Shown: positions 1 through 64,000 of the stretch, piece by piece
Position numbering within the stretch: the first letter of the stretch is position 1
Layout: each line of letters opens with the position of its first letter
NCBI GenBank assembly: GCA_001885315.1
Contig: MLPZ01000012.1
Coordinates: forward strand, 1-64,000
From: Treponema sp. CETP13
Lineage (GTDB): Bacteria; Spirochaetota; Spirochaetia; Treponematales; Treponemataceae
Length of the DNA: 64,000 bases
Direction of reading: 5' to 3'
Program-made: the position numbers and the translations under genes
Notes under the pieces: model-generated
Seen by the model: the letters and a program-made list of their open reading frames with translations, nothing else
Databases searched by the model: none
Told to the model about the DNA's origin: nothing

Positions 1-65
1 TATTCTCCTATGGAATTGTACGACCCCTTATTTTTTTTGTCTAGTTTAGTATAGCCTATCCAGTT

Positions 66-632
66 ATGGCAAATTTTAGCAAAGGTGATTATTTAATTTT
101 GCAAAATGAGATAAATAATATTCCTTTAGTGATGGAAATAGCACATAGGAAAGGAATGACGATTTGTTTAAATCCTTCTCCATATAATGAAAAAATTAAA
201 ACTTTTAATCTGGAGTATGTGGATTATTTTTTAATAAATGAAATAGAAGCAGCATCAATGGCCGGTTGCTGTACTGGAAATGTAGAACAAGTGATTAAAG
301 AATTAAAATTTAAATATCCTTCCGCCAAATTTGTTATTACTTTGGGAAAGGATGGGGTTATTTATTTTGATAAAAATATTGAAAAAAGACATGGAACATA
401 TGATGTTCCAGTAGTTGATACAACAGCGGCAGGAGATACCTTTACAGGATATTTTATAGCATCATTATCGAAAGGGATAGCTATTGAAGAGGCTTTAGAG
501 TTAGCATCTAAAGCTTCCTCTTTAGCAGTATCAAAAAGTGGTGCTGCAGTTTCAATTCCCAATTTAAAAACAGTGTTAGAAAGTAAAATGGTATTGCAAA
601 CCAAGAGTAATTCTAATGTTGGAGTAATATAA
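66..632 (+). pseudogene. 5'-truncated PfkB-family sugar kinase (ribokinase-like)
   Basis: The encoded 188 residues match the C-terminal half of a ribokinase-type PfkB kinase. They include the anion-hole and catalytic-base motif DTTAAGDTF near residue 118 and the usual C-terminal helices. Ribokinases are about 300 residues long, so roughly the first 110 residues, with the N-terminal sugar-binding motifs, are missing. The reading frame is closed by TAG at 42-44, so there is no upstream continuation, and the ATG used here falls inside what is normally mid-protein. No good ribosome binding site precedes it. The gene lies 8 bp before a LacI regulator, which fits a former sugar-utilisation operon. 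I infer a decapitated gene. A cryptic short product or a local assembly join is possible. Confidence 0.62.
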
Positions 633-640
633 AAAGCAAA

Positions 641-1642
641 ATGAATACACTTAAAGATGTTGCACAGCTTGCTGGAGTATCTATTGCTACAGTTTCTCAT
701 GTAATAAATAAAACTAGATTTGTTAGTGATTCCTTAAAAGAAAAAGTAAATAAAGCTATGGAAGAATTAGATTATCAGCCAAATATGATGGCTCGAGCTT
801 TAAAAATGGGATTTCAGAAAACTATAGGTGTTATTGTTCCAGATTGTACAAATCCCTTTTTTGCTGAAATTTCTAGATCGCTAGATCAGTATTGCTTTTC
901 TAAAGGATATAATATTATTTTATGTAATACTAATAATAATATTGAACAACAAGCTTCTTATACAAATATGCTTATTTCAAAAAAAGTAGATGGAGTTATT
1001 TTTATTTCATCAGATAATACAGATGATGATATAAGTAAACTTTTAAAATATTCTATTCCTATTGTCATAGCTGATAGGACAAATAGACATTATAATATTG
1101 ATAATATAGTTGTAAATAATGAAAAAGGTGGATATGAAGCAACTAAGTATTTACTAAAACGTGGTTTTACAAAAATAGGTTGTATCAGTGGTCCTGCTTT
1201 TATTTCATCAAGCTCTCAGAGAGTTTTAGGGTATAAAAAAGCTTTAAAAGAAGCAGGTATAAAAATTAATGAAGATTTTATTTCTGTAGGAGATTTTCAT
1301 TTTGCAGGAGGAATTTCTGGTGCCTATAAATTTTTGAAATTATCTAATAGGCCAGAAGCCGTTTTTGCAACAAACGATATGATGGCTTTAGGCTTTATTA
1401 ATACATTATCTAATGAAGGATTAGAAGTTCCTAGAGATATATCTGTTATTGGTTATGACGACATTCAACTTGCAAAGTTTATTTCTCCAAAATTAACAAC
1501 AATATCACAACCACTAGAAGAGTTGGCCAAAATAGCAACAGATTTGTTATTAGATAAAATTAATAATAAAACTATTAGTGCAAAATTAATAACACTAGAT
1601 CCTGTTTTGATTGAAAGAGATTCGTGTTCTGTAAAAAAATAG
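641..1642 (+). CDS. LacI/GalR-family transcriptional regulator
   Basis: This 333-residue protein opens with the canonical LacI helix-turn-helix and hinge (TLKDVAQLAGVSIATVSHVI at residues 3-22, then YQPNMMARAL). It continues into a periplasmic-binding-protein-like effector domain (IGVIVPDCTNPFF near 62, FATNDMMALGF near 243, DISVIGYDD near 267). Length and domain order are standard. It starts 8 bp after the truncated sugar kinase, so it probably once controlled that sugar operon. The likely effector is a sugar such as ribose, which is an inference from the neighbour only. The ribosome binding site is weak, suggesting coupling to the upstream frame. Confidence 0.93.
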   Translation: MNTLKDVAQLAGVSIATVSHVINKTRFVSDSLKEKVNKAMEELDYQPNMMARALKMGFQKTIGVIVPDCTNPFFAEISRSLDQYCFSKGYNIILCNTNNNIEQQASYTNMLISKKVDGVIFISSDNTDDDISKLLKYSIPIVIADRTNRHYNIDNIVVNNEKGGYEATKYLLKRGFTKIGCISGPAFISSSSQRVLGYKKALKEAGIKINEDFISVGDFHFAGGISGAYKFLKLSNRPEAVFATNDMMALGFINTLSNEGLEVPRDISVIGYDDIQLAKFISPKLTTISQPLEELAKIATDLLLDKINNKTISAKLITLDPVLIERDSCSVKK

Positions 1643-1685
1643 TTTATTTGTATACATAAGGTGATAGCACTTTGATTATTTGATT

Positions 1686-1727
1686 ACAAACTAAATCTCG
1701 GCTTTCTACGAGTGAGGTTTGTGTTTT
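1686..1727 (+). terminator. Possible intrinsic terminator after the LacI gene
   Basis: ACAAAC (1686) pairs with GTTTGT, and an inner CTCG pairs with CGAG across an 8-base loop. The hairpin ends in a short GTTTT run. The middle of the stem is mismatched and the T run is short, so this is a weak call. Confidence 0.4.
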
Positions 1728-1863
1728 AATTTGCGCATAGATTTTATGATAAGGATAAAAAGTATATTGAATATTCTCAAAACAGAGCAATAATATTCTG
1801 AGGTGTTACTATATAGCGTTTTTTATGTCTACTATGTTATACTATTGTTAAGGAGCATAGAGA

Positions 1864-2472
1864 ATGAAAAGACGTATCATTTCTTTAGTTTTTATTTTGG
1901 TTATCTTTTTTGTATTTAGTTGTGCAACAACAAATATTAGTAGTTTTAAAAATCCAGATATAGAAATATCAACTTATAAGAAAATTCTTGTATTTGGAAA
2001 TACAAGGGATATTGATTTTAGAAAAACATTAGAAGCAGATTTAGTAAATGAATTTACTTCTAATGGCAAGAATGCTGTTTCTCGTATAAATATTGTTTCT
2101 CCATTAAAAGAATATTCTCAAAGTGAGTTAGATCAGATTTATTTAGAGAATGGGATTGATTGTATTGTGTCAGTAACCGTTATAGATGCCTCTGAAGAGT
2201 CTTCTTATATACCACAAAAAACACAGATTAATTATAAAAGCCAGTATGTAGATGGAGAATTAGTTAGTGTTCCTTATACAACGACATCTGGTGGATATTC
2301 AGTTTCATATCCAAAAGCAAGTTTTGAAATAGTTTTTACTGATGTAAAAACGGGTGAATTGGCATTAAAAGCTACTGCAAATTCTAAGGGTGATGAATTT
2401 TCTGATATGAAAACAATTTCAAAATCGTTAGCTAAAACAATTGTAAAAGAATCATTACTTAGCGAGGATTAA
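1864..2472 (+). CDS. Hypothetical lipoprotein
   Basis: This 202-residue protein begins with a basic, strongly hydrophobic leader and a lipobox-like VFSC with Cys at residue 19, so it should be lipidated and exported. The mature part is a mixed alpha/beta domain. A stretch near residues 117-145 (SYIPQKTQINYKSQYVDG and a Thr/Ser/Tyr-rich segment) resembles small spirochaete lipoproteins of unknown role. A good AAGGAG site precedes the ATG. It is monocistronic or leads into the DsrE gene 55 bp downstream. I do not recognise a specific family and assign no function. Confidence 0.8.
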   Translation: MKRRIISLVFILVIFFVFSCATTNISSFKNPDIEISTYKKILVFGNTRDIDFRKTLEADLVNEFTSNGKNAVSRINIVSPLKEYSQSELDQIYLENGIDCIVSVTVIDASEESSYIPQKTQINYKSQYVDGELVSVPYTTTSGGYSVSYPKASFEIVFTDVKTGELALKATANSKGDEFSDMKTISKSLAKTIVKESLLSED

Positions 2473-2527
2473 TAAAAAAGTAGATGTCTAAATCAATTAT
2501 CTAAGTTAAACATCTAAGGAGATTGAA

Positions 2528-2866
2528 GTGAGTAAAGAGTTATTTATTTTGTGGACAAATTCTGATGAAGTTCTTTTTGAAAAAATGGTTTTTATGTATG
2601 CAAAAACTTCCATACAAAAAAAATGGTGGGATGAGGTTACTGTAATAATATGGGGAAGTACTGCAAAATTATCGGCAACTTCAACTATTGTTAAAGATGG
2701 TATTAGAGAACTGCTTAAAGCTGGTGTTAAAGTATCGGCTTGTAAAGCATGTGCTACTCAATTGAATGTGGCAGAGCCTTTACTTGAACTTGGGGTAGAA
2801 CTTAAATATTGGGGAGAGCCTTTAACAATGATCCTGCAAAATGATCAAAAATTGATAACCATATAA
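2528..2866 (+). CDS. DsrE-family protein
   Basis: The 112-residue protein has the compact DsrE/DsrF fold pattern. A beta strand with ELFILWTNSD at the N-terminus is followed by EVTVIIWGSTAKLSA and then KVSACKACATQL, with cysteines at the position often used in sulfur-relay members. The start is GTG at 2528, chosen because AAGGAG lies 6-7 bases upstream and the length then fits the family. No sulfur-transfer operon is adjacent. This fits the stand-alone DsrE proteins of anaerobes, whose substrate is unknown. Confidence 0.82.
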   Translation: MSKELFILWTNSDEVLFEKMVFMYAKTSIQKKWWDEVTVIIWGSTAKLSATSTIVKDGIRELLKAGVKVSACKACATQLNVAEPLLELGVELKYWGEPLTMILQNDQKLITI

Positions 2867-2954
2867 GTTTGTAGAAATTTTGTTAAAATATTATTGGAAA
2901 ATAAACTTATTTCAAGTTTCTGATTACAACGGATTGATATTTAGAGGTAAAAAT

Positions 2955-3548
2955 ATGATTAGTGAAAAATTAGTTCAACAAATGAACTTTATAAACGAAA
3001 TAGAAAAATTAAAAATTGTATATAGGCAAAATGGTGTGGTCGGAGGTGCTCGGCAGGAAAACAGTGCTGAACATTCATGGCACATTGCTATTATGGCATT
3101 TACCTTGCAAGAATACGCAGAGAAAGATATAGACATACTAAGAGTTATTAAGATGTTACTTATTCACGATCTAGTAGAAATATATGCAGGTGATGTCTTT
3201 TTATATGACGATGCTGGCAGAGATAAAATAAAAACTCAAGAGAAAAAAGCTGCAGATAAGCTCTTTGGCTTATTACCTGATGAACAAAGTCGTGAATTTA
3301 ATGGACTTTGGAATGAATATGAACAGGCCTCTACAAAAGAAGCAAAATATGCTTTGGTTTTGGACAATCTTCAACCTATATTGAATCATTACTATACGAG
3401 AAATCAGAACATAAAAGGTAAAAAGATTAAAAAATCGCAAGTTATTAATAAAAAACGCTGCATCAAAGAGTACTCTGAAGAATTATGGGCTTTTACTCTT
3501 GAAACAATCGATAAGAGTGTAGCTATCGGCCTTTTTGAGGATGATTAA
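2955..3548 (+). CDS. HD-domain phosphohydrolase (YfbR/HDDC2-like 5'-nucleotidase family)
   Basis: A 197-residue HD-domain protein. The metal-binding set is visible as EHSWH (His40, His43) and IHDLVEIYAGD (His71-Asp72, Asp80), matching the HD_3 group that dephosphorylates deoxynucleoside 5'-monophosphates. An in-frame start exists 75 bases upstream at 2880, but the extra residues are not family-like. The ATG at 2955 has GAGGT 6-7 bases upstream, so I use it. The C-terminus is slightly rich in Lys, as in relatives. It probably acts in the cytoplasm on nucleotide pools. The exact substrate cannot be read from sequence. Confidence 0.85.
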   Translation: MISEKLVQQMNFINEIEKLKIVYRQNGVVGGARQENSAEHSWHIAIMAFTLQEYAEKDIDILRVIKMLLIHDLVEIYAGDVFLYDDAGRDKIKTQEKKAADKLFGLLPDEQSREFNGLWNEYEQASTKEAKYALVLDNLQPILNHYYTRNQNIKGKKIKKSQVINKKRCIKEYSEELWAFTLETIDKSVAIGLFEDD

Positions 3549-3640
3549 GAGATAGAACGTTGGAATATTTCAATTGCAGAAATGAAAGATCTAATATACT
3601 ACAATTTTAATGATATAGGTAATAAAGTTCTTAGATAAGG

Positions 3641-4765
3641 CTATTTAATTCTTTTAGCCATTTCAATTAGATGCCAAGTTCTAAAAGCGGCATCTTCTGT
3701 TAGCTCTAGGGATTTTCCCATAGCTTGTGATAATGGCATTGCGGCATTTGTAGTACTTACAATTGCTGAAATGCCATTATCATATAAAACTTCTGTGTCA
3801 GAGCCAATATCTCCTGCAAAGGCAATAACTTCTAAATGATATTTAGATGCAAGAGTAGCAACACCAACTGGTACTTTTCCTCTAATGCTTTGTCCATCAA
3901 TTTTACCTTCACCGGTAATTACCAGAGAGGAATCTTTTAAAGACTCTTCTATACCAATTAAATCTAATACTAAGGTAATACCGCTTTCTAGTGTTGCCCC
4001 ACAAAAACTGCAGAGAGCAAAACCTAATCCACCAGCTGCACCTGCACCAGGCATTTTTGCAGCATCTTCTTTATTTGAAATTGTAGCAAAATTTTTAAGG
4101 CTTTTGTCCATAATCGCAATAATTTGAGGAGTAGCTCCTTTTTGTGGCCCATAGATAGCGCTACACCCATTTTCACCACAAAGAGGATTGTCTACATCAC
4201 AAGCTACTCTAATATGTGCTTTAGCTAATAGCGGAGTCATTTGTGAATAATCGACACTGTCTAATTGTTGTAATGCTTTTCCATCAGGAACTAATTCTTT
4301 TTTATTTTTATCATAAAATTTTGCACCAAGAGCGGTTAGTAACCCAATACCACCATCATTTGTTGCACTTCCACCAATTCCAATAATTAATTCTGTACAG
4401 CCATTCTCTAGCGCATGCAATACTAATTCACCAGTACCAAGCGTTGTGGTATGTAACGGGTTCCTTTTGTCTTCTGGAACCAAAGGAAGTCCACTAGCGG
4501 CAGCCATTTCTATTATTGCCATAGCTCCACGTTTTAAATAAGATGCATTAACAGTCTCAAATAGGGGGCCATGAACAGGAATGGTGATTATCTCGTCACC
4601 TTTTTTTTGTAGTGTATCAATTAAACCTTCACCACCATCTGCTACAGGATATTTATCGCAAATAACATCTGGATTTACGCGGTGTATGCCTCTTTCTATA
4701 GCTCTAGCAACTTCTATAGAACTAGCACTTCCTTTAAATGAATCTGTAGCGATTGTTACTTTCAT
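3641..4765 (-). CDS. Glycerate kinase
   Basis: The 374-residue protein is a full-length type-1 glycerate kinase, which phosphorylates D-glycerate with ATP. Family landmarks include ATDSFKGSASS at the N-terminus, PVADGGEGLIDTL near residue 40, IGIGGSATNDGGIGLLTALGA near 128 and ITGEGKIDGQS near 283. A minus-strand promoter (TTGACA, 17 bases, CATCAT) lies upstream at 4799-4827, and AAGGAAC precedes the ATG. It is transcribed alone, convergent with the HD gene. It probably feeds lower glycolysis through 2-phosphoglycerate. Confidence 0.95.
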   Translation of the reverse strand: MKVTIATDSFKGSASSIEVARAIERGIHRVNPDVICDKYPVADGGEGLIDTLQKKGDEIITIPVHGPLFETVNASYLKRGAMAIIEMAAASGLPLVPEDKRNPLHTTTLGTGELVLHALENGCTELIIGIGGSATNDGGIGLLTALGAKFYDKNKKELVPDGKALQQLDSVDYSQMTPLLAKAHIRVACDVDNPLCGENGCSAIYGPQKGATPQIIAIMDKSLKNFATISNKEDAAKMPGAGAAGGLGFALCSFCGATLESGITLVLDLIGIEESLKDSSLVITGEGKIDGQSIRGKVPVGVATLASKYHLEVIAFAGDIGSDTEVLYDNGISAIVSTTNAAMPLSQAMGKSLELTEDAAFRTWHLIEMAKRIK

Positions 4766-4798
4766 TTTTCTTGTTCCTTTTTTAGAGCCTTATAAATT

Positions 4799-4827
4799 AT
4801 GATGAACTTTGTTTAAGCTTCTGTCAA
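4799..4827 (-). promoter_or_regulatory. Promoter of glycerate kinase, one copy of a repeated promoter block
   Basis: On the minus strand TTGACA (4822-4827) is 17 bases from CATCAT (4799-4804). The surrounding ~80 bp, including an upstream TTTGCAAGAAAAA block, is similar to the region upstream of the DUF2934 gene at 9148-9220. Confidence 0.6.
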
Positions 4828-4917
4828 GTTTTAACCTTTTTCTTGCAAAGTTCATGTATTGCAAATTTGCCGTGCTATAATAAATAGGGAGAATATTTAG
4901 TAATTTAGGAGTTATTT

Positions 4918-4992
4918 ATGAATAAATGTACAAATGGAACTGTAAAAAGATTAATGCATATCTTGTATAGAACTTGTAGTAGAACGAGGTAA
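4918..4992 (+). CDS. Possible 24-residue leader ORF
   Basis: An ATG preceded by TAGGAG (7 bases) opens a 24-codon frame ending TAA at 4990-4992, inside the ribosome binding site region of the next gene (ATG 4999). The peptide is basic (four Arg and two Lys) with two Cys. The TATAAT-like sequence at 4876-4881 lies about 40 bases before it. The arrangement suggests a leader peptide translationally coupled to the kinase-like gene. The coding claim rests only on the ribosome binding site and spacing. Confidence 0.35.
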   Translation: MNKCTNGTVKRLMHILYRTCSRTR

Positions 4993-4998
4993 AACGAG

Positions 4999-5676
4999 AT
5001 GGAATATTTTGAAGATATACAATTACTAGATAATAAACTCATTATTAATGGGGATGTGTATTCTTATCTTTCAAAAATTGGAGAGGGGAAGAGTGCAATT
5101 TCTCTGTTGTACGAAAATCATAATCATAAAAAAGTAACACTTAAAAATTACATTCAAACTGAGCAAAATGCAATCCCGTTAACAGAAGCGGTAAATTTTG
5201 AAATCCTTAGTCATGAAAGAATGGCAGTAGCAGGAATTTCTATTCCAAAACTAATTGGTTTTAATAAAGAAAAATTGCTTTTAGTAAAAGAATATATAGA
5301 TGGTCCTGTTATGATTGATTACGTAGCACAGGGTAAAATTACTGATCAAATACTACAAAAAATGTTTGACTTGCACTACAAGTTAAAAAGAGCTGGATTC
5401 CATGTCGATTTTTACCCGGCAAATTTCATTATTTGCAACGACCGTATGTACTGCATTGATTATGAAGCGCATGAATACAATTCTGAATGGGACTTTATAA
5501 ACTGGGGGATTTTCTATTGGCTCAACACAAATGGAATAAAAGAGTTTTTAGTAACAAAAAATCCTGATTTAATAAATAAACCAGGAACCTACAAACCTTA
5601 CGATGCAGCTTTTTTAGAGGAACGGAATAGATTAGTAACTAAATTTAGCTATTTGGAAAACGAATTGCAAAACTAG
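4999..5676 (+). CDS. Small protein-kinase-fold phosphotransferase
   Basis: A 225-residue protein with the layout of a minimal kinase-like fold. A glycine-containing ATP loop (KIGEGKSAISLLY, residues 27-39) is followed by a Lys in the next strand, a hinge (LLVKEYIDGPV) and a catalytic segment in which Asp and Asn are spaced as in aminoglycoside/LPS kinases (GFHVDFYPANFII). The metal-binding Asp is in YCIDYEAHEYN. The size is close to Bud32/RIO-like or LPS core kinases. GAGGT sits 8 bases before the ATG. Substrate unknown. It could be a lipopolysaccharide kinase or a small-molecule phosphotransferase. Confidence 0.7.
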   Translation: MEYFEDIQLLDNKLIINGDVYSYLSKIGEGKSAISLLYENHNHKKVTLKNYIQTEQNAIPLTEAVNFEILSHERMAVAGISIPKLIGFNKEKLLLVKEYIDGPVMIDYVAQGKITDQILQKMFDLHYKLKRAGFHVDFYPANFIICNDRMYCIDYEAHEYNSEWDFINWGIFYWLNTNGIKEFLVTKNPDLINKPGTYKPYDAAFLEERNRLVTKFSYLENELQN

Positions 5677-5686
5677 AAATAAAGAC

Positions 5687-5721
5687 CGGAATTAGACCTT
5701 TAGTATTTAGATCTAATTCCG
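5687..5721. terminator. Bidirectional hairpin between convergent genes
   Basis: CGGAATTAGA (5687-5696) pairs perfectly with TCTAATTCCG (5712-5721), and flanking AAAG/CTTT can extend the stem. It sits between the convergent kinase-like gene and the GH31 gene and can serve both strands. Confidence 0.6.
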
Positions 5722-5741
5722 CCTTTACACTTATACGTGCG

Positions 5742-7928
5742 CTACTGAAGTTCTATCGAAAATTCATTTCCGCTAAAGCCTTCGTGCATCTTAATTTCTT
5801 CTTGTTCAACCAACGCAATTCGGTACGTAACCTCTGAGCGGTCGCGATTCCCGTCAATTTGCTTCACTGTTATGTTCAGATTTCCGTCAATTTTTGTGGC
5901 GGTAAATTCTGTAAGAGCAAAATCACCGGATTTGTATGAAAAGCCTTCTCCATCGTCAGCGTAGAGGGTTCCTTTTGCTGTGCCATTTTCATCAAGGCAG
6001 ATAAAAAGTGTAATGTCTTTGTCATTGTAGTCAGCGGTGCTTTGAATCTGAGAGCCAGTGCAGATTATTGAGCCACCTTTTTGTAAGAGCCGAACCTGAT
6101 GTGGGTCTGTTTTGGTGTTTTCTCCGGCAACGCTAATTTCTCTCCAGATTCCCTTGGGCATAGCTGTTTGACCCGCCCATTGTGGGACAACCATAAGTGA
6201 AGGCCCAAGTAAAAACGCTTTTTGCTCGGCTCTAAGCGACATATCCGAAGGATCTGCAAAGAACACCGGTTGCATTACAGGTAATCCACTCACCGAAGCT
6301 TCACGAAACTGAGTATAGAGGTAGGGTAAAAGCCGGTATCGACGATTTAAGGCTACGCGCGCTGTTTCTTCTACCTCGGCTCCAAATGCCCAGGGTTCCT
6401 GTGGCAAAGAGCTGTCATTTGTATGTGAGCGCGAGAACGGATAGAAAGCACCCACCGAGATCCAGTCGGCATAGAGGTCTGCAGATGCGTTGCCACCATA
6501 ACCGCCAATATCTGGGCCACTAAAAGGCTGGCCAGAAAGGCCAAGGTTTAAAGACATAGGAATAGACATTTCCATGTGATCACGGTTAGCAACATTGTCT
6601 CCAGTCCAGGTTGCGGCATATCTTTGTGAACCAATAAAACCTGAGCGGGTAAGCACAAAGGGCCTCTTATCTGGGTTTGCTGCAAGAATTCCTTCGCGGC
6701 TCGCCTGAACCATCAATTGCCCGTATACATTGTGATATCGGTTATGGGTGTCCTCTGGATAGTTTTCGTCACCTCGTTGAATACATCTTACGTCCATAGT
6801 CCCTCCGATTCCGTTGAATACAGCAGGTTCGTTCATATCATTCCAAATGCCGTCTATCCCATTGGCCATAAAATCTTTGTAGAGACCAGCCCACCACTTT
6901 CGTGTGGAACTTCTGGTAAAATCAGGGAACACACAGGTTCCCGGCCATACATTTCCGGTATAGTTGTTCCCATTTGCGGTTTTCACCCAATGATTTCCAA
7001 GAGTTCCACTATCATATACCGAGTATCCTTTTTCTGCCTTAACGCCCGGGTCAATCATCCAAATAGACTTAAAATCGTTTTCATGGAGATACTGATTTAA
7101 AGCACTGGGGTCGGGGAACCGATCTGAATCGAAGGTGAAAATGCGATATTCATCCATATAATGAATATCGAGCCAGATAACGTCAGCTGGAATTTTCTTT
7201 GCACGAAAGGTATCTGCAATCTCTCGGACACGAGAATCGGGGTAATATGAATAGCGACATTGGTGATAGCCTAAAGCCCAAAGGGGTGGTAGTTCCATGC
7301 GGCCAATATAAGAAGAAAGAGTTGAAACTACTTCCTGTGGAGAATCCCCTTCTATTATGCACACGCGAAACCCAGGGCCTCGAGACACAAAGGTTATGTC
7401 TCCGCGTAGGGTAATTGTTTGTCGCCATGTAGTGTCGGCCAATACTCCAAAGGCTGAGCCGTCTTCTCTTACAGCCAATACCCATGGGTGAGACTGGTAG
7501 AGTTGTTTTCCTCCAAACTTAGAATAGGCATAGTTATCGGTATTCCAAAGAAATACTTCACGATCATTTCGTACGAGAGGTCCCATAACTTCTCCAGTTC
7601 CGTAGAGCGAGGTGCCGCTTTCTATAGGAATTATAAAACCTGTTCGATTTTTCTCCTGAAAAAAGACAGGCTGTACTTTCCATCCTTTTTGAATCTTACC
7701 AATCTCTTCTGGTTCATTTTCAAAGGCAAAAGAGGGAAGATTTTCCTGCGCGTCATAATTGGCCGGATAAAAAATTGCTGCATTTTTGCCAATCATAGCG
7801 GAATTGCTTATTGCAATTTTTTGACGATTATTACTGAGTTTTACGTTAGGCTTTGTGGAACAGGCCACAAGAGCGAAACAGAGTAAAAAGCTGAGTTTTC
7901 TAATAAGCTGATTTGTATGGTTTTTAAT
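5742..7928 (-). CDS. GH31 alpha-glucosidase, predicted lipoprotein, apparent ATT start
   Basis: A glycoside hydrolase family 31 enzyme that releases glucose from alpha-glucosides. The nucleophile lies in IWNDMNEPA (Asp364 in the numbering used here) and the acid/base in WTGDNVANRD (Asp444). The longest frame with an ATG/GTG/TTG start begins at GTG 7868, which cuts through a signal peptide. Reading 20 codons further upstream gives LIRKLSFLLCFALVAC, a complete lipoprotein leader. That extension begins with ATT at 7928, 8 bases after AGGAG. No ATG, GTG or TTG is in frame there. I infer initiation at ATT or a mutated ATG. The predicted location is a membrane-anchored extracytoplasmic enzyme. Confidence 0.88.
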   Translation of the reverse strand: MKNHTNQLIRKLSFLLCFALVACSTKPNVKLSNNRQKIAISNSAMIGKNAAIFYPANYDAQENLPSFAFENEPEEIGKIQKGWKVQPVFFQEKNRTGFIIPIESGTSLYGTGEVMGPLVRNDREVFLWNTDNYAYSKFGGKQLYQSHPWVLAVREDGSAFGVLADTTWRQTITLRGDITFVSRGPGFRVCIIEGDSPQEVVSTLSSYIGRMELPPLWALGYHQCRYSYYPDSRVREIADTFRAKKIPADVIWLDIHYMDEYRIFTFDSDRFPDPSALNQYLHENDFKSIWMIDPGVKAEKGYSVYDSGTLGNHWVKTANGNNYTGNVWPGTCVFPDFTRSSTRKWWAGLYKDFMANGIDGIWNDMNEPAVFNGIGGTMDVRCIQRGDENYPEDTHNRYHNVYGQLMVQASREGILAANPDKRPFVLTRSGFIGSQRYAATWTGDNVANRDHMEMSIPMSLNLGLSGQPFSGPDIGGYGGNASADLYADWISVGAFYPFSRSHTNDSSLPQEPWAFGAEVEETARVALNRRYRLLPYLYTQFREASVSGLPVMQPVFFADPSDMSLRAEQKAFLLGPSLMVVPQWAGQTAMPKGIWREISVAGENTKTDPHQVRLLQKGGSIICTGSQIQSTADYNDKDITLFICLDENGTAKGTLYADDGEGFSYKSGDFALTEFTATKIDGNLNITVKQIDGNRDRSEVTYRIALVEQEEIKMHEGFSGNEFSIELQ

Positions 7929-8024
7929 GGTGAATCTCCTCTGTTTTATTTTACAATACAGTCTTTAAATTTACAAGAAAAATATAGTAATGAGAGGATT
8001 ATGGGAAACTAAGCATACGATTAC

Positions 8025-8116
8025 GGGCATACCCCTACCTTGTAGGGTCGGGCTATTCGCTTAAACTCCTCGGTCTTTGCCCTGTGGGGTATTGCTACTA
8101 TCCCTTATGCAAAAAA
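8025..8116. repeat. Structured dispersed repeat, copy 1
   Basis: A 92 bp element starting GGGCATACCCCTAC and ending CTATCCCTTATGCAAAAAA. It is about 80% identical to copy 2 at 9296-9390. It contains a perfect small hairpin (CCCTAC-CTT-GTAGGG) and terminal GCATA/TATGC inverted ends, and it is more GC-rich than its surroundings. It resembles REP-like elements seen between genes in treponemes and Bacteroidetes, though that is from memory and not a search. Confidence 0.8.
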
Positions 8117-8123
8117 GATGTGT

Positions 8124-8195
8124 TATAATAAAGTGTTGTTAGGTTTTCTCAGGCGTGTAGCCAATGCGCTCGATGTGGTCCCAGAGATGACATAG
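8124..8195 (+). pseudogene. 3' fragment of a duplicated HTH antitoxin gene
   Basis: The sequence TATAATAAAGTG onward repeats the last third of the antitoxin gene at 9557-9847 (parent segment about 9759-9826), with few mismatches. The frame reads NKVLLGFLRRVANALDVVPE and then stops at 8195. It sits directly after repeat copy 1, whereas in the intact locus about 370 bp separates the repeat from this part. This is therefore a duplicate with an internal deletion. Confidence 0.72.
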
Positions 8196-8275
8196 TTTCA
8201 AGTAGCTTTGGCTAATATCCTGGCTAGCTAATGCTGATAAAAAAGAATTTTATTTAATTTAAGGAGTATAAAGCG

Positions 8276-8809
8276 ATGTATATTAAGAAATTAATAGGAG
8301 AAAAATGTTATCTTTCACCAATTGATATAAATGATGCAGAAAAATATGCAATGTGGTTAAATGATCAAGAAATTGCAGATTTTTTAACTTTATCAACTGC
8401 TGTTATTCCGGTTGATGGGGAACGAGAAATCCTTCAAAAAATGTCAAAAGATCATAATTATGCGATAGTCGATCTAAAAACAAATACATTGCTCGGAAAT
8501 GTTGGATTGATAGATATTAATCATATACATGGCTCTGCAGAAATAGGAATATTTATTGGCGATAAATCGTACTGGAATAAAGGATACGGGAAAGAGGCTT
8601 TGTCTTTACTTATCGATTATTCATATAAAAAGTTAAATCTTCATAATATTTTATTACGAACCTATGATTTTAATGTACGAGCAATCGCTTGTTATGAAAA
8701 AATTGGATTTAAGCGAATAGGTGAAATACGCCAAGGAATCCAAAGAAATCTTGAATTTCACAATATAATTTTAATGGATATTCTGCCTAGTGATTTCTAT
8801 AAAAAATGA
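8276..8809 (+). CDS. GNAT-family N-acetyltransferase (RimJ/RimL-like)
   Basis: A 177-residue acetyltransferase of the Acetyltransf_3 type. The acetyl-CoA binding motif A is SYWNKGYGKEALSLLIDYSY near residues 101-120, followed by the conserved NVRAIACYEKIGFKRIGEIR segment. AAGGAG lies upstream of the ATG. It is flanked by repeat copies and toxin-antitoxin debris, which suggests an accessory gene. The substrate is unknown. Members acetylate ribosomal protein N-termini, amino sugars or antibiotics. Confidence 0.88.
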   Translation: MYIKKLIGEKCYLSPIDINDAEKYAMWLNDQEIADFLTLSTAVIPVDGEREILQKMSKDHNYAIVDLKTNTLLGNVGLIDINHIHGSAEIGIFIGDKSYWNKGYGKEALSLLIDYSYKKLNLHNILLRTYDFNVRAIACYEKIGFKRIGEIRQGIQRNLEFHNIILMDILPSDFYKK

Positions 8810-8839
8810 GTTTTAGTGCATTAAAAGATGAGTTGTAGT

Positions 8840-8864
8840 AACAGCTTCTACAAAAGAAGCTGTT
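8840..8864. terminator. Bidirectional intrinsic terminator
   Basis: AACAGCTTCT (8840-8849) and AGAAGCTGTT (8855-8864) form a perfect 10 bp stem with a 5-base loop, between two convergent genes. A T-rich run follows on the plus strand at 8874-8884. Confidence 0.75.
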
Positions 8865-8877
8865 GTAAGCAAAATTT

Positions 8878-9114
8878 TTATTTTATAAATTCAAGCAGTA
8901 ATAAAATGCTTTTTGCTTCATACCAATCTGCTAATGCATTGCCTTCTTCGTTATTTCGTACTCTATCCTCATATAACTCATATGCACGTTTTCTAATTCT
9001 ACCTTCATTTTCATGATTCCATGTTATAATTCTGTAGTATGCGGTGTTTTGTAAACGCGTATTCTGAGTAAGCAATTTATCAAATTCATTTTCTAATTTT
9101 TCATCTTCTGTCAT
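8878..9114 (-). CDS. DUF2934-like small protein
   Basis: A 78-residue protein. Its C-terminal half matches the DUF2934 pattern: RIRKRAYELYEDRV, an acidic/Gly turn, then ADWYEAKSIL. Relatives have the same Arg-Ala-Tyr-Glu-Leu and Asp-Trp-x-x-Ala spacing. AGAGGA precedes the ATG, and a minus-strand promoter (TTGCCA, 17 bases, TATCAT) lies at 9148-9176. The function of the family is unknown. Confidence 0.7.
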   Translation of the reverse strand: MTEDEKLENEFDKLLTQNTRLQNTAYYRIITWNHENEGRIRKRAYELYEDRVRNNEEGNALADWYEAKSILLLLEFIK

Positions 9115-9147
9115 TTTAATTTCCTCTTTCTAATTCTTATAGAAATT

Positions 9148-9176
9148 ATGATAAACTTTTTTGAAATTTCTGGCAA
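9148..9176 (-). promoter_or_regulatory. Promoter of the DUF2934 gene, second copy of the repeated promoter block
   Basis: On the minus strand TTGCCA (9171-9176) is 17 bases from TATCAT (9148-9153). The block aligns with the glycerate kinase promoter over about 80 bp, including the TTTGCAAGAAAAA element upstream. Confidence 0.6.
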
Positions 9177-9295
9177 GTTTCAACTTTTTTTTCTTGCAAA
9201 TCAATGTTTACAAATTGCTCAAATATGCAGAGCTTATAAAAGTATTTCTTCTGCTTTTTGACGAGCTATCTTTAGCATCTATATATCTTTTTATT

Positions 9296-9390
9296 GGGCA
9301 TACCCCTACTTTGTAGGGTCGGGCTATTCGCTCGTATTCCTCGGACGCAAGCGCCCTGTGGGATACCGCTGCTATCCCTTATGCAAAAAA
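9296..9390. repeat. Structured dispersed repeat, copy 2
   Basis: A 95 bp copy of the element at 8025-8116, with the CCCTAC-TTT-GTAGGG hairpin and the same ends. It lies directly upstream of the toxin-antitoxin promoter. Confidence 0.8.
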
Positions 9391-9439
9391 TACCAAATAT
9401 GATATATTACTTGACAAAAATACCAAATATGATATATTA
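9386..9439 (+). promoter_or_regulatory. Toxin-antitoxin promoter with duplicated operator
   Basis: A 24 bp sequence containing TACCAAATATGATATATTA occurs twice with a 30 bp period (9386-9409 and 9416-9439). Each copy holds an inverted repeat AATAT-GAT-ATATT. TTGACA (9411-9416) lies between them and TATATT (9433-9438) is 16 bases downstream, inside the second copy. This is the expected layout for antitoxin autorepression by a dimeric HTH protein. Confidence 0.65.
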
Positions 9440-9445
9440 ACTAAG

Positions 9446-9514
9446 ATGTATAAAGTAAATTTACTTGAACCTGCTAAAGAGTTGATAGATTCTCTTGATA
9501 CTAAAATGAAATAG
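9446..9514 (+). pseudogene. Remnant of a RelE/HigB-type toxin gene
   Basis: An ATG right after the promoter starts a 22-codon frame (MYKVNLLEPAKELI, then DSLDTKMK) typical of the N-terminus of ParE/RelE/HigB toxins, which are normally about 90-110 residues. It stops at TAG 9512-9514. The next bases in another frame read AKAIRIK, as in an intact toxin, and then the antitoxin begins. A frameshift plus a large deletion has removed the catalytic part. Confidence 0.68.
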
Positions 9515-9556
9515 CGAAAGCTATTCGTATTAAAAGAACATATATGGAGGAACAAC

Positions 9557-9847
9557 ATGAAATCGTATGATTATGACTCTTATAAAGAAAAGTTGCTCAG
9601 TGATCCTGCAACAAAAAAAGAATATGATACTATAGAGAATGATTTTTTATTAGCCGAAGAGATTATCCAGTATAGAAAAGACAAAAATTATACTCAAAAA
9701 GAACTAGCTCAAAAAATAGGTACGTCGCAGCCAGCAATAGCCCGCTTAGAATCCGGTAGTTATAATAAAGTGTCGTTAGGTTTTCTCAGGCGTGTAGCCA
9801 ATGCGCTCGATGCGGTACCAGAGATTCATCTAAAAAAAAGAACCTAA
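9557..9847 (+). CDS. HigA-like HTH antitoxin (Xre family)
   Basis: A 96-residue protein with a lambda-repressor-type helix-turn-helix at about residues 46-80 (YTQKELAQKIGTSQPAIARL, then LGFLRRVANAL). The N-terminal part is acidic, as in HigA antitoxins downstream of their toxin. GGAGG lies before the ATG. The toxin gene in front is a 22-codon remnant, so this antitoxin is orphaned here. It probably binds the duplicated operator at 9386-9439. It could also neutralise a toxin elsewhere. Confidence 0.88.
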   Translation: MKSYDYDSYKEKLLSDPATKKEYDTIENDFLLAEEIIQYRKDKNYTQKELAQKIGTSQPAIARLESGSYNKVSLGFLRRVANALDAVPEIHLKKRT

Positions 9848-10068
9848 TTCTTTAAGAATTATTATCTGATGTACAAAGAATATGTGTGATAGCTTTATTT
9901 TTGATGTATAAAGAGAGTAAGTGTTAATAAAGATATGTAGAAACCCATACGATAAACTTGTGTTTTATGTGTCTACTCTGTGAGCGTTTTCGTCAGTTGC
10001 AGTGATCTGGCTGACGGATTCTACTAGACCGTTACTAAGACTGGTTATTTGTGACAAATCTTTATTAT
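9848..10068. other. Gene-free stretch between antitoxin and MFS gene
   Basis: This AT-rich stretch contains one interrupted inverted repeat (CGTCAG at about 9991, CTGACG about 15 bases later) without a T run. I see no gene or promoter that I can support. Confidence 0.4.
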
Positions 10069-11226
10069 CTACTTTTGATTTAAGCTATCCTTTTTATTGG
10101 ATAGAATGATGGGCAATACTAACAGAGGAATTAATGATAAAAACACAAAACCCGCTTCTATTCCATGCCTTTCTGCTAGAATCCCCGATATGTAAATAAG
10201 AATTGACTGAACTACATTTCCGATCAGACTTTGTGTAGATAATAATCCAGATCTATTATGATTAGAAAATAAACTGTTCAATTTAAGCGTCTTTAGGTGA
10301 GTTGTGATGTTAAGCATAACGGAGTGGAATGTCATCAGTAATACGATTAGAATTGAATTATTACTCTTCGATAGGAAATATATTGATAATGACATAGTTG
10401 TAATCAGTATAATGGAATAAAGTTTAGGTACAGTACTTTTTTTTATCATTCGAACGAAGTAGCTTGATATAATATTAAATAAGAATATAACGGCATATAC
10501 TATACTGAAAAATTCAACTGATATTCCGCATTCAAGTAATTTTGGTTGTTGATAAACAAAAAGCGATGTAATCGCACTGGTCAAAACGGCATAAATAACC
10601 ATTGTGATAAAGACATTGGGAATTAGAATGGATTCCTTTATCCTACTCAAGTAGTCAGATACGGTAATCTTTTGTTTCCGTTCCTTATCTTTCTTAAGTG
10701 TAAGAGATAAGAGCATCTGTAATAAAGAATTTAACCCTGAAGCGATGAAGGGGATCACCGAGTATAGCGAGTATATTACAGGACCAATAATTTTTGTGAT
10801 GAAGCTTGAGATCTTTCTAAAAAGGCTCATATTAGAGATGATTCTTGAAAAATGAGCCTGATCCTCTGCATTATCATAGGCGATGGCAGAGTCAGTCCCA
10901 CTTATAAATGAGAAGGAAGCCCCCCAGAAGATGAAAGCAAATAGGAGAAATATGAACTCTGACCCTAAAATAAAGAAAAACATAGAAAGCAAAAATAGAA
11001 AGGCAGAGAGAGCCAGAGAATACTTCCTGTTTGTCATATCGGCAAATATCCCAGATGGAATTTCAAATATAAATCCGGTTATGTCTTTTGCAATATGAAG
11101 CAAGGCAATCTGTGAAAATCCCAAACCTTTATCAAGTAAATAAACGACATAGATCGGTGCAATGTAGTTACTACTTAACAAACTAATAGAATATAATTTT
11201 CGTATAGTATTATCTTTTTTAACCAT
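10069..11226 (-). CDS. Major facilitator superfamily transporter
   Basis: A 385-residue membrane protein with about 12 hydrophobic segments. The MFS loop 2-3 signature appears as GIFADMTNRKYSLALSA near residues 58-75, followed by GASFSFISGTDSAIAYD (TM4, resembling the motif of drug/peptide efflux members). No strong ribosome binding site is visible (AAAGAAAG only). It lies between toxin-antitoxin debris and a decayed gene, so it is probably part of the accessory region. The substrate is unknown; drug or metabolite efflux is the usual guess for this subfamily. Confidence 0.85.
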   Translation of the reverse strand: MVKKDNTIRKLYSISLLSSNYIAPIYVVYLLDKGLGFSQIALLHIAKDITGFIFEIPSGIFADMTNRKYSLALSAFLFLLSMFFFILGSEFIFLLFAFIFWGASFSFISGTDSAIAYDNAEDQAHFSRIISNMSLFRKISSFITKIIGPVIYSLYSVIPFIASGLNSLLQMLLSLTLKKDKERKQKITVSDYLSRIKESILIPNVFITMVIYAVLTSAITSLFVYQQPKLLECGISVEFFSIVYAVIFLFNIISSYFVRMIKKSTVPKLYSIILITTMSLSIYFLSKSNNSILIVLLMTFHSVMLNITTHLKTLKLNSLFSNHNRSGLLSTQSLIGNVVQSILIYISGILAERHGIEAGFVFLSLIPLLVLPIILSNKKDSLNQK

Positions 11227-11286
11227 CTTTCTTTATTAAACCACGATAAGCTGCGACTCTGCAACTACAAAAACTAAAAGAACATT

Positions 11287-11621
11287 TTATAGCTTTGTGG
11301 CTTGAGTAACAAGATTGTCATTTCCGGTGCACAATTGCTTGTAGGAAGTATCGTATGCATTTTTAGATTTATCTATATACTTACAAATATTGTATGCAAA
11401 ATTCCATAGCTCTGGATCACTTTGAAGAGCCGCTATAAAAGCATTTAATGAAACTTTTGAATCTATTGTGTTTTAGAATTCCCTTTTAATGCATTTGTTA
11501 AATTTTTAGCATCTTCACTGATAGTTTTATTTAAATCGGCTAAATCTTTAACTCTTTCAGATAACGAAAAACGCTCTTTTAATTCTTTATCAGTCGGCTG
11601 AAATTTTTTGTTTTCAAAAAT
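11287..11621 (-). pseudogene. Decayed gene for a helical protein of unknown function
   Basis: Two overlapping minus-strand frames read as one helical protein interrupted by a frameshift near 11470. The 5' part is KELKERFSLSERVKDLADLN and continues to GNSKTQ-stop. The 3' part is DSKVSLNAFIAALQSDPELW and continues to a stop at 11287. The 5' end is closed by a stop at about 11622-11624 with no start codon. The composition looks coding. I do not recognise the family. Confidence 0.5.
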
Positions 11622-11665
11622 CTATATCATTTGAACTTGAATCGTACTTTTTTTATATATTTTAT

Positions 11666-11774
11666 AAAGAAATTTGTGTAACGGAATTTGTGGTGCTATA
11701 CTACACCTAAAGGGAAATGTATTAGAAAATAAGGACAATCAAAAATTATCTGTTGGTTTCAATTATATCAAATC
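11666..11774 (+). repeat. Promoter/leader repeat, copy A (upstream of hsdRMS)
   Basis: This ~110 bp block is closely similar to 17552-17666. Shared parts are ACGGAATTTGTGGTG at 11680, a TATACT/TATAAT box, AATGTATTA, and a 31-base identical run that includes ATTATCTGTTGGTTTCAATT. The copies precede the type I restriction operon and the McrBC operon in the same orientation. Confidence 0.8.
11674..11702 (+). promoter_or_regulatory. Promoter in leader copy A
   Basis: TTGTGT (11674-11679) is 17 bases from TATACT (11697-11702), with an extended -10 (TGC before the box). The corresponding promoter in copy B is at 17563-17591. Confidence 0.6.
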
Positions 11775-11812
11775 AAGTTGTTATGTAATGACTAAAACAC
11801 AGTTTTTGGAGG

Positions 11813-11835
11813 GTGTGTTGACACACACTTTTTTT
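11813..11835 (+). terminator. Intrinsic terminator between leader A and hsdR
   Basis: GTGTGT-TGAC-ACACAC (11813-11828) is followed by seven T residues. It would end a transcript of about 125 nt starting near 11709, before hsdR. The hairpin also contains TTGACA with TACATA 17 bases later, so the same DNA might be read as a promoter instead. Confidence 0.6.
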
Positions 11836-11896
11836 GTCTTTACATAATGGAATTTCTCATTTTAATGAGGTTTTCTTTATTTTTTATAGAATATTC

Positions 11897-11905
11897 TGTT
11901 ATAAT
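11897..11905 (+). promoter_or_regulatory. Extended -10 promoter for hsdR
   Basis: TGTTATAAT (11897-11905) is a consensus extended -10, about 55 bases before the hsdR start. The -35 is weak. This would express hsdR independently of the terminator upstream. Confidence 0.5.
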
Positions 11906-11965
11906 GCAAATAACTTTATTTTACATATGGGAGCATATTTAGATTGATTGAAAGGGGCTGTTATC

Positions 11966-14338
11966 ATGGGGAAAAAACATCTATCTGAAGAGGATATTAA
12001 AGCGAGATATATTACACCTGCTATTACTGATGCAGGCTGGGATATAAAAAAGCAAATTCGCCTAGAATATGCTTTTACAGCAGGACGTATTATTCTTCGT
12101 GGAAACATTACAGCAAGAGGTAAAAAGAAACGAGCAGATTATGTTCTTTTTTATAAAAGTAATTTTCCTTTAGCTGTTGTTGAGGCAAAGGATAATAACC
12201 ACACTGTTGGTGCTGGTTTGCAGCAGGCCATTACTTATGCCAAAGCATTAGATATCAATTATGTGTATGCATCTAATGGAGATGGCTTTATTGAGCAAAA
12301 TCTTATTACAGCGGAAGTTACAAAATTAAAATTAGAAGACTTTCCTTCACCAGAGATACTTTATAAGCGATATTTAAAAGATAAAGGTATTACAATAAAT
12401 GAAGAAAAAGCCATTCTAGAGCCTTATTACTATGGGCACAATTATAAAACACCAAGATATTATCAGCGTATTGCTATTAACCGAACAGTATCTGCTGTTG
12501 CAAAGGGGCAAAGTCGTGTGCTTTTAGTTAGTGCTACGGGGACAGGTAAAACCTTTATGACTTTTCAGATTATATATAGATTATGGAAAGCCGGCATCAA
12601 GAAAAAGATATTATTCTTAGTAGATAGAAATGTTTTAATTGATCAGACCATCTCAGGAGACTTTAAGCCTTTCGGTGGTAAAATGACAAAAGTAAAAAAT
12701 AAAAAACTAGACAGTTCTTATGAAATTTATTTAGCTTTGTATCAACAACTAACAGGGGATGAAGGGGAGGAAACATTCCTTCAATTTAAACCAAATTTCT
12801 TCGATTTGGTGGTTATTGATGAATGCCATAGGGGAAGTGCTAAAGAAGAATCTGCATGGAGAAAGGTTTTAGATTATTTTTCATCTGCTACCCATATTGG
12901 CTGTACTGCAACGCCAATAGAGACAAAAGAGGCATCTAGTTTAACCTATTTTGGGGAACCTATTTATGAGTATTCCTTAAAACAAGGAATTAATGATGGT
13001 TTTTTAGCTCCTTATAAAGTCATTCGAATTGGACTTGATAAAGATTTAGAGGGGTATAGACCGGAAGCTGGCAAGGTTGATAAAAACGGCTATGAGATAG
13101 AAGATAGAGAATATAATGTTAAAGACTACGATAGAACTTTGGTAATAGATGATAGAACAAGGGTTGTTGCATCTAAAATCACCGAATTTTTAAAAAACAC
13201 AGACCGGTTTAGTAAAACCATTGTATTTTGTGTAGATATAGAACACGCAGAAAGAATGAGGCAAGCTTTAATTAATGCAAATAAAGATTTGTACGCAAAA
13301 AATGATAAATACATTATGCGTATTACAGGGGATAATGATGAAGGTAAAGCCCAATTAGAAAACTTTATAGATGAAGAAAGTACATATCCGGTTATTGCTG
13401 TAACAAGTAAATTAATGACTACTGGTGTAGATGCAAAAATGTGTAAGTTGATTGTATTGGAAAACAACATCAATAGTATGACTGAATTTAAACAGATTAT
13501 TGGTCGTGGTACAAGATTACTTGAAGAATATGGCAAAACATACTTTACCATTATGGATTTTCGCAATGCCAGTAGATTATTTGCTGATCCAGCTTTTGAT
13601 GGAAAGCCAGAGGTTGTAATTGACCTTGGAGGAGATGATCCAGTAGCAGATCCGATACCTGACCCACAAGAAGAAGATGATAATTATGATGATTTCCCTT
13701 ATGGTTTTAGAGATATTGATGGAGATTATGGCGTTGGAGCCGATGATGGATTCGATGATGAGGGTGATGATAAGCCTAAAAAATATTATGTAGGAGATGT
13801 ACTGGTAAAAGTATTATCTGAAAGGGTTCAATATGTGGATAAGGATGGAAAGCTCATTACAGAAAGTCTTATAGATTATACCAAGAAAAATATTCTACAA
13901 CAATATGCAAGGTTAGATGATTTCTTGCAAACATGGACTAATGCAGAGAAAAAACAGGCTATTATTGATGAATTGCAAGATGATGGTGTTCTTTTAGATG
14001 CTGTAAGAGAAGAACTTGGGAAAACAGAGCTAGATGATTTTGACTTGATTTGTCACTTAGCTTATGACAAACCTCCGCTTACTAAAAAAGAGAGAGCTAA
14101 TCATGTTAAAAAGCGCCATTACTTATATAAATATTCTGAAGTAGCCCAGCAAGTTCTAGAAGCATTGTTGGATAAATATGCCAATGAAGGTATTACAGAA
14201 ATAGAAGAAACTAAAGTGTTGCAACTGAAAGAGTTTTCCAAATTTGGTAGTCCTATGAAAATAGTAAAGTTTTTTGGTGGCAAAAGAGCATATCAAAAGG
14301 CAGTTCAAGAATTAGAAAATGAAATTTATTCCGCTTAA
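11966..14338 (+). CDS. hsdR: Type I restriction enzyme, R (endonuclease/translocase) subunit
   Basis: A 790-residue HsdR. The N-terminal PD-(D/E)xK nuclease has RADYVLF near residue 55 and VVEAK near 72. The SF2 helicase core has Walker A SATGTGKT near 190, motif II IDECHRG near 284, motif III CTATP and motif VI IIGRGTRLLEEYG near 511. A TTG start exists at 11948, but ATG 11966 has AGGGG 8 bases upstream and begins in the conserved sequence. It is followed by hsdM (36 bp gap) and hsdS. An acidic linker near residues 555-610 separates the motor from the C-terminal HsdM-contact region. Confidence 0.94.
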   Translation: MGKKHLSEEDIKARYITPAITDAGWDIKKQIRLEYAFTAGRIILRGNITARGKKKRADYVLFYKSNFPLAVVEAKDNNHTVGAGLQQAITYAKALDINYVYASNGDGFIEQNLITAEVTKLKLEDFPSPEILYKRYLKDKGITINEEKAILEPYYYGHNYKTPRYYQRIAINRTVSAVAKGQSRVLLVSATGTGKTFMTFQIIYRLWKAGIKKKILFLVDRNVLIDQTISGDFKPFGGKMTKVKNKKLDSSYEIYLALYQQLTGDEGEETFLQFKPNFFDLVVIDECHRGSAKEESAWRKVLDYFSSATHIGCTATPIETKEASSLTYFGEPIYEYSLKQGINDGFLAPYKVIRIGLDKDLEGYRPEAGKVDKNGYEIEDREYNVKDYDRTLVIDDRTRVVASKITEFLKNTDRFSKTIVFCVDIEHAERMRQALINANKDLYAKNDKYIMRITGDNDEGKAQLENFIDEESTYPVIAVTSKLMTTGVDAKMCKLIVLENNINSMTEFKQIIGRGTRLLEEYGKTYFTIMDFRNASRLFADPAFDGKPEVVIDLGGDDPVADPIPDPQEEDDNYDDFPYGFRDIDGDYGVGADDGFDDEGDDKPKKYYVGDVLVKVLSERVQYVDKDGKLITESLIDYTKKNILQQYARLDDFLQTWTNAEKKQAIIDELQDDGVLLDAVREELGKTELDDFDLICHLAYDKPPLTKKERANHVKKRHYLYKYSEVAQQVLEALLDKYANEGITEIEETKVLQLKEFSKFGSPMKIVKFFGGKRAYQKAVQELENEIYSA

Positions 14339-14374
14339 ATAAAATAATCATAAAAGAAAAGGTAGATAATACAG

Positions 14375-15844
14375 ATGGCAATTAGAAATTTTGTAAAAAG
14401 AATTCAAGATGTAATGCGAAATGATGCAGGTGTTAATGGAGATGCCCAAAGAATTGAGCAAATTGTCTGGATTCTATTTCTTAAAATATATGATGCAAAA
14501 GAAGAAGCATGGGAACTATATGACGATAACTATACATCTATTATTCCAGAAGGATTAAAATGGAGAGATTGGGCAGTTGATTTAAAAGATGGTGAAGCGT
14601 TAACAGGTGATTCCCTTCTTGATTTTGTTAACATCACACTTTTTCCTACACTAAAAAATTTAGAGATTGATGAAGAAACTCCGATGAATCAAGTCATTGT
14701 TAAATATGCTTTTGAAGATGCTAACAACTATCAAAAGGATGGGGTGTTGCTACGTCAAGTCATTAATATTATTGATGAAATTGATTTTACTGAATATAAG
14801 GAACGTCATGAATTTGGTAATATCTATGAATCCTTCTTAAAGGATTTGCAAAGTGCAGGGAATGCAGGAGAATTCTATACACCGAGAGCTGTGACAGATT
14901 TTATGGTAGAGGTAATAAAACCTAAACTTGGAGACAGAATTGCCGACTTTGCCTGTGGTACTGGTGGTTTTTTAGTATCTGCTTTAAATGCCCTTGATAA
15001 ACAGGTTGGTAATTCCTTAGAAAATAGAGAAATATACAATAAGTCAGTATATGGTATTGAGAAAAAAGCATTACCTCATATGCTGTGTGTGACTAATATG
15101 TTGATTCATGATATAGATGACCCTAATATAATTCATGGTAATTCACTAGAAACGGATTATAAAGAACTAAGAAAAATGGAACCATTTGATGTGATTATTA
15201 TGAATCCACCGTATGGGGGTAGTGAAAAAGATAGTGTTAAGGTTAATTTCCCTGCAGAGCTAAGAAGTTCTGAAACCGCAGACCTTTTTATGAATGTTAT
15301 CATGTATCGATTAAAGAAAAAGGGAAGATGTGGTGTTATTATTCCAGACGGTTTCTTATTTGGAACAGATAATGCGAAATTAAATATTAAAAAGAAACTA
15401 TTTAGTGAATTTAATGTACATACGGTGATTAGATTACCACACAGTGTATTTGCACCGTACACCTCTATTAGAACGAATATAATATTTTTTGATAATACAG
15501 AACCAACCAAAGAAACATGGTTTTATCGTGTTGATATGCCAGAAGGTTATAAAAACTTCTCTAAAACAAGACCAATGAAACTAGAGCATTTTAATGAGAC
15601 AATGGCATGGTGGGAAAATAGAGAAGAAATTGAAGTGGGTGGTTTCCCAAAAGCTAAGAAATATTCAATAAGTGAAATTGAAGAAAATAATTATAATATA
15701 GATTTATGTGGATTTCCTCATGAAGAAGAAGTGATTTTAGAGCCTATGGATTTAATACAGAAGTATCAAGAAAAAAGAGCTTCCCTAAATGATGAAATCG
15801 ACCATGTTTTAGAACAGATTACTTCTATGCTTGGTGGTAATTAA
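14375..15844 (+). CDS. hsdM: Type I restriction-modification system, M (N6-adenine methyltransferase) subunit
   Basis: A 489-residue HsdM. The HsdM N-terminal bundle precedes the SAM-binding motif I (DFACGTGGF, residues 191-199) and the catalytic motif IV NPPYGG (from residue 277). EFYTPRAVTDFM precedes motif I, as in all HsdM proteins. It methylates adenine at the target recognised by HsdS. It ends 1 base before the hsdS ATG, so translation is probably coupled. Length and motifs are normal and nothing suggests inactivity. Confidence 0.96.
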   Translation: MAIRNFVKRIQDVMRNDAGVNGDAQRIEQIVWILFLKIYDAKEEAWELYDDNYTSIIPEGLKWRDWAVDLKDGEALTGDSLLDFVNITLFPTLKNLEIDEETPMNQVIVKYAFEDANNYQKDGVLLRQVINIIDEIDFTEYKERHEFGNIYESFLKDLQSAGNAGEFYTPRAVTDFMVEVIKPKLGDRIADFACGTGGFLVSALNALDKQVGNSLENREIYNKSVYGIEKKALPHMLCVTNMLIHDIDDPNIIHGNSLETDYKELRKMEPFDVIIMNPPYGGSEKDSVKVNFPAELRSSETADLFMNVIMYRLKKKGRCGVIIPDGFLFGTDNAKLNIKKKLFSEFNVHTVIRLPHSVFAPYTSIRTNIIFFDNTEPTKETWFYRVDMPEGYKNFSKTRPMKLEHFNETMAWWENREEIEVGGFPKAKKYSISEIEENNYNIDLCGFPHEEEVILEPMDLIQKYQEKRASLNDEIDHVLEQITSMLGGN

Positions 15845-15845
15845 G

Positions 15846-17294
15846 ATGACAGGACAAGATTTAAAAAACAGTATTCTTCAATTAGCCATACAAGGGAAAT
15901 TGGTGGAGCAGAGAGAAGAAGAGGGAACTGCGAAAGAATTGCTGGAGAAAATTAAGGCTGCAAAAGAACAGTTGATAGAAGAGAAGAAGATTAAGAGACA
16001 AAAGGAACTACCAGAGATTACAGAAGATAAGATTCCATTTGAAATTCCAGAGAGTTGGGAATGGACTCGAATCTCAAATATAGCTGATATGTATACGGGA
16101 AAAAGTATTCCTAAAAGTGTAAAAGAAAATAAGTATTCAAAAGTAATTGAAGGATACGATTATATTGGAACAAAAGATGTAGGTTTTGATCATACAGTAG
16201 ATTATTGTAATGGAATAAAAATTCCCTTTGAAGAGGATAAATTTAGAAATTCTTACAAAAATTCAATATTGATGTGTATTGAAGGTGGAAGTGCAGGTAG
16301 AAAAATAGGGATATTAGATAAGACAGTATGTTTTGGCAATAAATTGTGTTCTTTTAATCTTATTTATGGAGAACCTAGATTTTTATATTACTATTTACAA
16401 AACCCTATGTTTTTTTTAGCTTTTAGAGATGAAATGGCTGGTATCATTGGTGGTGTTAGTATAACTAAACTTAAAAGTATTGTTATTCCCCTCCCTCCAC
16501 TCGAAGAACAAAAGCGTATTGTAGCAAAGATAGAAGAGCTTATGCCTTATGTGGAGAAATACGATAAAGCCAACACAGAAGTTGAGGCGCTGAATAAGAA
16601 GTTCCCAGAGGATATGCAAAAATCTATTTTACAATATGCTATCCAAGGCAAGCTGGTTGAGCAGCTAGAAGAAGAAGGGACTGCTGAAGAACTTTATAAA
16701 CAGATTCAAGAAGAAAAAGCTAGGTTGATTAAGGAAGGCAAGATTAAAAAGCCAAAAAAACTACCAGAGATTACAGAGGATGAGATTCCATTTGAAATTC
16801 CGGAGAATTGGAAATGGGTTAGGTTGGGAGAAGTGTTTCACATAATTATGGGGCAATCACCAAAAGGTTCTAATGTTTTTGAGGACAATGAAGGGATAGA
16901 GTTTCACCAAGGTAAAGTCTTTTTTGGTGCTGATTATCTTAAAGGATCTAATAAATCAACAAATAAGCCTACAAAAATAGTTGAACCTAATACAGTACTG
17001 CTATGTGTGAGAGCACCTGTAGGTATAGTGAATATAACAAAAAGAAAAATATGTATAGGTAGAGGTTTATGTGGAATAAATACGTTAGCAGATATGGATG
17101 AAAGATTTGTACTATTTATTCTAAGAGCATTTAAGAATGATTTTATAAAAAAAGCGACGGGTACAACCTTTGTTGCTGTCACAGGAGAGGTAGTTAAAAA
17201 TCAGTTATTTCCTCTCCCACCACTCGCAGAACAAAAACGTATTGTAGCTAAGATAGAAGAACTACTACCTTATACCAAACAACTAGTGAAGTAG
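15846..17294 (+). CDS. hsdS: Type I restriction-modification system, S (specificity) subunit
   Basis: A 482-residue HsdS with two target recognition domains in tandem. Each half has a central conserved helix (ILQLAIQGKLVEQ near residue 12 and ILQYAIQGKLVEQ near 262), a TRD entry segment (PEITEDKIPFEIPESWEW, then PEITEDEIPFEIPENWKW) and an exit segment ending PLPPLEEQKRIVAKIEE or PLPPLAEQKRIVAKIEE. GGTGG precedes ATG 15846, just after the hsdM stop. The longer frame from 15831 would overlap hsdM. The near-identical internal DNA repeats make domain shuffling possible. Confidence 0.94.
   Translation: MTGQDLKNSILQLAIQGKLVEQREEEGTAKELLEKIKAAKEQLIEEKKIKRQKELPEITEDKIPFEIPESWEWTRISNIADMYTGKSIPKSVKENKYSKVIEGYDYIGTKDVGFDHTVDYCNGIKIPFEEDKFRNSYKNSILMCIEGGSAGRKIGILDKTVCFGNKLCSFNLIYGEPRFLYYYLQNPMFFLAFRDEMAGIIGGVSITKLKSIVIPLPPLEEQKRIVAKIEELMPYVEKYDKANTEVEALNKKFPEDMQKSILQYAIQGKLVEQLEEEGTAEELYKQIQEEKARLIKEGKIKKPKKLPEITEDEIPFEIPENWKWVRLGEVFHIIMGQSPKGSNVFEDNEGIEFHQGKVFFGADYLKGSNKSTNKPTKIVEPNTVLLCVRAPVGIVNITKRKICIGRGLCGINTLADMDERFVLFILRAFKNDFIKKATGTTFVAVTGEVVKNQLFPLPPLAEQKRIVAKIEELLPYTKQLVK
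16008..16065 (+). repeat. Internal hsdS repeat, first copy
   Basis: This 58 bp block is about 90% identical to 16761-16818. It flanks the entry to target recognition domain 1. A second pair lies near 16490-16540 and 17214-17263 at the exits. Confidence 0.8.
16761..16818 (+). repeat. Internal hsdS repeat, second copy
   Basis: The direct repeat partner of 16008-16065, at the entry of target recognition domain 2. Confidence 0.8.
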
Positions 17295-17551
17295 ACTAAC
17301 CATCTAGGTCTTCTCAATCTTTACAATCCTTGCAACTGGTAAACGTGGCAGGGTGACTTGTCAAAAATCGCATAATTGTTGATGTCAAGCAGTTTTGAGT
17401 AACTTAGGGTAATGATTTTTGAGAACAATACGGTAAGTTGCTTTGCTTTGACTTTTAATTTTTCCAAAACATACCCCAAAAAATATTCATCGTCAAATTT
17501 GTTGAATTTATGCCATGTTTTTTTTACAATGCTTTTATATTTTTTATATTT
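17295..17551. other. Gene-free stretch after hsdS
   Basis: I see no supported gene here. The 88-codon frame starting at 17412 runs into leader copy B and has no ribosome binding site or recognisable protein features. Confidence 0.4.
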
Positions 17552-17666
17552 TAATAAAAAATTTCTATTACGGAATTTGTGGTGTTATAATAACCATAAA
17601 ATGAATGTATTAAAAATAATGGCTATCAAAAATTATCTGTTGGTTTCAATTATATTATATCAAATC
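17552..17666 (+). repeat. Promoter/leader repeat, copy B (upstream of mcrBC)
   Basis: The counterpart of copy A. TTCTAT (17563-17568), 17 bases, extended -10 TGTTATAAT (box 17586-17591), then the shared AATGTATTA and ATCAAAAATTATCTGTTGGT segments. Unlike copy A, no terminator hairpin follows before the McrB gene. An in-frame 25-codon hydrophobic reading frame (ATG 17601, stop 17676-17678) spans the conserved part. Confidence 0.75.
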
Positions 17667-17821
17667 GTCAATTATTGAGAAACTCATTATAGCCTGTATA
17701 AGACGGTACGTTGCGACGTTATCCAGGAATAAGTAATGAAGTAATATACGGAGGTGCTGGTTATAGCATCTTTGACGGTTGATTTCGTAGTGTAACCACC
17801 ATATTTGAAGGAGAAATTAAA

Positions 17822-19981
17822 ATGGCACAATTTGATTGGGTGCAGTTTTATAAAGAATTTGCACATAACTTACTGGCTTACAAGGATGACCGTAATAAGC
17901 TAATTGAAAATGTAAAAAATATTTATAAGCAGACAGGCATTAATCTGCCTACTCTTGAGAAAGATAATCAGATTAAAGATATTGACCCTTTTACTGTTTT
18001 TGGTTTGTTTAATAAAAGTTCGTTGAAAGAATCTAATAGAATAAAAATTCTAAATGCAATTGCAAATATTTTTGCTATTAAAGCTCCTGTACCAACCAAT
18101 TTTGACAGCATTCCTGTCCTTAATAATCAGAATGCTACATTTTATTATTTTGTTGGAGAGAGAGTAGAAAATGACATCGACAATTTATGGGAATTCTTTA
18201 CACAAGCACTTGCTTATGCAGATAATCCCGTAGAATCAAAAAAAGAAAAACTCTCAAAATTGTTTGACTTGGTAATCAATTGTAAAGGAAATGGGAATAG
18301 TAAAGTAACAATGGGAATATATTGGATTTCTCCAGATTCATTCCTTAATCTTGATAGTCGTAATGAGTGGTATATTTATGAATCTGGCAAATTGCCAGAG
18401 AGTTTTGTGACTAGTTTACCTAAAATCGAGCCTAAGATTTCAGCTGTAAAATATTTTGAAATTGTAGAAAAGTTAAAAGTTTTTTTAAAGAGTAATGAAA
18501 ACTCTTTTAAAGATTTTAAAGAATTATCTTATGAAGCGTGGCGTTATTCTGAAAAAGTGAATCAAGAAAAAAAAATAGCTAAGGCTAAGGCAAAAAATAC
18601 AGATACTGATATTGCCTTAGCAGGCACGGATGTTGATACCATTCATTATTGGATTTATTCGCCGGGGGACAATGCTTGCAAATGGGACGAATTCTATGCA
18701 TCGGGAATAATGGCTATTGGGTGGGGTGAGATTGGTGACTTGAGCTTATTTGATTCTAAAGATGAGATGAAGAAAAAAATGAAGGCGATATATGATCCAT
18801 CCCTTTCGTATAAGAACGCTGCTCATGCTACATGGCAATTTGCCAATGATATGAAAAAAGGAGATGTTGTCTTTGTTAAGAAAGGTATGCATCAGGTTGT
18901 TGGGCGTGGTGTGGTTTCATCTGATTATGAATATGATGATCAACGAGATGATGCGTATAAAAATGAGCGCCAGATGGACTGGACAAATAAAGGCGAATGG
19001 ACGCATCCCGGTCAAGCTGCAATGAAAACCTTAACGGATATTACTTCTTACACGGACTATGTGGCAAAACTTAATGCATTATTCGAAGAAGAAATGCCGG
19101 ATGATGTTGAAGAAGAAGAAATTATCTGTCCAAATTACACAGAGGCTGATTTCTTGGATGATGTTTATATAGATGCAGATAAATATATTACTTTGACTAC
19201 GCTAATTCATAATAAGAAGAACATCATATTACAAGGCGCTCCGGGAGTTGGAAAAACATATGCAGCTAAAAGGCTGGCGTACTCGATGATGGGTGTAAAA
19301 GATTTAACTCGTGTTATGATGATACAATTTCATCAAAGCTATTCTTATGAAGATTTTATTATGGGGTTTAGACCTTCAATATCAAGATTTGAACTCAAGA
19401 AGGGGCCATTCTATTCCTTTTGTAAGAAAGCTGAGATAGATAGTGATAATGATTATTTCTTTATTATTGATGAAATTAACAGAGGAAACCTTAGTAAAAT
19501 TTTTGGTGAGTTATTTATGCTTATAGAAAATGACAAACGAGGAGTTGAACTTCAATTATTGTACTCTGATGAGAAATTTTCAGTGCCAGAAAATGTATAT
19601 ATTATCGGAATGATGAATACAGCAGATCGAAGTCTTGCAATGCTAGATTATGCACTCAGACGTAGATTTGCATTCTTTGAGCTGTCACCAGCATTTGAAA
19701 CAGATGGATTTAAAAAATATCAAAAGACAAAAGACAATGAGAAATTTAATAGATTAATACTTACAATTGAACAGCTAAATGAAGAAATTGAAAATGATGA
19801 AACGCTTGGTAGAGGCTTTAGAATTGGTCATAGCTATCTATGCACAAAAAAAGATATAGATGACGCATGGCTTAAAAATGTTGTTGATTATGAACTTGTG
19901 CCTTTACTGAATGAATATTGGTTTGATGAGCCATCAAAAGTTAAAAATTGGAAAGATGCACTCAAGGAAGCGATAAAATGA
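17822..19981 (+). CDS. mcrB: McrB-type AAA+ GTPase with an EVE (modified-base reader) domain
   Basis: A 719-residue motor subunit of a McrBC restriction system. An N-terminal helical region of unknown type (1-260) is followed by an EVE/PUA-like domain (about 276-430: YWIYSPGDNACKWDEF, IMAIGWGEIGDL, KKGDVVFVKKGMHQVVGRGV). The McrB AAA+ module then has Walker A GAPGVGKT (472-479), Walker B FFIIDEINRGNLSKIFGE (about 547) and the McrB signature MNTADRSLAMLDYALRRRFAFFEL. EVE domains read modified cytosines or other marked bases. AAGGAG precedes the ATG. It overlaps mcrC by 4 bp. Confidence 0.93.
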   Translation: MAQFDWVQFYKEFAHNLLAYKDDRNKLIENVKNIYKQTGINLPTLEKDNQIKDIDPFTVFGLFNKSSLKESNRIKILNAIANIFAIKAPVPTNFDSIPVLNNQNATFYYFVGERVENDIDNLWEFFTQALAYADNPVESKKEKLSKLFDLVINCKGNGNSKVTMGIYWISPDSFLNLDSRNEWYIYESGKLPESFVTSLPKIEPKISAVKYFEIVEKLKVFLKSNENSFKDFKELSYEAWRYSEKVNQEKKIAKAKAKNTDTDIALAGTDVDTIHYWIYSPGDNACKWDEFYASGIMAIGWGEIGDLSLFDSKDEMKKKMKAIYDPSLSYKNAAHATWQFANDMKKGDVVFVKKGMHQVVGRGVVSSDYEYDDQRDDAYKNERQMDWTNKGEWTHPGQAAMKTLTDITSYTDYVAKLNALFEEEMPDDVEEEEIICPNYTEADFLDDVYIDADKYITLTTLIHNKKNIILQGAPGVGKTYAAKRLAYSMMGVKDLTRVMMIQFHQSYSYEDFIMGFRPSISRFELKKGPFYSFCKKAEIDSDNDYFFIIDEINRGNLSKIFGELFMLIENDKRGVELQLLYSDEKFSVPENVYIIGMMNTADRSLAMLDYALRRRFAFFELSPAFETDGFKKYQKTKDNEKFNRLILTIEQLNEEIENDETLGRGFRIGHSYLCTKKDIDDAWLKNVVDYELVPLLNEYWFDEPSKVKNWKDALKEAIK

Positions 19982-21039
19982 TAAGAATTCAAAATATCTA
20001 TTACATGCTATCGTATGCATTTCAAGTTCTTAAAGAACAAGGCTATACAAAATGTTCTACAGAAGAATTTGAGAATACAGCAGACTTGCTTTCCTCCATT
20101 TTGGTAAAAGGAATTAGTGTTCAAATTAAGAGAGGATTAGGAAAAGAATATATTGATATTCAAGAGCCTCTTAGTTCCTTGCGTGGAAAAATAGATATAT
20201 CTGAATCCATAAAGACACAATCACTAATCAAACAGCAATTGGTATGTACTTATGATGAGTTTTCGGTTAATTCATATTTAAACAGAATTTTAAAGACTAC
20301 GTTGGGATTGCTGCTACGATACGATATACCGAAAGCACGTAAGAAAGAAATACGGAATACTTTATTGTATTTAAAAGATGTGGATACACTTGATCTGTAC
20401 AAGATTAACTGGAATATACGGTTTAATAGAAATAATCAGACATATCAAATGCTAATTACTGTTTGTTATCTGGTTGTTAAAGGTTTACTGCAAACCGATA
20501 GTCAAGGAAATATGAAGATGCAGAAGTTCTTAGATGAACAAAAAATGTGTCGATTGTATGAAAAGTTCATACTTGAGTATTATCGAAAGAAATATCCAAA
20601 ATTAAAAGCATCGGCATCACAAATACCGTGGCAGCTGGATAATGGTATTTCGACTATGTTACCGGTAATGCAGTCGGATATAATGCTAACCGATGGAAGC
20701 AAAACTTTAATTATAGATGCCAAGTACTATTCAAAAACAATGCAAATGCAGTTTAACAAACGAACGCTACATTCAAATAATTTGTATCAGATTTTTACCT
20801 ATGTCAAAAATAGAGATGCATACGTAAAAAAGGAATTAGGTGCTAATGCGGGAGAAGTGGCCGGAATGCTGTTGTATGCCAAAACAGACGAAGAGATAAC
20901 ATCTGATAATGATTTTCAAATGAGTGGAAACAAAATAAGTACTAAGACATTAGATTTGAATTTGCCGTTTGACCAGATTGCTAATCAATTAAATAAGATA
21001 GCTGATGATTTCTTTAAAAAGGATATACTAACTGCGTAA
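19978..21039 (+). CDS. mcrC: McrC-family nuclease subunit
   Basis: A 353-residue McrC/LlaJI-type protein. An N-terminal domain that contacts McrB (IRIQNIYYMLSYAFQVL) precedes a PD-(D/E)xK nuclease with QSDIML near residue 233 and LIIDAKYYSKTM near 243. Its ATG overlaps the mcrB stop as ATGA (19978-19981), so it is translationally coupled. A start 30 bases earlier in the same frame would lie within mcrB. Together the pair should cut DNA carrying the mark recognised by the EVE domain. Confidence 0.92.
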   Translation: MIRIQNIYYMLSYAFQVLKEQGYTKCSTEEFENTADLLSSILVKGISVQIKRGLGKEYIDIQEPLSSLRGKIDISESIKTQSLIKQQLVCTYDEFSVNSYLNRILKTTLGLLLRYDIPKARKKEIRNTLLYLKDVDTLDLYKINWNIRFNRNNQTYQMLITVCYLVVKGLLQTDSQGNMKMQKFLDEQKMCRLYEKFILEYYRKKYPKLKASASQIPWQLDNGISTMLPVMQSDIMLTDGSKTLIIDAKYYSKTMQMQFNKRTLHSNNLYQIFTYVKNRDAYVKKELGANAGEVAGMLLYAKTDEEITSDNDFQMSGNKISTKTLDLNLPFDQIANQLNKIADDFFKKDILTA

Positions 21040-21396
21040 TATCTGAATAGGCACTAAGCCATCAATGCAAGATATGGGTTCCTAAATCGGCAGCATCGTC
21101 GCTCGGGAAAGAACATCGTTTAGTTTTTTTCTGTAAAACAAGCAAAAATTCGCTGTACTACAAAACTTTCTAATGAAATCTCAATAGAATAATGTGTATA
21201 TATGTTAAAATAACATCCCACCTCTCCCCCTCTAACCAACCCATTCCCCACTTAACCTCCCATGACTTCGATTACGATTCAACTTTATTCTTGCAAAATT
21301 TCTGCTCCAATGATACTCTATAAAGTAACAGTTACTGTTAATAGTAACTATGCAGATATATGAGCGCCTAATGCTGTCCTGTTATAGGAGTTAGTA
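21040..21396. other. Intergenic region between mcrC and iorA with C-rich tract
   Basis: It contains a 15 bp palindrome (ATGTTA-AAA-TAACAT, 21202-21216) and then a pyrimidine tract at 21217-21261, rich in C runs (CCC, CCCCC, CCC, CCCC, CCC). The tract is unusual for this AT-rich DNA. Next come a TATAAA (21319-21324) and the operator-like repeat at 21324-21349. No gene is evident. Confidence 0.5.
21324..21349 (+). promoter_or_regulatory. Operator-like triple half-site before iorA
   Basis: AGTAAC-A-GTTACT (21324-21336) is a perfect inverted repeat, and a second AGTAAC (21343-21348) makes GTTACT-GTTAAT-AGTAAC. Three alternating half-sites about 48-73 bp before the iorA start suggest binding of a regulator dimer plus a further subunit. 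Confidence 0.5.
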
Positions 21397-23301
21397 GTGA
21401 GACAGATGGTTATGGGGAACGCGGCGATTGCACTTGGTGCATTGCAAGCTGGTGTAAATGTTGTTGCAGGGTATCCGGGCACTCCATCGACAGAGATAGT
21501 AGAAAATTGTGCCATGCACCGAAAAGAAACTGGTGTGTATGTAGAATGGTCTATTAACGAAAAAGCTGCGGTCGAAGTTGCGGCTGGAGCCTCGTATTCG
21601 GGGGCTCGTACTTTGGTTACCATGAAACAAGTTGGCCTTAATGTGGCCTCAGATCCTGTTATGTGTCTTTCGTATGTTGGTATTAAGGGTGGAATGGTAA
21701 TTGTTGTTGCCGATGATCCCGGTCCTATATCGTCTCAGACTGAACAAGACACCCGTACCTTTGGCAATTATTCAAAACTACCGGTATTTGACCCATCAAG
21801 TCCAGAAGAAGCCTACAGCATGATGATTGCAGCCTTCGATTATTCAGAAAAATATAATACTCCGGTTATTGTTAGACCAACAACACGCGTTTGCCATGCC
21901 TATGCAAGTATGGATATTCCAGCCTTACCAAAAGCTCGCTCCTATGATGGCTTTGTAAAAGATACACAACGATGGGTTATTTTTCCCCGTACTTCGTTTG
22001 CAAATCATAAACGCATATTTGCTCGAAACACTACAACGCTTCCAGATGATTTTTCTGAGAGTAGGTATAACATCTATGCAGAGCTTTCTAATGCTGCAGA
22101 TGCTACAGAGACTCAAAAAGAGGGAGTGGCTACTCGACGCGGAATTATTACCGGTGGTATCTCCTATGAATATACACTCGAAGCATTACAAATGCTTTCA
22201 GATACACATAAAAAAGAACTCGATTCAATTTCACTTTTAAAAATTGGCACGCCGTATCCTTTTCCAGAAAAACTTGCACTGCAATTTTTAAAAGACCTCG
22301 ATGAAGTTATTGCAATTGAAGAGTTAGATCCTGTCTTAGAGCAAGAACTCATCTTTGTTTGTGGTAAACATCATCTAAGTACAAAGGTATTAGGCAAACT
22401 TACCGGAGACGTTCAGTGTGCGGGTGAGAATACCGTAGAAAGTGTAAAAACGGTACTTGCCAAGTACATGAATGTTGCACAAACGGGAGTTAAAGCGCAA
22501 ACACAAGCTGAGCACAACGCACTGGATTCGGATAAACCTGATTTACCTATTAGACCACCTGTTTTGTGTGCGGGCTGTCCTCATCGAGCCTCTTTTTATG
22601 CGGTAAAACAAGCTATGAAGGGCAAAAAAACGGTGTTTGCCGGCGATATTGGCTGTTACACCTTAGGAAATGCAGCTCCACTCGATATGACTGATACCTG
22701 TTTGTGTATGGGTGCTGATATAACGATGGCACAAGGGTTTTATCACTCAGACCCTGAGCGACATTGTTTCTCTTTTATTGGAGATTCAACCTTTTTTGCT
22801 TCTGGAATAACCGGGGTAGTAAACGCCGTATACAATCAGGCAAAACAAACCATTTGTGTTCTAGATAATTCAACCACAGCTATGACAGGACATCAACCAC
22901 ATCCAGGCACCGGCGTTACCATGATGGGTGACGTTGTAAATAAAGTAAGCATTACAAAGATTTTAGAAGCCGTTGGGGTGAGCCCGGTTATAACCGTAGA
23001 TCCTATGGATTTGGCGGCTAGTAGTCAGGCGGTAAAAGAAGCAGATGAAGCAGATGGCGTAAGTGCGGTTATTTTTAAATCCCCGTGTATTTATGTTGCA
23101 TCAAAACTTGGATACGACGCTAAAAAGCCATTTGCAGTTGATAGTTCAAAATGTATTGGCTGTAAAAAATGCATAACCGAGCTTGGGTGCCCGGCAATTG
23201 TGTTTAAAGACAAAAAAGCTTTTATAGAAACATCACAGTGCGTTGGGTGCTCAATTTGTGCGCAAGTATGTCCGGTAAACGCCATAGGCCAGGAGAATTA
23301 A
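21397..23301 (+). CDS. iorA: Indolepyruvate:ferredoxin oxidoreductase, alpha subunit
   Basis: A 634-residue IorA, the catalytic subunit that oxidatively decarboxylates aryl-pyruvates (from Trp, Phe, Tyr transamination) to aryl-acetyl-CoA and reduces ferredoxin. The N-terminal pyrimidine domain has VVAGYPGTPSTEIVEN. The TPP-binding domain lies near residues 440-520 (GDIGCYTLG, GDSTFFASGI). The C-terminus has two 4Fe-4S motifs, CIGCKKCITELGCP and CVGCSICAQVCP. The start is GTG 21397 with AGGAG 7 bases before. It abuts iorB directly. Confidence 0.96.
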   Translation: MRQMVMGNAAIALGALQAGVNVVAGYPGTPSTEIVENCAMHRKETGVYVEWSINEKAAVEVAAGASYSGARTLVTMKQVGLNVASDPVMCLSYVGIKGGMVIVVADDPGPISSQTEQDTRTFGNYSKLPVFDPSSPEEAYSMMIAAFDYSEKYNTPVIVRPTTRVCHAYASMDIPALPKARSYDGFVKDTQRWVIFPRTSFANHKRIFARNTTTLPDDFSESRYNIYAELSNAADATETQKEGVATRRGIITGGISYEYTLEALQMLSDTHKKELDSISLLKIGTPYPFPEKLALQFLKDLDEVIAIEELDPVLEQELIFVCGKHHLSTKVLGKLTGDVQCAGENTVESVKTVLAKYMNVAQTGVKAQTQAEHNALDSDKPDLPIRPPVLCAGCPHRASFYAVKQAMKGKKTVFAGDIGCYTLGNAAPLDMTDTCLCMGADITMAQGFYHSDPERHCFSFIGDSTFFASGITGVVNAVYNQAKQTICVLDNSTTAMTGHQPHPGTGVTMMGDVVNKVSITKILEAVGVSPVITVDPMDLAASSQAVKEADEADGVSAVIFKSPCIYVASKLGYDAKKPFAVDSSKCIGCKKCITELGCPAIVFKDKKAFIETSQCVGCSICAQVCPVNAIGQEN

Positions 23302-23889
23302 ATGAATACTAATTTTTTATTGTGTGGAGTCGGCGGACAAGGCACTGTTCTTGCAAGTAAATTAATTTCAACTGCTGCTATGGCAAAAGGCTTAGAAGTG
23401 CATTCGGCAGAAACAATTGGAATGGCTCAGCGTGGCGGCTCGGTAGTTTCTCACGTTCGCATCGGTGACAATGTGTTTTCACCACTCGTTCCGTACGGGG
23501 CTGCAGATGTTATTATTGCCTTTGAGCCAGCCGAAGCTGTTCGCTGTTTGCCGTATCTAAAAGCCGACGGAGTTATTGCGGTTAGTACAAAAGTTGTGCA
23601 GCCAACAACAGCAAGTCTTACCGGTAAAAACTTTAAAAGCGACACAATGCTTGAGTATTTAAAACAGCATGCAAAAAAAGTGATGATAATTGACACCGAT
23701 GCTCTTTGTACAAAAATGGGCTCGGCTAAAATTGCAAATACCTTGCTTTTGGGAGCGGTATCGACCGTTAAAGAATCTGGACTCAGTTATGAAGATTTAG
23801 AAGGTGCTATTAATAAAGTGGTAAAACCTAAGTTTGTAGACCTTAATATACAAGCAATAAAAGCTGGCCAAGAAGCAGCGCGCGCATAA
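23302..23889 (+). CDS. iorB: Indolepyruvate:ferredoxin oxidoreductase, beta subunit
   Basis: A 195-residue gamma-domain partner of IorA. The conserved entry LLCGVGGQGTVLASKLI near residue 6 and AETIGMAQRGGSVVSHVR near 36 are characteristic. AGGAG in the iorA 3' end precedes the ATG, and the two genes are contiguous, as usual. It should form the heterodimeric enzyme in the cytoplasm. Confidence 0.95.
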   Translation: MNTNFLLCGVGGQGTVLASKLISTAAMAKGLEVHSAETIGMAQRGGSVVSHVRIGDNVFSPLVPYGAADVIIAFEPAEAVRCLPYLKADGVIAVSTKVVQPTTASLTGKNFKSDTMLEYLKQHAKKVMIIDTDALCTKMGSAKIANTLLLGAVSTVKESGLSYEDLEGAINKVVKPKFVDLNIQAIKAGQEAARA

Positions 23890-23949
23890 ATCAAATAAAA
23901 CTAAAATAAATTACATGCAGTGTAATTCAAAATAGTAGGGGAAGTAAAA

Positions 23950-25179
23950 ATGACTGAAGTACAATTACAGCAAATAAAAAAACAACTCTCACGTCTTATG
24001 GGTATAAAAGATGGATTTTATGCAAAAAAGTTTGCGGGGCTCAATGTTGAAGACATTAAAACTCAAGCAGATTTTGAAAAACTACCGTTTACGTGGAAAG
24101 GGGACTTGCGAGATGCCTATCCACTCGGATTAGCTGCTGTGCCAGAAAGTGAAATTGTTCGTATTCATTCATCGAGCGGAACAACCGGTACTCCTGTTAT
24201 TATTCCGTATACAAAAAAAGATGTTGACGATTGGGCTACTATGTTTGCACGTTGCTATCAAACTGCCGGTATTACAAACATGGATCGAGTTCATATTACT
24301 CCAGGCTATGGTTTATGGACAGCGGGAATTGGTTTTCAAAATGGGGCAGAAAAACTTGGTGCAATGACTGTTCCTATGGGACCTGGGAATACCGAAAAAC
24401 AATTAAAAATGATGCAAGATATGAAGTCGACCGTACTGTGTGCAACTTCAAGTTATGCGCTATTGCTTGCCGAAGAAGTTGAAAAACGTGGCATTAAAGA
24501 TAAGATTTGTCTTACAAAAGGTGTTATAGGGAGTGAGCGCTGGGGCGATAAAATGCGTAACAGTATTCAAACTAAGCTTGGCATCGAAATGTATGATATT
24601 TATGGACTCACCGAAGTATATGGCCCGGGCATTGGCATTGAATGTAAAAATCAAGAAGGAATGCATATTTGGGACGATTTTTTGTATGTGGAGATTCTAA
24701 ATCCTCAAACGGGAGAACCTGTTCCTGATGGTGTAGTAGGTGAGGTCGTTCTTACAACTCTTGTAAAAGAAGGCGCCCCACTTATTAGATTTCAAACGCA
24801 TGATTTAGCTTTTAAATATGCCGAACCGTGTTCGTGTGGTTTACCGTATCCTCGAATTAGTAAAATTATTGGCCGAACAGATGATATGGTAAAAGTTAAG
24901 GGCTGTATTATATTCCCCAGTACCATAGAAGAAGTGCTTAAAGATATTCCGGGTATTACCAGTGAGTACAAGGCAGAAGTAGACCATGTAGATGGCCGTG
25001 ATCAACTAACCCTGTACGTAGAAGCCGAAGGTGGAACTGACCGAACCGAAGTTTCGTTAGGTGTTGCATTCCATTTTAAAGAATTAAATAAAATGACACC
25101 AATTGTCAAAGTTGTAGGCGAAGGCGAGCTTCCACGAAGTACCAAAAAAACACAACGTATTTTTGATAATAGAGATTAG
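23950..25179 (+). CDS. paaK: Phenylacetate-CoA ligase (PaaK-type AMP-forming)
   Basis: A 409-residue adenylate-forming ligase. The P-loop HSSSGTTGTPVIIPYTKKDVD lies near residue 74. YGLTEVYGPGIG (about 218) contributes to adenine and carboxylate binding, and GRTDDMVKVKG (about 311) is the hinge. The C-terminal domain ends PRSTKKTQRI with the catalytic-type Lys. GGGGAAG precedes the ATG. It sits 60 bp after iorB, so the operon can interconvert aryl-acetates and aryl-acetyl-CoA. It ends convergently, overlapping the ABC ATPase by 4 bp. Confidence 0.94.
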   Translation: MTEVQLQQIKKQLSRLMGIKDGFYAKKFAGLNVEDIKTQADFEKLPFTWKGDLRDAYPLGLAAVPESEIVRIHSSSGTTGTPVIIPYTKKDVDDWATMFARCYQTAGITNMDRVHITPGYGLWTAGIGFQNGAEKLGAMTVPMGPGNTEKQLKMMQDMKSTVLCATSSYALLLAEEVEKRGIKDKICLTKGVIGSERWGDKMRNSIQTKLGIEMYDIYGLTEVYGPGIGIECKNQEGMHIWDDFLYVEILNPQTGEPVPDGVVGEVVLTTLVKEGAPLIRFQTHDLAFKYAEPCSCGLPYPRISKIIGRTDDMVKVKGCIIFPSTIEEVLKDIPGITSEYKAEVDHVDGRDQLTLYVEAEGGTDRTEVSLGVAFHFKELNKMTPIVKVVGEGELPRSTKKTQRIFDNRD

Positions 25180-25946
25180 TTCCAGACGCTCAGCTGTTCT
25201 TGCATCCAGGCGTTCACATCGAGTTTGTAAACCTGCTCTAAATTTTCTCTAGTCAGTACCTTATCGATACTATCAAAAGCAATCTGTTTTGAACAGTCAA
25301 GGAGCAGCGCTGAATCGGCATATTTTTTGACTGTTGTCAAATCGTGTTCGACAGAAAGGATTGCATGGTCGTCTTGTTTTACCCATTCTTGTAACAGGGT
25401 AAATATGTTTTTTTGATACACTAAATCTAAATTATTTGCCGGCTCATCAAGCAGTAATATCTGTGGTTGTTGAGCAAAGACTTGTGCTAAAAAAGTTCGC
25501 TGCAATTCACCCCCACTAAGGGTTGTTATTAAACGGTCTTGCATTCCTGTTAGACCACATTGCTCGAGTGCGCTGTCTATAGCTTCTTTGTCGCTCAAAA
25601 CAGCCGAGCCTTTGTCGGCGCTGTTGGCGTTACGCCATGCGTAGCGACCTAAGTGCACAACTTCTCGAACTGTAAAATCGTACAGTACAGAGTATTTTTG
25701 GGTCAGGACTGCAATTTTACGTGCGCGCTCTTTTGAGGAGTATTGGGTAATAGAAGTTCCAGTTAGCTCAATAGTACCAGAAAAATCATTTGCTCCTGTA
25801 ATAGCGTTTATGAGGGTTGTTTTACCAGCCCCGTTTGGACCACACACCATGAGCCATTCATTTGCATTTAGCGAAAAGTGTATGTTTTGTAAAAGTGTTT
25901 TTTTGCCAGCAAGTACGTTTAAATCTTTTGCTTCTAAAAGAGTCAT
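25176..25946 (-). CDS. ABC transporter ATP-binding protein (FepC/BtuD type)
   Basis: A 256-residue ATPase. Walker A GPNGAGKTTLINAI is near residue 35, the signature LSGGELQRTFLAQVFAQ is near 144 and Walker B ILLLDEPANNLD follows at about 164. It belongs to the iron-siderophore/haem/cobalamin importer group, as do its neighbours. Its ATG overlaps the permease stop by 4 bp. Substrate not determined. The C-terminal part is typical. Confidence 0.93.
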   Translation of the reverse strand: MTLLEAKDLNVLAGKKTLLQNIHFSLNANEWLMVCGPNGAGKTTLINAITGANDFSGTIELTGTSITQYSSKERARKIAVLTQKYSVLYDFTVREVVHLGRYAWRNANSADKGSAVLSDKEAIDSALEQCGLTGMQDRLITTLSGGELQRTFLAQVFAQQPQILLLDEPANNLDLVYQKNIFTLLQEWVKQDDHAILSVEHDLTTVKKYADSALLLDCSKQIAFDSIDKVLTRENLEQVYKLDVNAWMQEQLSVWN

Positions 25947-26944
25947 CGCAGGCTCCTTGTTTTTACAAAAAAGTACAAAAACAAAATAGTTCCTGCAATC
26001 GAGGTTATAACGCCAATAGGAAGTTCAAGTGGTTTTATAATAGTTCGGCAGAGTAAATCAGCGAGCATTAAAAAAATGCCACCAAATAAAATAGTAACTG
26101 GTAAGAGCCTTTTATGATTAGGCCCGGTTATAAGGCGTGTTATGTGTGGAATAATGAGGCCTACAAATCCGATGTTGCCACAAACAGAAACGCAAACACC
26201 TGTAAGGGCCGAAACGGCAAAAAACAAAACAAATTTTGTTCGTCTCACATTTATGCCAATGTTACGAGCGTTGTCTTCACTTATAGCAAAGGCATTCAAT
26301 TCTTGAGAATGCGATAAAATTATAGGTATACAGATAAGTGAGGCAATAAGCAGCAGTAAAAATTCTTGCCAGCTCGTGTTTGCAAGTGATCCCATCATCC
26401 AAAAAGTGATAGATTGTATTTTTTCGCCCGAAAAAGCTATTAAAAGTGAAATTATGCTGTTTGCAAACATGGTAAATACAATACCAAGCAAAATTATCGT
26501 ATTTGATGAAAGTGAATAATCGAGTTTTGCAGATAAGCCTAAAATTAGTAAAAGAGAGGCAAACGCAAATGCGATTGAAAATAAAACTGTTCCGCCACCT
26601 GGAAGCCACGGAATATACAGTCCTATAAAAATAGCTATAACTGCACCAAGCGAAGCTCCGGCTGACACCCCAAGTGTTGTGCCATCAGCTAATGGATTGC
26701 GCAAAAGGCCTTGCATTGCTCCACCACAAACGGATAAGGCTGCTCCAGTAACTAGAGCCCCTAACACTCGTGGTAAGCGTATGGTAAAAAGTATTGTATG
26801 GTACGTTTTGTTAGATAGCACATCTGAGAGGGGAAAATAAACACTCCCCACACACACGCATAAAATGACTACAGCAATGGTCGCAAAAATTGAGAATGCG
26901 ATGGCAATTGAGTATGAAAGTTTTGGTTTGCTAAAGTCATTCAT
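25943..26944 (-). CDS. FecCD-family ABC transporter permease
   Basis: A 333-residue permease with about 9-10 hydrophobic segments. Family marks are RLPRVLGALVTGAALSVCGGAMQGLLRNPLADGTTLGVSAGAS (residues 57-99) and the EAA-like GFVGLIIPHITRLITGPNHKRLLP. It forms the transmembrane channel for the ATPase and the binding protein. The middle of the operon is compact, with a 23 bp gap from the binding-protein gene. Confidence 0.94.
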   Translation of the reverse strand: MNDFSKPKLSYSIAIAFSIFATIAVVILCVCVGSVYFPLSDVLSNKTYHTILFTIRLPRVLGALVTGAALSVCGGAMQGLLRNPLADGTTLGVSAGASLGAVIAIFIGLYIPWLPGGGTVLFSIAFAFASLLLILGLSAKLDYSLSSNTIILLGIVFTMFANSIISLLIAFSGEKIQSITFWMMGSLANTSWQEFLLLLIASLICIPIILSHSQELNAFAISEDNARNIGINVRRTKFVLFFAVSALTGVCVSVCGNIGFVGLIIPHITRLITGPNHKRLLPVTILFGGIFLMLADLLCRTIIKPLELPIGVITSIAGTILFLYFFVKTRSLR

Positions 26945-26967
26945 CTAAGTTTTCTCTTATATACACA

Positions 26968-27891
26968 TTATTGTTCGTAAAAAAAGCTATACAGTTGATT
27001 TGCCGCATCTACTAATCGAGGCCCTGGGCGCGATATTATGTTTGCATCAGCATTATAGACTGTTGAGTTTGTAACAGCCTGTAGTGTATTCCATCCCTTA
27101 CGAGTTACAATTTCTTCTATAGGGGTCGAGCCGTCTCCGTTATAGGTGGAGATTGTAACAATAAAATCTGGGTTACGGGCAAGAACTTGTTCTTCAGAAA
27201 TAGAAGCCCAACCGTCTGTGTCTGTAAAAGCATTTTCTATGCCACAAAGGTGTGCTAATTCGGTCATAAATGTATTTGAACCAGCTGTCCATAGACCCCA
27301 TTGCAATGGAGACACTTCAAAGTAGACTGTTTTGTCAGGAGTAAAATCGTTATGTTTTTTAGCTTTGTCTGTAATTGCCGAAAAACTCTCTTGCATGCTT
27401 TTTACCAGTGTGCTGGCTTCTGCCTCTTTGCCTACAATATCGCCGAGTAAAATGATTGTTGCATATACATCTTCGATAGTGGTAGCTTGTGTTGCTACAA
27501 CGGTAATACCGGCAGATTCAAGAGCTTGTACTTGATCCAAAGACTGTGCCATTGTGCCCATAATAACAACATCTGGATTAAGGGCTATAACTTGTTCAAT
27601 ACTAAATGTGTCACCGGACCCTACATTTGGTATTGTAGCAGTGGCTTCTGGATAATCACAGTATGAACCTCGACCAACAATCATGTCCTGCGCGCCAAGT
27701 CTATATAGTATTTCTACATCACCTGGTTGTGTTACAACTATTTTTGTAATAGTGGCAGGAAGCGTAATTTCACGGCCTACACCGTCAATAATACTGTTTT
27801 GTATAGATTCTTTTGAGCCATGGGCAAAAGTAGTAAATTGAAATACGGCTAAAACGGTAGCTATAAGAACTGTTTTTTTTGAAGATCTCAT
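26968..27891 (-). CDS. Substrate-binding protein of a metal-chelate/cobalamin ABC transporter
   Basis: A 307-residue periplasmic binding protein of the BtuF/FhuD type. It has a Sec signal peptide (SSKKTVLIATVLAVFQFTTF) and then the fold pattern IVVTQPGDVEILYRLGAQDMIVGR, LNPDVVIMG and SISEEQVLARNPDFIVT. AGGAG precedes the ATG. The mature N-terminus has no lipobox Cys. The ligand is iron-siderophore, haem or corrinoid and cannot be decided from sequence. Confidence 0.92.
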   Translation of the reverse strand: MRSSKKTVLIATVLAVFQFTTFAHGSKESIQNSIIDGVGREITLPATITKIVVTQPGDVEILYRLGAQDMIVGRGSYCDYPEATATIPNVGSGDTFSIEQVIALNPDVVIMGTMAQSLDQVQALESAGITVVATQATTIEDVYATIILLGDIVGKEAEASTLVKSMQESFSAITDKAKKHNDFTPDKTVYFEVSPLQWGLWTAGSNTFMTELAHLCGIENAFTDTDGWASISEEQVLARNPDFIVTISTYNGDGSTPIEEIVTRKGWNTLQAVTNSTVYNADANIISRPGPRLVDAANQLYSFFYEQ

Positions 27892-27900
27892 ATATTGCTC

Positions 27901-28497
27901 CTATTTAGATTTTACCCATACGTCATGACTTACTGTCCATGAAAATCCTAATATGTTTTCGAGTCGAAGGTCTTTATTGGATTGTTCATTAGGTATTTTT
28001 TTTACAGTTACAATTCCAATTCTGTATACGCGCATTGTTAGTGATGCTTTTTTATGCATTAGAATTGACTCTTGTAAGGAATGTGAATTTTGCTCAGATA
28101 CTGGTGTTTCATATGTTAGGGTAAATGCGTTTTTTGTAAAAGGTTCAGGAACTCTTTTTTCTGTCAAGTAATCTGATTTAAATGTAGGAAGACCTTGGAT
28201 AGGACAAATAATTTTTTTTATATTGGAGTCTTTTTGGCGCAATTCAGGGGCTTTAATACATAATGAACAATGTGTTAGCGTTTTTTGTTGTTCTTTAATA
28301 AATTTTCTAAGTTGTGTTGTATCAATAGGTGTAGAATTACAAGAATTATCTTCTAAACTGCACAAAGGTGTTATGAGTGGATACAAAGGGTAATGGTGGG
28401 CCATTTGTTGTATACGCTCAAGATCAGAAAGAGTGTTATGATGTGGGATTATTGCCAAAAACTGTATATAATCATTAGACTCAAAAAAATGTAACAA
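27901..28497 (-). CDS. Hypothetical protein, first gene of the ABC uptake operon
   Basis: A 198-residue protein with no family that I recognise. It starts with TTG 28497, chosen because AAAGGA lies upstream and no ATG fits. The N-terminus is FFESNDYIQFLAIIPHHNTL. There are scattered Cys/His residues (near residues 45-53 and HCSLCIKAPELRQ at about 76) and a more basic C-terminal half ending SWTVSHDVWVKSK. It is 9 bp from the binding-protein gene, so its job is probably linked to that transporter. There is no signal peptide or transmembrane segment. Confidence 0.72.
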   Translation of the reverse strand: MLHFFESNDYIQFLAIIPHHNTLSDLERIQQMAHHYPLYPLITPLCSLEDNSCNSTPIDTTQLRKFIKEQQKTLTHCSLCIKAPELRQKDSNIKKIICPIQGLPTFKSDYLTEKRVPEPFTKNAFTLTYETPVSEQNSHSLQESILMHKKASLTMRVYRIGIVTVKKIPNEQSNKDLRLENILGFSWTVSHDVWVKSK

Positions 28498-28560
28498 ATC
28501 TTGTCCTTTTAATAATTGTTAGTATAGTATAAAAAAGTAAGAAAGTATATTATATATTCT

Positions 28561-30339
28561 ATGAGTTATTTTTACCATAGAAAAAAAACCTTACTAATAG
28601 GTAGCTTAGTATTAATAATCTTAAATAGTAGCTGTTCTCAATATAAAGAATCATCATTATATTTAAGTACAAACAATTTTATAACAAATCAGGATGAAAA
28701 ATCAAATGCGACTTTGCAAGAAAAGTCTGCTTTTGTTGCCCTCAATTCTAATGCTCTAAAAGCTGCTATACCAAGCAATTACGATTCGAAATATATGTTT
28801 TTTGCTTTCCCTTCTGATATTTCACAAGATTCGATTGATTCGCTTGAAAAAAAAGCAGCACTCTCGCTTAGTTTTTCTGGAGCTCAAGAAGGAAAAACTA
28901 TAAACATAGCTTTTTTGTATGGGCAAGACTTTGAAGCCAAGTATAAATTAGTTAAAAACTTAAAACCTAGATCTATAATTACTGGTCTTTTAGGTTCTCA
29001 CAATTCTATTGGAAATTTAACTATAAGTTTAGAAATAGATAAAAATGTTCGTGGCTTTCTTGTTTCAAGCGATGGGCCTATTACTATAACAAAAGCAGAA
29101 CTAACAAAAGTTAAGTATGGATGGCAGAGAACGGAAACAGGAAATTGGTATGGTTTTTCTGAAAAAGGAGGAAAACTCCCCAATATTGTAAATGGTACGC
29201 TTGCAGAAAAAGTACTTTTCGATTTTACACATTGTGAGTCTGCTAATAAAGTTTTTAAAGTATTTCTTGACGGTAAAGATTATGGTACTGTCGAGGAGCA
29301 AACAAAAAGTGAATTACAGTTTGGAACAGATGTGATTACAGTTCTCCGTGCTCCTAAGCAAAATAGTATTACATTATTTCCTTCTATTTTTGAGCAATCT
29401 GGAGTAGTAGTTTCGGCAACAAAAAATGCAGATATGATTAGTGGAGTGATTCTTATTGCTGATCCTAATAAGACCTATGACACAACAGAAGAGATTGTCC
29501 CAGTGGTTGCTGATCCCGGAATTATTGTTAATTGGCCACAAAAAAGATGGCGTTATGATGGATATGAGGTGTTTAAGTGGGAACAGTTTCCAGATATTCT
29601 TGTTTTTGATACAAAAGACTATGCAACGCAATCAAAAATGTTTAAAAGACTTGCTTTTTATCTCGAAAAAACAGGGTATACGGGGACTCTTTGGCCAGAT
29701 GAGGTTATTGCTAATCAACATGGCTATAATGCCCATGATTATCAAGCAAAGGATTTGGCTGCTTTTTTTGCAAAAGCAGAAATAGAATTTTTTCCTTTAA
29801 ATGAAAGAGAATTGCAACTAAAAGATATTTTATTTCAAAATGGTATAATAAAACGTGATAAAAATAATAAGATAGTTGCAGGGAGTGGTGCAATTGCTTC
29901 AATCTCTCGTGAGATACCTTCTTATTTAAGAATGAAATTGCTCACTCACGAAATGCTTCATGGCTTATATTTTACTCATGAAGAATATAGAAAGACAGTT
30001 GCAAAAGTTTTTGCTGTAACAGATCCCCAATCTCTTAAGTTTCTATTAACATTTTGGGAGAAAAATCCTTCGTTAGGCTATGACACAGATAATACATTCC
30101 TTGTACAAAATGAGTTTATGGCATATATGACGCAACAATCGGTAAAAACAATACCACAATATTATGCTCAAAACATTGCAAACTGGAAATCAACTAAGCG
30201 GGATTTACCCGAATTAGCAGAATACATACAAAAAACCAATGCTTCGGGATTTGTTGCAGCCTCTAGTGCAATTCAAGAGTATTTATTTAAAACTTGGGGT
30301 TTTGCTTCTGGTCGAGTCTCTTTAGTCTTCTTAAACTAA
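28561..30339 (+). CDS. Large lipoprotein with a zinc-peptidase-like HExxH motif
   Basis: A 592-residue protein with a lipoprotein leader ending LNSSC (Cys25 region). Residues 463-467 are HEMLH, the HExxH zinc motif, and NEFMAY with Glu518 about 50 residues later could supply the third ligand as in gluzincins. A beta-rich domain rich in Ser/Thr precedes it (30-330), and a substrate-like or amidase-like region (KWEQFPDILVFDTKDYATQ) follows. I do not recognise the family. No ribosome binding site is visible, and a TATTAT box 7 bases before the ATG raises the possibility of a leaderless mRNA. Confidence 0.78.
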   Translation: MSYFYHRKKTLLIGSLVLIILNSSCSQYKESSLYLSTNNFITNQDEKSNATLQEKSAFVALNSNALKAAIPSNYDSKYMFFAFPSDISQDSIDSLEKKAALSLSFSGAQEGKTINIAFLYGQDFEAKYKLVKNLKPRSIITGLLGSHNSIGNLTISLEIDKNVRGFLVSSDGPITITKAELTKVKYGWQRTETGNWYGFSEKGGKLPNIVNGTLAEKVLFDFTHCESANKVFKVFLDGKDYGTVEEQTKSELQFGTDVITVLRAPKQNSITLFPSIFEQSGVVVSATKNADMISGVILIADPNKTYDTTEEIVPVVADPGIIVNWPQKRWRYDGYEVFKWEQFPDILVFDTKDYATQSKMFKRLAFYLEKTGYTGTLWPDEVIANQHGYNAHDYQAKDLAAFFAKAEIEFFPLNERELQLKDILFQNGIIKRDKNNKIVAGSGAIASISREIPSYLRMKLLTHEMLHGLYFTHEEYRKTVAKVFAVTDPQSLKFLLTFWEKNPSLGYDTDNTFLVQNEFMAYMTQQSVKTIPQYYAQNIANWKSTKRDLPELAEYIQKTNASGFVAASSAIQEYLFKTWGFASGRVSLVFLN

Positions 30340-30902
30340 TCATATTGGATTTTTATATTAAATTGTTTTTCGACTCCTACAGTAGTTGGAGGACCATGAC
30401 CTGGTAAAACTTCAATATCATCTTGTTGAGAAAGAAGCTTTAATTTTATATTTGAAGCAAGAGTTCTTTCTGCATACGTGTTGTTAGTACTGCCATAACT
30501 TCCTGCAGTGAGAGTATCTCCAGTAAACATGACTCGTCCAATTTTAAACACCATTGAATCCGAAGAATGTCCTGGAATTGACATATACCCGACAGAGAAT
30601 CCTGCAATTCTAATTACGCCGTCACCTTTTATAACTACTGTATCAACTCCGGCGACTTCATAATCAGCGGCATAAATTTTTGGATTGTATATTTTTCGTA
30701 AAGTAGATAGTCCTTGAAGGTGAGTTGTATGATTATGAGTTATTAAGCATGCGGTTAAGTTATAAGGGCCTCGCTCAATTTGTTGAATCATATTGTTAGT
30801 AATAACACCAGGATCAATAATAATTGCCTGCATTGTTTCTTCATTTGTAACAATATAAGTGTTAGAAAAACCGTGAATGTTTAGATGAAAGTAAATTTTC
30901 AT
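30336..30902 (-). CDS. Metallo-beta-lactamase-fold hydrolase with altered metal motif
   Basis: A 188-residue MBL-fold protein of the glyoxalase-II-like group. It has the strand-turn IIIDPGVI, the metal motif as THNHTTH (His56, His58, Thr60, His61), PGHSSDSMV, MFTGDTLTAGSYG and LPGHGPPT near the C-terminus. The usual HxHxDH Asp that binds the second metal is Thr here. It overlaps the 3' end of the lipoprotein gene by 4 bp (convergent) and the pentapeptide gene by 4 bp (same strand). Confidence 0.87.
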   Translation of the reverse strand: MKIYFHLNIHGFSNTYIVTNEETMQAIIIDPGVITNNMIQQIERGPYNLTACLITHNHTTHLQGLSTLRKIYNPKIYAADYEVAGVDTVVIKGDGVIRIAGFSVGYMSIPGHSSDSMVFKIGRVMFTGDTLTAGSYGSTNNTYAERTLASNIKLKLLSQQDDIEVLPGHGPPTTVGVEKQFNIKIQYD

Positions 30903-31531
30903 TCGTTTATCTCTTCATTTTTAGAAAAAATAGCTTCTCTAGTATTTGACATCTTAAATGAAACATTTTCTTGTTCCATTTCCATAAAATTAGTCCTTTT
31001 TAAGTTACAGTTTCTAAAGGATGTGTTCATAAGTTTTGTTTTTATAAATCTAGAATTGTAAAGATCTGAATCATCAAATGATGACTGATAGGCACTCATG
31101 CCACAAAAATTATCTTGAATTAAAGTAGAATTAGTAATTAAAGCGTGAGAAAAAATACACCCTCCAAAAGAGGTAAACATGATTTTTGATTCTATAAGAT
31201 TACAATCAGAAAAAATTGCATAATCAAAAAAAGTTAATCGCGTTCGTAAATTTTCTGACTGAATATTAGTAAAGGTACAATGTTGAAATGTACATCCAAA
31301 AAAACTTTTATTTGAAAGATCCATATTTTCAAAATGAATCTCTGAAGCACAGATTCCAACAATAACATCATGAGTTTTAACGTATTGTCTAATTTGCGAT
31401 TGTGTCTCTTCTATGTTTTTGCAATGTTCTAAGCAGTATCCTTGTTCGTTTGTTAATTCCCCATTTTCGTCAAATGAAGAAATAGCAGCTTTTCGGCAAG
31501 ATGGATAGTCACAATTGTTCAATATAAACAT
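30899..31531 (-). CDS. Pentapeptide-repeat protein with N-terminal Cys-rich motif
   Basis: A 210-residue protein. An N-terminal zinc-finger-like stretch (CDYPSC at 7-12 and YCLEHC at 32-37) is followed by a pentapeptide-repeat region of the A(D/N)Lxx type from about 70 to 190 (DLSNKSFFGCTFQHCTFTN, then further imperfect repeats such as LYNSRFIKTKL). The stop overlaps the MBL gene start by 4 bp. There is no ribosome binding site. The ATG is 6 bases after TACGAT, itself 17 bases from TTGACA. Its role is unknown. Related folds shape membrane or topoisomerase partners. Confidence 0.8.
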   Translation of the reverse strand: MFILNNCDYPSCRKAAISSFDENGELTNEQGYCLEHCKNIEETQSQIRQYVKTHDVIVGICASEIHFENMDLSNKSFFGCTFQHCTFTNIQSENLRTRLTFFDYAIFSDCNLIESKIMFTSFGGCIFSHALITNSTLIQDNFCGMSAYQSSFDDSDLYNSRFIKTKLMNTSFRNCNLKRTNFMEMEQENVSFKMSNTREAIFSKNEEINE

Positions 31532-31537
31532 GCTACT

Positions 31538-31566
31538 ATCGTATGTTATTGCACTTATTATGTCAA
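31538..31566 (-). promoter_or_regulatory. Leaderless promoter of the pentapeptide gene
   Basis: On the minus strand TTGACA (31561-31566), 17 bases, TACGAT (31538-31543), 6 bases, then ATG at 31531. It overlaps the divergent promoter at 31549-31577. Confidence 0.7.
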
Positions 31567-31577
31567 ATGTTTATCAT
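31549..31577 (+). promoter_or_regulatory. Leaderless promoter of the zinc-ribbon gene
   Basis: TTGCAC (31549-31554), 17 bases, TATCAT (31572-31577), 6 bases, then ATG at 31584. It overlaps the divergent promoter on the other strand. Confidence 0.7.
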
Positions 31578-31583
31578 ACGTAT

Positions 31584-31865
31584 ATGTGTTGGAAATGTGG
31601 AAAAGAGACAAAGATAAATGGATTTGTAAGTCGTTCCGATGTTTGCCCAAATTGCGGGGCAGATATTAGAAGTTGTAAAAATTGTGTTTTTTATGAGCCT
31701 GGGGCTCATTATGATTGTCATGAAACAATTGATGAATTAGTTACTGACAAAGAAAGATCAAACTTTTGTGATTATTTTAAGTTAAATAGTATTGGCGATT
31801 CAAAGAAAAATTCTAATAAATCAGAAAATTCAAAAGATGCTTTTAACAAATTATTTGGAGATTAG
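31584..31865 (+). CDS. Zinc-ribbon protein
   Basis: A 93-residue protein. It starts directly in the first zinc knuckle (MCWKCGKET), followed by CPNCGADIRSCKNCVFYEPG and a His/Cys-rich tail (HYDCHETIDELVTDKERSNFCDYF), a pattern of unknown function found across bacteria. Longer in-frame starts at 31515 and 31560 lack ribosome binding sites. ATG 31584 lies exactly 6 bases after a -10 box. The C-terminus is Ser/Asn/Lys-rich and probably flexible. murI begins 4 bp after its stop. Confidence 0.82.
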   Translation: MCWKCGKETKINGFVSRSDVCPNCGADIRSCKNCVFYEPGAHYDCHETIDELVTDKERSNFCDYFKLNSIGDSKKNSNKSENSKDAFNKLFGD

Positions 31866-31869
31866 TTAA

Positions 31870-32712
31870 ATGCAATCTTTATCTTACTTAGAACAGTCCC
31901 CCATACCTATAGATTTTGCTTTTTTAGATTCTGGTACAGGGGGACTTCCATATATGCAATACTTAAAAGATGTATATAAAGATGTTTCATGCATGTATTT
32001 GGCCGATACTCAAAATTTTCCTTATGGTGAAAAAACACCCGAAAAAATAATTGAATCTGCAATATTTGCTGTTAGTGCAATTTTAAAACGATATAAACCA
32101 GCCGCAATTGTCATAGCTTGTAATACTATGTCTGTTACAGCTCTTGAATCTCTACGGAATAAATTTCCGCAAATTCCTTTTGTTGGAACAGTACCTGCAA
32201 TAAAGCTTGCTGCAAAAATTACAAAAAACAAACGCATTGGTTTGCTTGCAACTCGCCAAACTGTTACTCATCCTTATACAAAAAAACTTGAAAGTGAGTT
32301 TACGCAAAATTGCGTTGTTGTAGAACGAGGGGATCCCGATTTAATAAATTTTATAGAGCATTCTCTTGATACAGCAACTAAAAGCGAAATAGAAGCTGCT
32401 ATTATGCCAGCTATTTCTTTTTTTAAATCTAAACATGTTGATGTACTTGTACTTGGGTGTACACATTTTTTACGTATTGCGAATATCATACAAGAACTTG
32501 CAGATAAGATCACTGTGATTGATTCTAGGGATGGTGTTGTACGCCAGGCTTTTAAAGTTGCAAACAAGGCTAAATTTATGCATAAACAGGAGTCTAAAGG
32601 TGACAATAAAATCTCACCATCTGTTTTTTATATAACAGGAAAAGAGCCTTATTTCGGATTTTATGAAAAAGTAGCTTTAAAAGCTGGTATTATATATGGT
32701 GGTATAATTTAA
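31870..32712 (+). CDS. murI: Glutamate racemase
   Basis: A 280-residue cofactor-independent racemase that supplies D-glutamate for peptidoglycan. DSGTGGLPYMQYL is at residue 17. The two catalytic cysteines are in IACNTMS (about residue 82) and LGCTHFLRI (about 196). GGAG precedes the ATG within the end of the zinc-ribbon gene. It is probably transcribed with that gene. Length is normal for MurI. Confidence 0.94.
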   Translation: MQSLSYLEQSPIPIDFAFLDSGTGGLPYMQYLKDVYKDVSCMYLADTQNFPYGEKTPEKIIESAIFAVSAILKRYKPAAIVIACNTMSVTALESLRNKFPQIPFVGTVPAIKLAAKITKNKRIGLLATRQTVTHPYTKKLESEFTQNCVVVERGDPDLINFIEHSLDTATKSEIEAAIMPAISFFKSKHVDVLVLGCTHFLRIANIIQELADKITVIDSRDGVVRQAFKVANKAKFMHKQESKGDNKISPSVFYITGKEPYFGFYEKVALKAGIIYGGII

Positions 32713-32827
32713 TTTTTTATGTAACCATTAAATTTCTACTTGTGAAAATATATCGAAAATAGTAAACTGATTCCAATTATTTTAAAATTTGGCAAAATGT
32801 ATTTTTGTTTTGTATTAGAGGGTATGT

Positions 32828-35578
32828 ATGAACGGTATAGAGATGGAAAAAGCCTATAATCCAATAGAATTTGAGGATAGACTTTACTCAAAATGGGAAA
32901 AAGAAGGATATTTTAAGCCTTCATCAGATGGAGATTCTCCAATTCATAATCAATATGATGCATCTAAAAGATCTTATACCATAGTCATTCCTCCTCCAAA
33001 TGTTACTGGTATTTTACATATGGGTCATGGGCTCAATAATTGTCTACAAGATATTTCTATTAGATATCATCGTATGAATGGGGATAATACACTTTGGGTT
33101 CCAGGAACCGATCATGCAGGTATTGCTACTCAAAATGTTGTCGAGCGTCGTCTCAAAAAAGAAGGTCTACGTCGTCAAGATTTAGGTCGTGATAAGTTTG
33201 TAGAGCGAACGTGGGAAGTAAAAAAAGAACATCATGATATTATAACAAAACAGCAGAGAAAACTTGGAAATTCTGTAGATTGGTCTCGCGAGAGATTTAC
33301 GATGGATAAAGGGCTTTCTAAAGCAGTTCGTGATGTTTTTGTAACCTTATATGAGCGCGGGCTTATTTATAAAGGTAAATATCTTATAAACTGGTGTCCA
33401 AGTTGTGGTACTGCATTAGCAGACGATGAAGTTGAACATGAAGATACCGCAGGCGCTATGTATCACATGTTTTATGAACGTTGTGATGGTAAAGGTAAAA
33501 TTGAAATTGCAACAACTCGTCCAGAAACGCTTTTTGGTGATACGGCGGTTGCTGTTCATCCAGAGGATCCTCGATATACAGATTTAATTGGGAAAAAAGT
33601 AAAATTAGCATTAACTAATAAAGAAATTCCTGTTATTGCTGACACATACGTTGATCGTGAATTTGGTACTGGTATAGTAAAGATTACTCCTGCTCATGAT
33701 CCTAATGACTGGCAAGTTGGAAAACGACATAATTTAGAAGTAATTAATATTCTTAATGATGATGCAACACTTAACGAGAATGTTCCTGAAAAATATCGTG
33801 GAATGGATTGTAAAACAGCTCGGAAAGTCGTGATTGAAGATTTAGAAGCTGCAGGTCTTTTTAAAGAAGAAGAACCTATAACTCATCCTGTGGGTCATTG
33901 TTATCGTTGTCACACTGTTGTAGAACCTTATTTAAGCGAGCAGTGGTTTGTAAAAATGGAGCCATTAGCCAAAAAAGCACTTAAATGCTGGAAAGATGGT
34001 GATATTACATTTTATCCAAAAAAATGGGAGAATACATATTCTCATTGGATGGAAAATATACGTGACTGGTGTATTAGTCGTCAGCTTTGGTGGGGACACC
34101 GCATTCCCGTTTGGTATTGCCAAGAATGTGGGGAAATGATTGTTGCTCGAGAAGATCCAAAAGTTTGTCCAAAGTGTGGGGCAAAAGCAGATAAACTTAA
34201 ACAAGAAGAAGATGTTCTTGACACATGGTTTTCTTCATGGCTTTGGCCTTTTAGTACGTTAGGGTGGCCTGATGGTAAAACAGCAGATGGTAAACCTACT
34301 AATGATTTAGATATTTTTTATCCTACAAGTGCGCTTGTTACAGCATATGATATTATCTTTTTTTGGGTAAGTCGTATGATTATGGCAGGACTTGAGTTTA
34401 CTGGAAAGGCTCCTTTTAAAGATATTTATATTCACTCTCTTGTGCGTGATAAAAAAGGACGCAAAATGAGCAAATCTTTAGGTAATGGTTTAGACCCTCT
34501 AGATCTTGTTAAAGATTATGGCTCAGATGCTGTTAAATTTACATTGGGCTTTTTATGTGCTCAAGGACAAGATGTTTTAGTCGATAAAGAGTCATTTAAA
34601 CTTGGAAGCCATTTTGCTAACAAAATATGGAATGCGAGTCGATATATTTTAGGCAATTTAGAGGGGCGTACTCTGGTTCCTGTAAAAGATAGCGATTTAA
34701 CCGAATTAGATATTTGGATCTATACATGCTTAAACTCTGCTGTTCAAAAAGTTCGCACAGCTCTCGATGGTTATAGATATAACGATGCAGCTCAGGCTAT
34801 GTATGAATATTTTTGGAGTGAATTTTGTGACTGGTATGTAGAGGGAACAAAACTTAGTTTTTGGAATGGCGATGATACCGAAAAAGATAGAGCTGTTTCG
34901 GTGTTGTTAAATGTAATGGAAGAAAGTCTACGGTTGTTGCATCCATATTTACCATTTATAACCGAAGAAATATATAGTAAACTTCCTTTAGTTGAAATAG
35001 TTAAAAATAGAAAACTTGTAAACGATAATAAAATTGTTACTATTAGTGAATGGGAAGGGATGTTAATATCAGCTCCGTATCCAGTTGTTACCGAAGCACG
35101 CGAAAATAATCGAACGACAACTAGATTTGCAGTACTACAGGATTTAATACGATCTATTCGTGCTCTACGAGCAGAATGTGGAATTGCACCTGATACTAAA
35201 CTCGAAATTGCATTAATGATTACAAAAGGGTCTCACGCAGAAGTTTGTGAAGAAAAAATAGATTTAATTAAACTTCTTGCAGGTGTAAAATCAATAAATT
35301 TTGTCGATAATAAACCTGAAAGTGCTATTGGTGCTGTCGGTGAAGGGTTTGAAGCTTTTGTCTTAACAGGTGGAAGTAGTGTTGATCTTGTTCAATTGAA
35401 AGCACGTTTCCAAAAAGAATTGGCTAAAGAACAAGGTTTTATAGATAAATGTACTAAAAAGCTTAATGGTAAGTTTTCTCAGAATGCTCCAGAAAAAGTT
35501 GTAGCTGCAGAACGAGAAAAGAAAGTTGCTGCAGAGCGTCGTGCAGAAAAATTAAAATCTTATCTTATAAATTTATAG
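32828..35578 (+). CDS. valS: Valyl-tRNA synthetase
   Basis: A 916-residue class I synthetase. The HIGH-type motif is HMGH (residues 64-67), the editing-domain zinc-ribbon-like cysteines are near CPSCGT and CYRCH, and KMSKS is at residues 546-550. The C-terminal coiled-coil arm (LKARFQKELAKEQGFIDKC) is typical. GAGGG precedes ATG 32828. A short HD protein follows after 8 bp, so the two probably form an operon. Confidence 0.97.
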   Translation: MNGIEMEKAYNPIEFEDRLYSKWEKEGYFKPSSDGDSPIHNQYDASKRSYTIVIPPPNVTGILHMGHGLNNCLQDISIRYHRMNGDNTLWVPGTDHAGIATQNVVERRLKKEGLRRQDLGRDKFVERTWEVKKEHHDIITKQQRKLGNSVDWSRERFTMDKGLSKAVRDVFVTLYERGLIYKGKYLINWCPSCGTALADDEVEHEDTAGAMYHMFYERCDGKGKIEIATTRPETLFGDTAVAVHPEDPRYTDLIGKKVKLALTNKEIPVIADTYVDREFGTGIVKITPAHDPNDWQVGKRHNLEVINILNDDATLNENVPEKYRGMDCKTARKVVIEDLEAAGLFKEEEPITHPVGHCYRCHTVVEPYLSEQWFVKMEPLAKKALKCWKDGDITFYPKKWENTYSHWMENIRDWCISRQLWWGHRIPVWYCQECGEMIVAREDPKVCPKCGAKADKLKQEEDVLDTWFSSWLWPFSTLGWPDGKTADGKPTNDLDIFYPTSALVTAYDIIFFWVSRMIMAGLEFTGKAPFKDIYIHSLVRDKKGRKMSKSLGNGLDPLDLVKDYGSDAVKFTLGFLCAQGQDVLVDKESFKLGSHFANKIWNASRYILGNLEGRTLVPVKDSDLTELDIWIYTCLNSAVQKVRTALDGYRYNDAAQAMYEYFWSEFCDWYVEGTKLSFWNGDDTEKDRAVSVLLNVMEESLRLLHPYLPFITEEIYSKLPLVEIVKNRKLVNDNKIVTISEWEGMLISAPYPVVTEARENNRTTTRFAVLQDLIRSIRALRAECGIAPDTKLEIALMITKGSHAEVCEEKIDLIKLLAGVKSINFVDNKPESAIGAVGEGFEAFVLTGGSSVDLVQLKARFQKELAKEQGFIDKCTKKLNGKFSQNAPEKVVAAEREKKVAAERRAEKLKSYLINL

Positions 35579-35586
35579 GAGGATAC

Positions 35587-36180
35587 ATGAAGGAATCAGA
35601 TAGAAATACAGATATGAATAAGCAATCTATGTTGCAACTTAAGGGTATCTATCTGGCTCCTTATATGCAGCTTGCAACAGCCCTTATTGGAAAAGCACGA
35701 CATGCTGGTGGAAACATGTTTAGACACCAGATCGATACATTGGGAATTCTTATAGATTATGGATATATCGATGGGGTTTTATTAAAGGCAGCATGTATTC
35801 ACGATTTAATAGAAGATGTTCCAGGTTATAACCAAAACAGCATTTTAGAGATTGATTCAGAATCTGCACAAGTGTATGAACTTGTTTTGGAAGTTACAAA
35901 ACGAAAAGGCCAAATTAAGTCAGATTATTTACGGGGCATTATCGAACACGGTAGCAAAAAAGCAAAAATACTAAAATGTGCAGATAGAATTAGTAACATG
36001 ATAAGTCTTGGTTTTGTCACAGATTCATCTTTTATAGAGAGGTATTGTGAAGAAACAGAATTATACATTCTTCCTATAGCTCTTAACGTAGATTATGACA
36101 TGTATCAAGAGCTTATTTCTCTTATTATTACTCGGCGAAAATATTTAGAAGATTGTGGTTGGTTCGAAAAAAATAAATAA
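35587..36180 (+). CDS. HD-domain protein resembling (p)ppGpp hydrolases
   Basis: A 197-residue protein with the RelA/SpoT hydrolase-type pattern: His47, IHDLIEDV (His72-Asp73, Glu76-Asp77) and KCADRISNM (Asp133). There is no synthetase or TGS domain, so it resembles the small MESH1-like hydrolases. A good GGAGG lies before the ATG, immediately after valS. Substrate is inferred by family only, but co-transcription with an aminoacyl-tRNA synthetase fits a stringent-response link. Confidence 0.85.
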   Translation: MKESDRNTDMNKQSMLQLKGIYLAPYMQLATALIGKARHAGGNMFRHQIDTLGILIDYGYIDGVLLKAACIHDLIEDVPGYNQNSILEIDSESAQVYELVLEVTKRKGQIKSDYLRGIIEHGSKKAKILKCADRISNMISLGFVTDSSFIERYCEETELYILPIALNVDYDMYQELISLIITRRKYLEDCGWFEKNK

Positions 36181-36200
36181 AATGCGAGTTTTTCAATCTA

Positions 36201-36229
36201 TTGACAATCAACCGCAATAAAACTATTAT
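36201..36229 (+). promoter_or_regulatory. Promoter of gapA
   Basis: TTGACA (36201-36206), 17 bases, TATTAT (36224-36229). The start codon is 37 bases downstream with GGAG before it. Confidence 0.75.
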
Positions 36230-36239
36230 ATAGTTATAA

Positions 36240-37265
<1,026 letters not shown>

Positions 37266-37306
37266 TTTTTTTAATTATATAGTAATTGTGATAATTTCAT
37301 AATGAC

Positions 37307-37341
37307 AAAGGGCTATCCAAAAGGATAGTCCTTTTTTTTTT
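37307..37341 (+). terminator. Intrinsic terminator of gapA
   Basis: AAAGGGCTATCC (37307-37318) pairs with GGATAGTCCTTT across an AAAA loop and is followed by a run of 9-10 T. Confidence 0.9.
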
Positions 37342-37423
37342 ACTTGCTACCTTGGATTTGCTTTTATGTAATTTTGCATCTATACTATAAGATATAGACT
37401 GGTACTATTATGGGAGGTCTTTT

Positions 37424-39238
37424 ATGACCATAAAACGAAAACTTTCACTATTTTTTTGTGCTATGCTTGGAGTCACTTTGACTCTTTTGGTGTTAAGTTT
37501 GTTAATCGTAAGATCTAGCAGAAATGCAACACAAGAAATAGAAAATGAGTCTCTTTATTATTCTAAATTAGGTGATGAGGCTCTTGATAACCTTCAAAAT
37601 ATAGAAAAAATTTATCTTGAACAATTTGCATTGCGTCAATCTGGGTACAATGTCTCTTCATTAAATACTTATACAAAATCGTTTATAAGTAAACTTGATG
37701 AATTTTCTTCTAATTACCAAAAAACCAAAGAAAATGGTAAGTTAGCAGAAATTGAAATAATAAAAAAATATTTTAAAAAAATGCAAACTGTTGCAGATTC
37801 TGTTAATAAAGAGTATGAACTTGGAGATCAGAGTAGGGCGAATAGTTTTTATCAAGAATTTGCTAATTATTCTATAACTATACATGATAAACTGAATCGT
37901 ATTGTAAGTTCATCTTCTCTCTTGCTTGAAAGTTCCTTGACAGATATGGAACAAACTGCAATTAAAAATATAAATATACAATTACTTATTGGGCTTATTG
38001 TTATTATTATTACACCTTTTGTTATTATTTTATTGGTGAGAAATATTACAAAACAATTGCGTTTTGTTTCAGATGTTTCTGCTGATTTAGCCGAAGATGA
38101 AGGGGATTTAACAATAAGAATAAATAATAGCAATAACGATGAAATTGGAATCATGAGCAGAAATTTTGATAAATTTCTCAATCGTTTAACAGACCTTATT
38201 CAAAATATGCGATTAAACTTTTCTGCAATTAGTAAGAAGTCTCAAGAATTAAATGTTGTCATGAACGAGACATATACTTTTTCTTCTTCGCTTGCAGAAA
38301 CGGGTAAAAATATAGATGATTTAGTAGATGTACAAAAAAAATCTGTAGAGGCCGTAGCGAGTTCTGTAAATCAAATTAGTGAGAATATAGCAACGCAAGA
38401 TGAGAAAATAACAGAACAAGCCACAAATTTAAATGAAAGTTCAGCTGCAGTTGAACAAATGGTAGCCAATATTAGATCTATAAATCAAAATTTAGAATCA
38501 AATGTAAGTGAGTTTAATCAGCTTCAAGATGTTGTCAAAGAGGGAAGTTCTAATCTAGATGTTTTAAAACAAACCATATTAAAATTAGAAGAACAATCAG
38601 AGTCAGTTGTTGGTGCTAATAAAATTATTAGTAGTATATCGGCACAAACTAATCTTCTTGCAATGAATGCAGCTATAGAAGCTGCTCATGCAGGAGAAAA
38701 TGGAAAAGGCTTTGCTGTTGTAGCGGATGAGATTAGAAAATTAGCAGAAACTTCTGCTGCTCAAACAAAAGTTATTAGATCCAATCTAGATGATTTAAAT
38801 AAGGCTATAGATTTGTCAGTACAGCTTTCTGATAAAGCTGGAGATTCTTATTCTTCAATTATTGATTCTGTGAATACAGTTGTTAAAATTGAAACTGAGG
38901 TCGGAACAGCAATGAGTGAGCAGTCTGAAGGAACAACTGAAGTATTAACTGCACTTAAGAATATTGCAGATATTACAGAGTCTGTTCATTCTGGTTCTGA
39001 AAGTATGATGAGTGGTAGTTCGTCAGTTTTAACTGAAATAAATAACCTAGAAGATGCTACAAGCAAAGTTCGAGAAAATGCAAAAAGAATTGCTGATCAA
39101 TCTATAAAAATTACAAACAAGATTAAAAATTCGCTTTCTGTAATGAATGATAATAATACCGCAATATCAACAATGGATGACAATCTTGCTTTATTTAAGA
39201 CTGAAAAGCTTGAACAAAAAACAGAAAATGAATCATAA
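37424..39238 (+). CDS. Methyl-accepting chemotaxis protein
   Basis: A 604-residue MCP. TM1 is at about residues 8-30. A periplasmic four-helix sensor of about 150 residues follows, then TM2 near 186-207, a HAMP domain (about 208-262) and a signalling coiled coil with the CheA/CheW hairpin tip [20 protein letters not shown] near residue 410 and then [19 protein letters not shown] precedes the ATG. The ligand is unknown. No chemotaxis operon is in this window. Confidence 0.95.
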
Positions 39239-39240
39239 AA

Positions 39241-40380
39241 TTAATGAGTAAACTGATTTAAGAAAAGTTGTAATCCTTTTGATTGTGGTATGTTAGAACG
39301 GGCAACCTGAAAAAATAATTGTATGATTTTCCAGATTGCTGCTCTATTTGAGCTGTCAATTTTTCTTAATGCTACTATTATTTCGGTGGAATGTTTTATC
39401 CATTGTTCTCCCACTTCGGATAGAGAGTCAGTGCTCAATGTATCTAATATGGCATATAATGATTCCAAAAATGATAGTAATTCTTCATTCGTTATATTTT
39501 CTAACCATTGTTTTACTGTTTTTTCGATAAAAATGGATTCTTCCGTTCTTGAGTCAAGTGTTATAAATGTTGGTCCATTTAATTGCCATGAAAAAGGATC
39601 ATGTTGCATGATTCCGTTTTTTTCTGAGCTTTGTATAATTGTATAATCATTTGGATGGTTTAGTAAAACTCCGACAAGAGAGGATTGAGGAATAAAGCTC
39701 TTTATTCGTTTTAGATTTTTTATATATGATGGGGTGTTAGTTATTTCTGAAATAAAACCCGGACCATCATAGGAATATACGCTTTTAATACGTTTGCTTG
39801 TTTTTGGTGAGCAAAAAGAACTAGCATACATAGCTAAATTACCACCCTTTGAGTGTCCCATTATGCAAATCTTTCCATGAATATTTCTGGCAGCTTGTTC
39901 TAAATAATCTAGTGCATCTTGTTGGGCAGGGATTGGATTCTTGTAACTAAGATTCAAATCTTCTTTCCACCCTGTCAGTGTTTCATCTGTACCACGATAA
40001 ACAATACAGAGCGTTTTGTCATCTAATCGAGCAGAATAGGCTGCAAATTGTTCTTGTTTAGCAGAATTAAAAATTGAAATAAAGCAACGAATTTTTATGG
40101 TGCCATATCTTTTTGATTGTCCTGTTTCTAATAATAGGTTTTCTGTAAGTGGATTTATTACAGAATATTCTTTTTCTGGTGCGTTTTCGCGAGGATTCAT
40201 AATTCCATACTCGTATGCAACTTCTCTTAAAGTTGTTTCGGTATCAAAATCATCAGGTATAAGAGCATCTATTTTTGAATAGGCAAGTTGAGATAAAATG
40301 AGTCCATCGATTTCATTAAAAGGATACTCTTTAAAAGTTAAATCTCCACGCCATAAAACATAATCCATTATAGAGGACAT
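39241..40380 (-). CDS. DUF2974 (Mbeg1-like) alpha/beta hydrolase
   Basis: A 379-residue lipase-like protein. An N-terminal DUF2974 segment (MDYVLWRGDLTFKEYPFNE) is followed by the nucleophile elbow GHSKGGNLA near residue 174 and the strand VYSYDGPGFISEI near 205. AAGGAG precedes the ATG. The last third is helical. It is convergent with the MCP (3 bp apart). Substrate unknown. There is no signal peptide, so it is probably cytoplasmic. Confidence 0.88.
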   Translation of the reverse strand: MSSIMDYVLWRGDLTFKEYPFNEIDGLILSQLAYSKIDALIPDDFDTETTLREVAYEYGIMNPRENAPEKEYSVINPLTENLLLETGQSKRYGTIKIRCFISIFNSAKQEQFAAYSARLDDKTLCIVYRGTDETLTGWKEDLNLSYKNPIPAQQDALDYLEQAARNIHGKICIMGHSKGGNLAMYASSFCSPKTSKRIKSVYSYDGPGFISEITNTPSYIKNLKRIKSFIPQSSLVGVLLNHPNDYTIIQSSEKNGIMQHDPFSWQLNGPTFITLDSRTEESIFIEKTVKQWLENITNEELLSFLESLYAILDTLSTDSLSEVGEQWIKHSTEIIVALRKIDSSNRAAIWKIIQLFFQVARSNIPQSKGLQLFLNQFTH

Positions 40381-40449
40381 CTTATAACTCCTTATTACGA
40401 ACGTCTTTGTAATATATACAAAATAACTTTATAAGTCTATACAAATGGT

Positions 40450-40478
40450 TTTAATTATTTGTAATCTCATGTTATACT
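40450..40478 (+). promoter_or_regulatory. Possible promoter of deoD
   Basis: TTTAAT (40450-40455), 17 bases, TATACT (40473-40478). The -35 match is poor. Confidence 0.4.
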
Positions 40479-40528
40479 AACATTGTTAAATTATAATGAT
40501 ATCTAAATTCGGGTTTTAAGGAGAATTT

Positions 40529-41230
40529 ATGAGTACACATATCGCGGCAAAAAAGGGTGAAATCGCAGAAGTTGTTTTACTTCCGGGTGACCCTCTTAGA
40601 GCAAAGTTTATTGCTGAAACATTTTTGGAAAATGCTAAGTGTTATAGTGAGATTAGGAATATGTATGGTTTTACAGGAACATACAAAGATAAAAAAGTTT
40701 CTGTTCAAGGGACAGGAATGGGACAGCCATCACTTTCTATATATGTTAATGAGTTGTTTCAGTTTTATGGTGTAAAAAAAGCTATTCGTATAGGAACATG
40801 TGGGGCAATACATAAAGATGTAAAAATACGTGATGTTATTCTTGCAAATTCTGCTTGTTCTGATTCGGCACTCTTAAATCAGCGATTTGGGAACTTACAT
40901 TTTGCTCCAACGGCTAATTGGGAGTTACTTTCAAAAGCAAAGGCTATAGCCGATGAAATGGGTGTTCGCAATGTTGTTGCTCCTGTTGTTTCAAGTGATT
41001 TGTTCTATGATGATAACGAAAACTGGAAACTATGGGCAAAATACGGAGTGCTTGGAGTTGAGATGGAAGCAGCTGAGCTTTATACGTTGGCTGCAAAATT
41101 TAGCCGTCAAGCTTTAGGAATTATGACTGTTTCAGATCATATTGTAACTGGAGAAACAACTACAGCTCAAGAAAGACAAGAAACATTTAAGAATATGATG
41201 AAAATTGCTTTAGAAACAGCAATAGCTTAG
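40529..41230 (+). CDS. deoD: Purine-nucleoside phosphorylase
   Basis: A 233-residue hexameric-type PNP that splits purine (deoxy)nucleosides with phosphate. [19 protein letters not shown] near 20, [18 protein letters not shown] near 87 and [16 protein letters not shown] near 178 are diagnostic. AAGGAG lies before the ATG. It sits ahead of the sugar-activation genes with an 18 bp gap, so read-through is likely. The pentose phosphate it releases would be handled by deoB downstream on the other strand. Confidence 0.95.
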
Positions 41231-41248
41231 GTTTAGGGGAGTATAGAA

Positions 41249-42160
41249 ATGAAACCAACTCTTATGGTTTTAGCGGCAGGAATGGGTAGCCGTTATGGTG
41301 GGGTAAAACAAATAGATAGTGTTGGACGTAACGGTGAAACGTTACTTGATTTTGCAACGTATGATGCAAAGGTAAGTGGATTTGGAAAAGTTGTTTATAT
41401 AATTAGAAAAGATATAGAAAAAGATTTTCGTGAAAGATTTTTTAATCGAGTTGCCCGCAATTTTGATGCTGATTATGTTTTTCAAACTGCTGATTCAATT
41501 TTTACTGAGTCACAAAAAGCAAAAATATCTAAGACTAGAACAAAACCTTGGGGTACAATGCATGCTATTTTATGTGCTGAAAAAGCAGTAAAAGAACCCT
41601 TTGCAGTAATTAACGCAGATGATTACTATGGTCGAAAAGCTTTTGAGATTCAATATGAACATTTATCAAAACAGGGAATAGATTCAGTTGAACATTCTAT
41701 GGTTGGGTATGTTTTAGAAAATACTATGAGTAAAGAAGGCTCTGTTTCTCGTGGTGTTTGTGTTATAGAAGATGGCTATCTAAAGTCTATGGACGAGAAT
41801 TTAAAGATTTATTATGAAAATGGTAAAGTAATCTCGGAGCGTCCAAATGGGAAATTTACTCTAACCGGGAAAGAATGGGTAAGTATGAATTTGTTTGGAT
41901 TTACGCAGAAAGCTTTTGAAGGATTCCATACATATTGGGATAACTTTGTCGCAAATAACATATCTGAAGAAAAAGCAGAAGCTCTTTTACCTGTTGCTGC
42001 TGGTGACATTGTAAAACGTGGGGATGGAAAAGTTAAGTTTTACTCATCCCCAGAAAAATGGTTTGGCATGACATATCCAAAAGATAAAGAAATTGTTAAA
42101 TCAGAAATTGCTAAAAAAATTGATTCTGGATATTATCCAGAATTGCTTTGGGAGAAATAG
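41249..42160 (+). CDS. Sugar-phosphate nucleotidyltransferase family protein
   Basis: A 303-residue NTP transferase. Its N-terminal signature LMVLAAGMGSRYGGVKQID is at residue 5, and the metal-binding region INADDYYGRKAF is near 126. The family is related to glucose-1-phosphate uridylyltransferases but is shorter. The gene is followed by manA after 3 bp and by an MFS transporter, suggesting one pathway for an imported hexose. Nucleotide and sugar are not determined from sequence. Confidence 0.85.
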   Translation: MKPTLMVLAAGMGSRYGGVKQIDSVGRNGETLLDFATYDAKVSGFGKVVYIIRKDIEKDFRERFFNRVARNFDADYVFQTADSIFTESQKAKISKTRTKPWGTMHAILCAEKAVKEPFAVINADDYYGRKAFEIQYEHLSKQGIDSVEHSMVGYVLENTMSKEGSVSRGVCVIEDGYLKSMDENLKIYYENGKVISERPNGKFTLTGKEWVSMNLFGFTQKAFEGFHTYWDNFVANNISEEKAEALLPVAAGDIVKRGDGKVKFYSSPEKWFGMTYPKDKEIVKSEIAKKIDSGYYPELLWEK

Positions 42161-42163
42161 CAT

Positions 42164-43030
42164 ATGTTTAAAACTATTCCATATATTTCTGAAAAAGTAT
42201 GGGGATATGAGAGATGGATTATTTCTACACATAAAGCAGGGCAGTCATTAATTGATGGTACGACCCAATTTATTGGTGGTAAAAAAATAAATAAAGTTGT
42301 TGGTGAAAATTATCCTTTACTAATAAAGATTATTCAAACGAATGATAATTTATCTGTTCAAGTTCATCCTGATGATGAGTATGCTAAGAGAGTTGAAAAT
42401 ACGTCTGGAAAAACTGAATGTTGGTATATTCTTGATGCAGAACCTGGGGCAACTTTAATTTGTGGGCTTAACAAAAAGTATACGCAAGAAGAGTTACGAA
42501 TTGCTATTAAGGATAATAAATTAGAATCTTGTTTACGATATATTCCGGTATCTAAAGGTGATTTGGTTTTTATCCCAGCAGGCACAGTTCATGCAATCCA
42601 GGGAGGAATACGGCTCATAGAAATACAAGAACCGAGCGATATAACCTATCGACTGTATGATTGGGGGCGTAAAAGAAAGACACATATAGAAAAAGCACTT
42701 GACGTAATAAAAAATAATACTCCAGATTCTGTAAAAGATTTTACAGGACCTTTTGATTGTAAATATTTTAAACTCGATAAGATTGATATTACTTCAGAAG
42801 TAAAAATTAATTTTGACGAAGCTGTGAAAGATAAAGAGGGTAATGTAAAAGAAACTCCAGCAGGGAAGACTGGTTGGGTTAGTTTTTTTGTTATTTCTGG
42901 TACTGCAGACTTAGAATCTAGTTCTGGCGAAAAAATAAACGTGAAGGCCGAAGATACTTTAATGGTTCGCGTTGATGAGATACTTACAGTAAAAAATGTA
43001 AATGACTTTTCCATTTTAAAGATACTCTAA
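42164..43030 (+). CDS. manA: Mannose-6-phosphate isomerase, class I
   Basis: A 288-residue short class I isomerase that interconverts mannose-6-P and fructose-6-P. The zinc-site motifs are QVHPDDEYA near residue 66 and PAGTVHAIQGG near 138, with the conserved EIQEPSDITYRLYDWGR. GGAG precedes the ATG within the end of the previous gene. It lies in an operon with the nucleotidyltransferase and MFS genes. Confidence 0.92.
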   Translation: MFKTIPYISEKVWGYERWIISTHKAGQSLIDGTTQFIGGKKINKVVGENYPLLIKIIQTNDNLSVQVHPDDEYAKRVENTSGKTECWYILDAEPGATLICGLNKKYTQEELRIAIKDNKLESCLRYIPVSKGDLVFIPAGTVHAIQGGIRLIEIQEPSDITYRLYDWGRKRKTHIEKALDVIKNNTPDSVKDFTGPFDCKYFKLDKIDITSEVKINFDEAVKDKEGNVKETPAGKTGWVSFFVISGTADLESSSGEKINVKAEDTLMVRVDEILTVKNVNDFSILKIL

Positions 43031-43061
43031 CAAATACAAGAAAATTAGGAGAAAACAGTAT

Positions 43062-44336
43062 ATGAAACTCAACTATAAGCGAACTATTTTTATAGGTTTT
43101 GCATTTTTATCGATTTGTTCTTTTTGGCAAATGTATGACAATATTATTCCTTTAATTTTGCAAAATACGTTTGGTTTAAAAGAAACTGTAGTTGGGTTTG
43201 TTATGTCAATTGATAACATTTTGGCTGTTTTTTTGCTCCCTCTTATTGGGGGTATTTCTGATCGAGTAGATACTAGATTAGGAAAACGAACGCCATTTAT
43301 TATTGTAGGAACTATTGTTTCTGTTGTTTTTATGTTGCTATTACCTTTTGCAGATTCAGCTGAAATTTTTTGGCTGTTTGTACTTGCTCTTGGTGTAACG
43401 CTTTTTTCAATGGCAATGTACAGAACTCCTGCTGTAGCGTTAATGCCTGATTTAACACCTCGTCCGCTTCGTAGTAAAGGAAATGCTATTATTAACTTGA
43501 TGGGGGCCTTAGGAGCAATCTATACTTTAATACTTATTAAAACTATTGTTGATCCAGGGGATAGACCTAATTATTTCCCTTTGTTTATTGGTATTGCAGG
43601 TATCATGATTATAGCAGTTATAATTTTAATTTTTACAATTCATGAAAAAAGCTTGGCAAAGACAATTGCAGAAGAATATCCAGAAGAGGCAAAAGAAGAT
43701 GCTAAAATTGAAGAAGAAGGACTCAGTCCTGATGTAAAAAAGAGTTTAATGTTTATTTTAATTTCAATTTCATTATGGTTTATGGCATATAATGCTGTTA
43801 CCACTGCTTTTTCAAGATATGCAACAAAGGTATGGGGGCTTGGTGGAGGAGCTTATGCTGGCTGTTTAATGGTTGCTACGGTTGCTGCTGTTTTAAGCTA
43901 TATTCCAATTGGATTTATCTCGGAAAAATTAGGAAGAAAAAAGACTATTATGGGTGGGGTAGTTATCATGATAATTTGTTATCTATCAGCATCTTTTTTT
44001 AGTAATTTTAATTTTGTAATTAATGTCTTTTTTGCTTTTATTGGTTTTTCTTGGGCCGCTATTAATGTTAATTCCTTGCCAATGGTAGTAGAAATGAGTA
44101 AAGGAAGCGATATCGGTAAATATACTGGCTTATACTACACTTTCTCGATGTCAGCTCAAATTGTTACTCCCATACTTTCTGGATTTTTATTACAGCATGT
44201 TTCATACAAAACATTGTTCCCGTATGCAGTCTTTTTTATGTTACTTGCTTTTATTTCTATGATTCAGGTTAAACATGGAGATTCAAAACCAACCAAAAAG
44301 AAAAGCGTAATTGAACATTTTGATGTAGATGATTAA
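43062..44336 (+). CDS. MFS sugar transporter (SLC45/GPH-like)
   Basis: A 424-residue 12-TM transporter. The loop motif SDRVDTRLGKRTPFIIVGT near residue 67 is typical of the sugar-cation symporters related to SLC45. EKLGRKKTIMGGVV near 290 is the second-half counterpart. GGAG precedes the ATG. As the last gene of the nucleotidyltransferase-manA operon it probably imports the sugar that those enzymes process. Confidence 0.86.
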   Translation: MKLNYKRTIFIGFAFLSICSFWQMYDNIIPLILQNTFGLKETVVGFVMSIDNILAVFLLPLIGGISDRVDTRLGKRTPFIIVGTIVSVVFMLLLPFADSAEIFWLFVLALGVTLFSMAMYRTPAVALMPDLTPRPLRSKGNAIINLMGALGAIYTLILIKTIVDPGDRPNYFPLFIGIAGIMIIAVIILIFTIHEKSLAKTIAEEYPEEAKEDAKIEEEGLSPDVKKSLMFILISISLWFMAYNAVTTAFSRYATKVWGLGGGAYAGCLMVATVAAVLSYIPIGFISEKLGRKKTIMGGVVIMIICYLSASFFSNFNFVINVFFAFIGFSWAAINVNSLPMVVEMSKGSDIGKYTGLYYTFSMSAQIVTPILSGFLLQHVSYKTLFPYAVFFMLLAFISMIQVKHGDSKPTKKKSVIEHFDVDD

Positions 44337-44378
44337 TGTAGAATTTGACTTTAACATGTATAAATAAGAATGTTTGCG

Positions 44379-44407
44379 TTGATTAAAACTATAAAAATAT
44401 ATATAAT
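44379..44407 (+). promoter_or_regulatory. Promoter of the NifU-like/GGGtGRT operon
   Basis: TTGATT (44379-44384), 17 bases, TATAAT (44402-44407). The 5' UTR of about 90 nt contains a weak ATGCA/TGCAT hairpin. The AGGAG site is at 44488-44492. Confidence 0.7.
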
Positions 44408-44501
44408 AGCCAAGCTATGCTCATAAATGGTAACGTTTGCGAGATATGCATTTTATTTTGTTGTGCATGATAACATGTGTCAACTACAGGAGATATAACA
44501 G

Positions 44502-45194
44502 ATGGAATATTCTACAGCAGTAGAAAACATGTGTCCTATTCATAAAGGGCCTAACCACGGACCAGCACCTATTCCTGAAGAAGGGAAATGGGTTCAGTCT
44601 AAAGAAATTAAAGATGTTTCTGGTCTTACACACGGTATTGGTTGGTGTGCACCACAACAAGGTGCTTGTAAACTAACCTTAAACATTAAAGAGGGAATTA
44701 TTCAGGAAGCTTTAGTTGAAACACTAGGTTGTTCTGGTATGACTCACTCAGCAGCTATGGCTTCTGAAATACTTCCTGGGAAAACAATTCTCGAAGCTCT
44801 TAATACAGACCTTGTATGTGATGCTATTAATACAGCTATGCGAGAACTCTTTTTACAGATTGTTTATGGTCGCTCTCAAACAGCTTTCTCAGAAGGTGGA
44901 CTTCCAATAGGTGCAGGATTAGATGACCTTGGAAAAGGACTTCGCTCTCAAGTTGGTACTACATATGGAACAGTTGCTAAAGGCTGTCGATATCTTGAAT
45001 TAGCCGAAGGCTATATCATGAAATGTGGTGTCGATAAAAACGATGAAATCTGTGGTTACGAATATGTAAACCTTGGAAAATTATGTGATTTTCTTAAAGA
45101 TGGTGTAGATGCAGCAGAAGCAGTTAAAAAAGCTACTGGAAAATACGGTCAGTATGACAGTGCTGTTAAATATATTGACCCAAGACGACAGTAG
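44502..45194 (+). CDS. NifU/IscU-like iron-sulfur scaffold protein
   Basis: A 230-residue protein of the NifU N-terminal domain family. Cysteines at positions 49, 56 and 77 (LGCSGMTHSAAMASEILPGKTI) and a later one in AKGCRYLEL fit an Fe-S scaffold site. Both the preceding N-terminal segment (MCPIHKGPNHG) and the C-terminal Lys-rich tail extend beyond ordinary IscU. GGAG precedes the ATG. It always pairs with GGGtGRT in genomes that I know, here 11 bp apart. A cysteine desulfurase is not nearby. Confidence 0.87.
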   Translation: MEYSTAVENMCPIHKGPNHGPAPIPEEGKWVQSKEIKDVSGLTHGIGWCAPQQGACKLTLNIKEGIIQEALVETLGCSGMTHSAAMASEILPGKTILEALNTDLVCDAINTAMRELFLQIVYGRSQTAFSEGGLPIGAGLDDLGKGLRSQVGTTYGTVAKGCRYLELAEGYIMKCGVDKNDEICGYEYVNLGKLCDFLKDGVDAAEAVKKATGKYGQYDSAVKYIDPRRQ

Positions 45195-45205
45195 GAGGTA
45201 GTTAA

Positions 45206-46207
45206 ATGGCATTATTTGAATCATACGAAAGAAGAATTGACCAGATTAACACAGTCTGCAAAAAATATGGAATGGCTTCTATTGAAGAGGCTAAAAAAGT
45301 TTGCAACGATAAAGGAATTGATCCTGCAACTATCGTAAAAGAAATTCAACCTATAGCTTTTGAGAATGCTTGTTGGGCATATACACTCGGAGCTGCAATT
45401 GCAATTAAAAAAGGCGTAAAAAATGCAGAAGAAGCTGCCGTCGCAATTGGTGAAGGTCTTCAAGCCTTTTGTATTCCTGGCTCTGTAGCTGATCAACGTA
45501 AAGTAGGTCAGGGACATGGTAACTTAGGAGCACGTCTTCTTAATGAAAATACAAAATGTTTTGCCTTTTGTGCTGGACATGAGTCTTTTGCTGCTGCTGA
45601 AGGTGCAATTGGTATTGCTCGTTCTGCAAACAAAGTTCGAAAAGAACCACTTCGTGTTATTCTTAACGGATTAGGTAAAGATGCTGCTTATATTATTAGT
45701 CGTATTAATGGTTTTACTTATGTTCAGACTCAGTTTGATTATGCTACTTCAGATCTTGCAGAAGTAAAACGTATTCCATATTCTGATGGTGAGCGAGCAA
45801 AAGTAAACTGTTATGGTGCTGATGATGTTCGTGAAGGCGTTGCTATTATGCATAAAGAGGGTGTTGATGTTGCTATTACTGGTAACTCTACAAATCCTAC
45901 ACGTTTTCAGCATCCAGTTATGGCTACATACAAAAAAGAATGCATTGAACAAGGTAAGAACTTCTTTGCTGTAGCTTCTGGTGGTGGTACAGGTCGTACT
46001 CTTCATCCAGATAACATGGCAGCCGGTCCTGCTTCTTATGGTATGACAGATACTATGGGACGTATGTACTGTGATGTACAGTTTGCTGGTTCTTCATCTG
46101 TTCCTGCTCACGTAGAAATGATGGGACTTATTGGTGCTGGTAACAACCCTATGGTTGGTATGACAGTATCAGTTGCTGTAGCCGTTGGTCAGGCAATGAG
46201 TAAATAG
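45206..46207 (+). CDS. GGGtGRT family protein
   Basis: A 333-residue protein with the family-defining motif GGGTGRT at residues 259-265 (ASGGGTGRTLHPDNMAAGPA). It also has a glycine-rich region GQGHGNLGARLLNENTKCFAFCAGHES near 103 and a C-terminal GAGNNPMVGMTVSVAVAVGQAM. GGAGG precedes the ATG. The molecular function of this family is not established. Its fixed pairing with the NifU-like protein suggests a metal or Fe-S related enzyme. The terminator at 46240 ends this operon. Confidence 0.92.
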   Translation: MALFESYERRIDQINTVCKKYGMASIEEAKKVCNDKGIDPATIVKEIQPIAFENACWAYTLGAAIAIKKGVKNAEEAAVAIGEGLQAFCIPGSVADQRKVGQGHGNLGARLLNENTKCFAFCAGHESFAAAEGAIGIARSANKVRKEPLRVILNGLGKDAAYIISRINGFTYVQTQFDYATSDLAEVKRIPYSDGERAKVNCYGADDVREGVAIMHKEGVDVAITGNSTNPTRFQHPVMATYKKECIEQGKNFFAVASGGGTGRTLHPDNMAAGPASYGMTDTMGRMYCDVQFAGSSSVPAHVEMMGLIGAGNNPMVGMTVSVAVAVGQAMSK

Positions 46208-46239
46208 AAAATTACTTGCTATAAACTTATATAAATATT

Positions 46240-46284
46240 AAAAAAGCTTGCACTAATATAAAATATTGGTGCAAGCTTTTTTTT
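46240..46284 (+). terminator. Intrinsic terminator of the NifU-like/GGGtGRT operon
   Basis: AAGCTTGCACTAATA pairs with TATTGGTGCAAGCTT with one G-T pair, over a short loop, followed by a T run. A strong hairpin. Confidence 0.92.
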
Positions 46285-46370
46285 GCTAAAGGTATTGCAT
46301 ATTTTCTCAATTAGGTTTATTAATGTTTAAGTTACTTAAATATTAGTAAACTTTTTTTTGAGGTGGTTTT

Positions 46371-47372
46371 ATGAAATTTTTACAAAAAATATCAAAACTT
46401 ATAGTAGACCAAACTTCTATTTTTGTTATTGCAATTGCTGTAATTGCGTATTTTGTTCCAAGCTTATTTACCTGGGTAAAAGGAAACACTCAGACAATTA
46501 TAATTGGGCTTATCATGCTTACAATGGGCATTTCTCTTACTACAAAAGATTTTGAAATTTTGGCAAAACGACCACTTGATATTCTTATTGGTTGCCTAGC
46601 ACAATATACGGTTATGCCGTTTTTAGCATACCTTATTACAAAAGCACTACATCTACCAACTGCTATTTCTGTTGGTCTTATTCTTGTTGGCTGCTGTCCT
46701 GGTGGAGTTTCATCAAACATTATGTCTTTTTTATGTAAAGGTGATGTTGCTTTTTCTGTTGGTATGACGGCTGTCTCAACTTTGCTTGCTCCTATCTTGA
46801 CTCCAGCTCTTATGTTATTGTTAGCAGGCCAGTCGGTCGAGATGAATGCGATTGGTATGTTTATTTCGATTGTAGAAGTTACGATAGTTCCTATTGCAGT
46901 TGGTTTTTTGCTAAATAAATTTTTAGGTAATAACAAGAGATTTGTACAATTAAAATCAGTTACTCCAGGCCTTTCTGTTATAGGACTTGCATTAATTGTA
47001 GGCGGTGTTATAGCTGTTGCAGGTGATAAATTCTTTTCTGCAGGACTTTTGATTTTCGCTGCAATTTGCATTCATAATATTCTCGGTTATTCACTTGGGT
47101 ATGTTATTGGAAAATTATTTGGTATGTCAGAAGCAAAAAAACGAACTATTTCGATAGAAGTTGGTATGCAAAATGCTGGGCTTGCAACAAATTTAGCATC
47201 AGCTCACTTTGCAGCCTATCCAATGGCGGCTGTTTCTTCGGCAGTTGCCTGTGTTTGGCATTCTATTTCTGGCACATTACTTGCACAGCTTTATATTTTA
47301 ATTGACAAACGACGTGCTAGTCTTGCGCTAAAAACAGACAAAATACCATTAGAATCTGCAGTTGCAGAATAG
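46371..47372 (+). CDS. Bile acid:sodium symporter (BASS) family transporter
   Basis: A 333-residue membrane protein with about 10 hydrophobic segments and the BASS motifs VGCCPGGVSSNIMSFLCKGDVA near residue 106 and EVGMQNAGLATNLASAHFA near 264. The start is supported by GAGGTGG. The substrate of bacterial BASS proteins in non-bile settings is often an organic acid (for example pantoate or pyruvate) and cannot be decided here. It stands alone, convergent with deoB. Confidence 0.93.
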   Translation: MKFLQKISKLIVDQTSIFVIAIAVIAYFVPSLFTWVKGNTQTIIIGLIMLTMGISLTTKDFEILAKRPLDILIGCLAQYTVMPFLAYLITKALHLPTAISVGLILVGCCPGGVSSNIMSFLCKGDVAFSVGMTAVSTLLAPILTPALMLLLAGQSVEMNAIGMFISIVEVTIVPIAVGFLLNKFLGNNKRFVQLKSVTPGLSVIGLALIVGGVIAVAGDKFFSAGLLIFAAICIHNILGYSLGYVIGKLFGMSEAKKRTISIEVGMQNAGLATNLASAHFAAYPMAAVSSAVACVWHSISGTLLAQLYILIDKRRASLALKTDKIPLESAVAE

Positions 47373-47381
47373 CACATAAAA

Positions 47382-47424
47382 AAGCAAGCTCTTATCAAAG
47401 TAAGTTGATGGGAGCTTGCCTTTT
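47382..47424. terminator. Bidirectional intrinsic terminator
   Basis: GCAAGCTC (47384-47391) pairs with GAGCTTGC (47412-47419), with an inner ATCAA/TTGAT stem. It is flanked by an A run and a T run, between convergent BASS and deoB. Confidence 0.85.
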
Positions 47425-47442
47425 AGTTAAATTACGAAAGAT

Positions 47443-48642
47443 TTACTGTAATTTATCCAGTATTGAATATCCAACAGCGTTAGGAGCATTTTTTACACCA
47501 AAATTATCAGCAATTGTTGCTCCAATTACTCCGAAGGTATTGGTTTCGGGAAGTAGGCCTGCATTTTTCATAGATGGAGACCAAGCAATAAAAGGAACTT
47601 TTTCTCGAGTATGGTCTGTTCCTGCTGCTGTTGGATCATTGCCATGATCTGCTGTCAAAATAAGTAAGTCGTCCTTATTCATTACTTTTTGTAGTTCAGC
47701 CAGTTTTACATCAAATTTTTCAATCTCTGATGCATAGCCTTCGGGATTTCGACGATGTCCCCAAAGTGCATCAAAGTCTACAAGGTTAACAAAACACAAG
47801 CCTTTAAAATCATGTTTTGCAATTTCAATAGTTTGTTCCATTCCATTTACAGAGCTTGTTGAATGATGTGTTTCGGTTATACCTTCGCCAACAAAAATAT
47901 TGTTTATTTTCCCAACAGCAATAACGTCTAACTTCGCATCTTTAAGCATGTTAAGAGTTGTTGTATCAGTCGGTTTAAGAGCGTAATCATAGCGATTAGA
48001 AGTTCTCTTAAATTCTCCTTTCTTTTTACCCAAATAAGGGCGAGCTATAACACGACCAACACGCCACTCATCTTTCATTGTTATCTTTCGAGCAATTTTA
48101 CAACAACGATACAGTTCATCAAGTCCAAAAACATCTTCGTTGCCACATATTTGCAAAACAGAGTCTGCAGAAGTGTACACAATCATTTTTTTACCATTAG
48201 ATGCAATTTCTTCTTCTGCAAGTTCATCTAAAATTTCAGTTCCAGAAGCTGCTTTGTTTCCTATTACTATGTGTCCTGTTTTCTCTTCTAGTTCTTTTAT
48301 AAGCTCTGGTGGAAATCCGTTATCAGTAAAGGTAATAAATGGTTTGGTAGTTTTTATTCCCATCATTTCCCAGTGCCCAGTCATGGTATCCTTGCCGTTA
48401 CTCAATTCATTCATAGCACAGTAATAACCGATTGGTTTATCGATTGGTTTTACTTGTACAAGAGATTTTAAGTTTGCTAGTCCTAGCTTTTGCAAGTTAG
48501 GTATTTTAAATCCCTTGTTTCCCCGAAATTCCGAAATATGTCCAAGGGTGTCAACATTTTTATCTCCAAATTTTTCGCAATCAGGCATTGCACCGATTCC
48601 CATAGAATCAAGGACGATGGTAAAAATTCTATTATATTTCAT
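47443..48642 (-). CDS. deoB: Phosphopentomutase
   Basis: A 399-residue alkaline-phosphatase-superfamily enzyme that converts (deoxy)ribose-1-P to (deoxy)ribose-5-P. The N-terminal metal site is [15 protein letters not shown], the phosphorylated Thr lies in [12 protein letters not shown] near residue 85, and the C-terminal metal site includes [24 protein letters not shown] precedes the ATG. It follows udp in the same operon with a 31 bp gap. The two together degrade pyrimidine nucleosides. Confidence 0.96.
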
Positions 48643-48673
48643 GTAAACTCCCTTATTATTAGATAATAATAAC

Positions 48674-49444
48674 TTATGCGTTATCTGCTTTTATTAGGTT
48701 ACGAACAGCTTGAACAGCTATTTTAACTGCTGTGTCTGTGTCTTCAATTACAGGGTTATCAAGACCGAGCTTTTCTCGCTCTTGATTTGCTACAACCAAA
48801 AAAGTAGATCCAGCTCTAACATGTAGGTAGGATGCTACAACAAAAAGAGCGGCACTTTCCATTTCGCTGGCAAGGCAACCAAGACGACACCATGCTTGCC
48901 ATTTGTTTTCTAGCTCATAACTTACTGGCATTATAGATGGCTCGTGTTGTCCGTAAAAAGAGTCTTTACATTGTGCAATTCCTGTATGAAAGGTCTGACC
49001 ACTTGTTTTTGCAGCCTCTACTAATGCATTTGTAACATCAAGACTTGGAACAGCCGGAAATTCAATTGGGGCATATTCTCGGCTTGTACCTTCTGCTCTA
49101 ATTGCACCGGTTGTTACAACAATATCGCCACTTTTAACTTCTTTTTGCATTCCACCACAGGTTCCAATGCGAACAAACGTGTCTGCACCGCATCGAACAA
49201 GCTCTTCGACTGCTATTGCGGTAGAAGGACCACCAATTCCATGTGAAGTAACACTTACTTTTACTCCATCAAGAGTTCCTGTATATGTAGTAAATTCTCT
49301 GCTGTCAGCAATAAGTTTTGCGTTATCAAAATATTGTGCAATTTTGGCACATCGTTTTGGATCGCCAGGCATGATTACGTATCTGCCAACATCTCCTGGT
49401 TTTATCTGTAGGTGATATTGTACTTCATTAACTGTATATTTCAT
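48674..49444 (-). CDS. udp: Uridine phosphorylase
   Basis: A 256-residue nucleoside phosphorylase. [19 protein letters not shown] near residue 25 and [20 protein letters not shown] near 88 are typical, and [14 protein letters not shown] near 194 closes the active site. The frame can be extended to 49495, but ATG 49444 has GGAG 8 bases upstream and the mature length of Udp, so I use it. It is expressed from a promoter at 49481-49509. Confidence 0.92.
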
Positions 49445-49480
49445 TGAACACTCCAAACGTTGAATCTGTTTATTCCTTTC

Positions 49481-49509
49481 ATGATAGTACGGCAAGTTAG
49501 AGCTGTCAA
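49481..49509 (-). promoter_or_regulatory. Promoter of udp-deoB
   Basis: On the minus strand TTGACA (49504-49509), 17 bases, TATCAT (49481-49486). The divergent dus promoter lies 14 bp away. Confidence 0.8.
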
Positions 49510-49522
49510 CTCTAATAGATAT

Positions 49523-49551
49523 TTGACGGTATTTGAACTTTACAGTAACAT
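49523..49551 (+). promoter_or_regulatory. Leaderless promoter of the dihydrouridine synthase gene
   Basis: TTGACG (49523-49528), 17 bases, TAACAT (49546-49551), 6 bases, then ATG 49558. No ribosome binding site lies between. Confidence 0.7.
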
Positions 49552-49557
49552 ACTGAT

Positions 49558-50607
49558 ATGAAATTAATTTTTGCTCCTATGGCAACTTTATCACATGCAG
49601 GAATGCGTCAAATTATAGATAAATTTGGCGGGTGTGATGAATATTACACAGAAATGATACATGCTACTTCTTTTATTCATGGAAGCAAATTTGAGCCTTA
49701 TTATTCTATGAGCTGTCCTGCACCACAAAAACTAGTATGGCAATTAACAGATTGTAATGCAGATAAATTAAGTGAATGTGCTGCAATTCTTATGGAGGAA
49801 CAAAAACCCCGTTGGCGTGTTCCCGAAAATATGCAATCTGGGGACAAACGAGCAATAGGAATTGATATCAATATGGGCTGTTCTGCGCCTGATATTTTTA
49901 AGTTTGGCTCTGGTATAGCATGGATGAGTAAACCTCTTAATGAAGTTTATGATATGTTACATAAAGTTCGTGGATCATTTAAAGGAAGATTAAGTTGTAA
50001 AATACGTCTTGGAGAGGATACTCATGATAAGGTTGGCTTTTCTGAAACACACTTTTATGAATACTTAGATATGCTTATTGAAAGTGGGGTAACTCAAATA
50101 GTATTACATCCTCGAACGCGACGAGAAAAAACAAGCCGTCCACCACGGTACAAATATATTGAAGATGCAGCTTTATATGTGCACAAAAAAGCTTTAGAAA
50201 AAAACACCAACATTAGTTTTATTGGTAATGGAAATGTTGCGTCTAAAGATGACTATAATAAATATTGCAAAATATGTCCTGATGCCGATGGGCTTATGAT
50301 AGCTCGTGCAGCTGTTCAAAAGCCATGGATTTTTTCTCAAATTGCAAATACCAGGAATTGTGAATTAAAGAGTCCTCTCGAGATAGATTTGTACGATCTT
50401 GCTGTTTCTTTTATAGATAATTTACGAAAATATCAACCCGAGGAATTTTATAAAACTCGTGCACAACGATTTTTTACGTACTTTTGTGATAATTTTTCGT
50501 TTGCAACCCATATAAAAAATCAAATTTTAAATGCAAAAACACTAGATAAAACACTGTTTTTTTTAGAAGAATATTTTACAAAAATGCCAAATGAACGTTT
50601 TGTTTGA
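49558..50607 (+). CDS. tRNA-dihydrouridine synthase family protein
   Basis: A 349-residue FMN-dependent Dus-type enzyme that reduces uridines in tRNA. The N-terminal [23 protein letters not shown] binds FMN, and Cys108 in NMGCSAPD is the catalytic acid. [19 protein letters not shown] and [14 protein letters not shown] complete the TIM barrel, and [17 protein letters not shown] precedes the C-terminal helical domain. No ribosome binding site is present. The ATG is 6 bases after the -10 box. Subfamily (DusA/B/C) is not assigned. Confidence 0.9.
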
Positions 50608-50651
50608 CTTAATTTTAATTAAAAAAGATATAAAGGGGAACGGAACACAAA

Positions 50652-52253
50652 TTGAATAATATATTATTAATTTCTTCTGTAGTTATAATTTTATCTATTG
50701 TTTGTTCTAAAATATCAGATAAAATAGGGATACCTTCTCTTTTATTATTTCTTGGGTTAGGTGTCTTATTTGGACGACAAAATATTTTTGACATTCCCTT
50801 TAATAATTTTGAAGTAGCACAAGATATTTGTACAGCTGCCTTGATTTTTATAATGTTTCAAGGCGGTTTTCGTACTCGATGGAAAACAGCTAAACCTGTT
50901 GTTTCTAAGGCTGTTATGCTTTCTACATTTGGTGTTCTGTTTACAGCCATTATAGTTGCTTTAACACAATATTTTTTTATTGGGCCAACAACTCTTGTTG
51001 AATGTCTACTGATAGGAAGTGTTGTTAGTTCAACGGATGCAGCCTCAGTTTTTTCTGTTTTAAAATCAAAGAATTTGTCATTAAAAGAAAATACTACTCC
51101 TTTGCTCGAATTAGAAAGCGGTAGTAATGATCCTATAGCGTACATGCTTACTATTATTTTTATTCAGGTTTTAAAGGCAGACGTACACGCTGGAAATGTT
51201 TTGTTTCTTATTTTTACACAATTTACTGTTGGTATTCTTTGTGCAGTGGGTATATCAGCTATAACTATTTTTGCCTTTAAACATTTTAAAATAGTAGAAA
51301 GTGGTCTTGATAGCCTTTTTGTCATTGCAATGATAATTCTTTCATACGTTTTACCAACTCTTTTAAATGGAAATGGTTATTTAAGTACGTATATATTTGG
51401 TATTGTACTTGGTAATAATTATCTTAAAAGTAAAATTTCTCTTGTAAACTTCTTTAACGGTATTACAAGTATTTTTGAGTTGTTTATCTTTTTTTTACTA
51501 GGATTACTTGCGCCACAACACTTTATTCCAGAGATATTTTTTAAATCATTTTTTCTTTCAATATCGTTATTAATAATTGCTCGGCCTTTAGCCGTCTTTG
51601 TTCTTTTAAAACCATTAAAATGTTCAAATAACCAAATTTTGTTGATTTCTTTTGCTGGAATAAGAGGAGCTTCTGCAATTATATTTGCAATAATGGCTCA
51701 GGTACAATGTGGTACTTGTTTACAGTTTGATTTGTTCAATTTTGTTTTTTACACCGTTTCTATCTCTATACTTATACAGGGAACTTTCTTGTCACAAATT
51801 GCAAGTAGACTTCATATGATAGATTATGAAGGCAATGTATATAAAACGTTTAGTGATTATCAAGAAGAAAAAGAGTTGCAATTTATAAAACTAGATATAG
51901 GTGAATCACATTGTTGGAAGGATAAGCGAGTTTGTGATTTAAATATACCAAAAGATTTATTGCTTGTGTCTCTTATAAGAAATTCTAATACATCAATTCC
52001 TAATGGGAAAACTGTAATAAAACAAGATGATGAACTTATTTTAGCAGGGCAAAGTTTTAATGAAGATTCAAAAATTGTGTTGCACCAAATGGCGATTGAT
52101 AAAGAGAACTCTTGGATTAATAAGAAAGTAGTTGAGGTAAGTTTACCTGAAAATCAACTGATTACGACAATAAAACGAGGAAATAAAACAATCATTCCAA
52201 ATGGGCGCACTGAAATAAAAGAAAATGATGTTGTTGTTATTTTAGGGCAATAA
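50652..52253 (+). CDS. Potassium/proton antiporter (CPA1/CvrA-like) with TrkA-C domains
   Basis: A 533-residue protein. About 12 transmembrane segments with the CPA1 signature GSVVSSTDAASVF near residue 120 and LELESGSNDPIAY near 157 precede a soluble part. Two TrkA-C-like modules there repeat LDIGESHCWKDKRVCDLNIPKDLLLVSLIRN-type and ENSWINKKVVEVSLPENQLITTIKR-type segments and would bind a nucleotide or regulatory ion. The start is TTG 50652 with GGA 7-8 bases upstream. The transported ion is inferred from the CvrA group. Confidence 0.9.
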   Translation: MNNILLISSVVIILSIVCSKISDKIGIPSLLLFLGLGVLFGRQNIFDIPFNNFEVAQDICTAALIFIMFQGGFRTRWKTAKPVVSKAVMLSTFGVLFTAIIVALTQYFFIGPTTLVECLLIGSVVSSTDAASVFSVLKSKNLSLKENTTPLLELESGSNDPIAYMLTIIFIQVLKADVHAGNVLFLIFTQFTVGILCAVGISAITIFAFKHFKIVESGLDSLFVIAMIILSYVLPTLLNGNGYLSTYIFGIVLGNNYLKSKISLVNFFNGITSIFELFIFFLLGLLAPQHFIPEIFFKSFFLSISLLIIARPLAVFVLLKPLKCSNNQILLISFAGIRGASAIIFAIMAQVQCGTCLQFDLFNFVFYTVSISILIQGTFLSQIASRLHMIDYEGNVYKTFSDYQEEKELQFIKLDIGESHCWKDKRVCDLNIPKDLLLVSLIRNSNTSIPNGKTVIKQDDELILAGQSFNEDSKIVLHQMAIDKENSWINKKVVEVSLPENQLITTIKRGNKTIIPNGRTEIKENDVVVILGQ

Positions 52254-52262
52254 AAATTCTGC

Positions 52263-52291
52263 TTGTGCAATAGTATTTTGTGATTTACTAT
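52263..52291 (+). promoter_or_regulatory. Leaderless-type promoter of the YitT gene
   Basis: TTGTGC (52263-52268), 17 bases, TACTAT (52286-52291), 6 bases (AAGGTT), then ATG 52298. The AAGG inside the 6-base gap could act as a minimal ribosome binding site only if transcription starts earlier. Confidence 0.6.
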
Positions 52292-52297
52292 AAGGTT

Positions 52298-53233
52298 ATG
52301 AGTAAAAACAACAAAAAAAATATTCATAATACTTTAAAAAATGCACAGAACAATATGCTTACTAAAATTACAAAAAAAGAGCTCTTTTTTGATATTTTTT
52401 TTGATGTAATTGGGAGTATTTTGTTTGCTGCGGGTATTTATTCTTTTGCAGCAAATGCAAATTTTGCTCCTGGTGGAGTATCAGGACTTGCTATTATTTT
52501 TAATTATAAATTGCCAATGATTCCTATTGGTATTGCTACTTTACTTATTAATATTCCAATTATTTTGTACAGTTTTCCTGTCTTAGGTAGAAAGTTTTTT
52601 CTAAAATCTCTTAAAACTATTCTTATAAATACTTTTTTTTTAGATGTTGTGTTTCCTCATGTTCCTGTATATAACGGAGAACCTCTGTTAGCAGCCTTAT
52701 TCACGGGGGTTTTTGTAGGCTCTGGTTGTGCTCTTATATATATGAGAGGTTCTTCTACAGGGGGAACAGATTTCCTTGTTTTGGCTATGAAAAAAAAGTT
52801 TCCACATGTAAGTATTGGTTCATTTGTTCTTATAACAAATTTTATTGTTGTTGTTTGTGGTGGTATCGTATTTAAGAACATGGATGCATTGTTGTATGGC
52901 CTTATAGAAAGTTTTTGTGATGCAATGATTATGGATCGTTTAATGTATGGTGTGGGTGCTGGTAAAATGGTTATTATTATTTCTAAAAAGCATTGTGGTA
53001 ATAAAATTGCAGAAGAAATTGCATTGCATACAGATAGAGGTTCGACTTTAATTAATGCAACGGGGACTTATAGCAAAGAATGCAAAGATATTATTATGTG
53101 TGCATGTTCTAATAAACAGTTTTATCCAATACGAGATGCTGCCTATCGCATAGACCCATCGGCTATAGTAATAATTACCGAAGCTAATGAAGTCTTTGGC
53201 GAAGGCTTTAAAAAACCAGAACTTAAAAAATAA
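52298..53233 (+). CDS. YitT family (DUF161/DUF2179) membrane protein
   Basis: A 311-residue protein. The N-terminus is basic, followed by five or six hydrophobic segments with the YitT motif NFAPGGVSGLAIIFNY near residue 52 and a later GCALIYMRGSSTGGTDFL. A C-terminal DUF2179 domain has HTDRGSTLINATGTYSKECKDIIMCACS. The longer frame from 52280 lies within the promoter, so ATG 52298 is preferred. The role of the family is unknown. Confidence 0.9.
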   Translation: MSKNNKKNIHNTLKNAQNNMLTKITKKELFFDIFFDVIGSILFAAGIYSFAANANFAPGGVSGLAIIFNYKLPMIPIGIATLLINIPIILYSFPVLGRKFFLKSLKTILINTFFLDVVFPHVPVYNGEPLLAALFTGVFVGSGCALIYMRGSSTGGTDFLVLAMKKKFPHVSIGSFVLITNFIVVVCGGIVFKNMDALLYGLIESFCDAMIMDRLMYGVGAGKMVIIISKKHCGNKIAEEIALHTDRGSTLINATGTYSKECKDIIMCACSNKQFYPIRDAAYRIDPSAIVIITEANEVFGEGFKKPELKK

Positions 53234-53266
53234 ATCTGATTTACTTTTAAGTTCTTAAAGAAATAT

Positions 53267-54910
53267 TTAAATATTAAACTTTACTTCTTTACCTGCTTTT
53301 GCGTAGTATTCTTGGCGTAATTCTTTTACTTGTTCATCCTGAAGGTAAGAATCAAAAGGCATCATGCGATCAATAACTCCACCAGGAGTGATTTCAACTA
53401 TTCTATTTGCAATTGTATTAACAAACTCGTGGTCATGACTGTTAAAAATAACAACTCCAGGGAATTTTGATAAAGCTTCATTTAAACTTTCAATGCTTTC
53501 TAAGTCAAGATGATTTGTTGGTTCGTCAAGTATAAGAACGTTTGCTCCACTAAGCATGAGCTTACTAAGCATACATCGAACTTTTTCTCCTCCAGAAAGA
53601 ATTTTTACTTTTTTTAGGGAGTCATCTCCGGTAAAGAGCATACGTCCTAAAAAACCTCGAACATACGCGTCATCTTGATCTGGTGAATATTGACGAAGCC
53701 ATTCTGTAATGTTTAAGTCATTGTTAAAATATTTTGTATTATCGATTGGCATGTATGTATACGAGCAAGTTTGTCCCCAATAGATATCACCTGAATCAGG
53801 TTTTATTGTTTCGGTAATAATGTCAAAAAAGGCTGACTTAGATTTATGTTCTAATCCAACAAATGCAATCTTGTCGTTTGGTGTGATGTTTAAACTAAAA
53901 TCGCTTAGAAGGTCTATTCCTTCAGATTTATAATTTAGGTGTTCAACACGAAGAACATTGTTTCCAATACTGCGATCTGGTTTAAAGTTAACGTATGGAA
54001 ATTTACGGGTTGTTACTGGTAATTCTTCAAGCGCAAGTTTGTCATAAATCTTTTTTCGACTGGTTGCTTGTTTTGATTTTGCAGCGTTAGCCGAGAATCG
54101 TTGTATAAAAGATTGTAAATCTTTCATCTTGTCTTCACGTTTTTTTGCTTGGTCTCTAGCTTGTCGTTGCAACATTTGGCTAACTTGATACCAAAAATCG
54201 TAGTTACCAGTAAATTGAGTTATTTTACCGAAGTCGATATCACAAATATAGGTACAAACAGCATTTAAAAAATGTCGGTCATGGCTTACAACTATAACAG
54301 TGTATGGATAGTTCATAAGAAAATCCTCAAGCCAAGAAATCGATTCAAGATCAAGTCCGTTAGTAGGTTCGTCTAAAAGCAAAATCTCTGGTTCACCAAA
54401 AATTGCTTGAGCTAACAAAACCCGAACTTTTTGACTTTCGTCAAGTTCGCTCATCATTCGATCATGATATTTTTCATTGATACCAAGACCTGAAAGCATT
54501 TGCTCAATTTGATTGTCTGCTTCCCAGCCACCTAGTTCAGAAAATTCGCCTTCAAGTTCCGAAGCTTTTATACCATCTTCTTCTGTAAAATCTTCTTTTG
54601 CATAGATTTTTTCACGGTCTTTATAACATTCATATAGTTTTGGGTATCCCATCATAACGGTGTCTTTTACACTATATTCATCAAATGCAAAATGGTCCTG
54701 ACGCAACATTGCAAGTCGTTCGCCTGGAGTAATAATTATTTGTCCTGAGTCATGTTCTAAATCGCCTGAAAGTACTTTTAAAAAGGTTGATTTTCCCGCA
54801 CCATTTGCTCCGATAATACCATAGCAGTTTCCAGGGGTAAATTTCAAATTAACGTCTTTAAAGAGAACTCTCTCTCCAAATTTTAAACTAATATCACTAA
54901 CTGTAATCAT
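53267..54910 (-). CDS. ABC-F family ATPase (translation-associated)
   Basis: A 547-residue soluble protein with two ABC cassettes and no transmembrane part. The first has Walker A GANGAGKSTFLKVLSG and LDEPTNGLD. The second has a degenerate Walker A (GLEHKSKSAFFDI) but an intact signature LSGGEKVRCMLSKL and LDEPTNHLDLESI. The middle linker (RQARDQAKKREDKMKDL) is the P-site tRNA interaction motif region. ATG 54910 is chosen over 54916 because it lies exactly 6 bases after the -10 box. There is no ribosome binding site. Confidence 0.92.
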   Translation of the reverse strand: MITVSDISLKFGERVLFKDVNLKFTPGNCYGIIGANGAGKSTFLKVLSGDLEHDSGQIIITPGERLAMLRQDHFAFDEYSVKDTVMMGYPKLYECYKDREKIYAKEDFTEEDGIKASELEGEFSELGGWEADNQIEQMLSGLGINEKYHDRMMSELDESQKVRVLLAQAIFGEPEILLLDEPTNGLDLESISWLEDFLMNYPYTVIVVSHDRHFLNAVCTYICDIDFGKITQFTGNYDFWYQVSQMLQRQARDQAKKREDKMKDLQSFIQRFSANAAKSKQATSRKKIYDKLALEELPVTTRKFPYVNFKPDRSIGNNVLRVEHLNYKSEGIDLLSDFSLNITPNDKIAFVGLEHKSKSAFFDIITETIKPDSGDIYWGQTCSYTYMPIDNTKYFNNDLNITEWLRQYSPDQDDAYVRGFLGRMLFTGDDSLKKVKILSGGEKVRCMLSKLMLSGANVLILDEPTNHLDLESIESLNEALSKFPGVVIFNSHDHEFVNTIANRIVEITPGGVIDRMMPFDSYLQDEQVKELRQEYYAKAGKEVKFNI

Positions 54911-54916
54911 GTGCAT

Positions 54917-54945
54917 AATATATAGAAAAAATGCTTATGGGGCAA
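54917..54945 (-). promoter_or_regulatory. Leaderless promoter of the ABC-F gene
   Basis: On the minus strand TTGCCC (54940-54945), 17 bases, TATATT (54917-54922), 6 bases, then ATG 54910. Confidence 0.7.
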
Positions 54946-55019
54946 GCCATTGGAATAAATTACATATTTTCAATTCTAATAATCTATAGATAATGAAGAT
55001 AATAATTTTACTTTTTTTA

Positions 55020-55081
55020 TTGACATATGCCCATAATAGTTGTATATTTGTTTTATGAGCAAATGCTCAAAACAAATATAC
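55020..55081 (+). promoter_or_regulatory. Promoter and large palindromic operator of the DUF5320-DUF134 operon
   Basis: TTGACA (55020-55025), 17 bases, TATATT (55043-55048). An almost perfect 40 bp inverted repeat (55042-55081) begins at the -10 box. Its core is GAGCA-AA-TGCTC and its arms end GTATATTTGTTTT and AAAACAAATATAC. The right arm would be transcribed. It may be an operator for the DUF134 protein or an RNA hairpin. Confidence 0.75.
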
Positions 55082-55122
55082 TTAAACTTACAAAGTTTGT
55101 GAGTTTTAATAGGAGGGCAAAT

Positions 55123-55452
55123 ATGCCTAGAGGTGATGGAACAGGTCCAATGGGAACATGGACAAATTGTAGTGGCCGACCTGCATTAGGTCGAGGAGCT
55201 GGAAGAGCTCTTGGTGCAGGCTTTGGTAGAGGTTCTGGAATGGGACGCGGTATAGCTCGAGGAAGAGCTATGGGGTATGGAGCAGGATATGGAATGGGAG
55301 CAGGTTATGCAAATAGTACAGCTTATTCTGTAGCCGATGAAAAGGCTTTTTTAGAAGATCAGGCACGGGTACTTGAATCAGAGCTTGCTGCTATAAAAAG
55401 TCAACTAGCTGCTTCTGAATCTACAGATGATGAATCAGGAACTAACAAATAG
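55123..55452 (+). CDS. DUF5320 small glycine-rich protein
   Basis: A 109-residue protein beginning MPRGDGTGPMGTWTNCSGRP, the family start. A Gly/Arg/Ala-rich middle (about residues 25-68) follows, then a short coiled coil (DEKAFLEDQARVLESELAAI near 76). GGAGGG precedes ATG 55123. An in-frame ATG-like extension from 55027 lies across the operator and is rejected. Its stop overlaps the GTG start of DUF134 by one base, so they are coupled. Function is unknown. Confidence 0.88.
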   Translation: MPRGDGTGPMGTWTNCSGRPALGRGAGRALGAGFGRGSGMGRGIARGRAMGYGAGYGMGAGYANSTAYSVADEKAFLEDQARVLESELAAIKSQLAASESTDDESGTNK

Positions 55453-55919
55453 TGCCACGTCCAAGAAAATTTCGGAACATAGGGTGTCGTCCAGGTATAA
55501 CACGATTTGTACCGATTAATGGGAATGGGCTGGAACCTGCAAGTGTTTTAGAACTCGAAGAGTTAGAAGCAATTAGACTTAAAGATATTGAAGGCCTTGA
55601 TCAAAATGCTTGTGCAGAACAAATGCAGATTTCTCGGCCCACTTTTCAACGTATACTTTTAATAGCTCGACGTAAAATAGCTATAGCTCTTGTGGAGGGG
55701 CATGAAATTATGATAAATCCAAAATATGAATTTGAAACAGTTGGTGCTGGCCAAGGTCGAGGAACTGGATCTGGACAGGGAAGAGGTCAAGGTAGAGGAC
55801 AAGGTCAAGGTAGAGGTCAAGGCCGAGGCCAAGGTCGAGGAACTGGATTTGGACAGGGAAGAGGACAAGGAATGGGCTCTGGACAAGGGAAAGGACAAGG
55901 TAATAGTAGTGGTCGATAA
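55452..55919 (+). CDS. DUF134 helix-turn-helix protein with a long Gly-Gln-Arg tail
   Basis: A 155-residue protein. The N-terminal DUF134 domain is MPRPRKFRNIGCRPGITRF, and the HTH is DQNACAEQMQISRPTFQRIL near residue 56, with an acidic ELEELEAIRLKDIEGL helix before it. From about residue 97 the rest is a low-complexity Gly-Gln-Gly-Arg tail built from a 26-codon direct repeat. The start is GTG 55452. It probably autoregulates via the palindrome at 55042-55081, by analogy with other HTH proteins. Confidence 0.9.
   Translation: MPRPRKFRNIGCRPGITRFVPINGNGLEPASVLELEELEAIRLKDIEGLDQNACAEQMQISRPTFQRILLIARRKIAIALVEGHEIMINPKYEFETVGAGQGRGTGSGQGRGQGRGQGQGRGQGRGQGRGTGFGQGRGQGMGSGQGKGQGNSSGR
55751..55870 (+). 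repeat. Internal direct repeat in the DUF134 tail
   Basis: A 42 bp unit containing CCAAGGTCGAGGAACTGGAT at 55751-55792 recurs at 55829-55870 with only two mismatches, 78 bp apart (26 codons). Shorter Gly-Gln-Gly-Arg repeats lie between. Confidence 0.85.
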
Positions 55920-55927
55920 TAAATAGT

Positions 55928-55956
55928 TTGACTATAGCTGAATAGAACGGTATGAT
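55928..55956 (+). promoter_or_regulatory. Promoter of the capD-like gene
   Basis: TTGACT (55928-55933), 17 bases, TATGAT (55951-55956). The predicted transcript starts near 55963, immediately before AAGGA and the ATG at 55973. Confidence 0.7.
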
Positions 55957-55972
55957 AAATGCTAAGGAAAAC

Positions 55973-57046
55973 ATGAGTACTATAAATTCAGCTGAAATAG
56001 ATTATTCAAAATTATTAGATAGACCATTAATAAATGTAGATAAAACTCATATTACATCGATGCTTCAAGGTAAAAAGGTTCTTGTTACTGGTGCTTGTGG
56101 TTCAATTGGATCCGAGATTTGTACTCAAGTAAAAACATATAATCCAAAACAACTTATCTTACTAGATATAGATGAGAGTGGATTACATGATAGTACACTT
56201 AGGCTTCTTGATTATAAAAAAGAATGGAGTGATGAAGTCGTTCCTGTTCTTTGTGATATAAAAAATCAGCCTAAACTTAACAGACTTTTTGCAGAATTTA
56301 AGCCAGATATTATTTTTCATGCTGCAGCATATAAACATGTTCCAATGCTTGAACGATATCCAGAAGAAGCAATATTAAATAATGTCGTTGGTTCTTATAA
56401 TGTTTTACGCGCAGCAACTTTTGCCTGTGTTAAAAAAGTAGTCGTTATATCAACTGACAAAGCTGTAAATCCGACAAATGTTATGGGTGCAACTAAAAGA
56501 GTTGTAGAGCTAGAAGCAGCAATGCTTAATAGTCCCCAAACAGAAATGGTTTCCGTTCGCTTTGGTAATGTTCTTGGCAGTCGAGGCTCGATGCTTCCTC
56601 TTTTTAGAGAAGAAATTCAAGCAGGTGTTCCAATAACAGTAACAGATAAAAAAATAATTCGCTATTTTATGACAATACCCGAAGCTGTCAGTCTTGTATT
56701 TTTAGCTGGTTGTATTGGAAAAGGTGGTGAAGTTATGGTTCTTGATATGGGTAAACCAGTTAACATTTACAACTTTGCAAAACGACTTATTTCATTGTAT
56801 GGAGACAAAGAAAAAAATAAAATTGTTATAACAGGGCTTCGTCCTGGTGAAAAAATGTATGAAGAATTGCTTGCAAACAAAGATAATACTATTCCAACAG
56901 AAAATTCTTATATTTTTAAAGCAAAAGTAGATGGCGCACTTGAAAAAAATGCATTTTTTGAACAAATGCATGGCATAGAGGCAAAAAGTCCCTATTCTTT
57001 GCTTTGCTGGCTTCATGAAATTGTTCCCGAATTTAAGGAAAATTAG
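55973..57046 (+). CDS. Polysaccharide-biosynthesis dehydratase (CapD/FlaA1-like, soluble)
   Basis: A 357-residue NAD(P)-dependent SDR of the CapD type, which remodels UDP-N-acetylglucosamine-like sugars. The Rossmann motif is LVTGACGSIGSEICTQV, with HAAAYKHVPMLERYPEEAILNNVVG and STDKAVNPTNVMGATKRVVE following. No transmembrane part is present. The upstream ATG at 55952 overlaps the -10 box, so ATG 55973 is preferred. The next gene overlaps its end. It may serve surface glycan synthesis. Confidence 0.88.
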   Translation: MSTINSAEIDYSKLLDRPLINVDKTHITSMLQGKKVLVTGACGSIGSEICTQVKTYNPKQLILLDIDESGLHDSTLRLLDYKKEWSDEVVPVLCDIKNQPKLNRLFAEFKPDIIFHAAAYKHVPMLERYPEEAILNNVVGSYNVLRAATFACVKKVVVISTDKAVNPTNVMGATKRVVELEAAMLNSPQTEMVSVRFGNVLGSRGSMLPLFREEIQAGVPITVTDKKIIRYFMTIPEAVSLVFLAGCIGKGGEVMVLDMGKPVNIYNFAKRLISLYGDKEKNKIVITGLRPGEKMYEELLANKDNTIPTENSYIFKAKVDGALEKNAFFEQMHGIEAKSPYSLLCWLHEIVPEFKEN

Positions 57047-57048
57047 TG

Positions 57049-57771
57049 ATGGAAAGTAAAAATGTTTTTGCAGCAATACTGGCAAGTGGAACTGGATCTC
57101 GAATGGGCAATTTTACAAAACCTAAACAGTTTTTAGAGATTTGTAATAAGCCTATCCTTATACATACGATTAGCAAATTTATTTCTACAAATGCATTTGA
57201 TTTAATTCTCGTTGTTGTTTCCAAAGACTGGCTTAAATATGCTACTTCATTGCTTAGTCAATATGAAATCGATTCATCTAAAGTTGTTGTTATAGAGGGT
57301 GGATCTACACGAAACGATTCATTAAACAATGCAATCAAATTTATTACAACAAATTATACTATCAATGATACAAGTATTGTTGTAACACATGACAGTGTAC
57401 GCCCTTTTGTTACAAAGCAAATAATAAATGCAAATATAGATGCTTGTAAAAATTATGATTGTTGTGACACAGTTGTTCCTGCTACAGACACGATTATAGA
57501 ATCTCTTGATGGAAAGATTATTCAAGCTATTCCTGCGCGCAATACAATGTATCAAAGTCAAACACCACAATCTTTTAAAATAAATGAATATAATAACATA
57601 TATCCTTCTTTGACAAATGATGAAAAAAAAATACTCACAGATGTTTGCAAGATTTTTACAATGAAAGGTAGGAAAGTACACATGGTTTTTGGTAGTCCTA
57701 CTAATTTTAAAATAACGTATTCTCATGATGTCAAAATTGCTGAAGTTTTGTTACAAGAAAAAAAATTATAA
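57049..57771 (+). CDS. IspD/TarI-family cytidylyltransferase
   Basis: A 240-residue cytidylyltransferase. AAILASGTGSRMGNFTKPKQF near residue 8 binds CTP, RNDSLNNAI is near 87, and VTHDSVRPFVTKQIINAN near 107 and RNTMYQSQTPQSFKI close the site. IspD makes CDP-ME for isoprenoids; TarI makes CDP-ribitol. Its direct coupling to the capD-like gene favours the polymer role, but sequence alone does not separate them. A GTG start 3 bases earlier is also possible. Confidence 0.86.
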   Translation: MESKNVFAAILASGTGSRMGNFTKPKQFLEICNKPILIHTISKFISTNAFDLILVVVSKDWLKYATSLLSQYEIDSSKVVVIEGGSTRNDSLNNAIKFITTNYTINDTSIVVTHDSVRPFVTKQIINANIDACKNYDCCDTVVPATDTIIESLDGKIIQAIPARNTMYQSQTPQSFKINEYNNIYPSLTNDEKKILTDVCKIFTMKGRKVHMVFGSPTNFKITYSHDVKIAEVLLQEKKL

Positions 57772-57784
57772 GGAAGGTAACTAC

Positions 57785-58258
57785 ATGAATGTGTATGATT
57801 TTACTGTAAAAGATTTAGATAATAACGATGTATCTCTTGGTGATTATAAAAATAAAGTACTTTTAATTGTAAACACAGCAATAAAATGTGGGTTTACCCC
57901 ACAGTATCCAGGGTTAGAAGATTTATATGAAAAATATAAAGACAAAGGCTTTGAAATCCTTGATTTTCCTTGTAATCAATTTGCTAATCAAGCACCAGGG
58001 ACAGCAAAAGAGATTAATGCTGTTTGTAGTGGTCGTTTTGGAGTCACGTTTAAACAATTTGCAAAAATTAATGTAAACGGTAAAGACGAATCTCCTTTGT
58101 ATACCTATCTAAAACAGCAACAGCATGGTTTTTTTGGTAAAAGTATAAAATGGAATTTTACTAAATTTCTAGTTAATCGTAATGGTAATGTTGTAAAACG
58201 TTTTGGATCAAAGGCTACACCAGAAGAAATCGAAGCAGATATTGTAGCCTTTTTGTAA
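57785..58258 (+). CDS. Glutathione peroxidase family thiol peroxidase
   Basis: A 157-residue thiol peroxidase. The catalytic Cys35 is in NTAIKCGFTPQY (a Cys form, not selenocysteine), with Gln/Asn in DFPCNQFANQ and Trp/Asn in KWNFTKFLVN. The ATG at 57785 has AAGGAAGG upstream. A longer frame from 57725 overlaps the cytidylyltransferase and is rejected. It should reduce peroxides using thioredoxin-like donors. Confidence 0.94.
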   Translation: MNVYDFTVKDLDNNDVSLGDYKNKVLLIVNTAIKCGFTPQYPGLEDLYEKYKDKGFEILDFPCNQFANQAPGTAKEINAVCSGRFGVTFKQFAKINVNGKDESPLYTYLKQQQHGFFGKSIKWNFTKFLVNRNGNVVKRFGSKATPEEIEADIVAFL

Positions 58259-58264
58259 TAAAAG

Positions 58265-59554
58265 TTATATAAAACGTATATCCATTACGGTTATATCATC
58301 AGCAAGAGGGGCTTTGTGAACCCAATGTTCAACTATCTCTTGTATATTTTTCTTAATTTCTGAAGTGTTTTTGCTATATTGATTAATGAAAAACTCTTTT
58401 GCATTATCATCTCCAAAACGGATATCATCTTCTGTTTGCATATCGGTAAACCCATCAGAATATAAGTCAATATGAAGTCCTTGCCGTAAAGGGAGCACCG
58501 TAGATTTTTTTGTATTATTTGATTTTTCTAACTCTTTTGCCACTTCTCCCATACCAAAAGGTGGAAGAGAAGCGTCAATGTGAGAAATCCCTATTTTTTT
58601 TACGTTATCTTTTTCTATAGGTAAAAAATCATAAATTCGAGTGTGCCCACAATTTTGTACTTTTACTTTTTTGTCTTTTATATCAATATAACATATAGCT
58701 CCAGTAATGAAATTTCCAACTGGTAATACATCAGCAAGATACTTGTCCAGTTTTGATGTAATCGTGTCCGCAGAAGAGAATTCTACAGGTGTTGAATATT
58801 TCATCATAGAAAAAAAGGCACTAACAAGAACTGTTAATAGGGCAGCAGCAACATTTTTTCCTGAAACGTCAAAACAACCAACTATATAAAAATTATCAGA
58901 AATTTTGTGGGTACAATAAAAATCACCACCTACTTTGTTTGCCATGCGATTCCATATGTTTACTTTAAAAGGCAAACTTGATATTTCTGTTTTTTTGGGG
59001 AACATATTTTGTTGTATCTTTTTTGCTTTTTCAAGATCTTGTTCACGAATCATAGAAAGTCTTTCTTCAAAATCATCAATAAATATAAGTCCATAAAAGT
59101 TTTTATTATTATTAAAAACTGGAAAGCAAAAAATACCTTTGGTTCTGCTAATCTTAGTAACCTTAGAAACAACATTTTCAAAATATTCGCGTGCATATAG
59201 TATTATAGGCGATTTTTCTGTATGTTTTATGCAATCAGAAGAAATTAAACGTTTCATTGCAGAAGATGTTGCAGCTTCGACTTCTTTTCTTGTTATAATA
59301 CCCATAACTACATCATCTTGTTCTACAGGTATCGCTTGTAACTCTGGTTGATTTAAAAATAAATCACGAACATAATCCATCGATACACTACCGTTAATTG
59401 GTTCAATACATTTTACGACTGACCCTATTTGACGAAACGAAAATAAATTATTTATTGTTTCAGTTGTTTGCTCTGTATTGTCCGAATGTGAAGGTTTTTC
59501 TGAATCCTCAGAAGTAAATAAAGCCATATCAACGAACTCACTAGAATTTGTCAT
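58265..59554 (-). CDS. PP2C/SpoIIE-type phosphatase with N-terminal CBS pair
   Basis: A 429-residue protein. Two CBS-like segments (about residues 45-160: VSMDYVRDLFLNQPELQ, then KSPIILYAREYFE) are followed by a linker and a SpoIIE-like PP2C phosphatase (GGDFYCTHKISDNFYIVGCFDVSGKN near 210, NCGHTRIYDF near 300, SDGFTDMQT near 364 and ADDITVMDIRFI at the end). Asp residues of the metal site are intact. AGAGGTGG precedes ATG 59554. It probably acts in partner-switch or general stress signalling gated by an adenine nucleotide. Confidence 0.9.
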   Translation of the reverse strand: MTNSSEFVDMALFTSEDSEKPSHSDNTEQTTETINNLFSFRQIGSVVKCIEPINGSVSMDYVRDLFLNQPELQAIPVEQDDVVMGIITRKEVEAATSSAMKRLISSDCIKHTEKSPIILYAREYFENVVSKVTKISRTKGIFCFPVFNNNKNFYGLIFIDDFEERLSMIREQDLEKAKKIQQNMFPKKTEISSLPFKVNIWNRMANKVGGDFYCTHKISDNFYIVGCFDVSGKNVAAALLTVLVSAFFSMMKYSTPVEFSSADTITSKLDKYLADVLPVGNFITGAICYIDIKDKKVKVQNCGHTRIYDFLPIEKDNVKKIGISHIDASLPPFGMGEVAKELEKSNNTKKSTVLPLRQGLHIDLYSDGFTDMQTEDDIRFGDDNAKEFFINQYSKNTSEIKKNIQEIVEHWVHKAPLADDITVMDIRFI

Positions 59555-59721
59555 TTTTTCCACCTCTTTATGTTATATATTAAAAATTCTTATGCTTTTA
59601 ATTTGATATAGAACCTTATTTTGAGTATTTTTTTTGTAATCCCTTAAACTATAAATACAGAAATTCGATTTTGTCAAATATAGAACGTAAATTCTTAAAA
59701 TTTTTGTGAAACGAAAGTGAT

Positions 59722-59872
59722 AATGTCTCGATGTAACGCAAGGGAAAATGTCCCGATGTGGTAAACTAGCTTCCAACAAAGGAGGCAACATGAAAAGGAG
59801 ATATACACTTATGGATTACGATAAAATAGCCATTATTAAAGATGTTGTAAAAAACGGTAAAAGGAAAAATAC
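59722..59872. mobile_element. Remnant of an insertion-sequence left end
   Basis: The 13-base repeats AATGTCTCGATGT (59722-59734) and AATGTCCCGATGT (59747-59759), 25 bp apart, resemble the repeated ends of some insertion sequences. They are followed by GGAGG and an ATG (59790) that opens a transposase-like N-terminus (KRRYTLMDYDKIAIIKDVV). The frame runs into the nitroreductase gene and stops at 59897. The rest of the element is missing. Confidence 0.5.
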
Positions 59873-60541
59873 ATGGATAAGAAAGAAGAAATACTAAAGG
59901 CGTTTAATTTTAGATTTGCGTGCAAATCATTTGACACAGAAAAAAAAATTTCAGATCAAGATTTTGCATTTATACTCGAAACAGGAAGACTATCCCCTAG
60001 TTCTTTTGGATGGGAACCATGGCAATTTGTTGTAGTTCAAAACACAGAGCTTCGTGAAAAACTAAAAGCAGTCGCATGGGGAGCAAAGGGGCAACTTCCA
60101 ACAGCGAGTCATTTTATGGTATTATTGACTAGAAAAGCGGTAGATACAAAAGCTAGCTCAGATTATATAAAATATATGGCTTCAGATATTCAAGAATTAC
60201 CTACCGATATTGTTTCAATGAAAATAGATTTCTATGATAAATTTATAAAAAATGATTTTGACTTAACCAGTGATCGTAAGCTATTTGATTGGGCTTCAAG
60301 GCAAACATATATTTCTTTAGCTAATATGATGAGTGCAGCGGCTCAAATAGGTATTGATTCTTGCCCAATAGAAGGCTTTAATAGAGAAAAAGCCGAAGCT
60401 CTTTTAGAGCAAGAAGGAATTATAGATTCAAAAGAGTTTGGGATATCTGTAATGGCCGCTTTTGGATATAGAGCCTCAGATGTACATATGCATTCTAAAA
60501 CTCGGCAGCCGATAGATAAAGTTGTAAAATGGGTCAACTAG
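59873..60541 (+). CDS. Nitroreductase family NAD(P)H-dependent oxidoreductase
   Basis: A 222-residue FMN enzyme of the nitroreductase fold. RFACKSFDTEKKISDQDF is the N-terminal FMN-binding segment and SPSSFGWEPWQFVVVQN follows. The C-terminal ISVMAAFGYRASD is the second FMN contact. It lies 24 bp before an HxlR regulator, a common pair in which HxlR senses quinones or electrophiles. Its start is fused to an IS remnant, so its own promoter may have been replaced. Confidence 0.92.
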   Translation: MDKKEEILKAFNFRFACKSFDTEKKISDQDFAFILETGRLSPSSFGWEPWQFVVVQNTELREKLKAVAWGAKGQLPTASHFMVLLTRKAVDTKASSDYIKYMASDIQELPTDIVSMKIDFYDKFIKNDFDLTSDRKLFDWASRQTYISLANMMSAAAQIGIDSCPIEGFNREKAEALLEQEGIIDSKEFGISVMAAFGYRASDVHMHSKTRQPIDKVVKWVN

Positions 60542-60564
60542 CAGTAAAAAAATAAGGAAAAAAG

Positions 60565-60897
60565 ATGGAAGAACAAAAAAATAATTCTCTTGGATGCCCG
60601 GTAGAGGCGACATTAAATGTTATTGGTGGAAAATGGAAAGGTATAGCTTTGTATCATTTACTTGATGGGGCAATCCGATTTAATGAACTAAAACGTAAAT
60701 GTGGTGATGTTACACAAAGAATGCTCACTAAGCAACTAAGAGAATTAGAATCTGATGGATTAGTATATCGGCATATCTATCCGCAAGTTCCTCCAAAGGT
60801 TGAGTACAGCTTAACAAAAAAAGGGGAGTCCCTTCGCCCTATACTTTTGGCGTTACGAGACTGGGGTATCGAAAATATTTTTCAGTTAAAAAAATAG
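60565..60897 (+). CDS. HxlR-family winged-helix regulator
   Basis: A 110-residue regulator. Cys11 in [18 protein letters not shown] may act as a redox or quinone sensor as in QorR/YodB. The winged helix is [20 protein letters not shown] with the [16 protein letters not shown] wing. AAGGAAAAAAG precedes the ATG. It probably controls the nitroreductase. Confidence 0.93.
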
Positions 60898-60937
60898 GGT
60901 AAGCTTTGATAAATACTTTTTCAAACTTCTTTCTGTA

Positions 60938-62533
60938 TTAATTAAGTCTAAACGAAAGAACTGCATATATAGAAATGCCGTCAGTTTTTACTGTTATATC
61001 ATCATTAGTGTACTCACCATTTATAGAATAATCTGTCTTTTTATACGCAATACCAATTTCGGGAATAACAAAGTTCCCTTTATCAAAGCTACATTCAAAT
61101 CCCGCTTGAAAAAAAGAACTTGAAACTACGGTACCTAGAGCATCCATGTTAATTCCTGCTTTTGCAAGAGGGTAAATACGTAGAGGTCCAAAGTTAAAAG
61201 GTACCCGAAAGCCAACGTGTGCACCGACTAAAGGGTTCAGTTCTTTATCATAATTAAAAAGTTCAAGATCAAAACCTATCCCCGTAGTGTTTTTTAAAAA
61301 AGGCCATAGTTCAACTGAGGTACTTAAGGTAGGTGATGTGTCAAAATTTAAAGTTCCACCTACTAACATATTAAAATCCCATGAGCCTTTTAATGAAAAT
61401 CCTTCTGGAACTTCTTTATAATAAGAATCCCATTTTTTGTTCTTTGTTGTATAGGGACTTTTTAATCTCCATTGATTTTGTTCTAAAGCCCAATCAAAAG
61501 AAGTATCAATGTTTTCATTGTCTTTATAGTCATTATACAGCTCATAAGCTACTGCATATTTAAATCCTTCCAAAGGAGATCTTGAAAAAACTGATATAAT
61601 AGTATTACAATCAGCTCTTGAAGCAGAATTTAAAAGAGTTATAAGACTTTTTTCACCATCTTTTATAGCAAAATCGTAAGAAATAAATTTAGCAAGATCT
61701 GTATAATTTTTTTCTATGTTTTCAAAAATTTCTTTTACTTGTGTTTTTTTATCAGCTAATTCTTTTTTAGAATCTTTTTCTGTTTTTGCCTGTTCGATAA
61801 AATCAACTAATACAGTTGCGGGAATTGAAAAGTTAGTATTTTGTCTATAAAAAGCCTTCCATGCATTAACACCAACAACTTCAAAGCCAATATCTGTGTC
61901 AGAAGCTATTAAAAGAGGACCTCCTGAATTACCACCATCAATTTCTGCAGAGTGTTGAATAACAGTAGAAATTGAAGAATCTAATAATGCATCTATGTGA
62001 GCCTGAGCATTTGTTACATTTCCTTTTCCTAATTGCCACATAGGTTCTCCAGCTAGCCCTGGAAATCCAGCAGTCCAAACTTCTTCTCCGTCTTTTAATT
62101 TTTTATTAGATATGGGTAAGCCTGTTGTAAAAGGTTGTAAATTATCCTTAAATTTAAAGATGGCTAAGTCTATGTTATCATCTATAGCTACTAATTCTAG
62201 ATTATCAAATGTAGTTTTTGAACCATCGTCATTTTCAAAAATAATAGAAGCTTCTGTAGCTTGTTCAATAACATGTTTATTAGTAATAATGTAGTTTGTA
62301 TTATCTTTGTCTACAAACACAAATCCTGAGCCAAAAGTTCCTTCTAAATATGAATCAATGTAATTACCTAAATCATTATATCCTGCTTTTGTAAGTGTTA
62401 TGGCATTTGCACGCATTGTTGAATTGAACTCTGTAGTTTTTTTTCCACTAATTATGCCAACATAAGATTTTACTTGGGCAGAAAGTGAGAATACACATCC
62501 TAAAATAATAAAAAATGTAAGTATTTTTCGCAT
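60938..62533 (-). CDS. Secreted trypsin-like serine protease with C-terminal beta-barrel-like domain
   Basis: A 531-residue protein with an N-terminal Sec signal (LTFFIILGCVFSLSAQ). The S1C-like protease domain has the triad His87 (ITNKHVIEQA), Asp122 (DDNIDLAIF) and Ser203 (DGGNSGGPLL). The last ~170 residues alternate polar and hydrophobic strands (GGTLNFDTSPTLSTSVELW, GIGFDLELF, VGFRVPFNF, FQAGFECSF) and end in an aromatic strand IYAVLSFRLN, the pattern of outer-membrane beta barrels. No PDZ domain is seen. GGAAG precedes the ATG. Confidence 0.85.
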   Translation of the reverse strand: MRKILTFFIILGCVFSLSAQVKSYVGIISGKKTTEFNSTMRANAITLTKAGYNDLGNYIDSYLEGTFGSGFVFVDKDNTNYIITNKHVIEQATEASIIFENDDGSKTTFDNLELVAIDDNIDLAIFKFKDNLQPFTTGLPISNKKLKDGEEVWTAGFPGLAGEPMWQLGKGNVTNAQAHIDALLDSSISTVIQHSAEIDGGNSGGPLLIASDTDIGFEVVGVNAWKAFYRQNTNFSIPATVLVDFIEQAKTEKDSKKELADKKTQVKEIFENIEKNYTDLAKFISYDFAIKDGEKSLITLLNSASRADCNTIISVFSRSPLEGFKYAVAYELYNDYKDNENIDTSFDWALEQNQWRLKSPYTTKNKKWDSYYKEVPEGFSLKGSWDFNMLVGGTLNFDTSPTLSTSVELWPFLKNTTGIGFDLELFNYDKELNPLVGAHVGFRVPFNFGPLRIYPLAKAGINMDALGTVVSSSFFQAGFECSFDKGNFVIPEIGIAYKKTDYSINGEYTNDDITVKTDGISIYAVLSFRLN

Positions 62534-62560
62534 CCTTTTTCTTCCTTTTTAACTATCCTT

Positions 62561-62581
62561 TTCTAATATTCAATATTAGAA
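62561..62581. promoter_or_regulatory. Palindrome between the protease and ilvD genes
   Basis: TTCTAATAT-TCA-ATATTAGAA is a perfect 21 bp inverted repeat in the divergent intergenic region, 28 bp before the protease start. No T run follows. It is a possible operator. Confidence 0.45.
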
Positions 62582-62632
62582 GGAATTAAAAGGTTTGTCT
62601 AGTTATATCAATTTTCAATCTTGCTTTGTTCC

Positions 62633-62661
62633 TTGACGATTTTGTAAAATATTGTTAAAAT
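62633..62661 (+). promoter_or_regulatory. Promoter of ilvD
   Basis: TTGACG (62633-62638), 17 bases, TAAAAT (62656-62661). A leader of about 60 nt precedes AAGGAG and the ATG. I see no T-box or attenuator peptide rich in Ile, Val or Leu. Confidence 0.65.
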
Positions 62662-62730
62662 CGCTTAAATATACGTAAAGTTTGCATATTTATACAAAAA
62701 AAATACAATAAACTGTGTAAGGAGTTTGTT

Positions 62731-64000
62731 ATGAGAAGTGATAAAGCTAAAAAAGGGATTGCTCGTGCCCCAAATCGTTCACTATATAGAGCGATGGGAC
62801 TTTGTGATGAAGAAATTGCCAATCCACATATTGGTGTGTGTTGTGCTCAAAACGATGTTATTCCTGGTCATATTAACCTCGATAAAATTGCTGATGCTGT
62901 AGAAGCTGGTATTCGTCTTTCTGGTGGCACTCCTTTTAGATTTCCTGCAATTGGTGTATGCGATGGTATTGCTATGGGTCATGAAGGAATGAAATATTCT
63001 CTAGTAACTCGTGAACTTATAGCTGATTCAATAGAATGTGTTGCTATGGCACAGCAGTTTGATGCTATTGTAATGATTCCTAACTGTGATAAAATTGTAC
63101 CTGGTATGCTTATGGCAGCTGCTCGACTAGATTTACCTACAGTATTTGTGTCTGGTGGGGCTATGTTGCCAGGGCGTCTACCTGGAAATGATACATCAAA
63201 TCCTTATAGTGGTAAAAATCTTTCTTTGACAGATGTTTTTGAAGCTGTTGGAGGCGTGAGTGCTGGTAAAGTTACTGAAAAACAGCTTGATGACATAGAA
63301 AGATGTGCTTGTCCTAGTTGTGGATCTTGTTCTGGAATGTTTACTGCAAACTCAATGAACTGCGTTACCGAAGTTTTAGGTATGGGATTGCCTGGAAATG
63401 GAACCATTCCATCTGTTTATGCTGAACGATATGTTTTAGCTAAAAAAGCAGGTATGCAAGTTATGGAAATGTTCAAAAAAAATATAACTGCTAAACAAAT
63501 TATGACTGCAGAAGCTTTTCGAAATGCTCTAACAGCCGATATGGCTTTGGGTTGTTCTACAAATACCATTTTACATATTCCAGCTATTGCACATGAAGCA
63601 GGTGTAAAAATTGATTTACACATGATTAATGAAATTTCTGAAAAAACTCCTAATTTATGCCACCTAGCTCCAGCTGGTCATACTTTTATTATAGATTTAT
63701 ATAAAGCTGGTGGAGTTCAGGCTGTTCTTGCAGAATTAGCTAAAAAAGATTTAATTAATACAAATTTAATGACTGTTACCGGTAAAACTATAAAAGAAAA
63801 TCTAAACGGTGTTAGAAATCTTAATCCAGAAATTTTGCGCCCTATAGATAATCCTTATTCACCAAACGGTGGAGTTGCAATTTTATTTGGTAATCTTGCA
63901 GAAAATGGAACTGTTGTAAAGCGTTCTGCTTGTGCTCAAGAGCTTATGAAACATACAGGTCCTGCTCGTGTATTCGATTCAGAAGAAGATTGTTTTGAAG
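62731..64000 (+). CDS. ilvD: Dihydroxy-acid dehydratase (partial, runs off the window)
   Basis: The first 423 residues of IlvD, which dehydrates dihydroxy acids to the keto acids of Val, Leu and Ile. The Fe-S ligand motifs [10 protein letters not shown] and [17 protein letters not shown] are intact, as are [13 protein letters not shown] and [13 protein letters not shown]-type ([13 protein letters not shown]) segments. AAGGAG lies upstream of ATG 62731. No stop occurs before the window end. Confidence 0.95.

Follow-up and report, generated by a model that had tools for sequence, protein, structure and literature searches.

Bidirectional promoters, as described by Warman, Grainger and co-workers, direct transcription from two divergent starts within one stretch of DNA, where one RNA polymerase excludes another (PMC12825309). 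The elements described there share a -10 sequence, and the starts that were tested lie 10-23 bp apart. Five mutually exclusive bidirectional promoters of E. coli are reported there to show no substantial competition at basal strength and to compete only when one direction is strongly raised; exclusion therefore need not mean switching. Overlapping polymerase sites are also found at the divergent promoters Pc and Pr of pLS20 (PMC4207663) and at those of the EcoRV restriction-modification system (PMC5333194). In the sections of these accounts that deal with the promoters, pLS20 has the regulator RcoLS20 and the EcoRV system a C protein, and the former indicates that a switch can be made from overlapping promoters if a regulator affects the two in strongly different ways. 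Leaderless bacterial genes, for their part, have TANNNT some 12 bp upstream of the start; a survey of them tabulates such genes in 6 of 18 spirochaete genomes, with a mean of 3.9%, and the part cited here classifies genes singly and mentions no interlocked pairs (PMC3160421).

Here, we describe a 52-bp region that separates two divergent, predicted leaderless genes in the window, the 64-kb stretch of a 2.54-Mb Treponema genome that was analysed. As at a bidirectional promoter, one stretch would serve two divergent starts under polymerase exclusion, which we infer here. In contrast to the promoters of that work (PMC12825309), the -10 sequences are separate, the -35 sequences interlock and the predicted starts are 53 bp apart, so that the region falls outside bidirectional promoters in Grainger's sense (a shared -10 and starts about 10-23 bp apart). 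Its overlapping polymerase sites resemble those of pLS20 and EcoRV, whereas no counterpart of RcoLS20 or of the C protein was found for the window, and the promoter descriptions of those systems do not include two leaderless genes back to back (PMC4207663, PMC5333194). Both window genes fit the leaderless class by the placement of their -10 sequences, yet they form an interlocked pair rather than the single genes considered in the part of the classification cited (PMC3160421). In the open-access library searched, we found no report of this locus among the papers listed on leaderless genes or on divergent or overlapping promoters, and no paper on the gene pair.

Methods

The family search matched 199 of 274 family genomes. 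The family set comprises 121 loci, 116 of them distinct; 25, 26 and 5 came from searches, and 65 were picked down the match lists, giving a non-random sample in which near-identical loci remain. The spacing of -10 sequences was scored across the order in 145 divergent loci. Motifs were tested in 12 genomes selected by hand, many of them already known to carry the interlock, and the secA set consists of the 30 genomes with the highest scores among 56 matched (60 searched), the window's genome included.

Interlocked promoters were counted by a strict rule that demands, on both strands, TTG, a spacer of 16-18 bp, TANNNT and 5-8 nt to the start, with each -35 lying in the other promoter's spacer. 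The rule misplaces the start of L006 (gap of 128 bp, 53 by inspection), leaves L058 and L093 outside the divergent set and, because it picks the -10 nearer the start, assigns L007 a -35 offset of 7. Since it fixes TTG and TA...T, the invariance of these letters within the strict set is built in, and loci were therefore also selected by gap alone.

Results

The two ATG codons, read from the sequence, are 52 bp apart, with the minus gene starting at 31531 and the plus gene at 31584. The predicted minus promoter consists of a -35 (TTGACA, 31566-31561), a 17-bp spacer and a -10 (TACGAT, 31543-31538) followed after 6 nt by the ATG at 31531-31529. The plus promoter has a -35 (TTGCAC, 31549-31554), a 17-bp spacer and a -10 (TATCAT, 31572-31577), again 6 nt from the ATG at 31584. 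Each -35 lies inside the spacer of the opposite promoter (minus spacer 31544-31560, plus spacer 31555-31571), and the two spans, 31538-31566 and 31549-31577, overlap in opposite directions, an arrangement that is conserved. The gap, promoter spans and interlock claimed by a sequence-only reading of this DNA are thus exact, and the zinc-finger-like cysteines that it noted are present in both products in the window.

The minus gene (30899-31531) encodes a pentapeptide-repeat protein of 210 aa (PF13599, E 1.6e-15) whose N-terminus has the form C-x4-C...C-x2-H; similar N-termini occur in most divergent loci of the order. It overlaps by 4 bp a second minus-strand gene (30336-30902) for an MBL-fold, glyoxalase II-like hydrolase (PF00753, E 3.2e-12; TIGR03413 below cut-off). 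On the plus strand, a small Zn-ribbon protein of 93 aa (31584-31865) is followed by the glutamate racemase gene murI (31870-32712; TIGR00067, 177 bits, above cut-off). The closeness of the genes suggests that each pair forms one operon. None of the four products was named a transcription regulator by family searches. The Zn-ribbon protein has no family match above cut-off, and its best matches, all weak, are to the zinc ribbon of RNA polymerase subunit P/Rpo12 (E 0.006 in a search of solved structures and 7e-6, far short of the cut-off, in NCBIfam). Close relatives identified by protein belong to records named Treponemataceae bacterium, Treponema sp., Spirochaetaceae and Spirochaetes bacterium. 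At the far end of the locus, a gene for a predicted lipoprotein of 592 aa (28561-30339) converges on the hydrolase gene, their ends overlapping by 4 bp; Pfam yields no match to the protein above cut-off (the best has E 0.12), and the protein contains HEMLH, which we take to be an HExxH-like motif. A neighbour similar to it stands in the same position at 17 other loci among 40 examined.

Both -10 sequences are placed for transcription from the start codon. Among 145 divergent loci across the order, TANNNT lies 5-8 nt from the ATG of the plus gene in 142 and from that of the minus gene in 131, whereas shifted windows of the same size contain it in 1-54 of 145, most of them in fewer than 20. This conserved distance supports, on comparative grounds, the claim that both genes are leaderless and, since there would be no leader to regulate, the accompanying claim that leader regulation has no place here. 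The same spacing also characterizes three other families of the order, none with interlocked promoters. It is less regular in one of the three, f4, in which only 7 of 15 minus genes have a leaderless -10 and several others have a purine-rich, Shine-Dalgarno-like stretch, and among the 36 plus genes of the window's family not counted beside a divergent pentapeptide gene, 17 of which have leaderless spacing. Family f3 (for example L077, L223, L224 and L240) has a conserved and unusual pentapeptide-gene -10, TAGCCT in 12 of 25 loci or TAGGCT in 7 of 25, often after TG. Within 464 kb of the window's genome, TTG, a 16-18-bp spacer and TANNNT precede the first ATG by 6 or 7 nt in 26 of 387 genes; 48 other offsets together gave 77 matches, about 1.6 each, which makes leaderless placement a genuine, if minority, class in this genome. 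Such a class is in line with the few per cent given for spirochaetes in the portion of the survey cited (PMC3160421).

A single sequence would not prove these promoters. A consensus scan returned 5 sites, where shuffled sequences averaged 5.4; it listed the minus promoter without the plus promoter and, being at chance level, is useless alone. The plus open frame also contains other possible starts (TTG 31515, ATG 31530 and ATG 31560). The resemblance to promoters could thus be fortuitous, with the real promoters elsewhere or the plus gene starting further upstream. However, 48 of 50 homologue matches align from residue 1 of the protein that begins at 31584 (MCWKC), and conservation across the family loci largely refutes this explanation, leaving it very improbable. 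By the strict rule, 55 of 80 distinct divergent family loci with usable starts are interlocked, 54 of them with a -35 offset of exactly 12 bp, and the layout is thereby kept across much of the family, as the comparison of the gene pair in relatives proposed in the sequence-only reading now reveals. The other 25 fail the rule, and in 36 of the 116 distinct family loci the pair was not counted as divergent and adjacent. Five loci (L005, L006, L022, L058 and L093) that fail the rule or its choice of start are interlocked by eye. When family loci were chosen by gap alone (48-60 bp between starts, n=59), ATTG, at the plus -35, was present in 59 of 59, and GTCAA, at the minus -35, followed exactly 14 bp after ATTG in 54 of 59. 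On comparative evidence, it is conservation, not the single sequence, that makes the predicted interlocked promoters real.

The elements are not equally constrained. In 1343 locus pairs of the strict set, whose Zn proteins average 51% identity, identity at letters left free by the rule is highest in the minus -35 (0.87), followed by the plus -10 (0.52), the plus -35 (0.44) and the minus -10 (0.39); the baseline, taken from fourfold sites, is 0.29-0.30. The 6 bp that separate the two -35s score 0.54 and the flanks of the -35s 0.64. Constraint is therefore strongest in the minus -35 and its surroundings and weakest at the free letters of the minus -10. A hexamer identity of 0.78 covers three of the four hexamers and is inflated by rule-fixed letters. 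Counted from the plus -35, near-invariant bases also occur outside the hexamers: G at -4 (54/55), A at -1 (55/55), T at +10 (53/55) and A at +18 (54/55). Plain promoters do not require them, and a bound regulator could explain them. Extended -10 promoters have G at -14; the minus promoter has a near-invariant C at -14 (window 31545, a plus-strand G in 54 of 55 interlocked family loci). The composite pattern was found in 10 of the 12 selected genomes, and 10 of its 11 matches were at this locus, with none in the reversed control; the sole match elsewhere precedes an unrelated transporter-like gene. The interlock is kept in L013, L017, L020, L025 and L094, where the minus protein is without the N-terminal cysteine pair, so the layout and the zinc cysteines are not linked.

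All 57 interlocked rows fall in one family clade of 106 rows with a support of 99 (FastTree, with long-branch warnings), and they include its deepest branches. The interlock label changes 13 times on the tree, at least 9 of these changes being forced; the simplest account is one origin with several losses. The number of changes cannot itself separate gain from loss. Leaderless starts seem to be older than the interlock, which seems to have been both gained and lost. Outside the family the interlock was absent from all 65 divergent loci (among 86 distinct loci), where gap and -35 register vary: offsets of +1, 0, -8, -11, -14, -15, -19, -20, -22 and beyond were seen, with the -35s overlapping at 0 or +1 in 5 loci and lying at -6 to -30 in 19. 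At this gene pair in other families, one -35 seemingly serves both directions (L219 and L220; L027, L030 and L175), either as the palindrome TTGCAA or as TTGCCAA read as TTGCCA and TTGGCA.

These observations bear on the main rival to a functional arrangement, namely that compaction drove two independent leaderless promoters into each other and trapped them, small insertions or deletions being unable to separate them and exclusion having no function. Leaderless spacing across the order without the interlock, the wide variation in gap and register outside the family and the repeated changes on the tree are what such a history would leave. The extra conserved bases argue against it, as does secA, described below, where a pair of -35s is again interlocked or shared; we regard such a trap as possible but on balance unlikely.

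The sequence-only reading went further and proposed a hard-wired either/or switch, which the comparison does not establish: exclusion alone is no switch, and the coupling appears dispensable. Among 31 searched family genomes without a divergent partner at the Zn gene, 28 retain the pentapeptide gene elsewhere or farther away, and 25 of the 27 separated copies with a usable start have TANNNT 5-8 nt before it; because the gene is kept apart, mostly with a close -10, coupling to the Zn gene can be done without. Four of the separated loci (L251, L252, L255 and L264), together with the divergent L144, retain by eye a similar -35 along with vestiges of the plus one.

A switch in which polymerase exclusion and a regulator make the operons mutually exclusive states would be favoured by an exclusive geometry kept over a family and by the near-invariant bases outside the hexamers. 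It would also be consistent with the third base of the minus -10, which is T in 0 of 56 interlocked against 24 of 46 non-interlocked family rows and which has changed at least 15 times among 54 loci without once becoming T, as if the promoter may be kept weak. However, a tree-aware comparison, in which 1-3 of 9 pairs are informative, did not reach significance, and in family f3, with mostly wide gaps, the minus -10 is non-T in 24 of 25 loci. The idea that a weak minus -10 balances the pair is accordingly suggestive and was set aside as a separate explanation. Nor did the conserved core WTTAGTCAAATG or the composite pattern reveal a regulon in the 12 selected genomes: the core had 12 matches, 6 at this locus, against 9 in the reversed control, and is no dispersed motif. 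With the genes apart in many relatives as well, a regulated switch is conceivable and unproven, and we consider it improbable.

A second case is found at secA (G000 C16, start 17995; L161:17936-17995), which in the window's genome diverges from a lipoprotein gene. The plus -35 is TTGCCT and the minus -35 TTGACT, at an offset of 11 bp; the predicted -10 lies 7 nt from the ATG of secA and 9 nt from that of its partner. The site matches a variant pattern with 8 free bases between TTGC and GTCAA, where the window's site has 9. Among 30 loci, the window's own included (L302-L331, the best 30 of 56 matched genomes), a lipoprotein relative diverges from secA in 21 of 30; both promoters are present by the rule in 12 of 30 and 18 fail it. 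The 12 loci, also among the best 30 of 56, have an offset of 11 in 3 and of 1 in 9, and TTGTCAA at the latter could serve both directions. Of 62 divergent pairs in the 464-kb sample, 49 have a gap below 200 bp, and two others among these 49 are leaderless on both sides by the rule (gaps 96 and 99).

These cases raise the idea of a recurrent design across the order, in which leaderless divergent operons share or interlock their -35s, often about a helical turn apart, and exclusion sets their ratio without a regulator. The Zn-ribbon/pentapeptide pair is leaderless by spacing on both sides, and at secA the secA side is; a palindromic TTGCAA or a TTGTCAA could serve both directions. The helical-turn part, drawn from offsets of +12, +11, +1, 0 and -11, is post hoc. 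We hold so general a design to be doubtful. Helical phasing of the -35s was itself rejected as unsupported overall, since modes at +12, +1/0 and -11 are contradicted by offsets of -8, -14, -15, -19 and -20.

Discussion

We favour the view, with a probability of roughly 0.68, that this region is a compact, balanced, constitutive divergent promoter pair rather than a switch. The 52-bp region would hold two complete housekeeping-type promoters, back to back, with each mRNA starting at the A of its ATG. The polymerase holoenzyme footprint far exceeds the 18 bp over which the two -35 hexamers extend, and simultaneous binding of two polymerases is therefore very unlikely; from this geometry and from known footprints, it is very likely that two polymerases cannot bind together. 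With one polymerase presumably at the site at a time, both operons would be fed from one entry point, and their ratio would be set by relative promoter strengths, the minus promoter relying on its near-consensus -35, its -10 being poor, and the plus promoter relying more on its -10. Transcription from these sites, co-transcription within each operon, exclusive occupancy and constitutive use are all predictions of this model, and the role of the region is likely to be compact, moderate, constitutive expression of both operons. As almost any insertion or deletion would damage one promoter of an interlocked pair, the layout should tend to last until the two genes are parted by a rearrangement.

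If the promoters function as predicted, the family has kept a natural module of 52 bp whose single polymerase entry point must serve two leaderless operons, an illustration of promoters fused to start codons with a leader on neither side. The separated versions in close relatives would be ready-made controls, and the module, if the favoured view is true, would make it possible to ask cleanly whether exclusion between polymerases is enough to set expression ratios.
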